From contig NZ_CP043626.1 in the NCBI RefSeq assembly GCF_008807415.1, positions 3,224,001 through 3,288,000 of the forward strand: a stretch of DNA of 64,000 nucleotides. Reading direction: 5' to 3'. Below are positions 1 through 64,000 of this stretch, piece by piece. Each line of letters starts with the position of its first letter. Position 1 is the stretch's first letter. This DNA comes from Pseudomonas denitrificans (nom. rej.). GTDB lineage: Bacteria > Pseudomonadota > Gammaproteobacteria > Pseudomonadales > Pseudomonadaceae. The position numbers and the translations under genes were made by a program. The notes beneath the pieces were generated by a model. That model worked only from the letters and a program-made list of their open reading frames with translations. It was not told the origin of the DNA and did not search any database.

Positions 1-4
1 CCGA

Positions 5-1701
5 TTATGCCTGAGCCGACCAGAAGAACTCCACGGAGACCGCCTTGCCGTCGCCCGACCACTGACAGCGGTCAGACAACTGCCGGACCAGCGTCAGGCC
101 GCGCCCGCAGAGGCTGCCGGCGGCCCGCTGCGAAGCCAGCACCGCGCCCACGTCGAAACCGTCGCCGCTGTCCTCCACCCGCACAAGCAGGCGCCCGCCA
201 TCGCCGTGGGGGGAGAGATCAAGATGGAAGCGCACGAAGCCGTCGCGCAGGGTGGACAGGCGCTTGCTGCGCTCCTGGTAATAGCGGGCGAAGCCGGCGG
301 CATCGCACTTGAGCGAAGAGTCCAGGCCCATCACGCCGTGCTCCAGGGCGTTGGAGTACAGCTCGGCGAGCACGGTGTAGAGCGCACCACCGCGCGGGCG
401 CAGGTCTTGCACTTCCATCAGCAGTTGCAGCAGGAAGGGCAGCGGGTTGAAGTTGCGCAGAGTCGGCGCGCGGAATTCGAAGCTGGCGGACCAGTCCAGC
501 GGGCTGCTCAGGCCGCTGTCGGAGAACGCCAGCGGCGGGCGCTGCAGCGAGTCCTCGGGGACCAGCGCGATCTCCAGCATGCTGACGTCGTCCTGGGCCT
601 CACCGCGAAAACGCGCCACCGCCGCCTGGATGCCATCGAACAGGCGCGACGGCGCGAGACCCTCGCCGAACACCTGGCGCAGGCGCTCCTCGCCGAAGGC
701 TTCGCCCGTGGCATTGCGCGCCTCCAGCACGCCATCGGAGAAGAGGAACACACGGTCGCCCTCCTCCATCGCGTAGACCTCGACATGGTCGCTGAAGGCC
801 GACGGGTCGAGAATGCCCAGCGGCAGATGCCGCGACACCAGCGGCTGCAGTTCGCCGCTGGCGTGGCGGTGCAGGTAGCCGTTGGGCAGGCCGCCATTCC
901 ACACCTCCACCAGGCCACGCTGGAAACTCAGGTTGAGCACCGCGGCGCAGCAGAACACGCCCACCGGGAGAATGCGTTTGAGCTTGGCGTTCATCTCGCG
1001 AAGGATGTCCGCCATCGGGTAGCCCTTGGCGGTCATGCCGTAGAACACCTCGGCCAGCGGCATGGCGCCGATGGCCGCCGGCAAGCCATGGCCGGTGAAA
1101 TCGCCGAGCAGCACGTGCATGCCGCCGGAGGGCTTGAACGCCGCCAGCAGCAGGTCGCCGTTGAACAGCGCGAAGGGGATTGCAGGTAGCGGATGTTCGC
1201 CGCGTTCAGGCAACCCGAGTGCGCCACCTTGTCGAACACCGCCTTGGCCACCCGCTGCTCGTTGAGCAGGTGCTCGTTGTGCCGGGCGATCAGGTCGCGC
1301 TGCTCCAGCACCATCCGCTGCAGGTGATGCAGGCGCCCCATGGCGCGGATCTTGGCTTCGAGGATGACGCGGTTGTAGGGCTTGGAGAGGAAGTCATCGC
1401 CGCCCGCCTCCAAGCTCTGCACCAGCGCCTCGGGCTCGCTCAGCGACGTGAGGAAGATGATCGGCACCAGCTCCTCGCCAGCCTGCCTGCGAATCCGCCG
1501 CGCCGCCTCGAAGCCATCCATCACCGGCATCAGCGCATCCATCAGCACCAGCTGCGGGCGCTCCTGGGCGAACAGCGCGAGCGCTTCCAGCCCGTTGCCG
1601 GCGGTGATCACGCGATGCCCCTGGCGGCTGACGATGGTCGACAGCAACAGGCGATCGGCAGCGTTGTCGTCGGCGATCAGGACGGTGAGGAGTTCGGACA
1701 T
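5..1701 (-). pseudogene. hsbR: HsbR response regulator / SpoIIE-type phosphatase / HATPase, frameshifted
   Basis: The product is the output regulator of the HptB phosphorelay; in P. aeruginosa it dephosphorylates or phosphorylates the anti-anti-sigma factor HsbA. Two reading frames together give the expected domain order. First comes an N-terminal receiver (ADDN, phosphoacceptor Asp55 in LMDALMP), then a PP2C/SpoIIE phosphatase (GDFTGHG, FSDGVLEA, DDVSML), then a C-terminal GHKL kinase-like ATPase (SNALEHG, EDSGDGF, GRGLTLV). The frames break at a GGGG run at 1175-1178, about codon 175; one extra G restores a continuous protein of about 565 residues, close to my recollection of the P. aeruginosa length. 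The ATG at 1701 starts MSELL; an in-frame GTG lies 12 bases upstream. It follows hsbA by 28 bases. A sequencing or assembly error is as likely as a true mutation. Stop is TAA at 5-7. Confidence 0.85.
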
Positions 1702-1729
1702 GGCCGTTGCCACTGCAGAGCGCGTCGCG

Positions 1730-2035
1730 TCAGCTGATCCTGAACAGCTGCTCGAAGTTGGAGATGGACAGCACCTTGCGCACGTCCGGATTGCAGTGCG
1801 CCAGGCTGATCTGCGCGCTCTCGCCGCCGGCGTGGTCGCGCAGCAGCAGGAGCATGCCCAGCGCCGAGCTGTCGAGGTAAGTCGCGCCCTTCAGGTCCAC
1901 CACGTAGCGCTTGGGTGTGGTTTCGACACGCTCGTAGGCATTGCGGAATTCCTGGTGTGCGCCGAAATCGAAACGTCCCTGGACCACGATGGTGAGCTCC
2001 TGCCCGTCAGCGGAGGGAACGGAAGTGATGGCCAT
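1730..2035 (-). CDS. hsbA: HsbA anti-anti-sigma factor (STAS domain)
   Basis: This 101-residue single STAS-domain protein has the length of P. aeruginosa HsbA and the central motif YLDSSALG, whose first serine (Ser56) is the phosphorylation site in that protein. HsbA is known to switch partners between the anti-sigma factor FlgM and the diguanylate cyclase HsbD according to its phosphorylation, so it links the HptB relay to flagellar gene expression and c-di-GMP. A good Shine-Dalgarno (AAGGAG) lies 5 bases before the ATG. The gene is first of the hsbA-hsbR pair; hptB would be expected just left of the window. In other pseudomonads hsbA abuts fliJ, whereas here five unrelated genes intervene. 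Confidence 0.92.
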   Translation of the reverse strand: MAITSVPSADGQELTIVVQGRFDFGAHQEFRNAYERVETTPKRYVVDLKGATYLDSSALGMLLLLRDHAGGESAQISLAHCNPDVRKVLSISNFEQLFRIS

Positions 2036-2283
2036 GGGATTCTCCTTATCGATCGATGGTCGCGCACGAGCTTGAAGATGTAGCAGCTAGCGGTGACAGC
2101 GGCAACCTCGGCGAACAATGGGAAACCGCCTCGCCAGACCGGTCGAACGGTACCTGGCAGGTCGATTAATGGACCGCCGGTCGCCACAGGCGCGGCGAAT
2201 GCCTTTACCCTTTTACGCGTGCGACGCAGGGCGAAGGCTCGCAAGAGGCCTTGGAAGGGTCGCACCCGCAAGAAGGGGGGAGC
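2036..2283. other. Divergent intergenic region hsbA / porin
   Basis: This 248-base gap separates the divergent hsbA and TorF-like porin genes and must hold both promoters. I could not assign a convincing -35/-10 pair or operator to either side. A G-rich Shine-Dalgarno for the porin closes it on the right. Confidence 0.4.
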
Positions 2284-3000
2284 ATGTACAAGTCCATTCT
2301 CATCGCGGCCTGCGTGTTGTGCGCGGCGCCGTACGCAGGTGCCCAGGTGATGCAGCGCGAACTGGGCGATTTCGAACTCAAGTTCGCCAACTCGCCAACG
2401 CGCAGCATGGCCCAGGGGCTGGTCCAGCCGGGCCAGGCCAACAGCGCCCAGGGCGGCCTCGACATCACCCACGACAGTGGCTGGTACGTCGGCAGCTGGA
2501 CCTCGAACATCGAGCAGGAAAAGCCGCTGGAGATCGACAGCTACGCCGGCTTCAAGCACCCACTGGGCGACGGCAAGCTGGGCTACGAAGTGGGCACACT
2601 GCGCTACACCCGGCCGGAACAACCCGACTACGACAGCCAGGCCCTGTACGGCGGCCTCTCGGTATTCGGCAGCCGTCTCGGCGCGGCCTACAGCGCCCAG
2701 GCCGGGCGCAGCACCACCACGCTGTTCACCGACCTGGGCGTGCAGCCTGACCTCGGCTTCGACGTGACCTTCAAGTATTCCACCTACAACCTCGCCTCCC
2801 CCGTGAGCCTGAACAGCGGTGGCAGCGTCAGCGAATTCGGCGACTGGTCGGTGAACGTCAGCCGCCCCTGGAACGGCATCGACCTGAACTTCTCGTACAG
2901 CGGCAGCAGCCTCACCGGCGGAGACTGCAGCGCCTACTCCGGACACAACGCCTATTGCGACTCGGCGTTCATGTTCAAGGCCTCGCGACCGTTCTTCTGA
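2284..3000 (+). CDS. TorF-family putative outer-membrane porin
   Basis: The 238-residue product begins with a clear signal peptide (MYKSILIAACVLCAAPYAGA, cleavage near residue 20) and continues with alternating aromatic/polar strands and a terminal phenylalanine (SRPFF), as expected of an outer-membrane beta-barrel. The pattern of blocks such as DSGWYVGSWTSN and DLGFDVTFKYS fits the TorF family of putative porins (TIGR02001-like), whose substrate is usually unknown. The ATG at 2284 follows a GGGGGAG ribosome site; longer in-frame starts would delay the signal peptide. It lies immediately upstream of an AraC regulator and a LysE exporter in the same direction, but a shared role is only a guess. 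Confidence 0.75.
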   Translation: MYKSILIAACVLCAAPYAGAQVMQRELGDFELKFANSPTRSMAQGLVQPGQANSAQGGLDITHDSGWYVGSWTSNIEQEKPLEIDSYAGFKHPLGDGKLGYEVGTLRYTRPEQPDYDSQALYGGLSVFGSRLGAAYSAQAGRSTTTLFTDLGVQPDLGFDVTFKYSTYNLASPVSLNSGGSVSEFGDWSVNVSRPWNGIDLNFSYSGSSLTGGDCSAYSGHNAYCDSAFMFKASRPFF

Positions 3001-3143
3001 ACCACGCAGAGGCCGCAGAAAGTCAATTTCATTCAAGAGCGCGGCCGCGCAACAGGCTAGGGTTACGGTCACTCCTTCGGGGATCGACAGCTTGCGGCGC
3101 GCTCCCCGCGCCCACAGGCCGATCCCCCCCAGGTGACCCAGCG

Positions 3144-3944
3144 ATGTTGCACCGAGTGAACTGCACCTCCGCCGCCCTGCCCGGCCTGCGCATCGTCGAG
3201 ATACTCACGCAGCGCAGCTTCCCGCGCCACGCCCATGACGAGTACGGCATCGGCGTGATGCTCGAAGGCGGGCACCGCTCGTGGAGTGGCCGCGGACAGG
3301 TCGAGGCCGGGCCCTGCGACATCATCACCGTGAACCCCAATGAACTCCACGACGGCATTCCCCTGCGCGGCGCGCCGCGGCGCTGGTGGATGCTCTACGT
3401 GGAACCGGCGCTGCTGGCGGAACTGGCCGGCGGCAACATGGCCCAGCGCGAGTTCACCCTCCCTGCCCTTGCCTACCCGCCACTCGCCCAGCGCATTGCC
3501 AGCCTGCTGCAACACCTGCCGGGGGCCAGTGCCGATGAAGCCAGCGAAGGCGTGCTCGACCTGTTCGGCGAGTTGCTCGACCAGCGCCCAGACACGAGCG
3601 TGGCGCCCCTCCCTTCCCGCAGCGTGGCGCGCATGCTCGAACGGATTCACGACGACCCACGCAACGCTCCCGCGCTGGCGGAGCTGGCTGGCATTGCCGG
3701 GCTGACGCTCTATGCGGCACTGCGCCGCTTCCGCCGCGAACTGGGCACCACGCCCCACGCCTACCTCCTGCAGTACCGCGTGCGACAGGCCCACAAGGCC
3801 ATCGGCGAGGGGCGCACGCTGGCCGACGCGGCCCTGCTCTCCGGCTTCGCCGACCAGTCGCACATGACCCGCGCCTTCGCCCGCCAGCTCGGGCTGACAC
3901 CGGGGCAATGGCGCTCATCGTTCAGGCAGCCGTCAACGCCCTGA
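3144..3944 (+). CDS. AraC-family transcriptional regulator with cupin-type sensor domain
   Basis: The 266-residue protein has an N-terminal AraC-type ligand-binding cupin (residues about 15-110; FPRHAHDEYGIGVM and the CDIITVNPNELHDG turn) and a C-terminal double helix-turn-helix (about 165-260) ending in the family signature ALLSGFADQSHMTRAFARQLGLTPGQW. This class commonly regulates an adjacent amino-acid exporter, and a LysE-family exporter starts 49 bases downstream on the same strand, so that is its most likely target. The ATG at 3144 follows AGGTG; the open frame extends upstream without family similarity. Confidence 0.88.
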   Translation: MLHRVNCTSAALPGLRIVEILTQRSFPRHAHDEYGIGVMLEGGHRSWSGRGQVEAGPCDIITVNPNELHDGIPLRGAPRRWWMLYVEPALLAELAGGNMAQREFTLPALAYPPLAQRIASLLQHLPGASADEASEGVLDLFGELLDQRPDTSVAPLPSRSVARMLERIHDDPRNAPALAELAGIAGLTLYAALRRFRRELGTTPHAYLLQYRVRQAHKAIGEGRTLADAALLSGFADQSHMTRAFARQLGLTPGQWRSSFRQPSTP

Positions 3945-3993
3945 TTGCTCTGGTCGCACGGCCTCATTTCTTCCACACAGGAAACCCACGGGA

Positions 3994-4611
3994 ATGAACG
4001 CAGAATTCCTGCTGACGGCGTTCGTCGTCGTTTTGCTGCCCGGCACCGGCGTGCTCTACACCCTGGCCGTCGGCCTCGGCCTGGGCGCCCGCGCCGCCAG
4101 CCTTGCGGCGCTGGGCTGTACGCTGGGCATGCTCCCGCAACTGCTGCTCGCCACCTTCGGCCTGTCGCTGATCCTGCAGGCCAGCGCGGCCAGCTTCCAG
4201 TTCATCCGGCTGCTGGGCACGGCTTACCTGCTGTTCATCGCCTGGCAGGTGTTTCGCGGCAGCGGCGCCCTGGCGCTGGATTCGGCCAGCAGCCCACGCA
4301 GCATCCCGCAACTGGTGGGCACCGGGCTCTGGCTGAACCTGCTCAACCCCAAGCTCGGGCTGTTCTTCCTGGCCTTTCTGCCGCAGTTCGTGCCGGCCGG
4401 CAGCGAGGACACGCGGGGGCTGTTCCTGATGCTGGGCCTGGTGTTCGCGCTGATGACCCTCATCGTGTTCATCGGCTATGGGCTGCTGGCGTCCTGGGTA
4501 CGCGATTATGTGATCGGGCGTCCGGCGGTGATGACGCTGATCCGCTGGAGCTTCACTCTCGCCTTCGTCGTGCTGGCGCTAAGGCTGGCTGTCGAGACGC
4601 TGCAACCCTGA
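3994..4611 (+). CDS. LysE/RhtB-family amino-acid exporter
   Basis: The 205-residue inner-membrane protein has the six hydrophobic segments and length typical of the LysE/RhtB superfamily. It shows the characteristic opening (LLPGTGVLYTLAVGLGLGARA) and the loop motif GTGLWLNLLNPKLGLFFLAFLPQF, whose NPK and PQF elements are conserved in the family. Members export amino acids or small related molecules with proton exchange; substrate cannot be read from the sequence. It is probably controlled by the AraC gene 49 bases upstream and converges on the DUF1345 gene, leaving only 9 bases between stops. Confidence 0.88.
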   Translation: MNAEFLLTAFVVVLLPGTGVLYTLAVGLGLGARAASLAALGCTLGMLPQLLLATFGLSLILQASAASFQFIRLLGTAYLLFIAWQVFRGSGALALDSASSPRSIPQLVGTGLWLNLLNPKLGLFFLAFLPQFVPAGSEDTRGLFLMLGLVFALMTLIVFIGYGLLASWVRDYVIGRPAVMTLIRWSFTLAFVVLALRLAVETLQP

Positions 4612-4620
4612 TCACCCAAG

Positions 4621-5274
4621 CTAGCCGATCAGCCCCGCGCCCATGTTGATCGCCAGCCCCAGGATCGCGGTATTGAACAGGAAGCCGATCACCGAGTGCG
4701 CCAGCACCACCTTGCGCATCGCACGCGAGGCGACCTCAACGTCGGAGGTCTGCACCGCCACGCTGAGGGTGAATGAAAAGTAGAGGAAGTCCCAGTAGTC
4801 TGGATTCTTCTCGCCCTCGGGGAAGCGCAGCGCTGGTTTCGCCGCATCGGCCGAGTAGAACTGCCGGGCGTAGTGCATGGTGAAGATGGTGCCGATGAGG
4901 AACCAGGAGCCCAGCACCGTGCTGGCGGTAAAGGCGTAGCGGACGATCTTCTCACTGCCGTTGGCATGCCCGGCGGTGGCCAGCTCGACGACGATGGCGA
5001 CCAGGCTGGCCACGGCGGCAACGATGACCAGCACCAGCACCGCCTCGGCATTCTCGTCCTCGATTTCGGCCAGGCGGCGCACTTCCGCGGGCGCAGCGCG
5101 CAGCGCCAGCCAACCGATCAGCAGCACGTAGAGCCAGGCCATGCAGTTCCAGCCCAGCAACACACGGGTCATGGGCGCAAACGGGTAGCACGCCAGCCCC
5201 ACCAGCACACCCATGACGACGGAGCTGATCAGCCGCGGATGCGCCTGCAACAGGGCCCGGTTCAGGCGCAGCAT
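4621..5274 (-). CDS. DUF1345 integral membrane protein
   Basis: This 217-residue protein has about six transmembrane segments and the DUF1345 hallmark block [24 protein letters not shown] in its second half (roughly residues 150-175); function of the family is unknown. Its ATG at 5274 lies inside the 3' end of the upstream phosphotransferase gene, a 13-base overlap that suggests translational coupling. An upstream extension of the open frame is in the wrong register of the kinase gene and is rejected. It ends 9 bases from the convergent LysE gene. Confidence 0.82.
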
Positions 5275-6098
5275 GCCATGCGGTCCAGCTCGGCGGCGGC
5301 CAGGTGCGCCACGCTCAGGTCGCTGTCGGCGGCCATGCCATCGTCGAGGAACCAGGCGGCGGAGAGACCGGCGAAAGCCAGCACCCATTCCAGCAGGCGG
5401 CGCCGGTCGACGCGTGCGTGCTCGACGATCACGTCGAGCTGGCGCAGGAAGCGCGTGCGCTCGCGGGAGGTCGGCAGGTCCGGATTGCACAGCAGGTTGG
5501 CGTAGTCGAACAGGCGCTCGCCATGCAGGCGCTTGGGGTCGATGGCCCGCCAGCCGCGCTCGGCGAAATCCAGGATGTTGTCGTGGTGAATATCGCCATG
5601 CAGTACGCACTGGTCATGCTCGCTGGCCAGCAGCGCCTCGGCGGTCTCCAGGCAACGCGGGAACAGCTCGCCATAGCGCCCGGCGGCAGGCGCGAGATCG
5701 CGGAACCACTCGCGCAGGTCGATCACCTCCGGCAGAGGCTTTTCGCGTGGCTGATGCAGCTTTCGCACGACATCGCAGACGATGCGGCTGGCCTGGTCGT
5801 CCTCGCCGTTCAGCGCCATGTGCATCAGCGACTGCGTGCCCTCGGCGCGCTCCATGAGGATGGTGTCGCCGTCGTAGGCATAGACCAGCGCTGCGCCGTC
5901 GCCGCCCCACCAGTCGAGCACCTTCGAGCCCAGGCGTTCGTCGATGTCCAGGGCGCGTTTGAGCATGGCTGAGCGCCCCTGCCAGCGAACCGGCAGCAGG
6001 TGGCTGCTCGGCGTGATGATCGGATCGCCTTCGGCGCTCAGGCGCCATAGCGAGAAGACGTGCCGGAAATCCACAGGCACAGGCGTGGGAAGAGGCAT
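5262..6098 (-). CDS. Aminoglycoside phosphotransferase-fold kinase (APH(6)/hydroxyurea-type)
   Basis: The 278-residue protein has the eukaryotic-like kinase catalytic loop [10 protein letters not shown] near residue 185, followed by the metal-binding DPK motif ([23 protein letters not shown]), and an N-terminal [13 protein letters not shown] block with the ATP-binding lysine. This combination is closest to the APH_6_hur group (streptomycin 6-kinase-like proteins). Most chromosomal members have no proven substrate, so antibiotic resistance should not be assumed. Start at ATG 6098 gives MPLPTPVP; a slightly longer start is possible. It begins 61 bases after the fliJ stop on the same strand, so read-through from the fliE-J operon is possible. 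Confidence 0.8.
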
Positions 6099-6159
6099 GA
6101 AGGAGTCCAACCGGGGAGACTGACTGGAGCCTAGCACGGCGTTCCGCGGAACCCGATCG

Positions 6160-6606
6160 CTATTGCTCGGCGGAAGGCTTCAGGCGCTGGGCGAATTCGT
6201 CGAGCTGTTTCTGCTCGTACTTGTCGGCGGCCAGGCGCGCTTCCTCGCGGTAGCGCTCCACCAGCTTGCGCAGTCCTTCGAGGCGCGCGTACTTCTCCTG
6301 CCAGATGACCCGCGCCTTGCCCACGTTGGTCTCGTGGAAGGCCACCGAGCGATTCTGCTGCTCGACGGCACCTTCGAGCTGGGAGAGGAAGCGCTGGTAG
6401 TTGATCAGCCACTGGCCGCTGACACCCTGCTGGCCGTTGGTGATCCATTGCTGCTGGTAGTCGTAGCGGTAGCGCTCAAGCTCGGCGAGCTTGCGCTGCG
6501 CCTGCTGCAGCTGGCCCTGCATCTGGCCGAGCTGACGCGCGGCCTCCCGCTCGGCCTTGAGCGCCATGTCCACCACCGGGGCGAGGCGTTCGGCGCGGCG
6601 GTTCAT
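6160..6606 (-). CDS. fliJ: Flagellar export protein FliJ
   Basis: A 148-residue, charged, almost wholly alpha-helical coiled-coil protein, matching the size of pseudomonad FliJ. FliJ forms the central stalk of the FliI ATPase ring and helps couple ATP hydrolysis and chaperone escort to type III export at the cytoplasmic face. Heptad-like stretches run through residues 15-60 and 75-140 (QLQQAQRKLAELERYRYDY). It is last of fliE-F-G-H-I-J, but a REP palindrome separates it from fliI by 127 bases, unlike the overlapping upstream genes. The chosen ATG follows GGTGAG. Confidence 0.9.
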   Translation of the reverse strand: MNRRAERLAPVVDMALKAEREAARQLGQMQGQLQQAQRKLAELERYRYDYQQQWITNGQQGVSGQWLINYQRFLSQLEGAVEQQNRSVAFHETNVGKARVIWQEKYARLEGLRKLVERYREEARLAADKYEQKQLDEFAQRLKPSAEQ

Positions 6607-6733
6607 TGGCTCACCACGAGCCGTAGGATGGGTGGAGCGGAACGGTACCCATGCTGCATCTCGCCACGAGCTGAAAGACGATGGGTATCGCAAGCTCCAC
6701 CCATCCTACGCAAAGCAGTTCCTGGCCGCTTCA
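6607..6733. repeat. REP/BIME palindrome between fliI and fliJ
   Basis: The core at 6622-6711 consists of two inverted units, one beginning GTAGGATGGGTGGAGC and the other ending GCTCCACCCATCCTAC, around a central spacer. The same family occurs at 37146-37230, 45013-45051, 55108-55190, 56655-56736 and 60313-60398. It could form a long hairpin in the fli mRNA and dampen expression of fliJ relative to fliI. Confidence 0.8.
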
Positions 6734-8089
6734 TCAGCCGGCCTTGCCGCTGACGACTGCATCCAGCAGCAGGCGCGAGTCGTCGAGGTTCTGGCTCTCG
6801 TCCAGGGCCTGGCGGAGGAACTGGCGCATGATCGGGAAGCGCTGGATGGCCAGGTCGGTTTCCGGATCGCCGCCGGCCACGTAGGCGCCGACGCTGATCA
6901 GGTCGCGGCTCTGCTGGTAGCGCGACCACAGCTGCTTGAAGCGCTGGGCGTCACGCATGTGCTCGGGCGTAGTGACCTGGGGCATCACCCGGCTGATCGA
7001 GGCTTCGATGTCGATGGCCGGGTAATGGCCTTCCTCGGCCAGCCGGCGTGACAGCACGAAGTGGCCGTCGAGTACGCCCCGCGCGGCATCGGCGATCGGG
7101 TCCTGCTGGTCGTCGCCTTCGCTGAGCACGGTGTAGAAAGCGGTGATCGAACCGCCGCCCTTTTCGCCGTTGCCGGCACGCTCGACCAGACGCGGCAGCT
7201 TGGCGAACACCGACGGCGGATAGCCCTTGGTCGCCGGCGGCTCGCCGATGGCCAGCGCGATCTCACGCTGGGCCTGGGCGTAACGGGTCAGGGAATCCAT
7301 CAGCAACAGGACGTTCTTGCCCTTGTCGCGGAAGTACTCGGCGATGCGGGTGCAGTACTGCGCGGCGCGCAGGCGCATCAGCGGCGCATCGTCCGCCGGC
7401 GAAGCAACGACCACGGAGCGCTTGAGGCCTTCCTCGCCGAGGATGTGCTCGATGAATTCCTTCACCTCGCGGCCCCGTTCGCCGATCAGCCCGACCACGA
7501 TGATGTCGGCCTTGGTGAAGCGGGTCATCATGCCCAGCAGCACGGACTTACCCACGCCGGTACCGGCGAACAGGCCCAGGCGCTGGCCACGACCGACGGT
7601 GAGCAGAGAGTTGATCGAGCGGATGCCGACGTCCATCGGCTCGTGGATCGGGTCGCGCGCCAGCGGGTTGATGATCGGGCCGTCCATCGGCACCCAGTCC
7701 TCGGCGCGCATGCCGCCCTTGCCGTCCAGCGCGCGGCCGACGCCGTCGAGCACGCGACCGAGCATGGACATGCCCATGGGCAGCCGGCCGGAGTCCGGCA
7801 GCGGCACCACGCGGGCGCCAGGGGCGATGCCGACGAGGCTGCCCACCGGCATGAGGTAGATCTTGCTGCCGGCAAAGCCCATGACTTCGGCTTCCACCTG
7901 CACCGGGTGATAGCCGCCGTCGTTGATCACCTGGCAGCGGCTGCCGACGGCGGCCTGCAGCCCCTCGGCCTCCAGCGTCAGGCCGACCATGCGCAGCAGG
8001 CGGCCCTCCACCACAGGCTGGGTCGGCAGGCTCACGGCGTCGCTGTAGCCCTGCAGACGACGGGCGAAGCTGACGCGATCAAGACGCAT
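6734..8089 (-). CDS. fliI: Flagellum-specific export ATPase FliI
   Basis: The 451-residue ATPase energises type III export of rod, hook and filament subunits. The Walker A motif GTGVGKS is at residues 176-182, the Walker B region at [17 protein letters not shown], and the family catalytic block [15 protein letters not shown] follows Walker A by about 30 residues. Resemblance to F1 beta subunits is clear throughout, and the C-terminal helical domain is present. The start overlaps the fliH stop by 11 bases, indicating translational coupling. FliH should act as its negative regulator and FliJ as stalk. Confidence 0.97.
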
Positions 8090-8876
8090 CGGCGCCGCCC
8101 TGATCGGCTTCGAGGTTCACGTGCAGGTCTGGCTCCAGGGCGTGGGTCGCCTGGTCGCGCTGCTGCTCGAAGAGCTGCTTCACGGCCTGGGCCAGGCGCG
8201 TTTCGACAGTGGCGTCGATGCGCGAATGTTCGGTCTCGATGCGGCAGCCGCCGGGCAGCAGGCCGTCGTCCTCGATGATCTTCCAGCTTTCCTCGTGGCG
8301 ATCGCGCAAGGCCTTCACCAGTTCGAAGTCCTGCGGATTGACCTGGATGCGGATGTTGCTGGCGCCCATCGGCAGCAGCTTGAGCGCCTCGCGCAGCACC
8401 AGGCGAATCTGGCTGGAGTCGGTGGCCAGCTCGCGCTGCACCACCTGGCGCACCACGTGGGTCACCAGGTTGAGCATGCCCTGTTCGAGCATCTGGTCCT
8501 GTTCGGCAATGGGCTCGAGCAGGTGCGACATCAGGGTTTCGAGATTCTGCAGGCGCGGTTGCAGCGCCGCGTCGGCTTCCTGACGCGCCTTGATCTGGCC
8601 GGCGTGGAAGCCGTCCTTTTCGCCAGTGGAGAAGCCCTCGTTGTAGGCCTCCTGGCGAATCGCCTCGAGCTCGTCGAGCGTCAGCGGCTTGACCTCTTCC
8701 TCGGGCACCTCTTCGATCTGCGGCGGCTCCTCGACTACCGGCTCGGGTTCGGGCTCAGGCTCCGGGGCCGGCCGCGCCGGGTCGAAGCTGGGCAGCGACC
8801 AGCGGTCGAAGCCCGCCACGTCGCGCGCGCGGATCAGCTCGCTGAGTTTGTCTTCGTCTTTGGCCGGCGGTACCAC
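8079..8876 (-). CDS. fliH: Flagellar assembly protein FliH
   Basis: This 265-residue cytoplasmic protein regulates FliI and carries it to the export gate. The N-terminal third is acidic and proline/glutamate rich (about residues 35-65, EPEPEPEP), followed by a glutamine/alanine-rich coiled coil and a conserved C-terminal FliI-binding domain ([40 protein letters not shown]). The start is GTG at 8876, placed two bases upstream of the fliG stop on the coding strand with a GAGGAG ribosome site inside the fliG end. FliG and FliI flank it with near-zero spacing. Confidence 0.95.
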
Positions 8877-8877
8877 G

Positions 8878-9894
8878 TCAGATCATCTCCTCGCCGCCCT
8901 TGCCACCCAGCACGATTTCGCCGGACTCGGCCATACGGCGGGCGATGGTGAGGATTTCCTTCTGCGCGCCTTCCACTTCGCTGACGCGCACCGGGCCCTT
9001 GGCCTCCAGGTCGTCGCGCAGCAGTTCGGCGGCACGCTTGGACATGTTGCGGAAGATCTTCTCGCGGATCGCCTCGTCCGAGCCCTTGAGCGCCAGCACC
9101 AGCACGTCCGAGGACACCTCGCGCAGCAGCGCCTGGATGCCACGGTCGTCGACATCGGCGAGGTTGTCGAAGACGAACATCAGGTCTTCGATCTGGCCCG
9201 ACAGGTCCTCGTCGACTTCGCGGATGGCGTCCATCAGCGCGCCTTCGACCGAGCTGTCGAGGTAGTTCATGATGTCCGCCGCGCGCTTCACACCGCCCAT
9301 GGTGGTGCGGGTGGAGTTGGCGTTGCCGGCGAACTGCTTCTCCAGGATCAGGTTCAGTTCCTTGAGCGCGGACGGCTGCACGGTGTTGAGCGAGGACACT
9401 CGCAGGATGATGTCCAGGCGCACCTTGTGGTCGAAGTGACTGAGCACTTCGCCGGCCTGGTCCGGGTCGAGGTAGGCGACCACGATGGCCTGGATCTGCG
9501 GGTGCTCGTAGCGGATCACGTCAGCCACGGCGCGCGGCTCCATCCACTTCAGGCTGTCCAGGCCGCTGGTGTTGCCGCCCAGCAGGATGCGGTCGATGAG
9601 GTTGTTCGCCTTGTCCTCGCCCAGGGCCTGGGTGAGCATCTTGCGGATGTAGCTGTCGGCGCCAACGCCCAGGCTGGTCTGGTCGCCGACGATCTCGACG
9701 AACTCGCCCATCACCTGCTCGACCTGCTCACGGTGCACGTTGCGCATCTGCGCCATGGCCACGCCGACCTTCTGCACTTCCTTCGGGCCCATGTGGCGCA
9801 GCACCTGCGCGGCATCGGTCTCACCCAGGGAGAGCAGGAGGATGGCAGCCTTGTCGACCTTGTTCAGTTTGGCGTTCATGCGCGCTTCACTCAT
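8878..9894 (-). CDS. fliG: Flagellar motor switch protein FliG
   Basis: FliG, 338 residues, forms the rotor ring that touches the stator and binds FliF and FliM. The N-terminal KAAILLLSLGE block and the middle-domain EHPQ motif (IRYEHPQIQAIVVAYL) are seen, and the C-terminal charged torque helix region includes the segment ALKGSDEAIREKIFRNMSKRAAELLRDDLE. The ATG overlaps the fliF stop by 8 bases (ATGAGTGA arrangement). No anomalies. Confidence 0.97.
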   Translation of the reverse strand: MSEARMNAKLNKVDKAAILLLSLGETDAAQVLRHMGPKEVQKVGVAMAQMRNVHREQVEQVMGEFVEIVGDQTSLGVGADSYIRKMLTQALGEDKANNLIDRILLGGNTSGLDSLKWMEPRAVADVIRYEHPQIQAIVVAYLDPDQAGEVLSHFDHKVRLDIILRVSSLNTVQPSALKELNLILEKQFAGNANSTRTTMGGVKRAADIMNYLDSSVEGALMDAIREVDEDLSGQIEDLMFVFDNLADVDDRGIQALLREVSSDVLVLALKGSDEAIREKIFRNMSKRAAELLRDDLEAKGPVRVSEVEGAQKEILTIARRMAESGEIVLGGKGGEEMI

Positions 9895-11680
9895 CGGAAT
9901 TGATCCAGTCCTTCACTACCTGGGCAACGCGCCCCGGGTCCTGGGCGACCAGTGTCTTGATCGCATTCAATTGTGCATCGTACCCCTCGGACGGGCTGGG
10001 CAGCAGGATGCTGGCCGGGCCACCGAGGCTCACGCGGTCCTCGGACAACTCGCCCTCCAGACCGCCCAACTCGCCCAGGCCACCTTCGCCTGCTGCGCCA
10101 CCGGCCACCAGGGCCTTGCTCTTGTTGCCCGACAGGTTGTTCAGCACCGGGCGCAGCACGCCCAGCACCAGCACCAGGATGAAGACGATACCCAGCACCT
10201 GCTTGACCACGTCCCAGAACCAGGGCTGGGAGTAGAACGGCGGCGATGCAATTTCATCGCCCAGTTCCGGGGCGAACGGCGCGTTGATCACGCTGACGCT
10301 GTCGCCACGGCTGGCGTCATAGCCTACCGCGTCCTGCACCAGGCGGGTGAAGCGACCCAGCTCATCGGCGGTCCAGGGCTGGTGGCTGACTTCGCCGGTC
10401 TTCGGATCGGCGATCATGCGGTCATCCAGCACCACCGCGACGGAAAGCCGGCGCAGGCGACCCTGCTGCTGCTTGGTGTAGCTCACCGAGCGATCCAGCT
10501 CGTAGTTGCGGGTGTTCTGCTGGCGCTTGTCGGTCGGGTACGGCGCCAGTTCCGGCTTGCCGGTCTTGGGGTCGATGATCGGCTGGCCGTTGGCGTCCTT
10601 CAGCGGCTGGCCCGGCGCGACGAAGTCTGCCGGCTTGTTCTGCGCCGTGGTCTGCGGCGCACTGGCCGGGCCCGGCGGCTGGTTCGACAGCGCACCCGGC
10701 ACGCCCTGCGGGCCGTTGCTGTTCTGGCGTTCCTCGTTGTTGCTCTGCTCGCTGCGCAGGGCCGGCTGGTCCGGGTTGAACGACTCCGAGGTGGATTCCA
10801 CCGCGCTGAAGTCGACGTCCGCCGACACCTCGGCCTTGTAGCGGCCGCTGCCCAGCACCGGCGCGAGGATGCTGTGTACGCGCTGGGTGAAGTTGGTTTC
10901 CATCCGACGGGTGAAGTCGAACTGCTTGCCGGCCATGGTCAGCTCGGAGAGCTCCTGCTGGTCGGAGAGCAGGTTGCCCTTCTGGTCGACCACGGTGACC
11001 TGGGATTTATCCAGTTCCGGCACGCTGGTGGCGACCAGATTGACGATGGCCAGCACCTGGCTCGGCTCCAGGGTGCGGCCCGGGTAAAGCTCGACCAGCA
11101 CCGAGGCACTGGGCTTGCGGTCGTCACGGACGAACACCGAGCTCTTGGGGATCGCCAGGTGCACGCGGGCGCCCTTGACGTTGTTGAGGCTGGAGACGGT
11201 GCGCGCCAGCTCACCTTCCAGGCCGCGACGGTAGTTGGTCGCTTCCATGAACTGGCTGGTGCCCAGCGCCTGTTCCTTGTCGAGGATCTCGAAGCCGACG
11301 TTGCTGTCGGTCGGAGCCAGGCCGGCACCGGCGACTTTCATGCGCGCGCGGCCCAAGTCGTCGGCCTTCACCAGCAGCGCGCCGGAGTTGGGCTCGATCT
11401 TGTAGCCGATGTCGGCGGCGGACAGCGCCTCGACCACCTTGTTGGCGTCGACGCCGTTGAGGCTGCCGTACAGCGGCTTGTAGTCCGGCTGCTGCGACCA
11501 CAGGACCATGCCGAAACCGATGGCGATGCTCGCGGCGAGACCGACCAGCAGGCCGACCTGGCGCAGCACCGGCATGTCCGCGAGGTTCTCGAGGAAAGTC
11601 AGGCCGAGCAGCGGCTTCTTCGGCGCGTCGGCACCGACCTTGGCCGGAACCTGACTGTCAACAACGGAGGCTTGGGACAT
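9887..11680 (-). CDS. fliF: Flagellar MS-ring protein FliF
   Basis: The 597-residue MS-ring subunit has a first transmembrane helix near residues 45-65 (VGLLVGLAASIAIGFGMVLW), YscJ/FliF ring-building domains up to about residue 300, a low-complexity periplasmic loop rich in Asn/Gln/Pro (about 310-360), a second transmembrane helix near 475 (VLGIVFILVLVLGVLRPVL) and a C-terminal tail (ILLPSPSEGYDAQLNAIKTLVAQDPGRVAQVVKDWI) that binds FliG. It is co-transcribed with fliE upstream and overlaps fliG. Confidence 0.97.
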   Translation of the reverse strand: MSQASVVDSQVPAKVGADAPKKPLLGLTFLENLADMPVLRQVGLLVGLAASIAIGFGMVLWSQQPDYKPLYGSLNGVDANKVVEALSAADIGYKIEPNSGALLVKADDLGRARMKVAGAGLAPTDSNVGFEILDKEQALGTSQFMEATNYRRGLEGELARTVSSLNNVKGARVHLAIPKSSVFVRDDRKPSASVLVELYPGRTLEPSQVLAIVNLVATSVPELDKSQVTVVDQKGNLLSDQQELSELTMAGKQFDFTRRMETNFTQRVHSILAPVLGSGRYKAEVSADVDFSAVESTSESFNPDQPALRSEQSNNEERQNSNGPQGVPGALSNQPPGPASAPQTTAQNKPADFVAPGQPLKDANGQPIIDPKTGKPELAPYPTDKRQQNTRNYELDRSVSYTKQQQGRLRRLSVAVVLDDRMIADPKTGEVSHQPWTADELGRFTRLVQDAVGYDASRGDSVSVINAPFAPELGDEIASPPFYSQPWFWDVVKQVLGIVFILVLVLGVLRPVLNNLSGNKSKALVAGGAAGEGGLGELGGLEGELSEDRVSLGGPASILLPSPSEGYDAQLNAIKTLVAQDPGRVAQVVKDWINSDE

Positions 11681-11699
11681 TACCTACGATCCTCGCCGC

Positions 11700-12029
11700 T
11701 CAAACCGGCATCTGCATGATGTCCTGGTACGCCTGGACGAGCTTGTTGCGTACCTGGGTCATCGCCTGGAAAGAAACACTGGCCTTCTGCGAGGCGATCA
11801 TCACCTGGGTGAGATCGACCCCGCCCTGCCCCATCTCGAAAGCGGTCGCCATGTCGGAGGCGGCCTGCTGGGTACCGTTCACCTTGTCCACGGCCTGTCC
11901 GAGCATCTGCGAGAAGCTTGGCGCCCCCGGCTCGGCCGGTGCGGCCTGCGTCTTCGCCTTGGCCATGGCCTCCATTTGCATGGAGCGCATTTCCAGCAGC
12001 AGACGATTGAACTCGATACCCTGACTCAT
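11700..12029 (-). CDS. fliE: Flagellar hook-basal body protein FliE
   Basis: This 109-residue MS-ring/rod junction protein shows the FliE C-terminal signature ([34 protein letters not shown]). ATG at 12029 is preceded by GGAGGGG and is preferred over the GTG one codon upstream. It is the promoter-proximal gene of fliE-F-G-H-I-J, downstream of a sigma-54 promoter at 12091-12105. FliE is among the first substrates exported and is required for rod assembly. Confidence 0.96.
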
Positions 12030-12090
12030 CACTTACCCCTCCGACTGTCCGCGGTTTTTTGACACTGCGCGGCGCTTTGCAGAGGTGATT

Positions 12091-12105
12091 GCAACTTGGG
12101 TGCCA
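12091..12105 (-). promoter_or_regulatory. Sigma-54 promoter of fliEFGHIJ
   Basis: Read on the minus strand, TGGCACC-N4-TTGCA matches the RpoN -24/-12 consensus with the invariant GG and GC correctly spaced. The start codon of fliE is about 60 bases downstream. FleQ and/or FleR are the expected activators. A full TCAA-N4-TTGA box like those at the other sigma-54 promoters is not seen here, only a GTCAA half-site near 12060. Confidence 0.85.
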
Positions 12106-12212
12106 GGTTTTCGGAGCGTGGAAAAAAGGCGAAGGATGGCTCTGGGATAGGCATTTCAGTGGAAGCAAACGACTCAACCGGCGTCTTCTTTTCCGCCAGG
12201 GCCAGGCCTTGC

Positions 12213-12281
12213 CTGCAGGAGGGAGCTTGCTCGCGAACCGGCCTCGCAGCAGGGCTATTCGCGAGCAAGCTCGCTCTTACG
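12213..12281. repeat. REP palindrome (GCGAGCAAGCTCGC type) between fleR and fliE
   Basis: Two inverted units, around GAGCTTGCTCGCGA and TTCGCGAGCAAGCTCGC, flank a short spacer. This is a common pseudomonad intergenic element, distinct from the GTAGGATGG and GTAGGAGCGGGC families elsewhere in the window. It occupies the middle of the 331-base fleR-fliE gap. Confidence 0.75.
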
Positions 12282-12314
12282 AAAAGCACGCCGCCCCGTG
12301 TGCAGTGCGCGCCA

Positions 12315-12341
12315 AGAAAAGGCCCGCACGAATGCGGGCCA
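12315..12341 (-). terminator. Rho-independent terminator of fleSR
   Basis: On the minus strand an 8-bp perfect stem (GGCCCGCA / TGCGGGCC, tetraloop TTCG) is followed by TTTTCTT. It lies 20 bases beyond the fleR stop. Confidence 0.85.
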
Positions 12342-12360
12342 AGAGGGGTCTGTCAGTGGC

Positions 12361-13776
<1,416 letters not shown>

Positions 13777-13781
13777 GGAAA

Positions 13782-15011
13782 TCACTCCTCGTGGACGACG
13801 GGTTGAGCCAGGATCAGCGGCAGGATCAGGGTGGCGCAGGTACCGACACCAGGACGCGAGCGCAGGCGCAGCTCGCCCTGGTGGGCCTTGACGACGGCTT
13901 TCACCACGGCCAGGCCGAGGCCGGTGCCGGTGGTCTTGGTGGTGAAAAAAGGCTCGCCCAGGCGCGCCAGGGTTTCCGCGCTCATGCCCGGGCCGTTGTC
14001 GCTGATCGACAGGCGCAGGCTGTTGTCGCGCTGATACAGGTGCACCTTCAGGCGTACATCGCGGCCGGCAGCCTGGATGGCGTTCTCCACCAGGTTGAGC
14101 ACGGTGCCGACCAGGGTGTCGCGGTTGCACAGCAACTCGCCGACGCGGGCGTCGCACTGCCAACGCAGGTTGAGGCCGGCGACATGGGATTCGGCGGCGG
14201 CGCGCAGGCTGGCAAACAACTGGTTGGGCGCGAGGCGATCCGGCAGCGGCAGCTCGCCGCGGGCGAACACCAGCATGTCGCGCACCTGGCTTTCCAGTTC
14301 GTGCAGGCGCTCCTTGATGCGCCCGGCGAAGCGCTGCTGATGCTCGACCGGTAGCTCGCCCTCGCTCAGGTGACCGGCATAGAGCATGGCGGCGGACAGC
14401 GGAGTACGAATCTGATGAGCCAGGGAGGCGACCATCCGGCCCAGGGCGGACAAGCGCTCGTGGCGTGCGAGCTGGTCCTGCAGGCGACGGGTTTCCGTCA
14501 GGTCATTGAGCAGGATGAGCTGGCCGGGCTCGCCGTTCAGCGGGCGGATGGCAATGGACACGCGGCGTCCATCGCGCAGGGAAACTTCGTGGCCGTCGTC
14601 GGCACGCGGGGCGAAGCTGCGGGCAATGACTTCACGCCAGAGCATGCCCACCAGCGGTTTGCCGAGCAGCGCGATCGCCACCGGATTGGCGTCGCGCACC
14701 ACGCCTTGACCGTCGATCATGATGACGCCGCCGGGCAGCACGTCGAGCAGGCTCTGCAGGCGGTTGGCCTGACGCTCCTTCTCCGCCAGCTCCTGCATGC
14801 GCTGCGCGCTGACCAGCGCCAGCTCGCCCTTCAGCTCGGTGACGCGGGCTTCCAGCAGGCTGTAGGACTGGTTGAGCTGGCTGGACATCTGGCTGAACAG
14901 CTCGAAGGTCTGTTCCAGATGGGCACGGCTCTGCTGCTCCACCGGCACCTGCAGCGGTTCTGCCGGCAGTTGCGGAGCAAGGTCAGTCTGGCGATTGGTG
15001 GCGGGCATCAT
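13782..15011 (-). CDS. fleS: Sensor histidine kinase FleS
   Basis: FleS, about 409 residues, is the soluble-type kinase partner of FleR in the flagellar hierarchy. It has an N-terminal coiled coil (residues about 30-75), a PAS domain (DVLPGGVIMIDGQGVVRDANPVAIALLGK), a dimerisation/phosphoacceptor helix (SLAHQIRTPLSAAML, the His) and an HATPase domain (N box LNLVENAIQAA, DNGPGM, GTGLGLAVVK). No transmembrane helix is visible. Two adjacent ATGs (15011, 15008) follow GAGG; 15011 has the better spacing, and an ATG at 15026 is less likely. Confidence 0.95.
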   Translation of the reverse strand: MMPATNRQTDLAPQLPAEPLQVPVEQQSRAHLEQTFELFSQMSSQLNQSYSLLEARVTELKGELALVSAQRMQELAEKERQANRLQSLLDVLPGGVIMIDGQGVVRDANPVAIALLGKPLVGMLWREVIARSFAPRADDGHEVSLRDGRRVSIAIRPLNGEPGQLILLNDLTETRRLQDQLARHERLSALGRMVASLAHQIRTPLSAAMLYAGHLSEGELPVEHQQRFAGRIKERLHELESQVRDMLVFARGELPLPDRLAPNQLFASLRAAAESHVAGLNLRWQCDARVGELLCNRDTLVGTVLNLVENAIQAAGRDVRLKVHLYQRDNSLRLSISDNGPGMSAETLARLGEPFFTTKTTGTGLGLAVVKAVVKAHQGELRLRSRPGVGTCATLILPLILAQPVVHEE

Positions 15012-15064
15012 GCGGGTTTTCCTCATCCGTCCGACGGCGTGAATCTGTCGGTCGGATGAGTCTT

Positions 15065-15080
15065 AGCAAACCCCGTGCCT
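15065..15080 (-). promoter_or_regulatory. Sigma-54 promoter of fleSR
   Basis: The minus strand reads AGGCACG-N4-TTGCT, differing from the RpoN consensus only at the first T. It sits about 55 bases before the fleS start, where fleSR is known to be FleQ- and RpoN-dependent in P. aeruginosa. Confidence 0.82.
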
Positions 15081-15098
15081 AAAATTTACTCGTTATAT

Positions 15099-15112
15099 TT
15101 CAATAACTTGAA
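15099..15112. promoter_or_regulatory. FleQ-box-like dyad upstream of fleSR
   Basis: TTCAATAACTTGAA matches the published FleQ consensus GTCAATAAATTGAC at 11 of 14 positions. It lies inside a larger imperfect palindrome (15088-15121, arms ACTCGTT / AACGAGT) and 19 bases upstream of the -24 element, so it is a probable FleQ enhancer site. The outer palindrome may also help end the fleQ transcript, since fleQ stops at 15134. Confidence 0.7.
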
Positions 15113-15133
15113 AAAACGAGTCAGGCGAAGGCG

Positions 15134-16608
<1,475 letters not shown>

Positions 16609-16877
16609 CTTAGCTTGTCATCCCGGGCTTGAAGGCCGTACTACGGCGGCTGACACGATCTGGCCACAGCACAATTTCCTCGTGCTAGCCAGCATTTGGC
16701 CACTAGTTAAGTCAAAATTGTGGCTCGAGTCAAATTTATGGCGTGTTTTTTTTGGTGCGGCCCGACGAAGGGTGTTGATCCCTGTCATGGCAACTGAAAT
16801 GGAGCGTAGTTCGAAGCAGAGACGGCGGCCACCGGCACCTGGCCGATCACCGCCGAAAGAGAGCCGATCCGAATGGA
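16609..16877 (-). promoter_or_regulatory. fleQ upstream region with two 15-nt direct repeats
   Basis: This 269-base gap between fliT and fleQ is clearly more AT-rich than its surroundings. On the plus strand two copies of a motif, AGTCAAAATTGTGGC at 16710-16724 and AGTCAAATTTATGGC at 16728-16742, lie in direct orientation with an 18-base period. On the minus strand each supplies a TTGACT that could act as a -35 box for fleQ. The GTCAA core resembles a FleQ half-site, so autoregulation is possible; a Vfr-like site was not convincingly seen. Confidence 0.5.
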
Positions 16878-17174
16878 TCAGCCGAACATCTGGTAGACCT
16901 TGGCGCCCTGGTGCGAACGGTTGACGCGGACGATCTCGGTGGCCACTTCCTCACGCTGCCGGGTGACAGCCTGGACCAGTTCGCGATACAGCGCCAGCAA
17001 CCCTTCGAGGCTGCGCTTGAGATCGCTGTCGTCATCCAGCGGTTCGACCATGGCGGCGTCGACGTGCTCGCGACACTGGAGGTCGAGTTGAGCAACGGCT
17101 TCCCAGTCTTCCTGGGCCAGCGCCGCGCCCAAAGCAAGGCGGGTCTGTTCGATCTGCTGGACGGCGAGAGTCAT
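16878..17174 (-). CDS. fliT: Flagellar chaperone FliT (FleP-type)
   Basis: A small, helical, 98-residue protein directly after fliS, in the position held by fliT/fleP in pseudomonads. FliT proteins chaperone the filament cap FliD and interact with export components. Sequence is short and variable, so the assignment rests on position, size and helix-rich composition (QQIEQTRLALGAALAQEDWEAVAQLD). ATG at 17174 follows AGGAG with good spacing; a longer frame overlapping fliS is rejected. Confidence 0.8.
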   Translation of the reverse strand: MTLAVQQIEQTRLALGAALAQEDWEAVAQLDLQCREHVDAAMVEPLDDDSDLKRSLEGLLALYRELVQAVTRQREEVATEIVRVNRSHQGAKVYQMFG

Positions 17175-17200
17175 GTTCGGTATCTCCTGGCGAGCAGCGA

Positions 17201-17581
17201 TCACTGCGGAATCGCGTCCCAGCCTTCCTTGATGGTGCGCAGCAGGCCGGATACTTCGTCGAGAACTTCGACTTCGTTGCTGCGGTTGGCGTCGCCCAGG
17301 CGACGACTCATGTAGTCGTACAGGTTGGCATAGTTTTCCGCCAGCTCACCACCGGCTTCGAAGTTCAGCGCTTCGCGCAGGCCGCCGATGATGGCGGTGG
17401 CCTTGCCGATCAGCATGCCTTTCTGGGCGAACTGCTCGCGCTCCATCGAACCGCGGGCCTGGGCGATGCGGCTCAGGCCGCCTTCCATCAGCATCTGGAT
17501 CAGACGGTGGGGAGAGGCGTCGTGCACCTGCGACTGGTTGTTCACGTTCTGGTACTGACGCAGTGCGGCCGAAGCGTTCAT
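17201..17581 (-). CDS. fliS: Flagellin export chaperone FliS
   Basis: The 126-residue protein shows the FliS fold signatures: N-terminal YQNVNNQSQVHDASPHRLIQMLMEGGLSRI, the central NYANLYDYMSRRL helix and a C-terminal LLRTIKEGW helix. FliS binds the C terminus of FliC in the cytoplasm and prevents premature polymerisation. It lies between fliD and fliT in one unit. Confidence 0.95.
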   Translation of the reverse strand: MNASAALRQYQNVNNQSQVHDASPHRLIQMLMEGGLSRIAQARGSMEREQFAQKGMLIGKATAIIGGLREALNFEAGGELAENYANLYDYMSRRLGDANRSNEVEVLDEVSGLLRTIKEGWDAIPQ

Positions 17582-17718
17582 CTGATTTCCCCTTGATTCG
17601 CTGAACGATCAAATCGTCGATATTCAAAGTATCGGCGCGGGCGGGAAAAGCTTTAGGCAAAAATCTGCACTGGCGTACTGCCCCGCAGCCCGCCCTTGAG
17701 AGGCGGACCACCGAAGCG

Positions 17719-19119
17719 TCAGCTGTCGGAACTGCTGGCCTTGTTCAGCGCGTTCAGCGTGGTCAGCACGCTGGACTTGGTGGCGTTGAGCTGGGCGACC
17801 AGGGTGTCCATGGCGGTGTACTTCGCCATGAGCGTCTCGGTCAGCTTGGTCATGCGGGTATCCAGTTTGGTCGACTGGTCGGCCAGGTCGCTCAGGGTGT
17901 CGTTCAATGACGCCTTGCGCTGGTCAAGCAGGCCGTTGCTCTTGGTGTAGAGGTCCATGCTGCTGCTCATGCGATTGAGCAGGCCGCCATCACCGGTGAA
18001 GAAGCCCTGCACCGAGGCGAAGTTCTTCTCCAGGGCGGCGTCGAGCTTGGTGTCGTCGACGTCCAGGGTGCCATCGGTCTTGGTGGAGATGCCCAGCTGC
18101 GACAACAGCTTGATCGAGCCGCCCTCCGTAGAGGAGCCGACCAACTGGGTGCGCAGCGTGTTGAGCAGGTTGCGGGTCATCGAGTCGCTGGCCAGCGAAG
18201 CGGCCGAGGTCGTCGGGTTGCCGCTGGAGTCGGTGGTGGTGGTGACCTTGGTCAGCGAATTGATGCTGGTCATCAACGCGTTGTACGCCGAGACGAAAGA
18301 CTGGATGGAAGTCTTCAGGCCGTCGGTGTTGGTATCCACGGTGACGGTTGACTTGCCTGTGGCCACCAGGTTGAGCTCCACGCCACTGATGGCGCTGGAG
18401 ATCTTGTTCACCGAACTGCTCATTTCCAGACCGTCGATGGTGTACTTGGCATTCGCCGCGGGCGCGCTGACATAGCCGCCGGCGGTGGCCGACGCCTTGG
18501 TGCCGGCACCGTCGATCTTGAGCACATCGAGGCTCGAGTCGCCGCTGGTGGCTACGCTGATATCGCTGCCTGCACCGGTGACACTGGACCCCAGAACCAG
18601 GCGCGGGCCGCTGGCATCAGTGATGATGTTGGCGGTGAGGCCCTGGTCCTTGAGCTGGGTATTGATGCTGTCGCGGATATCGGACAGGCTCGCCCCCGCC
18701 TTGACGGTGACGTTGTAGGTGCTGCTGCCCTGGGTGATCGTCAGCTTGCCGGCGCCGAAGCTGGCCGACTTGTCGATATACTGGGTAGCGACCTTGGAGC
18801 TGGTGGCCAGACCTTCCACATCGATGGCATAGGTACCGGCGGCAGCGCCGGTGCCCAGGGTGGCAGTCAGGGCATCGGCGTTCGACGACTTCACGGCCAA
18901 ACCAGCGAAGGAGTTGGCGTCGTTGAGCTTGCCCATGGCCGTCTGGAAGGTATCCAGGGCACTCTGCAGCGAGCCGATACCGGACAGCGTGGTATTGGTC
19001 GCGGTCTTCTGGGTGGCGATCTGGTTCGATTTGGGCGCCTTCTGCGCATTCACCAAAGCAGTCACGATGGAGTCGATGTCGTATCCCGACCCTACGCCAT
19101 TGATTGAAGTCCCGGCCAT
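17719..19119 (-). CDS. fliD: Filament cap protein FliD
   Basis: FliD (466 residues) forms the distal cap under which flagellin polymerises; in pseudomonads it also acts as an adhesin. Conserved ends are present: N-terminal GSGYDIDSIVTALVNAQKAPKSN and a C-terminal coiled coil with LNDTLSDLADQSTKLDTRMTKL; the middle is Ser/Thr/Gly-rich, as usual. A GGAGGG ribosome site lies before the ATG. FlaG lies 101 bases upstream, FliS 137 bases downstream. Confidence 0.96.
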   Translation of the reverse strand: MAGTSINGVGSGYDIDSIVTALVNAQKAPKSNQIATQKTATNTTLSGIGSLQSALDTFQTAMGKLNDANSFAGLAVKSSNADALTATLGTGAAAGTYAIDVEGLATSSKVATQYIDKSASFGAGKLTITQGSSTYNVTVKAGASLSDIRDSINTQLKDQGLTANIITDASGPRLVLGSSVTGAGSDISVATSGDSSLDVLKIDGAGTKASATAGGYVSAPAANAKYTIDGLEMSSSVNKISSAISGVELNLVATGKSTVTVDTNTDGLKTSIQSFVSAYNALMTSINSLTKVTTTTDSSGNPTTSAASLASDSMTRNLLNTLRTQLVGSSTEGGSIKLLSQLGISTKTDGTLDVDDTKLDAALEKNFASVQGFFTGDGGLLNRMSSSMDLYTKSNGLLDQRKASLNDTLSDLADQSTKLDTRMTKLTETLMAKYTAMDTLVAQLNATKSSVLTTLNALNKASSSDS

Positions 19120-19220
19120 GTGCCTACCCTCCTGTCCAAATTTCTGGCGGTTTTCAGATTGCCGCCTGCGTCTTGTGACGCTTCATTCAAGAATCGCGCC
19201 AGAGCCCTCAAAGCTCGGGA

Positions 19221-19562
19221 TCAGGCGCGTTCACTGAACAGCAGATTACCCGCTTCCTTCAGGCTTTCTGCCAACTTGAGCGCAACTTCCGAAGGAATCT
19301 GGCGAATCACCTCGCCGGTATCGGAGGCCACGACCTTCACGACGGTTTCGCCGCTGGCGTCGTCCACCGAGAACTCCAGGTTACGCTGCACCGACTGGGC
19401 CTGCTCGCGCAAACGGCTGACGGCTTCGTTCAGGTTGCGACGGTTGTTAGCCGCCGGCGATTCCTTGGCGCTCTGCGGCAAGCTGCTGCCGCTGGCCGGC
19501 TTGCTACCCGCGGCGGCGTTGTCGGCCGGTCGCAGGGTGTTGATTCCGAGGCTGGTATCCAT
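19221..19562 (-). CDS. flaG: Flagellar protein FlaG
   Basis: A 113-residue FlaG-family protein: a variable Ala/Ser-rich N-terminal half, then the conserved FlaG domain (LNEAVSRLREQAQSVQRNLEFSVDDASGETVVKVVASDTGEVIRQIPSEVALKLAESL). FlaG affects filament length by an unclear mechanism. It stands between fliC and fliD, as in other Pseudomonas, beyond a strong hairpin that probably ends most fliC transcripts. Confidence 0.93.
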   Translation of the reverse strand: MDTSLGINTLRPADNAAAGSKPASGSSLPQSAKESPAANNRRNLNEAVSRLREQAQSVQRNLEFSVDDASGETVVKVVASDTGEVIRQIPSEVALKLAESLKEAGNLLFSERA

Positions 19563-19588
19563 CAGGTATTACCCTCCGAATGCAAAGC

Positions 19589-19615
19589 AAGGAAGGGCGC
19601 TGAGCGCCCTTCCTT
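19589..19615 (-). terminator. Hairpin terminator after fliC
   Basis: A perfect 11-bp inverted repeat (GGAAGGGCGCT / AGCGCCCTTCC) follows the fliC stop by about 25 bases. The minus-strand tail is pyrimidine-rich rather than a strict U-tract, so partial read-through into flaG-fliD is likely. Confidence 0.65.
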
Positions 19616-19640
19616 TCCGTTTATGCCTTGCGGCAACCCC

Positions 19641-20786
19641 TTACTGGAGCAGCTTCAGGACAGCGGAAGGCAGCTGGTTGGCCTGGGCCAGAACCGCGGT
19701 GGCGGCCTGTTGCAGGGTCTGCTGCTTGGTCATCTCCGCGGTTTCTGCGGCGAAGTCCACGTCCTGGATGGTGCTGCGTGCAGCAGTGGCGTTCTCGGAC
19801 ACGTTCTGCAGGTTCGAGATGGTGCTGTCCAGACGGTTCTGGATGGCGCCCAGCGAGGAGCGCTGGCTGTCGATCTGCTTCAGGGCGGCGTCGATCACCT
19901 GGGTAGCCGATTGGGCACCTTTGGCGGTCGCGATGTCCAGCGCCTGGATGGTGGAGTTCGAGGTGACCACAGCGTGCGCGCTGCCGGCACCGGTGCCCAC
20001 ACCTGCGGTGAAGTCCTTGCCGGAAGTCAGCGAGATGGAGGTGGTGGTGCCGCCGGTGCCAGCCGCGCCGGCCACTGCCGCTACGCCGCTGATGTTGGTG
20101 TTGATCGCCGAGACGATGTCGTTGGCGCTGGCGCCCTTGGCGTAGCTGACCTGGGTACCGTTGACGGTGACCGAGCCGGCGGTGGCTGCAACGCCGCCCG
20201 AGCCGCTGAGTACGGTGGACAGGTCCAGGGTGCCGGAAGCCAGTTGCGAGGTACCTTTCAGAGCGGTGGCGCTCATGTCGCTCAGGGTGAAGCTGACGGT
20301 TTCGTTGGCGTTGGCGCCGACCTGGAAGGTCAGGGTGCCGTTGGTGCCGGCGGTGCCGTCGAGCAGCTTGATACCGGAGGTGCCGCCACCGAAGGTGGTG
20401 GTCTTGGAGATACGGGTCAGTTCAGCGGTCAGCGACTTGAACTCCTGGTTCAGCGAGGTCTGGTCTTCGCTGCTGTTGGAGCCGTTGGCGGACTGCAGGG
20501 ACAGTTCACGCATACGCTGCAGGATGTTGGTGGACTCCTGCAGGGCGCCTTCGGCGGCCTGGGCGATGGAGTTGGCGTCCTGGGCGTTCTTCACGGCTAC
20601 GTTCAGGCCGTTGACCTGGCTGGTCAGACGGTTGGAAATCTGCGAGCCGGCGGCGTCGTCCTTGGCGCTGTTGATACGCAGGCCGGTGGACAGACGGGTC
20701 ATCGAAGTGTTCAGGTTGTTGGCGGCCTTGGTCAGGTTCTTTTGAACCGACAGCGAGGCGATGTTGGTGTTGACGGTAAGAGCCAT
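19641..20786 (-). CDS. fliC: Flagellin FliC
   Basis: The 381-residue flagellin has the conserved D0/D1 ends (N-terminal [17 protein letters not shown] and C-terminal [20 protein letters not shown] followed by [20 protein letters not shown]) and a short central domain (about residues 165-290) very rich in Ser, Thr, Ala and Gly, which offers many O-glycosylation sites. It lacks a signal peptide, as expected for type III export. A sigma-28 promoter lies about 80 bases upstream, and modification genes start divergently 210 bases away. Confidence 0.98.
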
Positions 20787-20863
20787 GACGAATTCCTCGT
20801 GTTAGGGCTAAGTGGCCTCCCTGCCCGTTTGATTCGAAATGGCGTGGAGAACCTTCGTTAGGG

Positions 20864-20890
20864 TTATCGTCCCAAGTCGGACGGGCTTTA
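20864..20890 (-). promoter_or_regulatory. Sigma-28 (FliA) promoter of fliC
   Basis: On the minus strand TAAA-N15-GACGATAA fits the FliA consensus TAAA-N15-GCCGATAA with one mismatch. Predicted transcription starts near 20857, giving a leader of about 70 bases before fliC. Confidence 0.88.
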
Positions 20891-20995
20891 ACTTTTTTTT
20901 CGAATTTTCTTCAGACCGCTCTGTAGGCCCCGGCTGGCCTCGTTCTTGCAAAGCCCCCGGACACGCGCCAAAGCTCCGTCACCAGCAGGTTCCGC

Positions 20996-22633
20996 ATGTC
21001 CAACCACAAGCTTCAATCCGAGATCCAGCGCCTCAGCCAGGCGTTGCAGATTGCCGAAGACCGCGAAGACCGCGCGGAACAGATCCGTCTATATGAAGCG
21101 CTGGCGAAACTGGTGCCCAACACCGCGATGGTCCACGCCAAGATCGCCCGCCTGCACCTGGAGCTGCAGGACCCGCAATCGGCGGAAGCCTGGGCCGAGC
21201 GCGCGCTCGACATGACCACCGACCCCAAGGTCGATGAAGAGCTGCTGGACACGATGCGTACTCATCGGCTGTTCATAAAGAACCTTGAGCGTGCCGAACG
21301 CTGGTACCGGGCCTCGCCGAGCCTGCCGCGCCTGGCCCTGTACTGCGCCGCGCTGAGCCTGCGCAAACGCTTCGACGAAGCCGAGGCGCTCTATACCCAG
21401 GCACTGGAAAAGCCGCTGGAGCCATGGCAGCAGAGCATCCTGCTCGGCCTGCTGGGCACCCTGTACTTCGAGTGCGGGCGCTTCCATGACAGCGTCGCCT
21501 GCCATCAGCTGACGCTGGAACTGGCCCCCAACTACCTGTTCGGCCCCTTCAACCTGGCACTGTCCCTGGAGCAGGTGGCGCGCTACCAGGACGCCTACCG
21601 TCTCTATATGCAGACGCTGGAGAAGATGCCGGAGCATTCGGGCACGCATAACAACCTGTCGCTGCTGCAACTGCGCCTCAAGCAGTTCGATGTCGGCTGG
21701 CCGCACTACGAAGCGCGCTGGAAGACCTCGCTGAAGGAGCACTACCAGGATTTCAATACCCCGCGCTGGCGCGGCGAGCCGCTGGAAGGCAAGACCCTGC
21801 TGGTCTGGGCCGAACAAGGCATCGGTGACCACGTCATGTTCGTCAGCATGCTGCCGGATCTGCTCAAGCTGGGCGGCCAGGTGCATGTCGAGACCTACGA
21901 CCGTCTCTGCCCACTGCTGCAGCGCAGCATGCCGGGCCTGTCGATCATCCAGCGCGAAAGCACCGGCCAGGTCCACAACGGCCAGCGCATGATGCACCGG
22001 CAGACCTGGCCACGCAGTGACTACCAGATTCCCATGGGCAGCCTGGGCGAGTTCCTGCGCCCTACCCTCGCCTCCTTCGCCGGTACCCGCGCCTTCCTCA
22101 AGGCCGACGAGCAGCAGACCCAGGCTAAACGAGCCGAGTACCAGCGTCTGTTCCCCGGTAAACGCCTGGTGGGCATTTCCTGGCGTGGCGGCACCGATAC
22201 TGCCAACGACATGCAGAGCCGCCGCATCGAGATGCAGGAACTGGCGCAACTGGCAAAGCTGGACAACGTACAGCTGATCAACCTGCAGTACGGCAATACC
22301 GAGCCGGAGCGCGCCGAAGCCGAAAGCCTCGGGCTGCATATCCACCATGACGCCGCGGTCAATCCGCTCAAGGACATGGATGCCCAGGCCAGCCAACTGG
22401 CCGCGCTGGACGCCGTGCTGAGCATCGACAACACCACTGTCCACCTCGCCGGGGCGCTGGGCGTGCCGACCTTCGTGCTGCTCCAGCTCAATCCGAACTG
22501 GCGCTGGGCCGTCGACGATGCGACCAGCTACTGGTACCCATCCGTACAACTGATCCGCAACCGCGAGCTGGGCCGCTGGGGCGAAGCCCTGGACCAGGCC
22601 GTGCAGCGCATGCGCGGGAGTGGCGTGCTATGA
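20996..22633 (+). CDS. TPR protein with glycosyltransferase-9-like domain (flagellin modification candidate)
   Basis: The 545-residue protein begins with several tetratricopeptide repeats (about residues 1-245; e.g. ALYTQALEKPLEPWQQSILLGLLGTLYFECGRF) and ends in a GT-B-like domain (about 255-535) with LLVWAEQGIGDHVMFVSMLPDLL and SIDNTTVHLAGALGVPTFVLL, reminiscent of heptosyltransferase/GT9 acceptor and donor loops. Such TPR-GT proteins beside fliC are usually linked to flagellin glycosylation; the sugar and acceptor cannot be told. It is transcribed divergently from fliC and stands next to a TPR-methyltransferase. ATG at 20996 follows AGCAGG. Confidence 0.75.
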   Translation: MSNHKLQSEIQRLSQALQIAEDREDRAEQIRLYEALAKLVPNTAMVHAKIARLHLELQDPQSAEAWAERALDMTTDPKVDEELLDTMRTHRLFIKNLERAERWYRASPSLPRLALYCAALSLRKRFDEAEALYTQALEKPLEPWQQSILLGLLGTLYFECGRFHDSVACHQLTLELAPNYLFGPFNLALSLEQVARYQDAYRLYMQTLEKMPEHSGTHNNLSLLQLRLKQFDVGWPHYEARWKTSLKEHYQDFNTPRWRGEPLEGKTLLVWAEQGIGDHVMFVSMLPDLLKLGGQVHVETYDRLCPLLQRSMPGLSIIQRESTGQVHNGQRMMHRQTWPRSDYQIPMGSLGEFLRPTLASFAGTRAFLKADEQQTQAKRAEYQRLFPGKRLVGISWRGGTDTANDMQSRRIEMQELAQLAKLDNVQLINLQYGNTEPERAEAESLGLHIHHDAAVNPLKDMDAQASQLAALDAVLSIDNTTVHLAGALGVPTFVLLQLNPNWRWAVDDATSYWYPSVQLIRNRELGRWGEALDQAVQRMRGSGVL

Positions 22634-22724
22634 ACGCCGTCCGCGCCAACACCTTTCAACCGGCCCGCCCGTGCGGCGCCTGCCAACCCTGATCGCCAGC
22701 GACTCCGCTTGGAGGAGAACCCCA

Positions 22725-24311
22725 GTGTCCCAACCTTTTGAAGCCCGCATTGCCCAGGCTCAGCAACTGCAACAAAGCGGTCAGCGTGAAGCGGCCGTCG
22801 CCGCCTTCCGCGAGTTGCACGGCGAACGTCCTGATGACCTGCCCGTGCGCCTGAGCCTGGCCATCGCCCTGGGCGAGCTCGGCAAGAACAACGACGAAGC
22901 CCTCGACCACCTGCTGCATATCCAGCAGGCGGTGCCTGACAACGCCGCGGTGAACAGCCTGCTCGGCCGCCTGCTGGTGCGCCTGCGTCGCTACGACGAG
23001 GCCCACCCCTACCTGCACCTGGCGGTGCAACTGGATGCGGAAGACTTCGAGGTACGCAACACCCTGGCGACCCTGGCGCTGTTCCAGGGCCACCTGGAAG
23101 AGGCATACCACTGGCTGGCCAGCCTCTCCACCTACGAGAAGCGCGCTGACACCGCTGACCTGCTGGCGCAGCTGGAGATGCTCCAGGGCATGCGCCAGGC
23201 CGAGGCCAGCAGCTTCTTCGGCAAGGCCCGGGTGTTCGCCCGCTCCAGCCACGCAGCGACCGTCGGCGGCCCTCCCGGCGCCAAGGCGATCATGGAGAAC
23301 AACCCGAGCCAACGCGACGACCTGCTGGCGGTCACCGGCTGGCAGCGCATCGAAGCCGGCACCCTGAACCTGCAGGCGCTGTTCGATCCGAAAGACCTGG
23401 TGCAGAAGATCGCCCCGCTGTTCTTCGAATCCGGCAACGGCATCATCTACGCGGCGCCCTACGAGCACGTGCCCTATATCCGCATGGGCTACTTCTACTA
23501 CCAGGGCTTCCTGCAATACGAAGGCCGCCACGCCCCGGTGCTGATCCGCCGCGCCGCCGTGCCAACCTCACCGGACGTGCTGGAGGTCTGGGCCGAGCAC
23601 AACCTGCGCGAGCAACTGAATCTGGTCGACGGTAACGACGTGCTCTGCTATCTGCGCAGCCCCGACGCCGCGCCGGAAGAGAGCCAGTGGCGCGACTGCA
23701 AGCTGGACGTACACGAGAACTTCTTCTCACAGTCCCAGGTATTCGGCGCTAACAAGGAGCTGTACCAGGGCCATGAGGGCTGGGACCTGCCGGGCGCCCG
23801 CCCGACCCTGTTCCGGATGAACCGCTACGCGCTGGATAAATGGCTCTCGCCGACCGACCGCGTGCTGGACATCGGCTGCAACATCGGCTGCTTCGGCATC
23901 GAAGTGGCGCAACAGGTTGGCAGCTACCTGGGCTTCGACAACAACGACTCGCTGATCCGCATCGCCGACCGCCTGGCGCAGCATCACAAGGTGGAGAACT
24001 GCGAGTTCCGCACCTGCACCTATGAAGACTTGCGCGCCAGCGACCCGGGCCTGTTCGACGTGATCTTCTCGTTTGCCGTGCACGTGTGGATCGGCAAGCC
24101 GATGCCCGACTACGTCGCCGACCTCAAGAGCCTGCTCAAGCCCGGCGGCATCGTGGTCATAGAGAGCAACGACTTGCGGATGAACGACACCAAGTTCTTC
24201 GCCAACATGCGCCACTTCTACGAGCAGGGTTTCTTCCTGCTGTACCAGGGCCAACTGGTCGACGACAAGGTTCACCATCGCGGCTTCTGTGTGTTCAAGC
24301 GCCTGGACTGA
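22725..24311 (+). CDS. TPR protein with SAM-dependent methyltransferase domain (flagellin modification candidate)
   Basis: The 528-residue protein combines N-terminal TPR-like helices (about residues 1-165), a middle region of unknown fold (170-370) and a class I methyltransferase domain (about 375-528) with the SAM motif VLDIGCNIGCFGIEVAQ and the acidic FDNND loop, motif IV FDVIFSFAVHVWI and LKPGGIVVIES. It probably methylates a sugar or its carrier in flagellin glycan assembly; this is inferred from position only. GTG at 22725 is chosen because GGAGGAG stands seven bases upstream; an ATG at 22620 overlapping the previous gene lacks one. A strong terminator follows. Confidence 0.75.
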   Translation: MSQPFEARIAQAQQLQQSGQREAAVAAFRELHGERPDDLPVRLSLAIALGELGKNNDEALDHLLHIQQAVPDNAAVNSLLGRLLVRLRRYDEAHPYLHLAVQLDAEDFEVRNTLATLALFQGHLEEAYHWLASLSTYEKRADTADLLAQLEMLQGMRQAEASSFFGKARVFARSSHAATVGGPPGAKAIMENNPSQRDDLLAVTGWQRIEAGTLNLQALFDPKDLVQKIAPLFFESGNGIIYAAPYEHVPYIRMGYFYYQGFLQYEGRHAPVLIRRAAVPTSPDVLEVWAEHNLREQLNLVDGNDVLCYLRSPDAAPEESQWRDCKLDVHENFFSQSQVFGANKELYQGHEGWDLPGARPTLFRMNRYALDKWLSPTDRVLDIGCNIGCFGIEVAQQVGSYLGFDNNDSLIRIADRLAQHHKVENCEFRTCTYEDLRASDPGLFDVIFSFAVHVWIGKPMPDYVADLKSLLKPGGIVVIESNDLRMNDTKFFANMRHFYEQGFFLLYQGQLVDDKVHHRGFCVFKRLD

Positions 24312-24326
24312 CAGAGCGCGGCAACG

Positions 24327-24355
24327 AAAAAGCCCGGCGTTTGCCGGGCTTTTTC
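24327..24355 (+). terminator. Rho-independent terminator after the TPR-methyltransferase
   Basis: AAAAAGCCCGGC and GCCGGGCTTTTT form a perfect stem around a GTTT loop 15 bases after the stop codon, with T-runs on both strands. Confidence 0.92.
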
Positions 24356-24458
24356 TTGGACACTTGGCAGGAGCGAATCGCTCTGTCGATTTGCGTTGGT
24401 CTGCGGGTATGCCTCGGAGGATTTCGCAGACAAGGTCCGCATCTACGAAAACTGAACT

Positions 24459-24506
24459 GTAGGAGCGCGCCTTGCGCGCGATCGCGGGCATGGCCCGCTC
24501 CTGCAG
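24459..24506. repeat. REP palindrome (GTAGGAGCG / CGCTCCTGC type)
   Basis: This element, with arms around TGTAGGAGCGCGCC and GGCATGGCCCGCTCCTGC, belongs to a family also present at 37064-37090, 45096-45120, 48112-48175, 56581-56628, 62171-62195 and 62281-62311. It fills the convergent gap between the two methyltransferase genes. Confidence 0.8.
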
Positions 24507-24559
24507 GGGGAGCGCTTGGGTTAGCCGAGCAGGTCTGCTCCTGCCCATTGCGCACGAAC

Positions 24560-24587
24560 AAAAAAGCCTCCACTCGGGAGGCTTTTC
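24560..24587 (-). terminator. Terminator of the flgF-flgL-methyltransferase operon
   Basis: A 7-bp stem (GCCTCC.. / ..GGAGGC) flanked by A- and T-runs sits 20 bases past the methyltransferase stop; the minus-strand tail is TTTTTTGTT. It probably closes the long flgF-L transcript. Confidence 0.85.
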
Positions 24588-24606
24588 TGTTGACTGCGCA
24601 AGCGGC

Positions 24607-25257
24607 TCAGTTGGCGATGACGAACGTCTCGCTGGCCTGCCACATGTCGCCACTCCACTGCGGAAAACCGGTGGCCTGACGCCAGGCGGTGGAACAGATC
24701 AGGCAGGTCGTGATGCCGGGGAACTCCGGTGTGATGCAGTCCAGCATGCCCTTCCACCACAGCGGCTGGCGTACGGTGATGTGGGCGTTCTCACCGTTGG
24801 GCAGCAACGCCTGGGCCGGATAGCAGGCGACGTTGAGGATCACCAGGCGCTCAGCGCAGGAGTAGATGTCACGCAGAACCTTGGGCACGTCGGCAACGAA
24901 GATGTGCTCGAGTACGTCGAAGGACACTACGCAGTCGACTTTCCGGCGTTCGTCGATGCCACGCGCAGGCTCGTAGCGGTAAGCCCCTTCGAGGTTGAAG
25001 TACTGCACGGCGGACTGGCCATTGTCATCGAAGCCGGGCTGGGTCCAGTCGGAGCCGCCGCAACCGTAGTCCAGCACGTTGCGAATAGCATGGTTCTGCA
25101 GTATCTCGCGGACCTGGGGACGGAACGGGCGTAACTCGAAGTCGCTGAAGGCAACGTCGACGTGCTGCTCGTCGTTGCGATCGTAGCCTTCGCGCGCCAT
25201 CTGCCCGTACATCTCGATCAGTTGGCGGCCCTTGGCGCTGAAGTTGATATCACCCAT
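24607..25257 (-). CDS. Class I SAM-dependent methyltransferase downstream of flgL
   Basis: The 216-residue protein has a SAM-binding motif I (VLDYGCGGSDW) near residue 63 and a motif IV-type segment VDCVVSFDVLEHIF near 108, both typical of small-molecule or sugar methyltransferases. It follows flgL by 50 bases on the same strand and precedes a strong terminator, so it should be expressed with the hook-filament junction genes. Together with the two neighbouring plus-strand genes it makes a three-gene modification module facing fliC. The acceptor is unknown. Confidence 0.78.
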   Translation of the reverse strand: MGDINFSAKGRQLIEMYGQMAREGYDRNDEQHVDVAFSDFELRPFRPQVREILQNHAIRNVLDYGCGGSDWTQPGFDDNGQSAVQYFNLEGAYRYEPARGIDERRKVDCVVSFDVLEHIFVADVPKVLRDIYSCAERLVILNVACYPAQALLPNGENAHITVRQPLWWKGMLDCITPEFPGITTCLICSTAWRQATGFPQWSGDMWQASETFVIAN

Positions 25258-25277
25258 GTGTGGTTCTTCCCGAGTGG

Positions 25278-25300
25278 GGCCCGCCGCTTTCGGGCGGGCC
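25278..25300. repeat. GC-rich hairpin between flgL and the methyltransferase gene
   Basis: GGCCCGCC and GGCGGGCC form a perfect 8-bp stem around a 7-base loop, in the 50-base flgL-methyltransferase gap. No T-tract follows on the minus strand, so it is more likely an mRNA processing or stabilising hairpin than a full terminator. Confidence 0.6.
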
Positions 25301-25307
25301 GGAATGA

Positions 25308-26903
25308 TCAGAGTTTGTTGAACAGACTGAGCTGGCTGATCCGCGCGAACGCCGCCTGGGCCGCTTCGAGCATGGTCTGCTGCAGCACCAGTTGCGAGGT
25401 CGCCGCGGCCATGTCGGTATCGCGGATCGACGACTGCGTAGTGGTGTTGGTCAGCGCCAGGCTCTGGTTTTCCTGGTTCAGCACATCGATGGTGTTGAGC
25501 CGCGCACCAATGGACGACTGGGTCGCCAGCACCTGGTCGCTGGCCTTGTCGAGGTTGGTGAGCGCAGTCGCGACCATGTTGCGGATATTCAGCTGCGCCT
25601 GCGGGTTCCCACTGGTAGAGGTATCCAGCGCGGTCCGCAGATCGCCGATGGTATTGAGGATGTTCTGCCGCTCCGGAGAGCTGGCAGTGACGGAGAACTG
25701 ATCACCGGTCGCCGGGGCGGCGCTGAGGGTCATGTCCACGCCGGCCACGGTCACCGTTTGCGGGAAGGTCGCGCCCAGCGTGCCGGTGGACAGCGGTGTG
25801 GCGCCCTGGCTGGTGGGCAGCGCGTAGACCTCGAAGTCGGTGGCGCTGGTGAACTTGAGCTGCACGCCGCTGCTGGGGAACTGCGTGGTGTAAGCGGTGT
25901 TGTTGCTCACCGTGGTGGAGGTGATCTGCGCCGTGGAGGTGTTGGTGGCGCTGCGCTTGACCGACAGGGTGTCGGGCGCGGTACCGAAGCTGAAGCTGTA
26001 GCCGTTGACCAGGCTGTCCACCGTGCTGGCGTCGTCGCTGGAAGGCAGCGATACGTCCAGCTGGAACTGCGCACCACGGAAGTTGATGGCGTTGCTGTCG
26101 GTGGAGGTCGAGTCGTAGGTGCCATTGGTGGTGGCATCGCTGGTGACGTCGTTGCCGTCCTTATCGAGGATCTGGTACTGCGTGCCGCTGAGCACGTTCA
26201 GCGTGTAGGGCGCGCCATCACGGAAGCTGGCGTTGTAGTTGCTGTCGCTGGTCACATTGCCCTGGGACAGGAAAACACGCTGCACACCATCGGCGCTCGG
26301 GTTGCTGGTCACCGAGCTGATGGTGCGGCTGGCGTTGGCCGCCATCTCGAAGATGCTCCAGCCGTTGTCGTTGGTGGACAGCGTCAGGTTGTCGGAGATC
26401 TGCAGTTTGAGGGTGCTCTGATCGCCCTGGTAGCTGAAGCTGCCGTCGGCGTTCTGCACGAAGGGCTGCACGGTGCTCTTGCTGCCGGAGAACAGGTAGT
26501 TGCCGCTGGCGTCCTTGCTGTTCATCAGGGTCAGCAGCTGGTTCTGGATTTCGCCCAGCTCATCGCTGATGGCGCCACGGTCCTCGTCGGTCATCGAGCC
26601 GTCGCCGGCGCGCAGGGTCAGTTCGCGGGCGCGCTGCAGGGCGGTGGTGATGGAGTCGAGGACGCTCTGTTCCTGGTTCAGGCTGTTGGTCGCGGACGTC
26701 ATGTTGCCGCTGTACTGGGTCAGCAGCGCCTGCTGCTGCTCCAGCTGCAACAGACGCGCGGCGCCGACGGGGTCGTCCGCCGGAGTCTGGATACGCGTGC
26801 CGCTGGAGATCTGCTCCTGCAGCTTGGCCAGGCTGGCATAGCCGCGGTTGTAGTTGTCGATGTTCGAATTGAAGATCTGCGGGGTGGAAATTCGCACAAC
26901 CAT
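25308..26903 (-). CDS. flgL: Hook-filament junction protein FlgL (HAP3)
   Basis: FlgL (531 residues) links hook to filament above FlgK. The flagellin-like N terminus (MVVRISTPQIFNSNIDNYNRGYASLAKLQEQISSGTRIQTPADDP) and C terminus (QSSIRDTDMAAATSQLVLQQTMLEAAQAAFARISQLSLFNKL) are clear. It is longer than the roughly 440 residues I recall for P. aeruginosa; the extra length lies in the Ser/Thr-rich middle. It begins 10 bases after flgK. Confidence 0.96.
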   Translation of the reverse strand: MVVRISTPQIFNSNIDNYNRGYASLAKLQEQISSGTRIQTPADDPVGAARLLQLEQQQALLTQYSGNMTSATNSLNQEQSVLDSITTALQRARELTLRAGDGSMTDEDRGAISDELGEIQNQLLTLMNSKDASGNYLFSGSKSTVQPFVQNADGSFSYQGDQSTLKLQISDNLTLSTNDNGWSIFEMAANASRTISSVTSNPSADGVQRVFLSQGNVTSDSNYNASFRDGAPYTLNVLSGTQYQILDKDGNDVTSDATTNGTYDSTSTDSNAINFRGAQFQLDVSLPSSDDASTVDSLVNGYSFSFGTAPDTLSVKRSATNTSTAQITSTTVSNNTAYTTQFPSSGVQLKFTSATDFEVYALPTSQGATPLSTGTLGATFPQTVTVAGVDMTLSAAPATGDQFSVTASSPERQNILNTIGDLRTALDTSTSGNPQAQLNIRNMVATALTNLDKASDQVLATQSSIGARLNTIDVLNQENQSLALTNTTTQSSIRDTDMAAATSQLVLQQTMLEAAQAAFARISQLSLFNKL

Positions 26904-26913
26904 TTCAGCCTCC

Positions 26914-28911
26914 TCAGATGTTGTTGATCAGGGTGTCGAAGAGCGTCTGCGCGGTCTTGATGATCTGCGCGGAGGCCGTGTAGTACTGCTGGAACTTCAC
27001 CAGATTGGCCGCCTCTTCATCGAGGTTGACCGCCGACAGCGAGTCGCGGCTGCCTTGCGCCTGGGTCAGCACCGCCTCGGTGGCGGTGGCATCGAGCTTG
27101 GCCTGGTTGGCCGTGGCGCCGACGGTCTCGGTCAGGCTGCTGTACGCGCCGGTCAGGCTCATGCCGCTGCCGCTGCCCGTGCCGCTGCCGACGGTCTTGG
27201 TGGTCTGCAGGTCGATGAGCTTCTGGGCGTTGGTATTGTCGGCGTCGCCATTGCTGTTGAAGGCCACGCCGAAGCTGTCGCCGTCCGCTGGATAACCGGC
27301 GATGGTGGTCTGGAAGCTGAACGACGGCGAGCCCGGTACGGTGATGCTGATGTCATTGCTCTGGCCCGGCACGATGTTGCCGGTGCCCAGCGAGTTGCCT
27401 GCCGAATCGTAGATGGTGTAGCCCTGGGTGCCGCCGCTGGCTGCGTCGAACACCAGCTTCACCGGCAGGCCGGCCTTGATCGAGGCGCCCAGCGCGGTGC
27501 CGTTGCTGGCATCCAGCTTGCTGGTCAGGGTGGTGCCGCTGATGGTGCCGCTGCCTTCATTGCCAGTGGTGGTGCTGGCGACCACCGGCGAGGCGAAGGC
27601 CAGGCGGTTGGAGTCAGTCATGGTGACCGAGATGTCCGAGGCCGCGGTGCGGGTCGGGATTACCGTGAAACGGTCGCCCGCCTGCACGGTACCGACGCTC
27701 TGCTGGCTGATGCTGAAGCCGTCGAATTCCTTCGGCGGGTTGTCGGTCAGGTCGCCGCTGCCCAGCACCGTGCCATCAGAGGAGCGCTTGATGGTGTAGC
27801 CGGTGGCGGAGGTGAAGGTCACCTCGTAGTCACTGGTGGCCAGTGCGCTGCTGTCGGTGATGTTGACGTTGAGGTTGCCGGTGCCGGTATTGTGGGTGTT
27901 GGCCAGGCTGCGGTTGCCGATGACGCTGGCGTCGTTGATGTCCTTGAACAGCTGCGCGCCGAAGTTGCCGTTCAGGTCCAGGCCCTGGGCGAGCTGGCTG
28001 TTGAAGGTGTCGGCAAGGACGATGGCCATGCGCCCCAGTTCGTTCTGGGTCGTGTTCAGCACGTCGCTGCGGTAGCGCAGCAGGCCGCCCATCTGGCCTC
28101 CGGTGACCACCGAGGTGACGTCCATGGTCGAGCTGCCGGAGCTCAGGCTCAGGCTGAATTGCGACGGGTTGTTGGCGCTCGGGCCGGCGGTCAGGGTGGA
28201 GGAATTGGCCCCCACCACCAGCGGCTGGCCGGAGCCCAGGTAGAGGTTGAGGCTGCTGCCCTGCTTGACCACGCTGACGCCGATCATGTCGGAAAGCTGC
28301 AATACCGCCTGGTCGCGCTTGTCCTGCAGGTCGTTGGCGCTGGCGCCGCCAGCCTCGGCTGCGATGATCGCCTGGTTGTACTGGGCGATGGTCTTGGCCA
28401 GGTCGGTGACCTGCCCGGCCAGGCTGTCCATCTGGGTGTTGACGTAGCTGTTCTGGGTGCCCAGCTGGGTGGAAATCGAGTTGAAGCGCTGCGCCAGGTT
28501 CGCGGCCTGGGTCAGCACCAGCTGACGCGAGGCGGCGTCGGTCGGCGTCGCCGCAGCGGTCTGCAGCGAGGCGAAGAAGTTCTGCATGACCTTGGACAGA
28601 CCGGTAGTGCTGTCGGACAGCAGCGAATCGATCTGGTTGACCTGGGAGAGGTAGGTCTGCGCATCGCTGTCCACCGAGGTGGCGCCGCGCAACTGGTTGG
28701 CCAGGAACTCGCTGTACATCCGGCGGACGTCCTGCACCGTGGTACCGGTGCCAACGTAGTACTGCCCCGCGAACTGCTCGGCGGAGGTCACCTGCGACGT
28801 CGTCTGGCGCGTGTAGCCCGCCGTGTTGACGTTGGTGATGTTGTTGCCGGTGGTGCTCAGCGCCGCTTGCGAGGCGTTGAGGCCGGACAGTCCGATGGAT
28901 AAGAGGCTCAT
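26914..28911 (-). CDS. flgK: Hook-associated protein FlgK (HAP1)
   Basis: FlgK, 665 residues, is the first junction protein on the hook. It has the N-terminal motif LLSIGLSGLNASQAALSTTGNNITNVNTAGYTRQ, shared with rod/hook proteins, and the C-terminal SAVNLDEEAANLVKFQQYYTASAQIIKTAQTLFDTLI. The centre is a large, variable Ser/Thr-rich domain. It lies between flgJ and flgL in one run of minus-strand genes. Confidence 0.97.
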   Translation of the reverse strand: MSLLSIGLSGLNASQAALSTTGNNITNVNTAGYTRQTTSQVTSAEQFAGQYYVGTGTTVQDVRRMYSEFLANQLRGATSVDSDAQTYLSQVNQIDSLLSDSTTGLSKVMQNFFASLQTAAATPTDAASRQLVLTQAANLAQRFNSISTQLGTQNSYVNTQMDSLAGQVTDLAKTIAQYNQAIIAAEAGGASANDLQDKRDQAVLQLSDMIGVSVVKQGSSLNLYLGSGQPLVVGANSSTLTAGPSANNPSQFSLSLSSGSSTMDVTSVVTGGQMGGLLRYRSDVLNTTQNELGRMAIVLADTFNSQLAQGLDLNGNFGAQLFKDINDASVIGNRSLANTHNTGTGNLNVNITDSSALATSDYEVTFTSATGYTIKRSSDGTVLGSGDLTDNPPKEFDGFSISQQSVGTVQAGDRFTVIPTRTAASDISVTMTDSNRLAFASPVVASTTTGNEGSGTISGTTLTSKLDASNGTALGASIKAGLPVKLVFDAASGGTQGYTIYDSAGNSLGTGNIVPGQSNDISITVPGSPSFSFQTTIAGYPADGDSFGVAFNSNGDADNTNAQKLIDLQTTKTVGSGTGSGSGMSLTGAYSSLTETVGATANQAKLDATATEAVLTQAQGSRDSLSAVNLDEEAANLVKFQQYYTASAQIIKTAQTLFDTLINNI

Positions 28912-28945
28912 GGTCTTTCCTTAGCGCAGTCCTTTGTACAGGGCT

Positions 28946-30187
28946 TCACAGTGTGCGAGTCGGGGTGTCGGCCATCGCGACGGTCTGGTAGACCTGCATC
29001 TGCTTGGCGATCTGGTTCACCTTGCGCGCGTACTGCGGGTCGGTGGCGTAGCCGGCACGCTGCAGTTCCTTCATGAACTGATCCGGACGCGACGCGGAAT
29101 CCAGCGCGCCCTGGTAGCGATCGTTGTTCTGCAGGAAGCTGACGTAGTCCTGGAAGCTCTGCTCGAAGGAGTTGTAGGCACGGAACGAAGCCACTTCCTT
29201 CACTTCCTTGCCTTTCTCGAATTCGGTGGTGGTGGCGCGGGCGGAGTCGCCCTTCCAGCTGGAACCGGTCTTGATGCCGAACAGGTTGTGGCTGCTGCTG
29301 CCGTCGCGCTGGGCGATCATCTTCTTGCCCCAGCCGGTTTCCAGCGCGGCCTGGGCCACCAGGTAACGCGGGTCGACACCGATGCGCTTGGCCGCGCGCT
29401 CGGCCATGGGCAGCATGGTGCTGATGAAGTCGTCGGCCGAAGCGAACATCGACTTGCCCGGCCTGGTGGAGATCGCCGAGGTATCGATATCGGCCACCGG
29501 CACGGTGGTGTCGATCTGTTTGGTGTAGGCCTGGCTGCCGCGCCAATCGTTGCTGGCCAGCTGTGCCGGCTGGTTGGCGGTGGAAGCCACGGAGCTGTCG
29601 GCGCCCGGCACCAGGCCTGCAGCGATACGCTGGGCGAGCTTGCCCGGCAAGGCAAGGCGACGGGCGTTCAGCGCCTGGCGATCGTCACGGCCGGCTTCGG
29701 GTTGCGGCAAGGCCTTGCCGTTGGCGGCAAACACGCTCGGGGTCTTCTGCCGGTCGGACGCAGCAGCGGTGGCCGCAGCGCTCTGGGTGCCGTCGGTGGC
29801 CGCCTGGGCGCCGGTCTGGGCGAAGGGGTTGTTGCCAGTGTGGCGGACGCCCTGCATCTTTTCCATCTGCTTGACCAGCACGTCGGCCAGGCCGATACCA
29901 TGCCCCTGGGTGGCCAGAGACACGGACAGCTGATGGTCGTACATGTCCTGGTACTGCTTGGCCGCTTCACTGTTCATCGGGTTGTCCTTGGCGAACACCT
30001 CGTTGGCCGAGCGCATGGATTTCAGCATCTCGTTCATGAACAGCGATTCGAACTCCTGGGCGACCTTGCGGATGTTCCCCGCGCTGTCGCGGTTCGCGCC
30101 GGTCTTCATCGCCGACAGGCGATTGAGGTCGGAGTAGGAACCGGAGTCGGTAGTGGAGGTACCAGCAGAAAGCAGTCGGGCGTCCAC
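28946..30187 (-). CDS. flgJ: Peptidoglycan hydrolase / rod cap FlgJ
   Basis: The 413-residue protein has two parts: an N-terminal rod-capping domain (about residues 25-110; VAQEFESLFMNEMLKSMR) and a C-terminal glucosaminidase/muramidase domain (about 250-405) with YLVAQAALETGWGKKMI and SFRAYNSFEQSFQDYVSFLQ. The glutamate in ALETGWG is the likely catalytic acid. FlgJ opens the peptidoglycan for the rod. A disordered Ala/Gln-rich linker joins the domains. It directly follows flgI. Confidence 0.95.
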   Translation of the reverse strand: MDARLLSAGTSTTDSGSYSDLNRLSAMKTGANRDSAGNIRKVAQEFESLFMNEMLKSMRSANEVFAKDNPMNSEAAKQYQDMYDHQLSVSLATQGHGIGLADVLVKQMEKMQGVRHTGNNPFAQTGAQAATDGTQSAAATAAASDRQKTPSVFAANGKALPQPEAGRDDRQALNARRLALPGKLAQRIAAGLVPGADSSVASTANQPAQLASNDWRGSQAYTKQIDTTVPVADIDTSAISTRPGKSMFASADDFISTMLPMAERAAKRIGVDPRYLVAQAALETGWGKKMIAQRDGSSSHNLFGIKTGSSWKGDSARATTTEFEKGKEVKEVASFRAYNSFEQSFQDYVSFLQNNDRYQGALDSASRPDQFMKELQRAGYATDPQYARKVNQIAKQMQVYQTVAMADTPTRTL

Positions 30188-30197
30188 GGCGGCGTCC

Positions 30198-31349
30198 TCA
30201 GATCACGATCAGGTCGGCTTGCAGCGCGCCGGCCTGTTTCAGGGCTTCGAGGATCGCCATCAGGTCGCCGGGCGCAGCGCCCACCTGGTTAACGGCGCGT
30301 ACGATTTCATCCAGGGTGGTGCCGGGGCCGAACTTGAACATCGGCTTGGCTTCCTGGTTGGCGCTCACGTTCGAGCGCGGGACGACGGCAGTCTGGCCGT
30401 TGGAGAACGGACCGGGCTGGCTGACGATGGGGTCTTCGGTGATGGTCACGGTCAGGCTGCCGTGGGTCACGGCGGCCGGCGACACGCGCACGTTCTGGCC
30501 GATCACGATGGTGCCGGTGCGCGAGTTGATGATGACCTTGGCCACGGCTTCGCCGGCCTGCACATCGAGGTTCTCCAGCACGGACATGTAGTCCACGCGC
30601 TGGTTCGGGTCCAGCGGCGCGCTGACGCGTACCGAGCCACCGTCCACAGCCTGGGCGACGCCCGGGCCGAGCAGTTCGTTGATGCGGTCGACGATGTGCT
30701 TGGCGGTGGTGAAGTCAGGGCGATTGAGGTTCAGGGTCAGGGTATTACCCTGGTCGAAGCCGCTCGGTACCGCGCGCTCGACGGTAGCGCCCGCCGGAAT
30801 GCGGCCGGCCGACGGCACGTTGACGGTGATCTTGGAACCGTCGCGGCCTTCGGCGTCGAAGCCGCCGACCACCAGGTTGCCCTGGGCCACGGCGTAGGTC
30901 TGGCCGTCGATACCCTTGAGCTGGGTCATCAGCAGGCTGCCGCCGCGCAGGCTCTTGGCGTTGCCGATGGACGACACGGTGATGTCGATGGCCTGGCCCG
31001 GCTTGGCGAACGGCGGAAGGTCGGCATGGATGGACACCGCCGCGACGTTCTTCAGCTGCACGTTGCCCGAGCCTGCCGGCACCTTGATGCCGAACTGCGC
31101 CAGCATGTTGTTGAAGGTCTGCAGGGTGAACGGCGTCTGCGTGGTCTGGTCGCCGGTGCCATTGAGGCCGACGACCAGGCCGTAGCCGATCAGCTGGTTA
31201 TTGCGCACACCCTGGATGGTGGCGATGTCCTTGAGCCGTTCGGCATGGGCGGCCGGCACGGCGAACAGCGCGCAGGCCAGCAGCGCGCCGCCGAGGCGGA
31301 GCGCGCGGGTCAGGCCGAGGGATACCTTGCAAACGACAGTCATCGTCAT
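30198..31349 (-). CDS. flgI: Flagellar P-ring protein FlgI
   Basis: FlgI (about 383 residues) builds the periplasmic P-ring around the rod in the peptidoglycan layer. It opens with a Sec signal peptide (hydrophobic run [18 protein letters not shown]) and then the highly conserved [39 protein letters not shown]. Two start codons, 31349 and 31343, follow the flgH stop by 5-11 bases; a longer frame through flgH is rejected. No irregularity is seen. Confidence 0.96.
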
Positions 31350-31354
31350 CACCC

Positions 31355-32047
31355 TCAGAACGGGAACAGCGGGCTGAGGAAGAAGCGGTCGAACCAGCCC
31401 GGCTGGCTCGCATCGGCGAACGCGCCGGTGCCCGAGTAGGTGATGCGCGCATCGGCCACACGAGTGGAGGCGACGGTGTTGTCGGTGGCGATGTCGTCGG
31501 CGCGGATCAGACCGGCGATGCGCACCAGCTCGTTGCCGGTGTTCAGGGTCATCCACTTCTCGCCGCGCACGGCGAGGATGCCGTTGGGCATGACGTCGGC
31601 CACGGTAACGGTGATCGAGCCCGTCAGGCTGTTGCTCTGCCCGGCCGCGCTGTCGCCCTTGGTTTCGCGGTTGCCCGAGTACTCGGCGGAGAGGCTCAGG
31701 TCGCCGCCGCCCACCGGGTTGTTGGTAGTCAGGCTGCTGCCGAACATCGAGGTCAGGCCGAGCTTGTTGCTGCTGTCCTTGGAGATGTCCGAGTTGGCTT
31801 TCTTGCTCGCCTGGGTCTTCTCGTTGAGGGTGATGGTGATGATGTCACCCACGCGGAAGGCCTTGCGGTCGCCGTAGAGGTTGTTCTCGAACCCGGCCTG
31901 GTAGATCGACCCATTGTTCTGGGCAGCCGGCGCAGGCGTGCGCGGCAGCACCGGAGCGTAATAGGGATCGTCCGGCTTGGGCGGAGGGCTCACGCACCCT
32001 GCCAACGCGGCGATGGCCAGCAGCGGAAGGAGGTGGGAACGGTTCAT
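31355..32047 (-). CDS. flgH: Flagellar L-ring lipoprotein FlgH
   Basis: The 230-residue protein has a lipoprotein signal with lipobox LAGC (lipidated Cys17) and the FlgH domain ([47 protein letters not shown]). It forms the outer-membrane L-ring bushing. It lies between flgG (41 bases) and flgI (a few bases). Confidence 0.97.
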
Positions 32048-32088
32048 CTACAGCTACCTCTCGGGGAGAGCGACTACGGGATCAGGGC

Positions 32089-32874
<786 letters not shown>

Positions 32875-32930
32875 GTCGTTCTCCTCGGGCGCCGGATTCG
32901 TGGCGCCTTGGACGGTTAATCAGGTTCTTA

Positions 32931-33674
32931 TCAGCTGAATTGCAAAACACGCGCCATCGACTGGGAGTCTTCTTCGGCGGTTTTCATCATCTTCACGTGC
33001 AACTCGAACTGGCGAGACAGCGCCAGGATCGAGGTCATCTCGTCGACAGCGTTGACGTTGCTGGCTTCCAGCACGCCGGACTGCACGCTGGCATTGGCAT
33101 CGACCTGGGGAGCGGGCTGGCCCGACTTCATGCGGATGAGGCCGTCGCTGCCCTTCTCCAGTTGCTTGGCGTCGGGAGTCACGAGCTTGATGCGGTCGAC
33201 GGTAGCCAGTGCATTGGGGTTGTTGCCCTGACCACGGATGGTGATGGTGCCGTCCTCGCCGATGTCGATCTTTTCTTCCGGCGGAATCGCGATCGGCCCG
33301 CCATTGCCCATCACCGGCATGCCGTCACTGGTGCGCAGCTGGCCGAGGGCGTCGATTTCCAGGCTGCCGGTGCGCACGTAGGCTTCGCCGCCGTCCGGCG
33401 CCTGCACGGCGATCCAGGCATCGCCCTTGGCGGCGACGTCGAGGTCACGGCCGGTTTCCTGCAGGGAGCCGGTGGTGAAGTCGGTCGCCGGACGTTCGCT
33501 CATGGCGAAGACGCGCGCCGGAAAGCTGTCACCGAACACGGGCATGGCGCGAGCTTGCTCGAAGTCGCGGCGGAAGCCGGTCGTGGAGATGTTCGCCAGG
33601 TTGTTGGCGTGAGCCTGCATGGCTTTGGTGTTCTGGCTCGCGCCGCTCATGGCGACATACAGCATTCTGTCCAA
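32931..33674 (-). CDS. flgF: Proximal rod protein FlgF
   Basis: FlgF (247 residues) is a proximal rod subunit with the family N terminus (YVAMSGASQNTKAMQAHANNLANISTTGFRRDFEQ) and C terminus (NAVDEMTSILALSRQFELHVKMMKTAEE). It is the first gene of flgF-G-H-I-J-K-L and has its own sigma-54 promoter at 33725-33740. Confidence 0.96.
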   Translation of the reverse strand: MDRMLYVAMSGASQNTKAMQAHANNLANISTTGFRRDFEQARAMPVFGDSFPARVFAMSERPATDFTTGSLQETGRDLDVAAKGDAWIAVQAPDGGEAYVRTGSLEIDALGQLRTSDGMPVMGNGGPIAIPPEEKIDIGEDGTITIRGQGNNPNALATVDRIKLVTPDAKQLEKGSDGLIRMKSGQPAPQVDANASVQSGVLEASNVNAVDEMTSILALSRQFELHVKMMKTAEEDSQSMARVLQFS

Positions 33675-33724
33675 GGCATTCCTCCAGTGCCGAGTCGGAT
33701 TCCCGGCGGTGTTGGAGTGACTTC

Positions 33725-33740
33725 AGCAAAGGCTGTGCCA
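33725..33740 (-). promoter_or_regulatory. Sigma-54 promoter of flgFGHIJKL
   Basis: On the minus strand CTGGCACA-N4-TTGCT keeps the GG and GC of the RpoN -24/-12 elements at the correct spacing. It lies 51 bases before the flgF start and beyond the flgE terminator, so rod/ring genes form a separate transcript from flgBCDE. Confidence 0.85.
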
Positions 33741-33757
33741 GAACCGCAGAACAAACC

Positions 33758-33769
33758 TCAACACATTGA
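33758..33769. promoter_or_regulatory. FleQ-box-like dyad upstream of flgF
   Basis: TCAACACATTGA has the TCAA-N4-TTGA architecture of the FleQ consensus and lies 17 bases upstream of the -24 element, close to the distance seen for fleSR and flgB. Confidence 0.6.
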
Positions 33770-33781
33770 TATTCAAGGGAA

Positions 33782-33812
33782 TATCAAAAAATAAAGGCTC
33801 CCGAAGGAGCCT
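33782..33812 (-). terminator. Rho-independent terminator after flgBCDE
   Basis: AGGCTCC / GGAGCCT with a four-base loop (33795-33812) is followed on the minus strand by TTATTTTTTGATATT. It stands 50 bases past the flgE stop. Confidence 0.9.
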
Positions 33813-33862
33813 CGATGGCCGTCAGGCGGCGAAGGACTGCCGCCTGCGGCAAGGGGACGTCA

Positions 33863-35170
33863 TCAACGCAGGTTGATGATGGTGTCGGAGATGGTGCTTT
33901 CGGTCTGGACGGTCTTGGCGTTCGCCTGGTAGTTGCGCTGCGCCACGATCAGGTTCACCAGTTGCGCGGTGAGGTCGACGTTGGAGTCTTCCAGGGTTCC
34001 CGAGCCGACCGAGCCGAGGGTGCCGGAGGTGGGCGTGCCGATCACCGCCTCGCCCGAGGCCAGCGACTGCTTCCAGCCGGTGTTGCCCACCGGGGTCAGG
34101 CCCTGGGTGTTGGCGAAGTTGGCCAGGATCACCTGGCCGATCACCTTGGACTGGCCGTTGGTGTAGGTGGCGTACATCTGGCCGTCTTCGGCGAACGACA
34201 GGCCGGACATCTGGCCGGTGGCGTAGCCATCCTGGGTCACCGCCGTCACGGCGAAGGAGCCGTTGGTCTGGGTGGTCTTGGTCAGGTCGATGCTGATGCC
34301 GCCAGTAGTGCCTGCCGCGCCGTTGGCACCCCAGGTCACCGGGTTGGTGGTGGAATCGGTGACGGCGGCCGGCGTCCAGCCGGTCAGGGTCATGGTGTTG
34401 TCGGCATTGACGGTCATGCCGGTGGAAGTGATGCCCGTCAGCTGGCCGGCGCTGTTGAAGGTGATGTCGCTGCTCAGCGGCGTGGTGCTGGTCGGGGTCT
34501 GCGGGTTACGCCCGTCCACCAGGGTGTACATGCTCCAGTTGTTCGCGCTGTCCTTGACGAAGTAGTTCGTCATGGTGTGCGAGTTGCCCTGGGAGTCATA
34601 GATGTCCACAGAGGTCGACCAGTTGTAGCTGTCCGAGTCGGTGGCATCGAACGGCGTGGTAGTCGGCGTGGTGGCGTTGGAGTTCAGGCTCAGGGTCGAA
34701 GTGATCTTCGAGGTCGGGCTCGGCGGCTGGTTGGCGGTGTCGACCTTAAGGTCGGTGATCACGCCATTGACGATGTTGCCGTTGCCATTGACGCCATAAC
34801 CCTGCAGGCGATTGCCCGAACCATCGACGATGTAGCCGCTGGCGTCGGTATTGAAGGTGCCGTTGCGGGTGTAGACGCGGCTGCCGTTGTCGCTGGTCAT
34901 GAAGAAGCCGTTGCCGCTCACTGCCAGGTCCAGGCTGCGACCGGTGGTGCTCAGGTTGCCTTGGGTGAATTGCTGCGAAACGGCCTGGGTGACCACACCG
35001 TTACCCACGGCGATGCGACCGGTGCCGAGCATCGAGGAGGCGTAGAGGTCGGCGAACTCGGTCCGCGAGGATTTGAAGCCGGTGGTGCCGACGTTGGCAA
35101 TGTTGTTGCCGGTGACGTTCAGGTCCATCGACGCGGCGTTGAGTCCACTCAGGGCGGTATTGAAAGACAT
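33863..35170 (-). CDS. flgE: Flagellar hook protein FlgE
   Basis: FlgE, 435 residues, forms the hook. N-terminal SFNTALSGLNAASMDLNVTGNNIANVGTTGFKSSRTEFADLY and C-terminal LTAQLVNLIVAQRNYQANAKTVQTESTISDTIINLR are the conserved rod/hook ends; the middle is Thr/Ser/Asn-rich and surface exposed. It is last in flgB-C-D-E, 27 bases after flgD and before a strong terminator. Confidence 0.97.
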   Translation of the reverse strand: MSFNTALSGLNAASMDLNVTGNNIANVGTTGFKSSRTEFADLYASSMLGTGRIAVGNGVVTQAVSQQFTQGNLSTTGRSLDLAVSGNGFFMTSDNGSRVYTRNGTFNTDASGYIVDGSGNRLQGYGVNGNGNIVNGVITDLKVDTANQPPSPTSKITSTLSLNSNATTPTTTPFDATDSDSYNWSTSVDIYDSQGNSHTMTNYFVKDSANNWSMYTLVDGRNPQTPTSTTPLSSDITFNSAGQLTGITSTGMTVNADNTMTLTGWTPAAVTDSTTNPVTWGANGAAGTTGGISIDLTKTTQTNGSFAVTAVTQDGYATGQMSGLSFAEDGQMYATYTNGQSKVIGQVILANFANTQGLTPVGNTGWKQSLASGEAVIGTPTSGTLGSVGSGTLEDSNVDLTAQLVNLIVAQRNYQANAKTVQTESTISDTIINLR

Positions 35171-35197
35171 GTGTTGCTCCTGTGCCGAAACGCGGCG

Positions 35198-35899
35198 TTA
35201 TTTTCCGATGGTCTGAATGCTGGAGGCGGAAACGGCGCCGATGCCAGCCAGGTTCAGGGACATTTCCCCGCCGTTCTGGCCCAGCGTGACGCTGTTGACC
35301 GTGGCCGGCAGGTAGGTGGTCAGGGCGGTACTGGTACCGTCCAGGCTGGCGCTGGCCTTGACGGTGTAGGTGCCGGCAGCCACCAGTTCGCCGCTGTCGT
35401 CCTTGCCGTCCCACTTGAAGTCGATGTTGCCGGCCTTCTGGCTGCCCATGTCGACGGTGCGGATCAGGTCACCCGAGTCGTCGTAGATCTTCAGGGTCAC
35501 ACCATCGCCGCCGGACGGCATCACCAGGGTGCCGTTGACGCCAGCGCTCGGGTCATCGACCTGCACCTTGCTGGAATTGACGATCACCGAGCGACCGACC
35601 AGCGAAGAAGCCTGCAGGGCCTGCGACGACTGGAACGACGAATAGAAGGTGCCCAGGGTGGTATCCAGGTTCTGCATGCTCTCCAGGCTGCTGAACTGCG
35701 CCAGCTGGGAGACGAACTCGGTGTTGTCCTGCGGGTCCAGCGGGTTCTGGTTGTTCAACTGGGTGACCAGCAACTGCAGGAAGGAATCCTTGCCCAGCGC
35801 GCTGGTCCCGGTCTCGCTGGTGGTCGACGAACTCGACGACCCGGAGTTGAGCGAGGACAGGATCGAACTCGTGGTGCTGTTATCGGTATTGATGCTCAT
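35198..35899 (-). CDS. flgD: Hook-capping protein FlgD
   Basis: The 233-residue scaffold carries the FlgD N-terminal block (GKDSFLQLLVTQLNNQNPLDPQDNTEFVSQLAQFSSLESMQNLD) and a C-terminal Ig-like FLG domain (DDSGDLIRTVDMGSQKAGNIDFKWDGKDDSGE). It caps the growing hook and is discarded afterwards. The N terminus is Ser/Thr-rich and probably disordered. Confidence 0.97.
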   Translation of the reverse strand: MSINTDNSTTSSILSSLNSGSSSSSTTSETGTSALGKDSFLQLLVTQLNNQNPLDPQDNTEFVSQLAQFSSLESMQNLDTTLGTFYSSFQSSQALQASSLVGRSVIVNSSKVQVDDPSAGVNGTLVMPSGGDGVTLKIYDDSGDLIRTVDMGSQKAGNIDFKWDGKDDSGELVAAGTYTVKASASLDGTSTALTTYLPATVNSVTLGQNGGEMSLNLAGIGAVSASSIQTIGK

Positions 35900-35915
35900 G
35901 GGGCGTCCTCTGCGC

Positions 35916-36359
35916 TTACTGACCCAGGGTCAGGACCTTCTGCATCATCTGCTTGGCGGTGTTCATCATTTCCGCGTTGCTCTGGAAAGAACGACTGGCG
36001 GAGATCATGTCGGCCATCTCCTCCACCACGTTGACGTTGGGGTAGTAGACGTAGCCGTCCTTGTCGGCGGCCGGATGGTTCGGCTCGTAGCGCGGCACCA
36101 GCGGGCTCTGGTCCTCAACCACGCCCAGCACCTGCACGCCGGAACCGGCCTGGTCGGTCTCGCCGAACAGCGAACCCTGGTCGCCGCCCTGAGCGTTCTG
36201 CAGCATGGTGGAGAACACCGGGTGACGGGCGCGGTAGGTCTGGTCGATGCTCGAGGAGACGCTCTCGGCGTTGGCAATGTTCGATGCGGTGGTGTTCAGA
36301 CGGGTGGTCTGGGCACTCATGCCGGTACCGGCGATGTTGAAGACACTGGCGAGCGACAT
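35916..36359 (-). CDS. flgC: Proximal rod protein FlgC
   Basis: FlgC (147 residues) shows the family ends: SLASVFNIAGTGMSAQTTRLNTTASNIANAESV and YPNVNVVEEMADMISASRSFQSNAEMMNTAKQMMQKVLTLGQ. It starts 5 bases after flgB and precedes flgD by 16 bases. Confidence 0.97.
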   Translation of the reverse strand: MSLASVFNIAGTGMSAQTTRLNTTASNIANAESVSSSIDQTYRARHPVFSTMLQNAQGGDQGSLFGETDQAGSGVQVLGVVEDQSPLVPRYEPNHPAADKDGYVYYPNVNVVEEMADMISASRSFQSNAEMMNTAKQMMQKVLTLGQ

Positions 36360-36364
36360 GGCGA

Positions 36365-36772
36365 TTACTCCCCGCGCAGGGCGTTCATCAGCCCTTTGAA
36401 TTTGCTGTTGAGGAAGGTGAACGAGGCCTGGAACTGCACGGAGTTTTCCGCGTAGTTGGCTTGCTCGATCTGTTCGTCGACGGTGTTCTGGTCAACCGAA
36501 GGCTGGTTCGGGATGCGGTATTTCACCGACTCGTCACCCATGCCGAAACCATCGGCGGCAATGTGATGCGAATTGGTCAGGGTCGCGCTGAAGGTGCCGT
36601 TCTTCAGCTTGTCCGACTGGGCTGCCAGCACCGAGGCGAAATCCAGATCGCGCGCCTTGTAGTTGGGCGTGTCGGCGTTGGCCAGGTTATTGGCCAGGAC
36701 TTCAGCGCGCTGGGAGCGGAAGTTCAGCGCTTGCTGGTGGATGCCGAGGGCTTTGTCGAAGCTGATGCTCAT
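36365..36772 (-). CDS. flgB: Proximal rod protein FlgB
   Basis: The 135-residue rod subunit has the FlgB pattern SFDKALGIHQQALNFRSQRAEVLANNLANADTPNYKARDLDF and C-terminal ENSVQFQASFTFLNSKFKGLMNALRGE. ATG at 36772 is favoured over a GTG two codons upstream. It begins the flgBCDE operon below a sigma-54 promoter. Confidence 0.96.
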   Translation of the reverse strand: MSISFDKALGIHQQALNFRSQRAEVLANNLANADTPNYKARDLDFASVLAAQSDKLKNGTFSATLTNSHHIAADGFGMGDESVKYRIPNQPSVDQNTVDEQIEQANYAENSVQFQASFTFLNSKFKGLMNALRGE

Positions 36773-36813
36773 GGTCACGAACCTGTTTGCCGGTGTGGGC
36801 TTGCCAACACTTC

Positions 36814-36829
36814 AGCAAGGTGCGTGCCA
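36814..36829 (-). promoter_or_regulatory. Sigma-54 promoter of flgBCDE
   Basis: The minus strand reads TGGCACG-N4-TTGCT, a full match to the RpoN consensus, about 42 bases before the flgB start. Confidence 0.92.
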
Positions 36830-36849
36830 TATTTGTATTCCCTGGATAA

Positions 36850-36861
36850 TCAAGGGCTTGA
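36850..36861. promoter_or_regulatory. FleQ-box-like dyad upstream of flgB
   Basis: TCAAGGGCTTGA is an exact dyad of the TCAA-N4-TTGA type, 20 bases upstream of the -24 element of the flgB promoter. The N4 core differs from the A/T-rich core of the published FleQ box. Confidence 0.5.
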
Positions 36862-37340
<479 letters not shown>

Positions 37341-38162
37341 TCACTTGGCCTTGTAGATGATCCCCGGGCTGCACTGGACCATCTGGTAGTGGTCCGGCAG
37401 CGCGTTGAGCGCTTCGGAGGCGCCGAGGAACAGGTAGCCGCCAGGCTTGAGCGTGGCATGGATGCGCAGGAGGATGTCGCGCTTCACCTCGGCCGAGAAA
37501 TAGATCAGCACGTTGCGGCAGAACACCATGTCGAACTTGCCCAGCGTGGCGTAGCTGTCCAGCAGGTTCAGCGCGCGGAACTCCACACGGCTCTTGATCG
37601 GTGGCTTCACTGTCCAGCGCCCCGGCGTCTTCTGGTCGAAGTAGCGCGCCAGGCGCTCCTGCGACAGGCCACGGCCAATGGCCAGGCTGTCGTACTCGCC
37701 GGCCTTGCAGGCGGTGAGCATGGAGCCGGACAGGTCGGTGGCGACGATCTGCACGCCGGCCTTCAGTTGGCCGAGGTTGGTGCGCTCGAACTCGTCGATG
37801 GACATCGACAGCGAATACGGCTCCTGCCCCGAGGAACAGGCCGCCGACCAGATGCGCAGGCGCTGGCCGGGCGAGGCCTTGATCATCTCCGGCAGCACGC
37901 GGTTCTTCAGCACCTCGAAGGGGTAGGTATCGCGAAACCACAGGGTCTCGTTGGTGGTCATGGCATCGACCACCTGCTCGCGCAGCTGGCTGCGCATCTG
38001 GATCTTCTGAACCAGCTCGCCCAGGGACTTGATGCCCTGCTGCTCCATCAACTTGTTCAAGCGGCTGGAGACCAGGTACTGCTTGTTGGCGCCCAGGAGG
38101 ATGCCGCAGGTCTTCTCCAGGAAATCCCGGAACAGCTCGAATTCAGAATTGGTGGATGTCAC
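37341..38162 (-). CDS. cheR: Chemotaxis protein methyltransferase CheR
   Basis: CheR transfers methyl groups from SAM to glutamates of chemoreceptors. The 273-residue protein has the N-terminal helical domain (SEFELFRDFLEKTCGILLGANKQYLVSSRLNKLM) and the SAM domain with SAACSSGQEPYSLSM and DMVFCRNVLIYF. The start is GTG at 38162, preceded by AGAGG; a longer frame adds a non-conserved 22-residue leader. CheV lies upstream on the same strand, so both are probably co-transcribed. Confidence 0.96.
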   Translation of the reverse strand: MTSTNSEFELFRDFLEKTCGILLGANKQYLVSSRLNKLMEQQGIKSLGELVQKIQMRSQLREQVVDAMTTNETLWFRDTYPFEVLKNRVLPEMIKASPGQRLRIWSAACSSGQEPYSLSMSIDEFERTNLGQLKAGVQIVATDLSGSMLTACKAGEYDSLAIGRGLSQERLARYFDQKTPGRWTVKPPIKSRVEFRALNLLDSYATLGKFDMVFCRNVLIYFSAEVKRDILLRIHATLKPGGYLFLGASEALNALPDHYQMVQCSPGIIYKAK

Positions 38163-38240
38163 AGATAAGCCTCTTTGCTCGTGGACGGCTGCCGGCAATG
38201 CGACGGCAACTGCCTGACCGGTGCTCAAAAAACCATAGAC

Positions 38241-38270
38241 GATGCGGGCGGCACCGGCGCCACCCGCATC
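38241..38270 (-). terminator. Possible hairpin in the cheV-cheR gap
   Basis: GATGCGGG.. and ..CCCGCATC form a 12-bp stem with one mismatch 14 bases before the cheV stop side of the gap; on the minus strand a T6 run follows only after nine bases. It could attenuate cheV-cheR read-through. Confidence 0.4.
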
Positions 38271-38284
38271 TCGTCACGCCGGCA

Positions 38285-39223
38285 TCAGGCCGATGCGCCA
38301 TCCACTGCCTTGATGCGGTCCGACACACGGGCCGCCAGGTCATCGGGACGGAACTTGGCGAGGAAGTCGTCAGCGCCGACCTTCTTCACCATCGCCTGGT
38401 TGAACACCCCGGACAACGAAGTATGCAGGAGAATGTGCAGATCCTGCATGCGCGGGTCGTGACGGATTTCCGCCGTGAGCGTGTAGCCATCCATTTCCGG
38501 CATCTCGATATCCGAGATCACCATCAGCAGATCGCTGCCCGGATGCCCGCCGGCCTCCACCATCTGGTGCAGGTAATCCAGCGCCTGGCGGCCGTCGTTG
38601 AGCGCCAGCACTTCCACGCCGACAGTCTCCAGGCAACGCACCAGCTGCTTGCGCGCCACGGAGGAGTCGTCCACCACCAGCACGCGCTTGCTCACCGCTC
38701 GGGCCTGGGTCTCGGCATCCAGCACGCCTTCGGAGATGTCCTCCGAGGTCGGCGCCACTTCGGCGAGGATCTTCTCCACGTCGATGATTTCCACCAGCTG
38801 GTTGTCGACCCGCGTCACCGCCGTCAGGTAGTGGTCGCGGCCGGTTCCCTTGGGTGGCGGATGGATCGACTCCCAGTTCATGTTGACGATGCGCTCCACC
38901 GAATGCACCAGGAAGCCCTGCACCTTGGTGTTGTACTCGGTGATGATCACGAAGCTGTTGGCGATGTCCCGCAGGGCGTGACGCCCCGTGGCCAGCGCCA
39001 GGTCGAGGATCGGAATGGTGCCGCCACGGATGTTCGCCACCCCGCGCACCACCTGGCTGGATTTGGGCATCACGGTCAGGCGGGGGCACTGCAGCACCTC
39101 CTTCACCTTGAACACGTTGATCCCGTACAGCTGGCTGCCGTTCAAGCGGAACAGCAGCAGTTCGAGACGATTCTGGCCAACCAGCTGCGTACGCTGGTTG
39201 ACCGAATCCATGACTCCGGCCAT
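38285..39223 (-). CDS. cheV: Chemotaxis coupling protein CheV
   Basis: CheV is a CheW-receiver fusion that couples chemoreceptors to CheA and may act as a phosphate sink. The 312-residue protein has a CheW domain (residues about 15-160; LLLFRLNGSQLYGINVFKVKEVLQ) and a receiver domain (about 180-305; VDDSSVARKQ, ISDIEMPEMDG, LHTSLSG, KVGADDFLAKF). ATG at 39223 is preceded by AGGAGG. It is divergent from flgA with 67 bases between start codons. Confidence 0.96.
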   Translation of the reverse strand: MAGVMDSVNQRTQLVGQNRLELLLFRLNGSQLYGINVFKVKEVLQCPRLTVMPKSSQVVRGVANIRGGTIPILDLALATGRHALRDIANSFVIITEYNTKVQGFLVHSVERIVNMNWESIHPPPKGTGRDHYLTAVTRVDNQLVEIIDVEKILAEVAPTSEDISEGVLDAETQARAVSKRVLVVDDSSVARKQLVRCLETVGVEVLALNDGRQALDYLHQMVEAGGHPGSDLLMVISDIEMPEMDGYTLTAEIRHDPRMQDLHILLHTSLSGVFNQAMVKKVGADDFLAKFRPDDLAARVSDRIKAVDGASA

Positions 39224-39290
39224 TGAGCCTCCTGTGCACGCAACGCCGCCCGACTCACGAAGGCGGCATGACCATTGCTTGGATCGTTGC

Positions 39291-40049
39291 ATGAAACGAG
39301 CAACGACATTTTTCCGACAGCTGAGACCCGCGCGCGCCCTGATGGCTGCGCTGCTCGGCATGACGGGTGCGCTGACCCTCTCCCCGGCAGGGGCGGAAGG
39401 CTTCACTGCGCCTGAGATCCTTATCGGCTCCACCCAGGGCTTTCTTGAGTTCAAGGTGGAAGATTATCTGCAGACCTCGGGCATAGACGCACGCTACGAG
39501 ATCGAAGTCGCACGCATCGACCCCCGCCTGCGCCTGGCGGAGTGCGACAAGGACCTGACACAGAAGCTGGAAAGCCCGGCGCAGCCCGTTGGTCGGGTCA
39601 CCGTGCGGGTGCTCTGCGAAGGCAGTTCACCCTGGACGGTGTTCGTGCCGGCGACGGTCAGGCTGTTCCGCCAGGTTGTCGTCACCACCCTGCCCCTGCA
39701 GCGCAATCATGTCGTCGAGCCCGGTGATATCAGCGTCGTCGAACGGGACGTCGGCCAACTGAGCCAAGGCTACCTGACCGACCCCAACCAGGTGGTCGGC
39801 ATGAAGCTCAAGCGCCCCACGGTCAACGACCAGGTGCTGGCGCCGGTCTTCCTCGAACAGGCGGCGGCCGTGCGCAAGGGCGACCAGGTGGTGATCCGCG
39901 CCAGGACCAGTGCGATCAACGTGTTCATGCCCGGCGAAGCGCTGTCCGATGGGGTAACCGGCGAACAGATCCGCGTGCGCAACCTGCGCTCCCAGCGTAT
40001 CGTCAGGGCTCGGGTGGTCGAGCCGGGGACGGTGGAAGTCAGCCTGTAG
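39291..40049 (+). CDS. flgA: P-ring assembly chaperone FlgA
   Basis: FlgA (252 residues) is a periplasmic chaperone for FlgI. It has a signal peptide (ALMAALLGMTGALTLSPAGA, cleaved near residue 35) and a C-terminal SAF domain (LQRNHVVEPGDISVVERDV, VGMKLKRPTVNDQVLAPVFLE, GDQVVIRARTSAINVFMPGEAL). ATG at 39291 keeps the signal peptide in place; the longer frame is rejected as the upstream part overlaps cheV. The ribosome site is weak. FlgM follows with its own promoter. Confidence 0.95.
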   Translation: MKRATTFFRQLRPARALMAALLGMTGALTLSPAGAEGFTAPEILIGSTQGFLEFKVEDYLQTSGIDARYEIEVARIDPRLRLAECDKDLTQKLESPAQPVGRVTVRVLCEGSSPWTVFVPATVRLFRQVVVTTLPLQRNHVVEPGDISVVERDVGQLSQGYLTDPNQVVGMKLKRPTVNDQVLAPVFLEQAAAVRKGDQVVIRARTSAINVFMPGEALSDGVTGEQIRVRNLRSQRIVRARVVEPGTVEVSL

Positions 40050-40126
40050 CGCTCGACCCAGGACTTTTTCTGGCATGATGGACGCAGCCCTCTGCAAAAT
40101 GTGCTCAGGCGCACGAAAATTCGGCC

Positions 40127-40153
40127 TAAAGTTTCTCTCAAGACGGCCGAAAA
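40127..40153 (+). promoter_or_regulatory. Sigma-28 (FliA) promoter of flgMNZ
   Basis: TAAAGTTT-N11-GCCGAAAA is almost a perfect FliA promoter and is placed about 38 bases before the flgM ATG, so FlgM, the FliA antagonist, is under FliA control as in other bacteria. Confidence 0.92.
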
Positions 40154-40190
40154 GCTTGGCAAGCGTCCAATACCTCCAGAGGTTTCCACC

Positions 40191-40505
40191 ATGGTCATCG
40201 ACTTCAACCGGCTGAACCCGGCCTCTACGACAGCCAGCACTGGCCGTAGCAGTGCTGCCCAGAGCGGTCGCAGCGAAGCCGCCGCAGAGAATGCCTCCGT
40301 CAACGCCCCGGCCAAGAGCGGCGAGTCGGTACAGCTGAGCGACACCGCACAGCAACTGCAGAAAGTAAGCGATCAACTGAAGGACCAGCCCGTGGTCGAC
40401 AACGAGAAAGTGGCCCGCATCAAAGCGGCCATCGCTGACGGCAGCTACCAGGTCGACAGCCAGAAAGTCGCCAGCAAGCTGCTCGATTTCGAATCCCAGC
40501 GCTGA
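40191..40505 (+). CDS. flgM: Anti-sigma-28 factor FlgM
   Basis: The 104-residue protein is Ser/Ala-rich and probably unfolded at its N terminus, and has the FlgM core towards the C terminus ([17 protein letters not shown] and [28 protein letters not shown]). FlgM holds FliA inactive until it is exported through the completed hook; in P. aeruginosa HsbA can bind it. AGAGG lies 8 bases before the ATG. flgN follows after 43 bases. Confidence 0.96.
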
Positions 40506-40548
40506 GTTCACTCAGCGCCTGGTCAACCGCTAGTACGCCGAGCCCAAG

Positions 40549-41010
40549 ATGTCCGATGCCCTGCTTTCTCTGATCAACGGCGACATCGAAGCAGCCAGCA
40601 GCCTGCTGCAGCTGATCGACGACGAGTTCCAGGCGCTGCAAGCCCGCGACCTGGACCAGTTGCAGAAGCTGCTCGACAGCAAGCTGCCGCTGCTGCATCA
40701 GCTCGAGCAGAACGGTCGTATCCGCACCCAGGCACTGCAACAGGCCGGGGTCAGCGCTGACAACGAGGGGCTTGCGCAGATTGCCCAGGCTACCGGCAAC
40801 GCCGCTCTCACCGCGCGTGCGCAGGAGCTCGGCGCCCTGCTCGAACGTTGCCAGGAAGCCAACCAGCGCAACGGCCGCCTCATCCGTTCCGGCCAGACCA
40901 GCACCGAGCGCACGCTCGACATCCTGCGCGGCCAGGAAACTCCGCGACTCTATGATCGCTACGGCGGCTCCACCCAGAGCAACCGCCAGCGTCCGCTCAG
41001 CCAGGCCTGA
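40549..41010 (+). CDS. flgN: Flagellar chaperone FlgN
   Basis: A 153-residue, nearly all-helical protein in the flgM-flgN-flgZ order. FlgN chaperones the junction proteins FlgK and FlgL to the export gate. The N-terminal segment LLSLINGDIEAASSLLQLIDDEFQALQARDLDQLQKLLDSKLPLLHQLE and the C-terminal polar tail (ETPRLYDRYGGSTQ) fit the family. Confidence 0.93.
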   Translation: MSDALLSLINGDIEAASSLLQLIDDEFQALQARDLDQLQKLLDSKLPLLHQLEQNGRIRTQALQQAGVSADNEGLAQIAQATGNAALTARAQELGALLERCQEANQRNGRLIRSGQTSTERTLDILRGQETPRLYDRYGGSTQSNRQRPLSQA

Positions 41011-41107
41011 ACTCCTCTGGCCTGAAGGCCCGCCCTAGGGCAGAATGCCACTATCCGGCCCTGCCCCGTGCACGACTCATAACAAACACAATGGAGACCT
41101 GCGGACC

Positions 41108-41857
41108 GTGTCCAATCTGTTCGCCGAGGAAAATGGCCCTCAACCACCGAAGGTGTTGAAAGCTCCGGTGGAGATCCACGCCAGCCTGAAAATGCTGATG
41201 GACAGTCACGATCCCCTGGTAATCACCTTCGAAGGGCGCAGCCAGCGCTTCCAGAGCTTCGTCGTCGAGATCAACCGCGAGCGCAACATCGTCGCCCTCG
41301 ATGAACTCATCCCCAACGACGGCGAGCGCTTCCTGCAGAATGGCGAGCAGTTCCGCATCGAAGCCTTCCACGAAGGCGTGCGCGTCGCCTGGGAAAACAC
41401 CCAGAACGCTTTCTTCTCCGAGATCGACAGCGCCCGCTGCTACTGGCTGCCGGTGCCGGCCGAAATGCTCTACCACCAGCGCCGCAACGCCTTCCGCGCC
41501 CCTGTGAGCCAGGTCCAGCCGGTGCCGGTGGAAATTGGCGGCAGCAAACTGAAGTCGCCGCTCAAGGGCAGCCTGATCGACATTTCCGCCACGGGCTGCA
41601 AGATTCGCCTGGAAGGCAACGCCGCCGAGCGCCTGCAGCCCGGCCAGGTCTATGAAGAATTCACCGCGCGCCTGCCCTTCGGCGCCCTGACCATGGAAGT
41701 CGAACTGCGCCACGTGCACTTCGAGGAAAAGGTCGGCTACAGCTTCGCCGGCATGCGCTTCCACCAGATGAGCGGCCTGGCGCAGCGCAACATCGAGCGC
41801 TTCGTCTACCAGCTGCAACGCGAAGCCCGGCGCTTCGAGAAGGACGAACTGTTCTAG
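41108..41857 (+). CDS. flgZ: Flagellar brake protein FlgZ (YcgR-type PilZ)
   Basis: FlgZ slows swimming when bound to c-di-GMP. The 249-residue protein has an N-terminal YcgR domain (about 20-115) and a C-terminal PilZ domain (about 125-240) whose c-di-GMP-binding residues are present: R126-x3-R130 in RRNAFR and D158-x-S160-x2-G163 in DISATGCKI. The GTG at 41108 (VSNLFAEE) fits the pseudomonad N terminus; the frame is open further upstream without similarity. It closes the flgMNZ unit. Confidence 0.95.
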   Translation: MSNLFAEENGPQPPKVLKAPVEIHASLKMLMDSHDPLVITFEGRSQRFQSFVVEINRERNIVALDELIPNDGERFLQNGEQFRIEAFHEGVRVAWENTQNAFFSEIDSARCYWLPVPAEMLYHQRRNAFRAPVSQVQPVPVEIGGSKLKSPLKGSLIDISATGCKIRLEGNAAERLQPGQVYEEFTARLPFGALTMEVELRHVHFEEKVGYSFAGMRFHQMSGLAQRNIERFVYQLQREARRFEKDELF

Positions 41858-41899
41858 TTCGTCCCGGGCGGCAAGCGCTTGCCGCCCTTCCCTGCCGCC

Positions 41900-43261
41900 T
41901 CACGCGGGTCGGCTTTCTTCCTCGGCTTCTGCTTCTGCCTCCACTTCCGGCTCGGCAGCCGGCGTGCTGTTGTCGTTGCCCTTCATCTGCTCCTCCACGG
42001 CCGCTTCGTCGACCCGCGGGTCGAGGGCGGCGGACAGCGGCGAGGACGCCAGGCTGTCCGGCGTGGCAACGTGCTTGACCGGTGCCTCGTCGACCCGGTG
42101 TACACCACTGACCTTCTCCGGCTGCACGCGCCAGATGAGGATCAGCGAGCAGGCACAGACGAAGGCGTAGAGCATGTTGGCGCCGAACAGCTTCATCAGC
42201 GCACCGGCCGCCAGCGGGCCGATACAGGCGCCGACACCGAAGGTCACCAGCAGCATCGCGGTCAGCGAAACGCGGCGCTCACCTTCGACGTGGTCGTTGG
42301 AGAAGGCCACGGCCAGCGGATACAAAGTGAACTGCACCAGGCAGACGATGAAGCCCATCGGCAGCAGCCACGCCAACGAAATCGGCGGCACCGGCAGCAA
42401 CGGCAGCAACGGCAGCGCCGCCAGCGGCAAGGCCACTATCAACAGCAGGATCGCGGCATTACGGATCAGCACGGCGCGGTCGATGCGGTCCGACAGCCAG
42501 CCCAGCGGCCACTGCACCAGCAGGCCGGCGAAGATGCAGCCGCCCATGAACAGTCCGATCTCCTCGTTACTCAGACCCTGGCGCACCGCATAGAGCGGCG
42601 CCAGGCCGTAGAACGAACCGACCACCAGCCCGGACACCAGCACCGTGGTCAACGACTGCGGCACACGCTGGATGAAGAAGCGCGGCTCCAGCGGCGCCGG
42701 GCGCAGCGGCGCGGGGTGGACCTTGTGGGTGATCGCCACCGGGATCAGCGACAGCGCAAAGCACAGCGCGATCATCATCGGCAGCTCCGGGCCCAGCCCC
42801 GGATGCACCACCAGCACCAGCTGGCCGAGTACCAGGCCCAGGTAGGACGCGACCATGTAGCCGGCGAACACGGCACCGCGCTGGCGCGCTTCGGCCTGCT
42901 CGTTGAGCCAGCTCTCGATGACCATGTACTGGCACATCATCCCCAGGCCGATGGCGACCCGCAGCAACAGCCAGAAGCCCAGCCAGGGCAACAGGCCGAT
43001 GCCCAGCACAGCAGCGGTCACCAACCCGCCACAGGCGACGTAGGCGCGGATATGACCGACGCGGGCGATCAGCCGGTGGCCGATCTTGCCGCCCAGCACC
43101 AGGCCGAGGTAGTAGGCGGCCATCATGGCGCCGATCCACAGCCCATCGACCTTCTCCGCGCCCAGGCGCAGCGCGAGGTAGGTACTGAGCAGACCGGAAC
43201 CGGTCAGGAGCATGACGGCGGCGAAGTACAGAGCGCGGAAGGCAGTGACGATCCGAAGCAT
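41900..43261 (-). CDS. MFS transporter (YcaD-like)
   Basis: The 453-residue protein has about 12 transmembrane segments and major-facilitator loop motifs (GKIGHRLIARVGHIR between TM2 and TM3; GWLSDRIDRAVLIR in the second half). It ends in a long cytoplasmic tail that is rich in Glu and Ala (last 30 residues, EVEAEAEAEEE). It resembles YcaD-type MFS proteins of unknown substrate. ATG at 43261 has an ideal AGGAGG. A gap of 42 bases separates it from convergent flgZ. Confidence 0.85.
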   Translation of the reverse strand: MLRIVTAFRALYFAAVMLLTGSGLLSTYLALRLGAEKVDGLWIGAMMAAYYLGLVLGGKIGHRLIARVGHIRAYVACGGLVTAAVLGIGLLPWLGFWLLLRVAIGLGMMCQYMVIESWLNEQAEARQRGAVFAGYMVASYLGLVLGQLVLVVHPGLGPELPMMIALCFALSLIPVAITHKVHPAPLRPAPLEPRFFIQRVPQSLTTVLVSGLVVGSFYGLAPLYAVRQGLSNEEIGLFMGGCIFAGLLVQWPLGWLSDRIDRAVLIRNAAILLLIVALPLAALPLLPLLPVPPISLAWLLPMGFIVCLVQFTLYPLAVAFSNDHVEGERRVSLTAMLLVTFGVGACIGPLAAGALMKLFGANMLYAFVCACSLILIWRVQPEKVSGVHRVDEAPVKHVATPDSLASSPLSAALDPRVDEAAVEEQMKGNDNSTPAAEPEVEAEAEAEEESRPA

Positions 43262-43294
43262 TGGACCTCCTGGTCCAGGACAACCCCGGCACAA

Positions 43295-43531
43295 CGTCCG
43301 GGCAGCGGAAAGCGGGACTTGCGCTCACACCTTAGAGCTTGCCAATCGGCGCGTCGAGAGGGCTGCCGGGCCCGGAATAGCGCGTGTCGCGCACGGTCAT
43401 GCGAGGCGTTTCGAAGGATGTCGGCGGGATGAACGAGGATGGCCTGAAGATCGCCAGAAGATGGCTGCCGATCACAGCTGCACCGGGTTTCGGCGCAGCT
43501 GTGTCAGCAACTTCAAATCAGATCATGCGCC
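43295..43531. other. Gap between the glutamine synthetase-like gene and the MFS gene
   Basis: In this roughly 240-base gap, and in the small stretch from 43262, I see no gene, repeat or strong terminator. It should include the MFS promoter. Confidence 0.4.
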
Positions 43532-44872
43532 TCAGGCTTGCGATGCGAGAACGCGGCGTTCCCACGGGGTGATTTCGTCGAAGAAGCTGGTCAGCTCCAT
43601 GGACTTGGTCGCGCTGTAGCCATCGATGAACTCGTTGCCGAACACCTCGCGGGCCAGCTCGCTGCGCTGCAGGCGCTGCAGTGCGTCGTACATCGTGCAG
43701 GGCAGCAGCAACTCCGGCGGCACCTCGAACTCACCCTGGATCGGCGCGGTGGGCTCCAGAGCGCGCTCGATGCCGTGCAGACCGGCAGCCAGGCTCGCGG
43801 CGATGGCCAGGTAGGGGTTGGCGTCGGCACCCGGCAGACGGTTCTCCACGCGACGAGCCACCGGCGCACTGGCCGGAATGCGCAGGCCGGCGGCGCGGTT
43901 GTCATGGGACCAGCAGGCGTTGTTCGGCGAAGCGTACGGGTGGCACAGGCGCTGGAAGGAGTTCACGTTCGGCGCGAACAGCAGGGTGAAGTCCGACAGG
44001 CACGCCTGCAGGCCACCGATGAAGTGGCGGAACTCCGGCGTGGCCTCGCCCTGGGCGTCGCTGAAGATATTGCGGCCCTCGCCGTCGACGATGCTCTGGT
44101 GAATGTGCATCGAACTGCCCGGCGTGTGCGCCAGCGGCTTGGCCATGCACACCACGATCAGCCCGTGCTTGAGCGCGACCTCCTTGAGCAGGTGCTTGAA
44201 CAGGAAGGTCTGGTCGGCCAGCAGTACCGGGTCGCCGTGGAGGAAGTTGATCTCGAACTGGGTGGTACCCATCTCGTGCATGAAGGTGTCGCGCTCCAGC
44301 CCCACCGCCTCCATGCAGCGGTAGACGTCCTGGAAGAACGGGCGCAGGCCGTTGTTGGACGACACGCTGAAGGCCGAGTGACCGATCTCGCGGCGACCGT
44401 CGAGGCCGACCGGCGCCTGGAAGGCTTCCAGCGGATCGGGGTTGGGGGCGAACACGAAGAACTCCAGCTCGGTCGCCACCACCGGGCTCCAGCCGCGTTC
44501 GGCGTAGCGCGCGACAACTTGCTTGAGCAGGCCGCGGGTGGACAGGCCGGAGGGCTTGCCGTCGAGCTCCAGCGCATCGCAGATGGCGAAGGCGCGGGGT
44601 TCGTCGCTCCAGGGCAGGCGGTGGATCTGGGTCGGCTCGGCGATCAGGGCGAGGTCGCCGTCGTCGCTGCCGTAGAACTTCGCGGCCGGGTAGCCGCCCA
44701 TGATGCACTGCAGCAGGACGCCGCGCGCCAGTTGCAGCCGGCGCCCGGTGAGGAAGCCCTCGCCGGTCATCACCTTGCCACGCGGCACCCCATTGAGGTC
44801 GGGGGTGACGCACTCGATCTCTTCCACTCCAGCCAGACGCTCGGCGAGTGGGATTCCAGGATCGTTACTCAT
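43532..44872 (-). CDS. Glutamine synthetase family protein (gamma-glutamylpolyamine synthetase-like)
   Basis: The 446-residue enzyme has the glutamine-synthetase beta-Grasp N terminus (FVTPDLNG-type: CVTPDLNGVPRGK), metal ligands in TELEFFVF and MGTTQFEINF, and the ATP-binding HIHQS and PSPNNACWSHDNRAAGLRIP-type segments. Length and these motifs place it with PuuA/PauA-like enzymes that ligate glutamate to polyamines or amines, not with the housekeeping GlnA. P. aeruginosa also has a PauA paralogue near the flgMNZ locus (my recollection), which would be conserved synteny. The amine substrate is not evident. Confidence 0.82.
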   Translation of the reverse strand: MSNDPGIPLAERLAGVEEIECVTPDLNGVPRGKVMTGEGFLTGRRLQLARGVLLQCIMGGYPAAKFYGSDDGDLALIAEPTQIHRLPWSDEPRAFAICDALELDGKPSGLSTRGLLKQVVARYAERGWSPVVATELEFFVFAPNPDPLEAFQAPVGLDGRREIGHSAFSVSSNNGLRPFFQDVYRCMEAVGLERDTFMHEMGTTQFEINFLHGDPVLLADQTFLFKHLLKEVALKHGLIVVCMAKPLAHTPGSSMHIHQSIVDGEGRNIFSDAQGEATPEFRHFIGGLQACLSDFTLLFAPNVNSFQRLCHPYASPNNACWSHDNRAAGLRIPASAPVARRVENRLPGADANPYLAIAASLAAGLHGIERALEPTAPIQGEFEVPPELLLPCTMYDALQRLQRSELAREVFGNEFIDGYSATKSMELTSFFDEITPWERRVLASQA

Positions 44873-45136
44873 GACTTCTTATCCTTGTTCTTTTGTCCCT
44901 GTCACAGGACGCCGCGCGAGGCGCGCGAGCCCGTACAAAATACGCATCACGCGTTCGATATTTCAAGCGGGCATGGAACGAAGCTATCGCAGCAAGTTGC
45001 GGGACGAACACGACGTAGGATGGCGTGGAGCGCAGCGATACCCATCCTACGAATACTGCACCGTGGTGCAGAGACAGACGCCGGCCCTGCCGGCGGATCG
45101 CGGGCATGGCCCGCTCCTACAGGGGAATTCGGTGGC
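44873..45136. repeat. Gap with two REP units upstream of the glutamine synthetase-like gene
   Basis: A single unit of the GTAGGATGG family lies at 45013-45051 (self-complementary ends) and a half-unit of the GGCATGGCCCGCTCCTAC family at 45096-45120. The rest near 44873-44960 must contain the promoter of the synthetase-like gene; no clear box is seen. Confidence 0.7.
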
Positions 45137-45170
45137 AAAAAAACGCCGCTCGTAGGAGCGGCGTTTTCGT
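45137..45170 (-). terminator. Rho-independent terminator of the phosphate transporter gene
   Basis: AACGCCGCTC / GAGCGGCGTT with loop GTAG is followed on the minus strand by seven T residues, 15-18 bases after the pit stop codon. Confidence 0.92.
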
Positions 45171-45184
45171 TGCATCAGCCAAGG

Positions 45185-46789
45185 TCAGAACAGGTGGGTG
45201 AACAGCCAGTACAGCGACGCCGACAGCACGATGGCCGCCGGCAGGGTCAGCACCCAGGCCATCAGCAGGTTGCGGATGGTGCGCATCTGCAGGCCCGAGC
45301 CGTTGGCCGCCATGGTGCCGGCGACGCCGGAAGACAGCACGTGGGTCGTCGACACCGGCAACCCGTACATGTCCGCCGCGCCGATGGTCAGCATCGCCAC
45401 CATCTCCGCCGAGGCGCCCTGGGCGTAGGTCAGGTGGGTCTTGCCGATCTTCTCGCCGACGGTCACCACGATGCGCTTCCAGCCGACCATGGTGCCCAGG
45501 CCGAGAGCGATGGCCACGGCGACCTTCACCCACAGCGGGATGAAGCGCGTCGACTCGTCGATCTTGCCCTTGAATGCGGCCAGCTTGCTGGTGGTGTCCG
45601 CGTCGAAATTGCCGACCTTGTCCTTGTCCATCAGGCGGATCGCCTCGCTGGTCAGGTACATGTCGTTACGCACGTTGCCCATGGCTTCGGCCGGCACGCG
45701 GGCCAGGCTGCCGTAACCCTTCACTTCCGCGCCGATGGCGCCGGTCAGCGCCGCCAGGGACGGAATGAGTTCGGGCTTGGCGTCCTTGGTCCGCACGTAC
45801 TCCGACAGCACCGCGCGCGGGTCGGCCGGGGCCGGCTGTGGCGCGGCACGGACCAGCGCCTGCTGGGTGACTTCGGCGATGGCGACGAACTGCACGGTCT
45901 GGTCCGCCGGCATGGTGCGGTTCAGTGCGTAGGCCATCGGCAGGGTGCCGACCAGGATCAGCATGATCAGGCCCATGCCCTTCTGCCCGTCGTTGGAACC
46001 GTGGGCGAACGACACGCCGGTGCAGGTGAGGATCAGCAGGCCGCGAATCCACCACGGCGGCGGCGTCTTGCCCTTGGGCGCCTTGTACAACGCACGGTTC
46101 CTCACCAGCAGGCGCAGCGCCAGCAGCAGGAGCGCGGCGCAGACGAAGCCGATCAGCGGCGAGAGCAGCAGCGAGTAGCCGACCTTGGTCGCCTGCGCCC
46201 AGTCCACACCGCTGGTGCCATCGCGGCCGTGCATCAGCGCGTTGGCCACACCGACGCCGATGATCGAGCCGATCAGCGTGTGCGAGGACGAGGCCGGCAG
46301 GCCCAGCCACCAGGTGCCGAGGTTCCACAGGATGGCGGCGATCAGCAGGGCGAAGACCATGGCGAAGCCGGCCGAGGAGCCGACCTGCAGGATCAGCTCC
46401 ACCGGCAACAGGGCGATGATGCCGAAGGCCACCGCGCCGCTGGAGAGCAGCACGCCAAGGAAGTTGAAGCAGCCCGACCAGACCACCGCGAAGTGCGGCG
46501 GCAGCGAGTGGGTATAGATGACGGTGGCCACCGCGTTGGCGGTGTCGTGGAAGCCGTTGACGAACTCGAAGCCCAGGGCGATGAACAGGGCTACCCCGAG
46601 CAGCAGGAACGGCGTCCAGGTGGTGACCGTGGTGGTGACGTCGTCGACGTCGCGCACCAGGCTCCAGGCCGAGAACAGCAGGCCGACGGCGAGCACGGCG
46701 AAGAAAATGAAGGCGGTGATGCGGCCGGGCCTGTGTTCCAGATGGGGCCGGCCTTCGACGACGGGAACGGCCAGGGTATCGGTGGTCAT
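45185..46789 (-). CDS. pitA: Inorganic phosphate transporter, Pit family
   Basis: The 534-residue inner-membrane symporter has the duplicated PHO4 signature: FVNGFHDTANAVATVIYTHSLPP near residue 80 and FAHGSNDGQKGMGLIML in the second half, plus GLPASSSHTLIGSIIG and GLPVSTTHVLSSGVAG repeats. It has about ten membrane spans and an insert of about 130 residues between the halves. It takes up metal-phosphate with protons at low affinity. ATG at 46789 (MTTDTL) is preferred to an upstream in-frame ATG. A PPK2 gene lies upstream, a plausible phosphate/polyphosphate pairing. Confidence 0.9.
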   Translation of the reverse strand: MTTDTLAVPVVEGRPHLEHRPGRITAFIFFAVLAVGLLFSAWSLVRDVDDVTTTVTTWTPFLLLGVALFIALGFEFVNGFHDTANAVATVIYTHSLPPHFAVVWSGCFNFLGVLLSSGAVAFGIIALLPVELILQVGSSAGFAMVFALLIAAILWNLGTWWLGLPASSSHTLIGSIIGVGVANALMHGRDGTSGVDWAQATKVGYSLLLSPLIGFVCAALLLLALRLLVRNRALYKAPKGKTPPPWWIRGLLILTCTGVSFAHGSNDGQKGMGLIMLILVGTLPMAYALNRTMPADQTVQFVAIAEVTQQALVRAAPQPAPADPRAVLSEYVRTKDAKPELIPSLAALTGAIGAEVKGYGSLARVPAEAMGNVRNDMYLTSEAIRLMDKDKVGNFDADTTSKLAAFKGKIDESTRFIPLWVKVAVAIALGLGTMVGWKRIVVTVGEKIGKTHLTYAQGASAEMVAMLTIGAADMYGLPVSTTHVLSSGVAGTMAANGSGLQMRTIRNLLMAWVLTLPAAIVLSASLYWLFTHLF

Positions 46790-46930
46790 GCTGGGAGTCC
46801 GCTTGGGGGTGTCCCGGTCATGATCGGCGGGGAATGTTACAGGTTGTGTCTCTGCGGAAATGACTGTCCGCACCGAAGGGATGCTGTACGTAGGGCCAAC
46901 GGCCTTCTTCTGGCGTATTTGCGCCAGGGC

Positions 46931-47050
46931 CTCCCCTCACCCTAACCCTCTCCCGGAGGGAGAGGGGACTGTATGGCGCAGGATGAAGCCGTAGTGTCAG
47001 CCGGCACAGTCGGCCCCCTCTCCCCGAGGGAGAGGGCTGGGGTGAGGGGG
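46931..47050. repeat. Pair of CCCTCTCCC / GGGAGAGGG repeats between ppk2 and pit
   Basis: The segments 46931-46968 and 47013-47050 are each internally palindromic (CCCTCTCCC..GGGAGAGGG) and mutually inverted (CCCCTCACC at the left end, GGTGAGGGG at the right). This is a common intergenic element in gamma-proteobacteria. It fills much of the 319-base gap that must also hold the pit promoter. Confidence 0.75.
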
Positions 47051-47108
47051 AAGCGCAGGCGCGGAACTCAAGAGCAAGACAGCTGCTCCTACGTAATCCT
47101 GTTCCTGC

Positions 47109-48026
47109 TCAGTAAACCTCCGGCACCACGATCTGCTGCGGCGTCGGCGTGCGCGCGTAGTCCTCGTGACGCTGGCGCTGCGGCAGGATCACCGCCGGGT
47201 GCTCGACGTCCTCGTAGGGAATCAGCTTCAGCAGATGGCTGATGCAGTTCAGCCGCGCGCGTTTCTTGTCGTCGGCCTGCACTACCCACCAGGGCGCCTC
47301 GGGGATGTGGGTGCGCTCGAGCATGATTTCCTTGGCCTTGGTGTAGGCCTCCCAGCGACGCCGTGACTCCAGGTCCATGGGGCTGAGCTTCCACTGCTTG
47401 AGCGGGTCGTGGATGCGACTGAGGAAGCGCAGGTGCTGTTCGTCGTCGGAGATCGAGAACCAGTACTTGATCAGCTGGATGCCCGAGCGCGCCAGCATGC
47501 GCTCGAACTCCGGCACGCTGCGGAAGAACTCCTCGTACTGGTCGTCCGAGCAGAAGCCCATCACCCGCTCGACGCCGGCGCGGTTGTACCAGCTGCGGTC
47601 GAACAGGACGATTTCCCCCGCCGCCGGCAGGTGCGAGACGTAGCGCTGGAAGTACCACTGGGTCTGCTCGCGGTCGTTCGGCGCGGGCAGCGCGGCGACC
47701 CGGCAGACGCGCGGATTGAGGCGCTGGGTGATGCGCTTGATCACGCCGCCCTTGCCCGCCGCATCACGGCCTTCGAAGAGGATCACCACCTTGTGGCCGG
47801 TCTTCACCACCCAGCTCTGCAGCTTCACCAGTTCGCCCTGCAGGCGGAACAGCTCGCTGAAGTAGCGACGGCGGGCGAGCTTTTCCTCGTCGACGTCGGC
47901 GTGCTCGTCGAACAGCTCGTCGAGGTTGCGCACATCCTCCAGCAGCTCCAGCTCCAGCTCTTCGTCGCTGTGGTCGAGCAGTTCGCGGTGGATGCGGCGG
48001 ATCACGGATTCATTGGTCAGGGGCAT
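47109..48026 (-). CDS. ppk2: Polyphosphate kinase 2 (PPK2)
   Basis: The 305-residue PPK2 has Walker A GRDAAGKGG near residue 86, Walker B FDRSWYNRAGVERVMG near 143 and the lid segment SRIHDPLKQWKLSPMDLESRRRWEAYT. Single-domain PPK2 enzymes phosphorylate nucleoside mono- or diphosphates with polyphosphate. An acidic N-terminal region (SDEELELELLEDVRNLDELFDE) precedes the domain. It is upstream of pit on the same strand but repeats separate them, so separate transcription is likely. Confidence 0.92.
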   Translation of the reverse strand: MPLTNESVIRRIHRELLDHSDEELELELLEDVRNLDELFDEHADVDEEKLARRRYFSELFRLQGELVKLQSWVVKTGHKVVILFEGRDAAGKGGVIKRITQRLNPRVCRVAALPAPNDREQTQWYFQRYVSHLPAAGEIVLFDRSWYNRAGVERVMGFCSDDQYEEFFRSVPEFERMLARSGIQLIKYWFSISDDEQHLRFLSRIHDPLKQWKLSPMDLESRRRWEAYTKAKEIMLERTHIPEAPWWVVQADDKKRARLNCISHLLKLIPYEDVEHPAVILPQRQRHEDYARTPTPQQIVVPEVY

Positions 48027-48111
48027 GGCGGCGGCCTACGCGTCGGGGCTTTGCCGACAGACTAGGGGCGCTCGGTGTCAGGCTGGTGACAGCGACCCCG
48101 GCCGCACAGGA

Positions 48112-48175
48112 TTCGCGGACATGACCCGCTCCTACAAAAGCACGACTACCTGTAGGAGCAGGCCATGCCCGCGAC
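48112..48175. repeat. REP pair (GTAGGAGCAGGCCATGCCCGCGA type)
   Basis: Two inverted units, ATTCGCGGACATGACCCGCTCCTAC and its mirror TGTAGGAGCAGGCCATGCCCGCGA, lie in the 175-base gap between pvdQ and ppk2. Confidence 0.78.
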
Positions 48176-48201
48176 CAGCGCCCGCAAGGGGCGCCCTCCC
48201 C

Positions 48202-50481
48202 TTACTGCTCGCGCAGCTCCATCACCTTCAACTCCGGATCGGCCTTGATCTGCTCATCGGTGAATGGCAACTCCGGCCACTGCTGCCGGGCGAACAGTTC
48301 GGTCTGGTCACGGTGATGCGGCGAGCCGAGTTCGCTGGACTGCGAAAACGCCAGCAGCCCGCGTGCCTTCGGGCCATCGGCGGTGAAGTCCACCAGCTGG
48401 ATGTAGCTGCTGCCGCTGAGCACGCGGTAATGGTCGCCCTGCCACTCCGAGGTGATGGCGTTGTACACGCCCTCGTTGCCGGTGCCACCGGGGATGCCCA
48501 GCGGGTTGGCGACATCGCCAGTCAGTTGCAGCTCGCCCCACTTCTCGTCCGCGCGGATGCGGCGGCCATCGATCTCCTGCGCGGCGGCGACCAGCGCCTG
48601 CTGCACCTGCTGGCGTACCTCCGGCTTGTCCAGGGCAATGCCCGAGGGCGTGGCCAGCGGCAGCTTGGGATCGAAGGGCAGGCGCCAGCCGCCGTCGATC
48701 TTCAGGAAGCGCGCGACGAAGGCCTGGAAGTAGGCGAAGCCCGGATTGCTGTCGAGGTTGACGTGGCGATCCCACGAACCCAGCGCGGCACAGGCCGCCT
48801 CGGTGCCCGCCGGGGCCGGTTTGCACAGTTGCAGCAGGTCGTCGAGGAGCATGTCGGCCACATAGACGCGGTTGTCGGTGACCATCTTCTGCAGGTCGTC
48901 CGGGCCGATCTTGCCGTCGCCCTTCAGCCGGTCGAGGGCAAAGCGCGCGCGGGCGCTGACCGGGACCGAGTCGCGGCTCACCAGCGGCGAGAAGCCGGTC
49001 AGCGGCTGCGCGGGGTTGCTCATCCAGGCGCTGTCATTGGAGTTCTGCACGAAGTCCTCGCGCTCCAGCGCCGGCATCTGCTCCGGCGGCGTCAGCCCGG
49101 CATGACGGGTGCCCGGCGCGCTCGACCAGTTGCAGGCGCGACGCCCGCCCTGCAGCACCGGCAGGCCCTGCTTCTGGTACTCGGCGATGGCGCAGTCGGC
49201 CAGTTGCTGCTGGCTCAGGTGCGGCACCACCGACTGGTTGAGGTAGAGCACCTTGCCCTCGGCGTTGGTCGCCAGGGTGTTGACCCAGGGAATGCCCTGC
49301 AAGTGCTCGATGCTGTCACGCAGCTCATCCAGGCTGCGCGCGTGATCGATGGCGTACCACTGCTGCAGCACGCGGTCGTTGCCCAGGTTGGCGTCGCGCA
49401 CGGCAAACGCTTCGCTGGCGTTCCAGGGGAACTTGCCGGGCACGCTGAGCAGCGGGCCGTACTCGGATTCGTACAGCGTATGGCTGCGCGTGCCGACGCG
49501 GCCGTTGGGCTCCAGCACGCGAACGCGCAGGGTGACTTCCTTCAGCGGCCGCGACTGTCCATCGACGCGATAGCTGTGCGGGTCCTGCGGATCGAGGTCG
49601 AGGCGGTACAGGGTGAAGTGGCTGGAGGTGTCCACTGTGTGGCTCCAGGCCACGTCCCTGCTGAAGCCGATGTTCACCAGCGGCATGCCCGGCAGGGAGG
49701 CGCCCATCACGTCGAGCTGGCCGGGAATGGTCAGGTGCATCTGGTAGAAGCGCAGCGCGCCGAACCAGGGGAAGTGCGGGTTGGCCAGCAGCAGGCCGTT
49801 GCCGTCTGCCGAGCGCTCGCTGCCCACGGCGACGGCGTTGCTGCCGTGGTCCCGGTGGAAGTTTTCGCGACGCTGCATCGCCGCCAGCACCTCGCTGTCA
49901 CTGACTACCGAAGTACTCGCCTGCCCCGGCGGCGTGGCCGCCATCATCGCCTCGGCGAACTGCCCGGCGCCGGCCTGCACCAGCAGGCGGCGGGTCAGGC
50001 GCAGCAGGTCGTCGGCCTCCAGCGGGCGCAGCCAGGCCTTGCCCGCGCACTGCGTGCCGGCGGCCTGGGTGTCCCACAGCCAGCGGTTGTAGCCGGCGGC
50101 GTAGCCATCGAGGAGGTCACGGATCGGCTGCGGCTGGGCGCTGCGCAGGCGGCGCAGGGATTCGTTGTCGTTGAGCCAGGTGTAGAAGAAGTCCGAGGGC
50201 AGGTTGCCGACGCCGGCAGAAGTCTTGCCGTCCTCGCCGAAGTAGCGCGAACGCTCGCCCCGCGCGGTGAGCACTTCTTCTGCGAGCAGGCAGGCGTTGT
50301 CGCGGGCATAGGCGTAGCCGATGCCGTAGCCCAGTCCCAGTTCGTCCCTGGCCTGGATGTGCGGGATGCCGTAGCGGGTCCAGCGGATCTGCGCCTCGAG
50401 TTCGGCGCCATAGGCCAGCGCGGGCAGTCCGGTAGCCAGGAGGCTGCCGGCCACGGCGGCCAGTCGGAAGGTCTTGCTCAT
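48202..50481 (-). CDS. pvdQ: PvdQ-type acylase (Ntn hydrolase; acyl-homoserine lactone / pyoverdine precursor acylase)
   Basis: The 759-residue precursor has a Sec signal (about residues 1-26) and the Ntn-hydrolase self-cleavage site DHG|SNAVAVG, which makes Ser214 the nucleophile of the beta chain, as in PvdQ. Following blocks (LLLANPHFPWFGALRFYQMHLTIPG, NIGFSRDVAWSHTVDTS, FVQNSNDSAW) strongly resemble P. aeruginosa PvdQ. PvdQ removes the fatty acid from the pyoverdine precursor in the periplasm and can hydrolyse long-chain AHLs. No other pyoverdine gene is in this window. GAGGG precedes the ATG at 50481. See also the possible PvdS box upstream. Confidence 0.9.
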   Translation of the reverse strand: MSKTFRLAAVAGSLLATGLPALAYGAELEAQIRWTRYGIPHIQARDELGLGYGIGYAYARDNACLLAEEVLTARGERSRYFGEDGKTSAGVGNLPSDFFYTWLNDNESLRRLRSAQPQPIRDLLDGYAAGYNRWLWDTQAAGTQCAGKAWLRPLEADDLLRLTRRLLVQAGAGQFAEAMMAATPPGQASTSVVSDSEVLAAMQRRENFHRDHGSNAVAVGSERSADGNGLLLANPHFPWFGALRFYQMHLTIPGQLDVMGASLPGMPLVNIGFSRDVAWSHTVDTSSHFTLYRLDLDPQDPHSYRVDGQSRPLKEVTLRVRVLEPNGRVGTRSHTLYESEYGPLLSVPGKFPWNASEAFAVRDANLGNDRVLQQWYAIDHARSLDELRDSIEHLQGIPWVNTLATNAEGKVLYLNQSVVPHLSQQQLADCAIAEYQKQGLPVLQGGRRACNWSSAPGTRHAGLTPPEQMPALEREDFVQNSNDSAWMSNPAQPLTGFSPLVSRDSVPVSARARFALDRLKGDGKIGPDDLQKMVTDNRVYVADMLLDDLLQLCKPAPAGTEAACAALGSWDRHVNLDSNPGFAYFQAFVARFLKIDGGWRLPFDPKLPLATPSGIALDKPEVRQQVQQALVAAAQEIDGRRIRADEKWGELQLTGDVANPLGIPGGTGNEGVYNAITSEWQGDHYRVLSGSSYIQLVDFTADGPKARGLLAFSQSSELGSPHHRDQTELFARQQWPELPFTDEQIKADPELKVMELREQ

Positions 50482-50576
50482 TGATTCCCTCAATGCTCGG
50501 ATGACGGCCGGATGCCCGGCCAGGGGCACGCGGCCGCGCCGCTCGCGCGGTGCCGGTGCAAGGAGTGGATGGCGGC

Positions 50577-50657
50577 TCAAGCCCGCCAATGCAGTGCGCT
50601 AAAGGTCATCGCGCCGAGCCTTCCGAGGCACGCGCGCAGGCAGGTTGCACAGGACAT
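50577..50657 (-). CDS. Possible 26-residue Cys-containing small protein upstream of pvdQ
   Basis: An ATG at 50657 with a strong ribosome site (AAAGGAG, 5-6 bases upstream) begins a 26-codon frame (MSCATCLRACLG...) ending in TGA 95 bases before pvdQ. Three cysteines cluster in the first nine residues. No homologue comes to mind. It may be a real small protein, a leader peptide, or a chance frame. Confidence 0.35.
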   Translation of the reverse strand: MSCATCLRACLGRLGAMTFSALHWRA

Positions 50658-50826
50658 GGATTCTCCTTTTCTTGTTGGACGCCTCACGAAAAATGACGAT
50701 GCGCCTCTTGAGGGCAACGGATGGGAAGCACGCGAAATTAGCCCGCGACCGATGGCAATCGGCCACACCAGAAGGCTCTATCTCGCGGCTTTCGCCCGTT
50801 GCAGAGGCATCGCGGGCGGTTCGACT
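50658..50826 (-). promoter_or_regulatory. Intergenic region with candidate PvdS (IS) box
   Basis: This gap lies between the AraC gene and the small frame before pvdQ. On the minus strand TAATT-N16-CGT at 50717-50740 resembles the PvdS iron-starvation box TAAAT-N16/17-CGT with one mismatch, which would fit pvdQ regulation. The match is short and could be chance. Confidence 0.35.
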
Positions 50827-51858
50827 TCAGTGCGCAGGGAGGGTTCCGGACTGACGTTTCCAACGACCGGGCGACTGCCCCGTCCAGCGCTGGAAGGCGC
50901 GGGAAAAACTCGCCGCCTCGGCATAGCCCAGGCACTGGGCGATGCCCTGCAGGTCCATCCGCGATTCGCGCAGCAGGCGTTCGGCGAGGCGCTGCTTGAT
51001 GCCGTCGTTCAGCCCCTGCAGGTTTTGCCCTTCCTCGGCCAAACGCCGTTGCAGCGTGCGTTCGGAAAGGCCCATGCGTTCGGCCACCGCCGCCGCGCCG
51101 AGCAGGCTGGCGGAGTCGCGCAGCAGCAGTTGCTGCACCTGCCGCGCGGTGGGTGTGGCGGCCAGGGTCAGCGCCAGTTCGCCACACAGGCGCTCGCAGA
51201 GTTGCTCACCGCTGTCGCGCGCGCTGATCTGCGCCTGCGGTAACGGCGCCTGCAGGTCCTCCAGGGCGAAGAGCATGGCGTTGCGTGGCGCCGCGAACAC
51301 CGGCTCGATGCCGAAGGTCTCGCGGAACGCGCTGGCATCGCCCGGCGCCGGGCAGCGCAGTTCAATCACCAGGGGTTGCAGCGGCCGCTGCAGCAGTTCG
51401 CCGGACAGTTGCCAGCAACCGGCGATGCCGCGTTCCACCACGAAAGCACGGGCATCCTCGGGCAGCACGCGGTCATCGAACACCAGCCACAATCCCCGCG
51501 CCTCCACTTCGCTACTTACCGGGCAGAGCGTCAGCGCCAGGCTCTGGAAGCGCCCGAAAGTCTCGAAGGCTTCCTGCAACGTGCGGCTGGCGAGCATGGT
51601 GAAGCCCAGCAGGCCCAGCGAGGTGAGGTGGTAGCGCCGCCCGGTCGCCAACCCCAGGCCGGGCCGGTCGATGTGCTGCAACAGGTTGCGGATCACCGCC
51701 AGTTCCTGCCAGGCCTGGATACGGCCGGCGCGCGCCTGCAGGTCGGCCAGCGAGATCGCGCTGCCCACCAGGCAATCGTCCGCGCCCAGACCCTCGTCGC
51801 GGGCGCTGTCGAGCAGGTAACGCACTCCGGTGATCTCGCGGGTCTGGCGCCAGTCCAT
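50827..51858 (-). CDS. AraC-family regulator with arabinose-binding-like N-terminal domain
   Basis: The 343-residue protein has an N-terminal Arabinose_bd (PF12625-like) domain (about residues 20-210; LGLATGRRYHLTSLGLLGFTMLASRTLQEAFE) and a C-terminal AraC HTH (about 240-335; VAERMGLSERTLQRRLAEEG and ECLGYAEAASFSRAFQRWTGQSPGRWK-type ending). This subclass includes OruR- and VqsM-like regulators. It is divergent from the TauD-like dioxygenase with 128 bases between starts, so that gene is the likely target. AGGAG precedes ATG 51858. Confidence 0.87.
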   Translation of the reverse strand: MDWRQTREITGVRYLLDSARDEGLGADDCLVGSAISLADLQARAGRIQAWQELAVIRNLLQHIDRPGLGLATGRRYHLTSLGLLGFTMLASRTLQEAFETFGRFQSLALTLCPVSSEVEARGLWLVFDDRVLPEDARAFVVERGIAGCWQLSGELLQRPLQPLVIELRCPAPGDASAFRETFGIEPVFAAPRNAMLFALEDLQAPLPQAQISARDSGEQLCERLCGELALTLAATPTARQVQQLLLRDSASLLGAAAVAERMGLSERTLQRRLAEEGQNLQGLNDGIKQRLAERLLRESRMDLQGIAQCLGYAEAASFSRAFQRWTGQSPGRWKRQSGTLPAH

Positions 51859-51986
51859 CGCGGGCTCCTGTGGCGGCAAAGTACGCCGTGGCGGGAATCA
51901 TCATTTTTTGGCGGACTTCATCATGGAAGAAAGCGCCAGCGCTGGCCATGCTGGAAATGCCAATAACACTCACAAGAGGCTTCCCC

Positions 51987-52880
51987 ATGTTCGAGTTCTT
52001 CTACGCGCTGCCGAGCCAGAACCGCGCGGCCGACTACCGCCACTTCCGCATCGTCCCCGCCACCGGCGCGATCGGCGCGGACGTCAGCGACCTCGACCTC
52101 ACCACCCTGGGCGAGGAAGGCTACACCGAGCTGCGCCAGGCGCTGCTGGCGCACAAGGTGCTGTTCATCCGCGGGCAGAACCTCAGCGTGGAGAACCTCG
52201 AAGCCGTGACCCTGCGCTTCGGCGAGTTCGGCCGCGAGCCCTATGTGGTCGGCATGGACGATCATCCGCACGTGGTGCGGGTGGTGAAGGAAGCCAACGA
52301 GAAGACCCCCGTGGTGTTCGGCGGTGCCTGGCACAGCGACTGGTCCTTCCAGGAGCGCCCGCCGGCGTTCACCCTGCTCTACGGCCACGACATCCCGCCG
52401 TTTGGCGGCGACACCCTCTACGCCAACCTGGCGCTGGCCTACGAATGGCTGTCGCCGAAACTGCGCGCGCAGCTGGAAACCCTCGACGCCATCCACAGCC
52501 CCGAGCGCGCCTACGGTGCCGAGGCCAAGCACAACGACCTGATGGAAAACATGGCGGTGCGCTATGGCAGCCACGAGGGCGAGGTGCGCTCGCATCCGCT
52601 GGTGACCCGGCACCCGGAGACCGGCAAGAAGATCCTCTACATCAACCCAGCCTACACCAGCGGCATCAAGGGCATGCGCCCGGCGGAGTCGCAGCCGCTG
52701 CTGGACTACCTGTTCAGCATCGCCACGCAGCCGGCGTTCACCTGCCGCATGCGCTGGAGCGCGGGCACCCTGGCGATCTGGGACAACCGCAGCACCTGGC
52801 ATTATCCGGTGTCGGACTACCACGGCATGCGCCGGGAGATGTACCGCACGACTGTGGTGGGCGAAGTGCCCAGCCGCTGA
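51987..52880 (+). CDS. TauD/TfdA-family Fe(II)/2-oxoglutarate dioxygenase
   Basis: The 297-residue enzyme shows the non-haem iron facial triad: His116 and Asp118 (WHSDWSF) and distal His272 (STWHYPVSDY), with the 2-oxoglutarate-binding arginine in the RREMYR stretch and a G-G-D-T-L loop (PPFGGDTLYANLA). Family members open taurine, alkylsulfonates, phenoxyacetates or similar compounds. No sulfonate transport genes are adjacent, so taurine as substrate is not supported. AAGAGG precedes the ATG. The divergent AraC gene is the likely regulator. Confidence 0.88.
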   Translation: MFEFFYALPSQNRAADYRHFRIVPATGAIGADVSDLDLTTLGEEGYTELRQALLAHKVLFIRGQNLSVENLEAVTLRFGEFGREPYVVGMDDHPHVVRVVKEANEKTPVVFGGAWHSDWSFQERPPAFTLLYGHDIPPFGGDTLYANLALAYEWLSPKLRAQLETLDAIHSPERAYGAEAKHNDLMENMAVRYGSHEGEVRSHPLVTRHPETGKKILYINPAYTSGIKGMRPAESQPLLDYLFSIATQPAFTCRMRWSAGTLAIWDNRSTWHYPVSDYHGMRREMYRTTVVGEVPSR

Positions 52881-52894
52881 ACACGCAGTGTGAT

Positions 52895-52972
52895 CGTAGG
52901 GCGCATAACCTGGAACAGGTTATCCGGCAGATGCGGTGCGGCGGATAACGCTGGCGCGTTACTCGCCCTACG
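52895..52972. repeat. REP-type element (CGTAGGGCG.. / ..CGCCCTACG)
   Basis: A 78-base element with inverted ends CGTAGGGCG and CGCCCTACG and internal GGTTATCC / GGATAAC arms fills the 123-base gap between convergent dioxygenase and LysR genes. It is a separate family from the other REPs in the window. Confidence 0.7.
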
Positions 52973-53003
52973 AAGCCACGCCTACAGGGTGCTCAGCCGG
53001 CAG

Positions 53004-53906
53004 CTACAGCTCCGCGCCAAACCGCTGCGCATGCTCGCGCAACATGCCGCGCAGCAATTGCGCGGCGGGAGAAAGGTAGGCGCCCTCGCGCACCGCCAGG
53101 CCGATGGTCCGCGTCAGCGTCGTCTCGGCCAGTTCCACCTCGCGCAGTTGGTCCATGCCATGCCCACCGGCCAGCGCCTCGCGGGCGATGAAGCTGAGCA
53201 GGCGGGTACGGGCGATCAGGTTGGGCAGCATGGGAATCGCGTTGGTCTCGATCTGCACCTGCGGCATGGGCAACTGGTGGGCCTGGAAAGTGGAATCCAT
53301 CCAGCGCCGCGACGACACGCCGGTGGCCGGCAACACCCAGCGATACCGACACAGGTCGGCCATGGCGACGGGGCCGTCGAAGATCGGATGGTCACGGCTG
53401 GCGACCACCACCACCTGATCCTGCAACAGCGGCTCGCTGCTCAGCTGCGGGTCGTCGACGATCCGCGAGCAGATCGCCATGTCCAGCCGCCCGCTGCGCA
53501 GCGCCTCGCGCAGCACGTCGTCCTGGCCCAATACCAGGCTCATGGTGACGTCCGGCGCCCGCGCCAACAGGTCCTCGGTCAAGCGTGGCAAAAGGTACTC
53601 GGCCATGGTCGCGGCGCAGCCGAGGCGGATATTGCCCACCACGCCACTGGCGAAATCGCGCACCTCGCGGCGGGTTTCCTCGATGTCCTGACGCAACTGC
53701 CGGGCGCGTTGCAGCATGAGTTCGCCGGCTGGCGTCAGGCGGATGCGGCGGCCGTCGCGCTGGAACAACCGCGCGCCGAGGGACTCTTCCAGGCGCTGGA
53801 TGCTCTTGGTCAGCGCCGGCTGGCTGCGCCCCAGGCGCTCGGCGGCGCGACCCAGGTGGCCGAGTTCGGCAATGGTTTCGAAGTAGGCGAGATCGCGCAG
53901 GTCCAT
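53004..53906 (-). CDS. LysR-family transcriptional regulator
   Basis: A 300-residue LysR protein: N-terminal winged HTH (MDLRDLAYFETIAELGHLGRAAERLGRSQPALTKSIQRLEESLG) and a C-terminal substrate-binding domain (about 90-295). It diverges from the AbrB-type membrane protein gene with 106 bases between start codons, so that transporter is its expected target. ATG at 53906 is preferred to a TTG three codons upstream. Confidence 0.9.
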   Translation of the reverse strand: MDLRDLAYFETIAELGHLGRAAERLGRSQPALTKSIQRLEESLGARLFQRDGRRIRLTPAGELMLQRARQLRQDIEETRREVRDFASGVVGNIRLGCAATMAEYLLPRLTEDLLARAPDVTMSLVLGQDDVLREALRSGRLDMAICSRIVDDPQLSSEPLLQDQVVVVASRDHPIFDGPVAMADLCRYRWVLPATGVSSRRWMDSTFQAHQLPMPQVQIETNAIPMLPNLIARTRLLSFIAREALAGGHGMDQLREVELAETTLTRTIGLAVREGAYLSPAAQLLRGMLREHAQRFGAEL

Positions 53907-54012
53907 GGCGGCCAACCGATAAATTTCAGGAATGGATTCATGACTATTAGAAAATAGACTTGATCGATTCCGCTACCGATAATTCCGACGTCTTCCCCGC
54001 CCGGAGCCGTCC

Positions 54013-55083
54013 GTGTCCAGCCGCCCTGCCCTGCCCGTCGCCCGTATCCCCGTCAGTCTGCAATGGCTGGCCCTGGCGCTCGGAGCCGGAGGCGCCGGGC
54101 AACTGCTGACCTGGCTCGGCATCCCCGCCGCCTTGTTTCTCGGCCCCATGCTGGTGGCCATCGCCTTTGGCGTCAGCGGTGCGGAAATCCGCCTGCCGCG
54201 CCAGGCCTTCCGCCTGAGCCAGGGCTGTATCGGCCTGCTGGTCGCCCACGCCATGAGCTGGTCGGTGCTGCAGGCGATGGTCGCTTCCTGGCCGCTGATG
54301 CTCAGCGCCACCTTGCTCACCCTGCTGCTCTCGGCCGTGGTCAGCTACGCCATGGTGCGCTTCGGCGGCATCCCCGGCAGCACCGCCGCCTGGGGCACCG
54401 CGCCGGGCGGCGCGGCGGCCATGGTGTCGATGGCCGAAGCCAACGGCGCCGACCCGCGCGTGGTCGCCACCATGCAGTACGTGCGGGTGGTCTGCGTGGT
54501 CATGGCCGGAGCCCTGGTCGGTCGCCTGCTGGGCATCGAAGGCGGTGGCTCGGCAGCGCACAGCACGCCGATCGTCGACACCGCCACCCTGCCCGACCTG
54601 ATCAACTGCCTGCTGCTGATCTTCGTCTGCACCACCGCCGGCGCCAGGCTGCCAGCCGGCCCGCTGCTGGTGCCGCTGGTGGCCGGCGCCGTGCTGCAGC
54701 TCACCGGCGTGCTGCACATCACCCTGCCGCACTGGTTGCTGGCCACAGCCTACGGGGTGATCGGCTGCTACATCGGCCTGCGCTTCGACCGCGAAAGCCT
54801 CGCCTACGTCGGCCGCCACCTGCCGGCCATGCTGGTCAGCGCACTGGCCCTGATCGCCAGCTGCGCGCTGTTCGCCTGGATGCTGGCGGCCATCACCGGG
54901 ATGGACTTCCTCTCCCTCTATCTCGCCACCAGCCCCGGTGGCCTGGACGCCATGGCGATCATCGCGGTGGACACCCACTCCGACGTCGGCCTGGTGCTGG
55001 CGATGCAGACGCTGCGGCTGTTCGTGGTGCTGTTCACCGGGGTATCCGTCGCACGGACAGTGATCCGCCTGAGCCGCGCCTGA
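54013..55083 (+). CDS. AbrB-family membrane protein (AbrB duplication; putative ammonia monooxygenase family)
   Basis: The 356-residue protein has about ten transmembrane segments in two similar halves, with repeated glycine-rich loops (GGIPGSTAAWGTAPGGAAAMVSMAEANGADPRVVATMQYVRV and TSPGGLDAMAIIAVDTHSDVGLVLAMQTLRL). These match the AbrB/YgbN-like family, once misnamed ammonia monooxygenase, whose function is unclear but is likely transport. It starts at GTG 54013 with CGGAG upstream. The divergent LysR gene probably controls it. Confidence 0.85.
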   Translation: MSSRPALPVARIPVSLQWLALALGAGGAGQLLTWLGIPAALFLGPMLVAIAFGVSGAEIRLPRQAFRLSQGCIGLLVAHAMSWSVLQAMVASWPLMLSATLLTLLLSAVVSYAMVRFGGIPGSTAAWGTAPGGAAAMVSMAEANGADPRVVATMQYVRVVCVVMAGALVGRLLGIEGGGSAAHSTPIVDTATLPDLINCLLLIFVCTTAGARLPAGPLLVPLVAGAVLQLTGVLHITLPHWLLATAYGVIGCYIGLRFDRESLAYVGRHLPAMLVSALALIASCALFAWMLAAITGMDFLSLYLATSPGGLDAMAIIAVDTHSDVGLVLAMQTLRLFVVLFTGVSVARTVIRLSRA

Positions 55084-55107
55084 CAGCCCCTCGGCTTGGC
55101 GCTAACC

Positions 55108-55190
55108 CGTAGGATGGGTGGAGCCCAGGCGATACCCATGCTGACGGTGCCGGGAGTGATGGGTATCGCTTCGCTCCACGCCATCCTACG
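55108..55190. repeat. REP/BIME element, left copy flanking the permuted oxidase
   Basis: This 83-base element with inverted ends GTAGGATGGGTGGAGC and GCTCCACGCCATCCTAC differs by one base (an extra G in the spacer) from the copy at 56655-56736, in the same orientation. Between 55191 and 55345 I see no gene. Confidence 0.88.
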
Positions 55191-55345
55191 TTGGTGTTTC
55201 GCTGCCGCGTCGGCAGAGACTGAGACCCTGCTCGTGGCAAGGCGAAAACCAGTACAGATCGCCGGGCGGATTGCCCATGTCTGCCTCTTGCAGTGATTAC
55301 CGCCAGACTTCTAAGGTCGTCGCTCTTTCACCGAGCGAGCACGAT

Positions 55346-56584
55346 ATGGACAGCCTTCGCCACCGCCCCACCGCCTTCCACGTCACCCACTGGAGCGACG
55401 ATCCGTTCAGCCGTGGCGCCTACAGCACCCTGCTGCCCGGTGCGACGCCGGAGCATCGGCGCCGGTTGGGCGAAGTGCTGGGCGGCAAGCTGGTGCTGGC
55501 CGGCGAGGCCTGCAATCCCGTCGCGCCGGCAATGACCCATGGCGCCTGGAACGACGGCCTGCGCGCGGCCGAAGCGGCCATCGAAAGTGGCGCCCGCCGG
55601 GTACTGGTGATCGGCGCTGGCTTCGCCGGGATTGCCGCCGCACGACGACTGCGCGAAGCCGGGATCGACTGCGTGGTGCTGGAAGCCCGCGAGCGCATCG
55701 GCGGCCGCGTCCACAGCATTTCCCTCGGGCCGGTACGAGTGGACGAAGGCGCCGCCTGGCTGCAGCACTTCGACGACAACCCGCTGGCCGCCCACGCCCA
55801 GCATCTCGGCCTGCCGTTGCGGGACACCGATTTCGGGCAGCCTCTGGCCGCAGCCGCGGATGGCCCGGTGCCCGATATCGATGCGGCCTGGGAAGCCCTG
55901 CGCGCCGGGATCGACCGCAGCCTGCCACTGGCGGATGGTGTCGCGCGCTACCTCGAAGAACGCGACGAGCCGACCCGCCGCGCCACTCGTTTCGCCCTGG
56001 ACGCCAACCTGATCCTGGAGGCCTGCCTGCCGCTCGAATCGCTGGCGGTCGATGCCCTCGACGAAGAAGGCGTCGGCGCCGGCGACCGCTTCCTGCCGCA
56101 GGGTTATTCACAGCTGGCCGCGCATCTCGCCGAAGGGCTGGATATCCGCCTGAACCAGCCGGTGACCGCCATCGACTGGTCTGGCGAGCAGGTGCGGGCG
56201 GGTGGCGAAATCGTCGATTTCTGCGTCTGCTCCGTCCCTGTCGGTGTATTGCGCGATATCCGCTTCACCCCGCCCCTGCCGGCGGCCCAGCAGGACGCGC
56301 TGGCGCACCTGGGCATGGGGCAACTGGAAAAGGTCGTGCTGCAGTTCGACGAGCGCTGGTGGCCGGTGTCGCCCTCGGGTTACCTGCGCTGGTACGACAC
56401 GCCAGCCAGCTTCGGCGAGTGGCTGGATCTCACCGAAGCCGTGGGCACGCCGACCGTTGCCGGGCTGATCGCGGCGGATGCGCTGGAGCGGGTGTTTGCC
56501 GGGCGCACGGACCAGGAGATTGCGCTCGCGGCCTGCGACGCCCTTCAATCGTGGGCAGATGCAGTGCGGAGCGCGCAGTTGTAA
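55346..56584 (+). CDS. FAD-dependent amine oxidase-like protein with circularly permuted motif order
   Basis: The 412-residue protein has all parts of a flavin monoamine oxidase but in swapped order. Residues 15-75 carry the motifs that normally end these enzymes (HWSDDPFSRGAYSTLLPG, then LVLAGEACNPVAPAMTHGAWNDGLRAAEAA). Only then comes the N-terminal FAD Rossmann motif VLVIGAGFAGIAAARRL (G90, G92, G95), Glu113 (ribose) and ARERIGGRV. The chain ends with the segment that usually precedes W-x-DP (GLIAADALERVFAGRTDQEIALAACDALQSW). It seems intact and under coding constraint. ATG at 55346 is chosen as the last before the first motif; earlier in-frame ATGs exist. Substrate unknown. Confidence 0.82.
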   Translation: MDSLRHRPTAFHVTHWSDDPFSRGAYSTLLPGATPEHRRRLGEVLGGKLVLAGEACNPVAPAMTHGAWNDGLRAAEAAIESGARRVLVIGAGFAGIAAARRLREAGIDCVVLEARERIGGRVHSISLGPVRVDEGAAWLQHFDDNPLAAHAQHLGLPLRDTDFGQPLAAAADGPVPDIDAAWEALRAGIDRSLPLADGVARYLEERDEPTRRATRFALDANLILEACLPLESLAVDALDEEGVGAGDRFLPQGYSQLAAHLAEGLDIRLNQPVTAIDWSGEQVRAGGEIVDFCVCSVPVGVLRDIRFTPPLPAAQQDALAHLGMGQLEKVVLQFDERWWPVSPSGYLRWYDTPASFGEWLDLTEAVGTPTVAGLIAADALERVFAGRTDQEIALAACDALQSWADAVRSAQL

Positions 56585-56736
56585 GAGCGCGCCATGCGCG
56601 CGATCGCGGGCATGGCCTGCTCCTACAGATTGGTGCTGAACTGTGCCGCAAAAACGTAGGATGGGTGGAGCCCAGGCGATACCCATGCTGACGGTGCCGG
56701 AGTGATGGGTATCGCTTCGCTCCACGCCATCCTACG
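56581..56736. repeat. Two adjacent REP elements, right side of the permuted oxidase
   Basis: A GTAAGAGCGCGCC..GGCCTGCTCCTAC unit at 56581-56628 overlaps the oxidase stop. A GTAGGATGGGTGGAGC element follows at 56655-56736 and is almost identical to the copy at 55108-55190. Confidence 0.88.
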
Positions 56737-56776
56737 CATACGTCCATGGCAGGTACGGAGCCTGTCCGCGAATCCG

Positions 56777-57331
56777 CTACAACCCCTCCAGCGTCAGATC
56801 GACCAGGCGCTCGACATAGGCCACTTCCAGCTCCTCGCCGGAGAACAGGATGCGATACACCAGCGGCGCCATCAGCCGGTCGACGATGCGGTCCAGCTCC
56901 GGCAGCTTTTCACCGCGCTCCCTGGCGCGCAGCAGGATGATGTCGAACTGGCCGCAGGCGATCGCCATGCAGCGTCCCGAAGAACCGCCGCCGGCTGCCA
57001 GCAGGTCGAGCACCACGGCGCGGCCGGGTACCGAGGCGGTTTCCTCCATGTACTGCTCGCCCCAGGCCAGCAGGTCGCCGCGCAGGCTGCCGGTGTCCGC
57101 CGGCTCGGCGTCGGGGCGGATGCGCTGCAGGGCGACGTCGCCGAGCAGTTCGCTCAGGTCACCCCAGCGCCGGTAGATGGTCGACGGCGTGACGCCGGAG
57201 CGCGCAGCGATCATCGGCACGGTCAGTTCCGAGCGGTCGCGCTCCTCCAGCAGCTCTGTCACAGCCTTGTGCACCGAGGCCTGCACCCGCGCACTGCGGC
57301 CGCCCGGTCGAACACCCTGATTGATTGCCAT
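56777..57331 (-). CDS. TetR-family transcriptional repressor
   Basis: The 184-residue protein has a TetR HTH near residues 15-60 (VHKAVTELLEERDRSELTVPMIAARSGVTPSTIYRRWGDLSELLGDVAL) and a helical C-terminal domain of the TetR_C_11-like kind. It is divergent from an MFS exporter gene with 88 bases between starts, and two inverted repeats lie in that gap. ATG at 57331 follows AAGG. Confidence 0.9.
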   Translation of the reverse strand: MAINQGVRPGGRSARVQASVHKAVTELLEERDRSELTVPMIAARSGVTPSTIYRRWGDLSELLGDVALQRIRPDAEPADTGSLRGDLLAWGEQYMEETASVPGRAVVLDLLAAGGGSSGRCMAIACGQFDIILLRARERGEKLPELDRIVDRLMAPLVYRILFSGEELEVAYVERLVDLTLEGL

Positions 57332-57340
57332 AAGCACCTT

Positions 57341-57359
57341 AAAGCAAAGAATTTGCTTT
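57341..57359. promoter_or_regulatory. Inverted repeat, candidate TetR operator 1
   Basis: AAAGCAAAGAATTTGCTTT is a perfect 8+8 inverted repeat with a 3-base centre, 10 bases upstream of the tetR ATG. It is a likely autoregulatory operator. Confidence 0.65.
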
Positions 57360-57381
57360 TATCCGAAAACGGGTCCAGCAT

Positions 57382-57412
57382 CTCGCAAAAGCAAAATCTT
57401 AGCCTTTGCGAG
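57382..57412. promoter_or_regulatory. Inverted repeat, candidate operator 2
   Basis: CTCGCAAA and TTTGCGAG form an 8+8 inverted repeat with a 15-base centre directly before the MFS start codon at 57420. Its GCAAA core is shared with operator 1. Confidence 0.5.
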
Positions 57413-57419
57413 CTGAATC

Positions 57420-58625
57420 ATGGCACACACCCAATCGAAAAGCGCGTCCGGCTTCTCACCCCGGGCTTCGGCCTGGTTGCTGACCGCCATCCTCATGGCC
57501 TTCCTCGCCGCCGCTGCCGCCCCCACGCCGCTGTATGCGCTGTACCGCGAGTCCTGGCAATTCTCCCCGGCGCTGCTGACCCTGGTGTTCAGCATCTACG
57601 CCGGCGGCCTGATGCTGGCGCTGCTGGTGTTGGGCTCGCTGTCCGACCACCTCGGCCGGCGCCCGGTGATTCGCGCCGCGCTGATCCTCGAATTGCTGGC
57701 GATGGCGGTGTTCCTCTACGCCAACTCGGTGGAGCTGCTGATCCTCGCGCGCCTGCTACAGGGCTTCGCCACCGGCATCGCCACCAGTGTGCTGGGCGCG
57801 GCGATGCTGGATATCGACCGCGAGCGCGGCCCGCTGATCAACAGCGTGGCGCCCATGCTCGGCATGGCCATGGGCGCGCTGGGCAGCAGCACGCTGGTGC
57901 AGTTCGGCTCCGATCCGCTGCATGAGGTGTATGTGTGGCTGCTGGCGGTGTTCGCCCTGGGCATAGTGCTGCTGCGCTGGCTACCGGAAAGCATCAGCCG
58001 GCAACCGGGCGCGCTGGCCTCGCTGAAGCCGCGCATCCGTATTCCGCCGCAGGCGCGCCGCGCGTTCTGGAGCGTGGCGCCGCTTAACGCCAGCCTCTGG
58101 GCGCTGGGCGGCTTCTACCTGTCGCTGGGGCCGACGCTGGCGCGGCAGGTGACTGGCCTGCAGGTGCCGATGATCGGTGGCGGGCTGGTGTCGCTGCTGT
58201 GCCTGTGCGGTGCGCTGGCGATCTTCGCCCTGCGCCACCAGCCGGCGGCAGTGATCCTGCGCCGCGGCGGCCTGGCGCTGATCTTCGGCCTGCTGATCAC
58301 CCTGCTCGGCGTGGACAGCGGCAACCTCTGGCTGTTCTTCCTCGGCACCGCAGTGGCCGGGCTCGGCTTCGGCGGCGCCTTCCTCGGCGCCTTGCGCTCG
58401 GTGGTGCCGCTGGCCCACGCCCATGAACGCGGGGCGCTGATGGCGAGCTTCTATGTGCTCAGCTACCTGGCCTTCAGCGTGCCGGCGATCCTCGCCGGGC
58501 TGGCGATCCAGCGTTACGGCCTGATCGCCACCACCAACGGCTATGCCAGCCTGCAGATTCTCGCGGCCTCGCTGGTCCTGCTGCTGTCCTTGCGCGCCCC
58601 CTCCGCACAGAAGGCGCAGGCCTGA
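57420..58625 (+). CDS. MFS exporter
   Basis: A 401-residue major facilitator with about 12 membrane spans and the DHA1-type loop GSLSDHLGRRPVIRAAL after TM2, plus RLLQGFATGIATSVLG in TM4. Divergence from a TetR repressor suggests an inducible efflux system for a small toxic compound. No ribosome site of note precedes the ATG, as the operator repeat occupies that region. Confidence 0.87.
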   Translation: MAHTQSKSASGFSPRASAWLLTAILMAFLAAAAAPTPLYALYRESWQFSPALLTLVFSIYAGGLMLALLVLGSLSDHLGRRPVIRAALILELLAMAVFLYANSVELLILARLLQGFATGIATSVLGAAMLDIDRERGPLINSVAPMLGMAMGALGSSTLVQFGSDPLHEVYVWLLAVFALGIVLLRWLPESISRQPGALASLKPRIRIPPQARRAFWSVAPLNASLWALGGFYLSLGPTLARQVTGLQVPMIGGGLVSLLCLCGALAIFALRHQPAAVILRRGGLALIFGLLITLLGVDSGNLWLFFLGTAVAGLGFGGAFLGALRSVVPLAHAHERGALMASFYVLSYLAFSVPAILAGLAIQRYGLIATTNGYASLQILAASLVLLLSLRAPSAQKAQA

Positions 58626-58626
58626 C

Positions 58627-59412
58627 TCAGGCCGTTCGCAGGAAGTCGTAGAGCCCGCGCACCGCCGGGTGCTCCAGCGCCTGGGCAGAGTGGCAGAGGC
58701 CGATGCGGCGGATCGGCAACGGCAGGTTCAGTGAGCCACTGCGCACCGCCGGCGCGCCGCTCAGCAGCGATGCCGGCAGGATCGCCGCGCCCACCCCCGC
58801 ACTGACCAGCCGCAGCGCCAGGTTCAGGGTGCTGGCCTGCGCGACCACCGGCGCGCCGCCGTAAGCCGTCATCAGTCGCTGATGGGAAGGATGCGTCGGG
58901 CAGGTGATCCAGCCACTGCTCTGCGCATCCTCCACACCCGGCGGCAACGCCAGCACGTACGGGTCTTCCCAGACCGGCACGAAGAGTTCGTCCTCGCAGC
59001 AGAATTCCTCCACCGCCAGCCGCGCATCGCCCACGCAGCCCTCCTCCAGATGCAGCAGCAGATTGGGCACAGCCTGCTGTGCGAGGCCGACGAAACGTTC
59101 GACCTGCTCGGCGCTGACATCGCCTTCCACGCCCAGGTGCAACGGCTGATGTGCCGAGGCCTGACGGAACATGTTGCGCAGGCCGTCGGCTTCGGCCAGC
59201 AAGGCGCGGGCGCGGGGATACAGCGCACGCGCCGCTTCGCTGACCTCCACCCCGCGCGCCTGGCGCAGGAACAGCTCGGTGCCCAGCGCCTCCTCAAGCT
59301 GGCGGATGGTCACCGACAGCGTCGGCTGGCTGACGAACAGGCGCTGGGCGGCGGCGGTGATGTTGCGTTCTTCGAAGACCGCGACAAAGGCGGCCAACTG
59401 TCGGATATCCAT
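58627..59412 (-). CDS. LysR-family transcriptional regulator (short)
   Basis: At 261 residues this LysR protein is about 35 shorter than usual; HTH (MDIRQLAAFVAVFEERNITAAAQRLFVSQPTLSVTIRQLEEALG) is complete, and the effector domain seems compact. It diverges from an SDR dehydrogenase gene with 112 bases between starts, its likely target. It converges on the MFS gene with almost no gap (1 base). An in-frame TTG lies two codons upstream of the ATG. Confidence 0.87.
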   Translation of the reverse strand: MDIRQLAAFVAVFEERNITAAAQRLFVSQPTLSVTIRQLEEALGTELFLRQARGVEVSEAARALYPRARALLAEADGLRNMFRQASAHQPLHLGVEGDVSAEQVERFVGLAQQAVPNLLLHLEEGCVGDARLAVEEFCCEDELFVPVWEDPYVLALPPGVEDAQSSGWITCPTHPSHQRLMTAYGGAPVVAQASTLNLALRLVSAGVGAAILPASLLSGAPAVRSGSLNLPLPIRRIGLCHSAQALEHPAVRGLYDFLRTA

Positions 59413-59524
59413 AGGCAAACCCGATACCAGGCACAGGAATAAGCCATTTTTCAGGCGGAATACCGCTCAATATACTTCACTGCATCGTTCAGTCATCCAG
59501 ATTTCCGATAGCAGGAGAATCCCC

Positions 59525-60250
59525 ATGAGCAAGCCCCTGATCATCGTCACCGGCGCCAGTTCCGGTATCGGCGAAGCCACCGCCCGCCTCTTCTCCCAGC
59601 AGGGCCACCCGCTGCTGCTGCTCGCCCGCCGCATCGAGCGCCTGGAGGCGCTGCAACTGCCCAACGCGCTGTGCCGCGCCGTGGACGTGACCGACCGCGA
59701 GGCGCTGCTGGCTGCCGTGGCGGAAGCCGAGAAACGCTTCGGCCCGGCCGACGCGCTGGTCAACAACGCCGGCGTGATGCTGCTGGGCAACATGGTCGAG
59801 CAGGACCCGGCCGAGTGGGAGCGCATGCTCGACGTCAACGTGAAGGGCCTGCTCAACGGCGTGCACGCCGTGCTCAAGGGCATGGTGCAGCGCAACCGCG
59901 GCACGCTGATCAACGTCAGCTCGGTGGCCGGTCGCAAGACTTTCCCCAACCACGTCGCCTACGTCGGCACCAAGTTCGCGGTACACGCGATCTCCGAAAA
60001 CCTGCGCGAGGAAGTCGCGGCGCACAATGTCCGCGTCGTCACCATCGCCCCCGGCGCGGTGGAGACCGAGCTGCTCAGCCACACCACCGACGAGGCGATC
60101 AAGAGCGGCTACCAGGACTGGAAGCGCGAGATGGGCGGCAAGGTGCTCAGCGCCGAGGACGTGGCCAACGCCATTCGCTATGCCTACGAACAGCCGCAGG
60201 GCGTGTGCATCCGCGAGATCGTGCTGGCGGCGACGCGGCAGCAGGCGTAA
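59525..60250 (+). CDS. Short-chain dehydrogenase/reductase
   Basis: The 241-residue classical SDR has the cofactor motif TGASSGIG (residues 9-16), NNAG at 80-83, and the Ser133 / Tyr146-x3-Lys150 catalytic set (YVGTK). Arg36-Arg37 after the second strand (LARRIERL) suggest NADP(H) preference. Substrate is not evident. AGGAG lies 7 bases before the ATG. LysR divergently upstream is the likely regulator. Confidence 0.9.
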   Translation: MSKPLIIVTGASSGIGEATARLFSQQGHPLLLLARRIERLEALQLPNALCRAVDVTDREALLAAVAEAEKRFGPADALVNNAGVMLLGNMVEQDPAEWERMLDVNVKGLLNGVHAVLKGMVQRNRGTLINVSSVAGRKTFPNHVAYVGTKFAVHAISENLREEVAAHNVRVVTIAPGAVETELLSHTTDEAIKSGYQDWKREMGGKVLSAEDVANAIRYAYEQPQGVCIREIVLAATRQQA

Positions 60251-60275
60251 CGGACTGGAAGTTCGGGGGTGTTTG

Positions 60276-60398
60276 TGGGAGCTCTCGCACGAGCTCCCAG
60301 GAAAAACGCCACCGCAGGATGGGTGGAGCCTAGGCGATACCCATGCTGCCAATGCGACAGGAATCGATGGGTATCGCTTCGCTCCACGCCATCCTACG
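60276..60398. repeat. Hairpin plus REP/BIME after the SDR gene
   Basis: TGGGAGCTC / GAGCTCCCA (60276-60299) forms a 9-bp stem 26 bases after the SDR stop but lacks a T-tract. A GTAGGATGG-family element follows at 60313-60398 with a different spacer from the copies at 55108 and 56655. Confidence 0.75.
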
Positions 60399-60415
60399 CA
60401 GAGCATTGAAGCGGC

Positions 60416-61648
60416 TCACCCCGCCTGCCGCGCCGCCCAGCGGCGGTACTGCTTGGCCCGGCGCAGCGTGCGCCATTGCTCCATCACCAGCGTGCGCCAC
60501 GGCGAGGCCTGCGGATTGGGCGCGCGGCGGGCGCCGATGCGGTGCAGCTGCAGCTTGACCAGCGCCATGTAGGCCAGCGCCGCCAGCGGCTTGGAACGCC
60601 AGCGGATCGCCGGCAGCTCCGGCTGGGTCTGGCTGCCGCGCTGCCAGTGCAGCACCAGTTGCGGCTCCAGCGCCAGGGCAGTGCCGATGCCGACCATCTC
60701 CAGCCCGCTGTCCAGCACCTGTTCCGCCACCGGCAGGCGACGGATGCCGCCGGTCACCATCAGCGGCATGCGCGCCGCTTCACGCATCTCGCGGGCGAAT
60801 TCGAGGAAGTAGGCTTCCCGCGCCAGGGTACGGCCGTCGCGGGCATCGCCCTGCATGGCCGGTGCCTCGTAGCTGCCGCCGGACAGCTCGACCAGGTCGA
60901 CCTTCTCGTCGTTCAGCCACTCGATCACCTGGCGCGCGTCGCTGGCGTCGAAGCCGCCGCGCTGGAAGTCGGCGGAGTTGATCTTCACCCCCACGCAGAA
61001 TTCCGGCGACACCTCGGCGCGCACCGCGCGGACGACCTCCAGCAACAGCCGCGCGCGGTTTTCCAGCGAGCCACCCCAGCGGTCCTGGCGCTTGTTGGCC
61101 AGCGGCGAGAGGAACTGGCTGAGCAGGTAGCCGTGCGCCGCGTGGATCTGCACGCCGGTGAAGCCGGCCTGCTCGGCAAGCTGGGCGGCGCGGACGAAAC
61201 GCTGAGTCACCTCGGCGATATCGCCTTCGGTCATCTCGCGGGCGACGGCGAACAGCTTGGAGAACTTGCCCATTTCCAGCGGCACCACCGACGGCGCGAT
61301 GGCGCCCTGGCCGAGGTTGGTCTGCACCTGGCGGCCGGGATGGTTGAGCTGCAGCCAGAACTGCGCGCCACGGGAGCGGCCGATGCGCGCCCATTCGCGG
61401 AAGCGCTCAAGATGCCGGTCATTCTCCAGCACCACGCCGCCGGGGCCGGTCATGGCGCGGCCGTCGATCATCACGTTGCCACTGAGAATCAGGCCGACGC
61501 CGCCGTCCGCCCAGGCCTGGTACAAGCGCAGCAGCGCGGCCGAGGGCGCCTGGTCGGCGTCGGCCATGTTTTCTTCCATGGCGGCCTTGGCGATACGGTT
61601 GGGGACTTCGCCGCCGTTGGGCAGGCGCAGGGGCTGGAAGGGCGACAT
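60416..61648 (-). CDS. NADH:flavin oxidoreductase, old yellow enzyme family
   Basis: The 410-residue TIM-barrel flavoprotein has OYE signatures: NRIAKAAMEENMADADQ at the N terminus, LQLNHPGRQ, the FMN/substrate motif GVQIHAAHGYLLSQFLSP (His-Ala-Ala-His) with the following NKRQDRWGGSLENRARLLLEVV, and MVTGGIR. It probably reduces activated alkenes with NAD(P)H. There is no C-terminal iron-sulfur/NADH domain, so it is single-domain. It diverges from a MerR regulator across a SoxR-like dyad. Confidence 0.9.
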   Translation of the reverse strand: MSPFQPLRLPNGGEVPNRIAKAAMEENMADADQAPSAALLRLYQAWADGGVGLILSGNVMIDGRAMTGPGGVVLENDRHLERFREWARIGRSRGAQFWLQLNHPGRQVQTNLGQGAIAPSVVPLEMGKFSKLFAVAREMTEGDIAEVTQRFVRAAQLAEQAGFTGVQIHAAHGYLLSQFLSPLANKRQDRWGGSLENRARLLLEVVRAVRAEVSPEFCVGVKINSADFQRGGFDASDARQVIEWLNDEKVDLVELSGGSYEAPAMQGDARDGRTLAREAYFLEFAREMREAARMPLMVTGGIRRLPVAEQVLDSGLEMVGIGTALALEPQLVLHWQRGSQTQPELPAIRWRSKPLAALAYMALVKLQLHRIGARRAPNPQASPWRTLVMEQWRTLRRAKQYRRWAARQAG

Positions 61649-61688
61649 GGCGGGGCTCCGTGATTGTTCGGGTGGTTGTGGCTGCGGC

Positions 61689-61720
61689 GAGGTTAAGTTT
61701 AAAGTTCACTTGAAGGTCAA
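61689..61720 (-). promoter_or_regulatory. MerR-type promoter and dyad for the old yellow enzyme gene
   Basis: On the minus strand TTGACC is followed by TTCAAGTGAACTTTAAAC and TTAACC/TAACCT, giving an 18-19 bp spacer typical of MerR-activated promoters. The spacer dyad resembles the SoxR box CCTCAAGTTAACTTGAGG at about 13 of 18 positions. Confidence 0.6.
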
Positions 61721-61739
61721 GCCCCTTTCGGAGCCCAGC

Positions 61740-62249
61740 ATGAAAATCGGTGAACTGGCCAGCCTCAGCGGCCTCGCGCCCTCGCGCATCCGCTTCTACG
61801 AAGCCAGCGGGCTGATCGCCCCGGCGCGCCGCCTGGCCAATGGTTATCGCGCGTACCCGCCGGAAACTCTCGACCTGCTGGAGATCATCCGCAGCGCCCA
61901 GCAGACCGGCTTCAGCCTGGAGGAAATCCGCAACCTGCTGCCGCACTCCAACCCCATCGAGAACGGTCACGGTGAACTGGTCGCCGGCCTGCGCCGCAAG
62001 GTCGCGGAGATCGAGGTGATGGAGCAGCAGCTGCGGCAGAATCGCGAGCGGCTGCTGGCGGTGATCGACGGTATCGAGAACAAGCCCGAAGGCATGGGCT
62101 GCCAGGCCAATGCCGAGCGCATGCTGGCGGAGATGCGCGAGCGAAAAACCAGAAGCCACCCCGCCAAACCTGTAGGAGCGGGCCACGCCCGCGACGAGCG
62201 GACAAAGTCCGTTGCTTCAACCAAGCGCCCTGCCCCGACGGAATCCTGA
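61740..62249 (+). CDS. MerR-family transcriptional regulator
   Basis: The 169-residue protein has the MerR N terminus (MKIGELASLSGLAPSRIRFYEASGLIAPARRLANGYRAYPPETLDLLEIIRSAQQTGFSLEEI) and a coiled-coil dimerisation helix (about 75-115). A lone pair of cysteines is absent, so a metal cluster like SoxR's is unlikely. The last 30 or so residues (from HPAKPVGAGHARDERTK) are encoded by a REP unit at about 62171-62195 and are probably not conserved. It is divergent from the old yellow enzyme gene, its probable target. Confidence 0.88.
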   Translation: MKIGELASLSGLAPSRIRFYEASGLIAPARRLANGYRAYPPETLDLLEIIRSAQQTGFSLEEIRNLLPHSNPIENGHGELVAGLRRKVAEIEVMEQQLRQNRERLLAVIDGIENKPEGMGCQANAERMLAEMRERKTRSHPAKPVGAGHARDERTKSVASTKRPAPTES

Positions 62250-62280
62250 ATCCGCACTCCGGCCGCTGGCCGGCCTGTTA

Positions 62281-62311
62281 TGCGGTCGCGGGCATGGCCC
62301 GCTCCTACAGT
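62281..62311. repeat. REP unit between merR and glcC
   Basis: TCGCGGGCATGGCCCGCTCCTAC is inverted relative to the unit at 62171-62195 inside the 3' end of merR; the two form one REP pair that spans the convergent merR-glcC junction. Confidence 0.78.
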
Positions 62312-62333
62312 TGCGTTTCACGCGCCCCGCACG

Positions 62334-63104
62334 TTATTTCCACCCCTCCAGGCGCAAGGTCGCCCGCACCAGCCGCTGTTCCTCCTGCTCGATCTCCCGC
62401 AGGTTGTCGCGCACGCTGTGGATATGTTCGCGGGCGGCGCGCTGGGCCTGTTCCGGCTGGCGTTCGTTGATGGCGCGGTGCAGCCGCGCATGCTGGCGAT
62501 CGATCTGGCGCTTCTGCGGCGGCCGGTTGTAGAGGTTGTTCACCGAGGCGAACACGGTGCTGAGCATCAGCTCGTTGAGCGACTGCAGCGTGTGCACCAG
62601 CACCGGGTTGTGCGAGGCCTCGCTGATGGCCTGGTGGAAGGCGTGATCGCGCCGCGCATGCTCGCGCGGGCCCAGCGGCTGCGGTTCGTCGTAGGCGGCG
62701 TGCATCTCCTCGAAGCGCCGGTCGATCAGCACCAGGTCGGCCTCGGTGGCGCGCAACGCGGCCAGTCGCGCGGACTCCCCTTCCAGCAGCGCGCGAACTT
62801 CCAGCAGGTCGTAGAGCGTGCGCGGTTGCGAGCGGAACAGGTGCAGCAGCGGCGACACGTCCTCGGCACCGGTCAGGTCGGCAACGAACGAACCGCGCCC
62901 CTGTTCGGTATCGACGATGCCGCGTCCGCGCAGTGCGCGCAGCCCCTCACGCAACGCCGAGCGCGAGCAGCCGAGCTTCTCCACCAGGCGCCGCTCCGAA
63001 GGCAGCGCCTGGCCTACCTTGAGCACACCATCGACGATCAGCCGCTCGATCTTCTCGGCCACCTGGTCGGCGACACGCTGCTTGCCCTGTGCATAAGTCG
63101 TCAT
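62334..63104 (-). CDS. glcC: GntR/FadR-family regulator GlcC
   Basis: The 256-residue protein has a GntR winged HTH (residues about 8-75; VADQVAEKIERLIVDGVLKVGQALPSERRLVEKLGCSRSALREGLRALRGRGIVDTEQGRG) and a helical FCD effector domain (about 95-240) with metal-binding histidine positions (HARRDHAFHQAISEASHN). It is divergent from glcD with two TGGT-N3-ACCA operators between, as expected of the glycolate regulator GlcC. GGGAG precedes the ATG at 63104. Confidence 0.87.
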   Translation of the reverse strand: MTTYAQGKQRVADQVAEKIERLIVDGVLKVGQALPSERRLVEKLGCSRSALREGLRALRGRGIVDTEQGRGSFVADLTGAEDVSPLLHLFRSQPRTLYDLLEVRALLEGESARLAALRATEADLVLIDRRFEEMHAAYDEPQPLGPREHARRDHAFHQAISEASHNPVLVHTLQSLNELMLSTVFASVNNLYNRPPQKRQIDRQHARLHRAINERQPEQAQRAAREHIHSVRDNLREIEQEEQRLVRATLRLEGWK

Positions 63105-63118
63105 TGCGGTTCTCCCGA

Positions 63119-63133
63119 ACTGGTAGGACCAGC
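63119..63133. promoter_or_regulatory. GlcC-type operator, proximal to glcC
   Basis: ACTGGTAGGACCAGC contains the TGGT-N3-ACCA core of FadR-subfamily operators and lies 14 bases before the glcC ATG, so it is likely autoregulatory. Confidence 0.75.
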
Positions 63134-63207
63134 TGAAACTGGCCTGCATGGCTGCGAAGAACCCTAGCTGTCAGGACAGGGCCTTTCCAGTGGACGCCCG
63201 TGCAAGA

Positions 63208-63222
63208 ACTGGTAGGACCAGT
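63208..63222. promoter_or_regulatory. GlcC-type operator, proximal to glcD
   Basis: ACTGGTAGGACCAGT is a perfect palindrome (6+6 with AGG centre), 117 bases upstream of the glcD start and 89 bases from the matching site at 63119. Confidence 0.8.
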
Positions 63223-63339
63223 ATCAATGCAGGTGGACGCCGCCTGACCGGCGGTCGCATTTTCAGCGTGCCGTGGCTCCACGCGACCGCCTGGCGGGCG
63301 GGCGCGAACAAAAAAACAAAATCAGAGCACCGTCAGCCT

Positions 63340-64000
63340 ATGAACATCCTCTACGACGAGCGCGTCGATGGCGCGCTGCCTGCCGTCGACAAGTCCGCCC
63401 TGCTGGCCGAGCTGCGCGCGGCCCTGCCCGATCTCGAACTGCTGCACCACGCCGAAGACCTCAAGCCCTACGAATGCGACGGCCTCTCCGCCTACCGCAC
63501 TGTGCCCATGCTGGTGGCGCTGCCCGAACGCATCGAGCAGGTGCAGGCGCTGCTGAAACTCTGCCATGCGCGCAAGGTGCCGGTGGTGGCACGCGGCGCG
63601 GGCACCGGGCTGTCCGGCGGCGCGTTGCCGCTGGAGAAAGGCATCCTGCTGGTGATGGCGCGCTTCAATCGCATTCTCGAAGTGAATCCACAGGGGCGCT
63701 TCGCCCGCGTACAGCCCGGCGTGCGCAACCTGGCGATCTCCCAGGCCGCCGCGCCGCACGGGCTGTATTACGCGCCGGACCCGTCCTCGCAGATCGCCTG
63801 CTCCATCGGCGGCAATGTCGCCGAGAACGCCGGCGGCGTGCATTGCCTCAAGTACGGCCTCACCGTGCACAACCTGCTCAAGGTGGACATCCTCACCGTC
63901 GAGGGTGAGCAGCTGACGCTGGGCAGCGACGCCCTGGACAGCCCCGGCCTCGACCTGCTGGCGCTGTTCACCGGTTCCGAGGGCATGCTCGGCATCGTCA
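63340..64000 (+). CDS. glcD: Glycolate oxidase subunit GlcD (N-terminal part; runs off the window)
   Basis: The first 220 codons of a FAD-linked oxidase are present. The PCMH-type FAD-binding fold is clear (VPVVARGAGTGLSGGALP, RFARVQPGVRNLAISQAAAPHGLYYAPDPSSQIACSIGGNVAENAGGVHCLKYG). GlcD is the flavoprotein subunit of glycolate dehydrogenase, normally about 500 residues, encoded with glcE, glcF and glcG. The ATG at 63340 starts MNILYDERVDG; the frame is open at base 64000. GlcC and its operators lie directly upstream. Confidence 0.92.
   Translation, partial: MNILYDERVDGALPAVDKSALLAELRAALPDLELLHHAEDLKPYECDGLSAYRTVPMLVALPERIEQVQALLKLCHARKVPVVARGAGTGLSGGALPLEKGILLVMARFNRILEVNPQGRFARVQPGVRNLAISQAAAPHGLYYAPDPSSQIACSIGGNVAENAGGVHCLKYGLTVHNLLKVDILTVEGEQLTLGSDALDSPGLDLLALFTGSEGMLGIV

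Follow-up and report, generated by a model that had tools for sequence, protein, structure and literature searches.

The window, a stretch of 64,000 nucleotides, contains a gene for a 412-residue protein that lies between an AbrB-family membrane protein gene (54013-55083) and an opposite-strand TetR gene (56777-57337), with an MFS transporter gene beyond (57420-58625). A longer version of the open reading frame begins at a TTG at 55271. The features discussed here are the following, with coordinates in the window.

55108..55190, + strand: imperfect palindrome on the upstream side, nearly the same in sequence as the downstream copy
55346..56584, + strand: gene for a predicted circularly permuted flavin amine oxidoreductase, 412 amino acids plus stop, ATG start
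55346..55591, + strand: residues 1-82, C-terminal in normally ordered relatives, with W-S-D-D-P, GAYS, LAGEA, THGAWNDG and the last helix (64-80)
55586..55597, + strand: residues 81-84, predicted turn that links the former C-terminal helix with Rossmann strand beta-1 (helix 64-80 and strand 85-89 in the model)
55592..56581, + strand: residues 83-412, the Rossmann-led body, ending in helix 389-411, which normally precedes W-x-x-DP
55607..55630, + strand: V88IGAGFAG95, FAD dinucleotide-binding motif, located in the alignment of permuted and normally ordered rows
56330..56332, + strand: codon of K329, a conserved lysine by its alignment column
56655..56736, + strand: downstream palindrome copy, near-identical to the upstream one

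The two palindromes, together with a third related copy at 60314-60348 that differs at 2 of 35 bases, resemble repeated extragenic palindromes.

The protein is unusual in the order of its parts. Motifs that usually close the chain in this family are found at its front, as W16-S-D-D-P20, G24AYS, L51AGEA and T64HGAWNDG, and extend from W16 to G71, in agreement with the preliminary description, which had assigned them to residues 15-75. The FAD Rossmann motif, said to start at residue 88, is indeed present there as V88IGAGFAG95. The C terminus had been described as the piece that usually comes just before W-x-DP, and the protein does end in helix 389-411, the helix of that place in normally ordered relatives. 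The Pfam family PF01593 matches the native protein in two stretches, the best of which pairs residues 93-404 with profile positions 1-365 of 443 at 193.9 bits. This score is far over the curated cut-off of 19.8 bits and places the protein in the PF01593 superfamily. However, the topology of the MAO, LSD and PAO proteins, with the Rossmann part first and the segment from W-x-x-DP to AGE last, is reversed here.

Joining the two ends was expected to restore the usual order, and this is what is observed. The rotated protein (residues 83-412 followed by 1-82) matches PF01593 in a single stretch, 11-408 to positions 1-442 of 443, and scores 204.9 bits, compared with the native score given above. Against LSD2, the native protein aligns in three out-of-order stretches (residues 84-164, 245-345 and 8-76 to chain positions 337-416, 523-631 and 703-771), and the stretch nearest the query N terminus is the one that matches nearest the C terminus of the LSD2 chain. 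The rotated protein aligns with LSD2 in two stretches, in order. All 412 rotations of the window protein were then scored against a profile to which only normally ordered relatives, 34 in number, had contributed. The native order scores 241.9 bits and the median rotation 223.4 bits, and the maximum of 323.6 bits, 81.7 bits over native, falls at residues 81-84. One rotation at this position, which also gives the single Pfam stretch, restores end-to-end collinearity with the normal order, as expected of a circular permutation.

In a control scan at every third residue, 33 of the 34 normally ordered sequences score best unrotated and the remaining one at a shift of one residue; as these sequences are the profile's own members, they show just that the method behaves. 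Permuted relatives give a corresponding optimum. Once N-terminal extensions are trimmed, it lies at most 12 residues from the start of the Rossmann match in 239 of 242 proteins, which indicates that the optimum is not due to chance. The exceptions are P0096, which has 283 amino acids, and P0107 and P0243, both of which start inside the moved segment. Without trimming, 35 of 42 permuted proteins agree, and the seven with an optimum far from the Rossmann start consist of six with N-terminal extensions and P0163. Circular permutation is thus supported by the rotation tests, and also by the predicted fold and the relatives described below.

The AlphaFold model of the 412-residue protein consists of one confident fold (pLDDT 94.1). 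Helix 64-80 is followed by a four-residue turn and then by strand 85-89. The short linker had been placed earlier at about residues 76-86; in the model the connection is made by residues 81-84. In structural alignments residues 79-409 match LSD2, LSD1 and polyamine oxidases in order, and residues 1-78 fall outside the alignments. The rows shown by the structural searches carry the names of LSD, MAO, polyamine oxidase and similar proteins, and a solved permuted member may exist beyond them. The predicted fold is that of the amine oxidoreductase superfamily, and about four residues form the turn where the old ends meet. The preliminary description had named a predicted fold without an intact FAD site as evidence against its reading; the superfamily fold is predicted and the residues of the FAD motif are conserved.

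Relatives were collected as 246 distinct proteins, from the best 120 of 1472, 1552 and 1372 matches, with 8000 candidates scored in each search. Motif order was classified with two segment profiles cut from a 66-row permuted alignment (A1). Among the matches listed, 242 of the 246 relatives have the permuted order, and the other four are short fragments that lack one or both segments. No normally ordered protein is present among these 246 listed matches. The gap between the two segment matches is 2-11 residues in the 242 permuted relatives, whose source names include Pseudomonas, Actinoplanes, Catenuloplanes, Kineococcus, Cryobacterium, Streptomyces, Acidimicrobiales and Microbacteriaceae. In named species genomes, 80 of 188 loci were listed, of which 63 are normally ordered, 8 could not be assigned and 9 are permuted. 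The permuted loci derive from three Pseudomonas, an alphaproteobacterial MAG, Winogradskya humida, Actinoplanes lutulentus, an Actinomycetota MAG, a Microbacterium MAG and Cryobacterium breve. One relative, P0012, is 87% identical to the window protein and is filed under 'Enterobacterales bacterium', perhaps from a mislabelled Pseudomonas genome. The names of the closest relatives suggest that the window itself belongs to a Pseudomonas of the nitroreducens group.

Within the genus, the gene occurs in 15 of 25 genomes, the window's own included; it was not found in G017, which is filed as the same species, nor in 9 other genomes among the 25 searched. Near full-length matches are present in 19 of 298 genomes of the family (15 in the window's genus and 4 in two other genera), in 3 of 398 genomes of the phylum sample (all of the same genus, one being the window's own) and in 1 of 369 genomes of the class sample (its own genome), with 4-6 first-look candidates scored per genome, so that misses are possible. 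Elsewhere in the class sample of 369 genomes, no other such match appeared. Two family matches, in G072 and G245, begin only at model positions 58 and 70 and are left out of the order classification. From these genome and protein counts, the gene appears common in the genus, patchy in the family and recurrent in Actinomycetota. Orthologues with the same order were thus found in other pseudomonads, as had been suggested, but they are not confined to them.

This distribution bears directly on whether the arrangement is an artefact. An assembly error, a frameshift or a fusion with the remnant of a deleted neighbour could produce such a protein, and the near-identical palindromes that flank the gene are a possible spot for misassembly or recombination. 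However, the same order is found in the 242 listed relatives, in the 15 genomes of the genus and at the 9 permuted named loci, and dN/dS is low in both parts of the gene. Comparison of the window gene with seven relatives (six distinct, as L009 and L094 are identical) gives values of 0.027-0.351 over residues 1-82 and 0.126-0.305 over the remainder. As judged from these coding sequences, both parts show purifying selection among Pseudomonas copies. The concern that residues 1-80 are the tail of a deleted neighbour, joined by an assembly error, can therefore be set aside, and an artefact of any of these kinds has a negligible probability. Hundreds of related bacterial proteins share the rearranged order, so the gene belongs to a genuine enzyme branch maintained by selection and is not a product of misassembly.

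The names given to the listed relatives in databases (such as flavin monoamine oxidase family protein, tryptophan 2-monooxygenase and HpnE) are silent on segment order, and because such names ignore it the branch may have escaped notice. 'Tryptophan 2-monooxygenase' is no more than a name that the sources attach to relatives. HpnE (TIGR03467), the name on one relative, was rejected, with 48.7 bits compared with an NCBIfam equivalog cut-off of 283.05.

The position of the breakpoint is shared. By eye, all 52 permuted rows in the alignment, from all three clades described below, have their termini in the loop between the last helix before W-x-x-DP and the strand that follows it. An N-terminal extension of at least 24 residues precedes the moved segment in 83 of the 242 permuted proteins, and 62 of these 83 carry both a twin arginine and a lipobox-like pattern, as found with simple patterns and not with a signal predictor. 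The branch without an extension is presumed cytosolic and includes proteins from Pseudomonas and Actinoplanes. The putative exported, Tat-lipoprotein-like branch includes proteins from Microbacteriaceae and Streptomyces. Three normally ordered loci (L018, L023 and L030) also start with twin-arginine-like stretches by eye.

The number of origins was addressed with trees of 34 of the 63 normally ordered loci (C segment at E < 1e-5; L045 excluded), the set that also made up the profile of normal order, and the 52 permuted rows, which consist of the window, the 9 loci and 42 of the 242 proteins, hand-picked for spread. In a quick tree of all 86 rows, two changes are needed for the permuted rows. 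A careful tree was made from 69 rows, after 12 normally ordered rows (long-branched, outlying or near-duplicate) and 5 permuted rows (taken as near-duplicates) were dropped. It contains a permuted clade of 35 with support of 100/100, alongside two smaller clades, both exported, with 9 and 3 members. A single origin of the permutation is recovered in 0 of 200 bootstrap trees. However, forcing a single origin costs only 0.55 log-likelihood units, and the AU test does not reject it (p-AU 0.469). It is a tentative possibility, on balance doubtful, that the permutation was made more than once, with the extension-less and exported branches each arising from a different normally ordered ancestor by a cut in the same loop and a join at the same helix-strand turn. 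If so, natural permutation would have struck this loop repeatedly, and exported members would carry their signal peptide ahead of the relocated segment.

The rearrangement itself may have arisen by what would be the simplest route, tandem duplication and in-frame fusion with later trimming of both ends. A duplicated-fusion intermediate was sought among candidates up to 1.75 times the query length, and a second copy of either segment is present in 0 of the 242 permuted proteins; full-length duplications beyond that length lie outside the reach of the protein search. A different history would be a domain swap, in which the gene gained the end of another amine oxidase gene at its front and lost its own original end, an outcome that mimics permutation. 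The nearest normally ordered row does differ between the two parts, being L030 for the body and L043 for the moved segment, which is just ~80 residues long. Against this, the distances of the N and C parts are correlated at 0.83 over all 86 rows, 0.85 over the permuted and 0.82 over the normally ordered rows, and both L030 and L047 rank among the top six for each part. A domain swap is therefore considered very unlikely.

Residues of the FAD site are strongly conserved and include the superfamily's GxGxxG motif, the acidic end of beta-2 and R-x-R-x-GGR. G90, G92 and G95 are present in 52/52 permuted and 34/34 normally ordered rows. Among the permuted rows, G119, G120 and R121 are found in 52/52, R117 in 51/52 and E113 in 50/52, with D in the remaining 2. 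K329, which we take to be the flavin-site or active-site lysine of the family, is a lysine in 52/52 permuted and 33/34 normally ordered rows. The presumed cytosolic branch also has invariant Q140, N145, E328, Y346 and D361 (38/38 each). Other positions distinguish the branches. Position 63 is Met in 38/38 rows of the presumed cytosolic branch, Thr or Ser in 14/14 exported rows and Thr in 25/34 normally ordered rows. Position 28 varies among rows of the presumed cytosolic branch (T28 in the window protein); exported rows have Tyr or Phe there. The M63 codon is at 55532-55534 in the window. We presume that 28 and 63 correspond to the aromatic-cage tyrosine positions of MAO-B; because they hold T28 and M63, a MAO-like substrate seems unlikely. 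These patterns suggest a functional flavin site whose pocket differs from the MAO pocket.

Taken with the model, the sequence makes it highly probable (about 0.88) that this is a permuted, folded flavoprotein of the MAO/LSD/polyamine-oxidase superfamily. Amine chemistry is likely, though held with less confidence. The lack of the MAO-B aromatic residues at the two presumed cage positions, with M63 invariant in the window's branch, and the placement of the gene after two SDR-like genes in one Pseudomonas group, which requires no amine substrate, would also be consistent with a folded protein that is no longer an amine oxidoreductase and either binds FAD for other chemistry or has a structural role. 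However, K329 and the FAD motifs are intact throughout the permuted rows and the PF01593 score is high, and such a change of function is considered unlikely. The protein is most likely a working FAD-dependent amine oxidoreductase in which the last helix has become joined to strand beta-1 and the new ends lie in one loop. By its sequence, the old C-terminal segment, with the AGE motif and the last helix, leads the chain and runs directly into Rossmann strand beta-1, and the new N and C termini lie in the loop between the helix and strand that precede W-x-x-DP. FAD would bind normally, and K329 may assist as a small amine passes a hydride to FAD. The resulting imine would then be hydrolysed, and oxygen or another acceptor would reoxidise the flavin.

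The genomic context is conserved only in part. The layout of AbrB-family gene, permuted gene and TetR gene is also found at loci such as L009, L010 and L089-L097. In a different arrangement, seen in three genomes (L124 4721-7573, L125 4974-7855 and L126 6210-9174, the places of L100-L102), two SDR-like genes lie directly upstream in the same direction, and their products show 30-35% identity to the window's SDR. By eye, MFS-like genes are also present near the oxidase in L124-L126, as are thiolase-like genes in L124 and L126. In the 13 loci for which neighbours were called, no arrangement shared across phyla was seen, and neighbourhood conservation is confined to subgroups. As it was not seen beyond them, no substrate is assigned from the neighbourhood. 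A role in catabolism or detoxification would fit the TetR and MFS genes, as well as the two upstream SDR-like genes of some pseudomonads. The available part of one report describes a cytochrome c partner for other family members (PMC12224317). No CXXCH motif is present in the roughly called neighbour genes of the 13 loci, and a cytochrome c partner was not seen there.

In two sister genomes (G009 and G010), the AbrB-family and TetR flanks are retained at 90-96% DNA identity and the gene is absent, which indicates a presence/absence gene. The gap at the empty site in G010 (L135, 1808-1888) contains 44 bases that match window positions 56585-56628. That in G009 (L136, 4236-4365) contains a perfect 25-base inverted repeat.

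Comparison with known systems places the protein in a familiar superfamily with an altered order. Flavin amine oxidases, which include monoamine oxidases, histone demethylases and polyamine oxidases, have two domains interleaved along the chain and have been studied intensively. The window protein shares with the PF01593 superfamily (MAO-A/B, polyamine oxidases, LSD1/LSD2 and bacterial amine oxidases) its sequence family, the predicted fold over residues 79-409, the FAD motifs and the lysine. It differs in its segment order, which is rotated by ~82 residues: what are chain ends in the other members are joined here, and its own termini occupy a loop that is internal to their chains. The amine-oxidase domain of LSD2/KDM1B (PDB 4fwe) has the normal order, and LSD2 has extra domains that are absent from the window protein, a 412-residue bacterial enzyme. 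Among the closest normally ordered relatives found are those of Mycolicibacterium sp. CR10 (L030), a groundwater gammaproteobacterium (L018) and a gammaproteobacterial MAG (L023). Their twin-arginine-like N-terminal stretches resemble by eye those of the exported permuted branch but, unlike the window protein, they have the Rossmann part first and the W-x-x-DP-to-AGEA part last.

To our knowledge, no natural circular permutation has been known in the flavin amine oxidoreductase superfamily. Engineered permutations of another flavoenzyme, Old Yellow Enzyme, exist. Eukaryotic glutathione synthetase is a natural circular permutation according to the available part of PMC2876114. It represents the same kind of event, a homologous enzyme of the same fold with moved termini, but the enzyme is unrelated. 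Among the matches listed from the open-licence literature, which were partly titles and the starts of abstracts, no description of a permuted amine oxidase was found, in keeping with the preliminary description, which knew of no described permuted member. The available portion of PMC12667903 contains none of the terms amine oxidase, oxidase, flavin, FAD or monoamine. From a conserved and recurrent permuted branch it would follow that the interleaved fold tolerates an FAD-contacting end at the front of the chain. Such a branch would also mark a permissive loop for protein engineering and offer a natural case in which to test the importance of segment order for folding and flavin capture.

Amine oxidases also occur at the ends of longer frames. 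In an Acidimicrobiia MAG (L027, 3472-7260), a 1263-codon frame encodes an Amidohydro_3 domain (391-805) and a normally ordered amine oxidase (854-1261). L057 (3454-7227) is of similar length and also has a terminal amine oxidase; at E <= 1e-5 its Pfam matches consist of the oxidase and its NAD-binding part.
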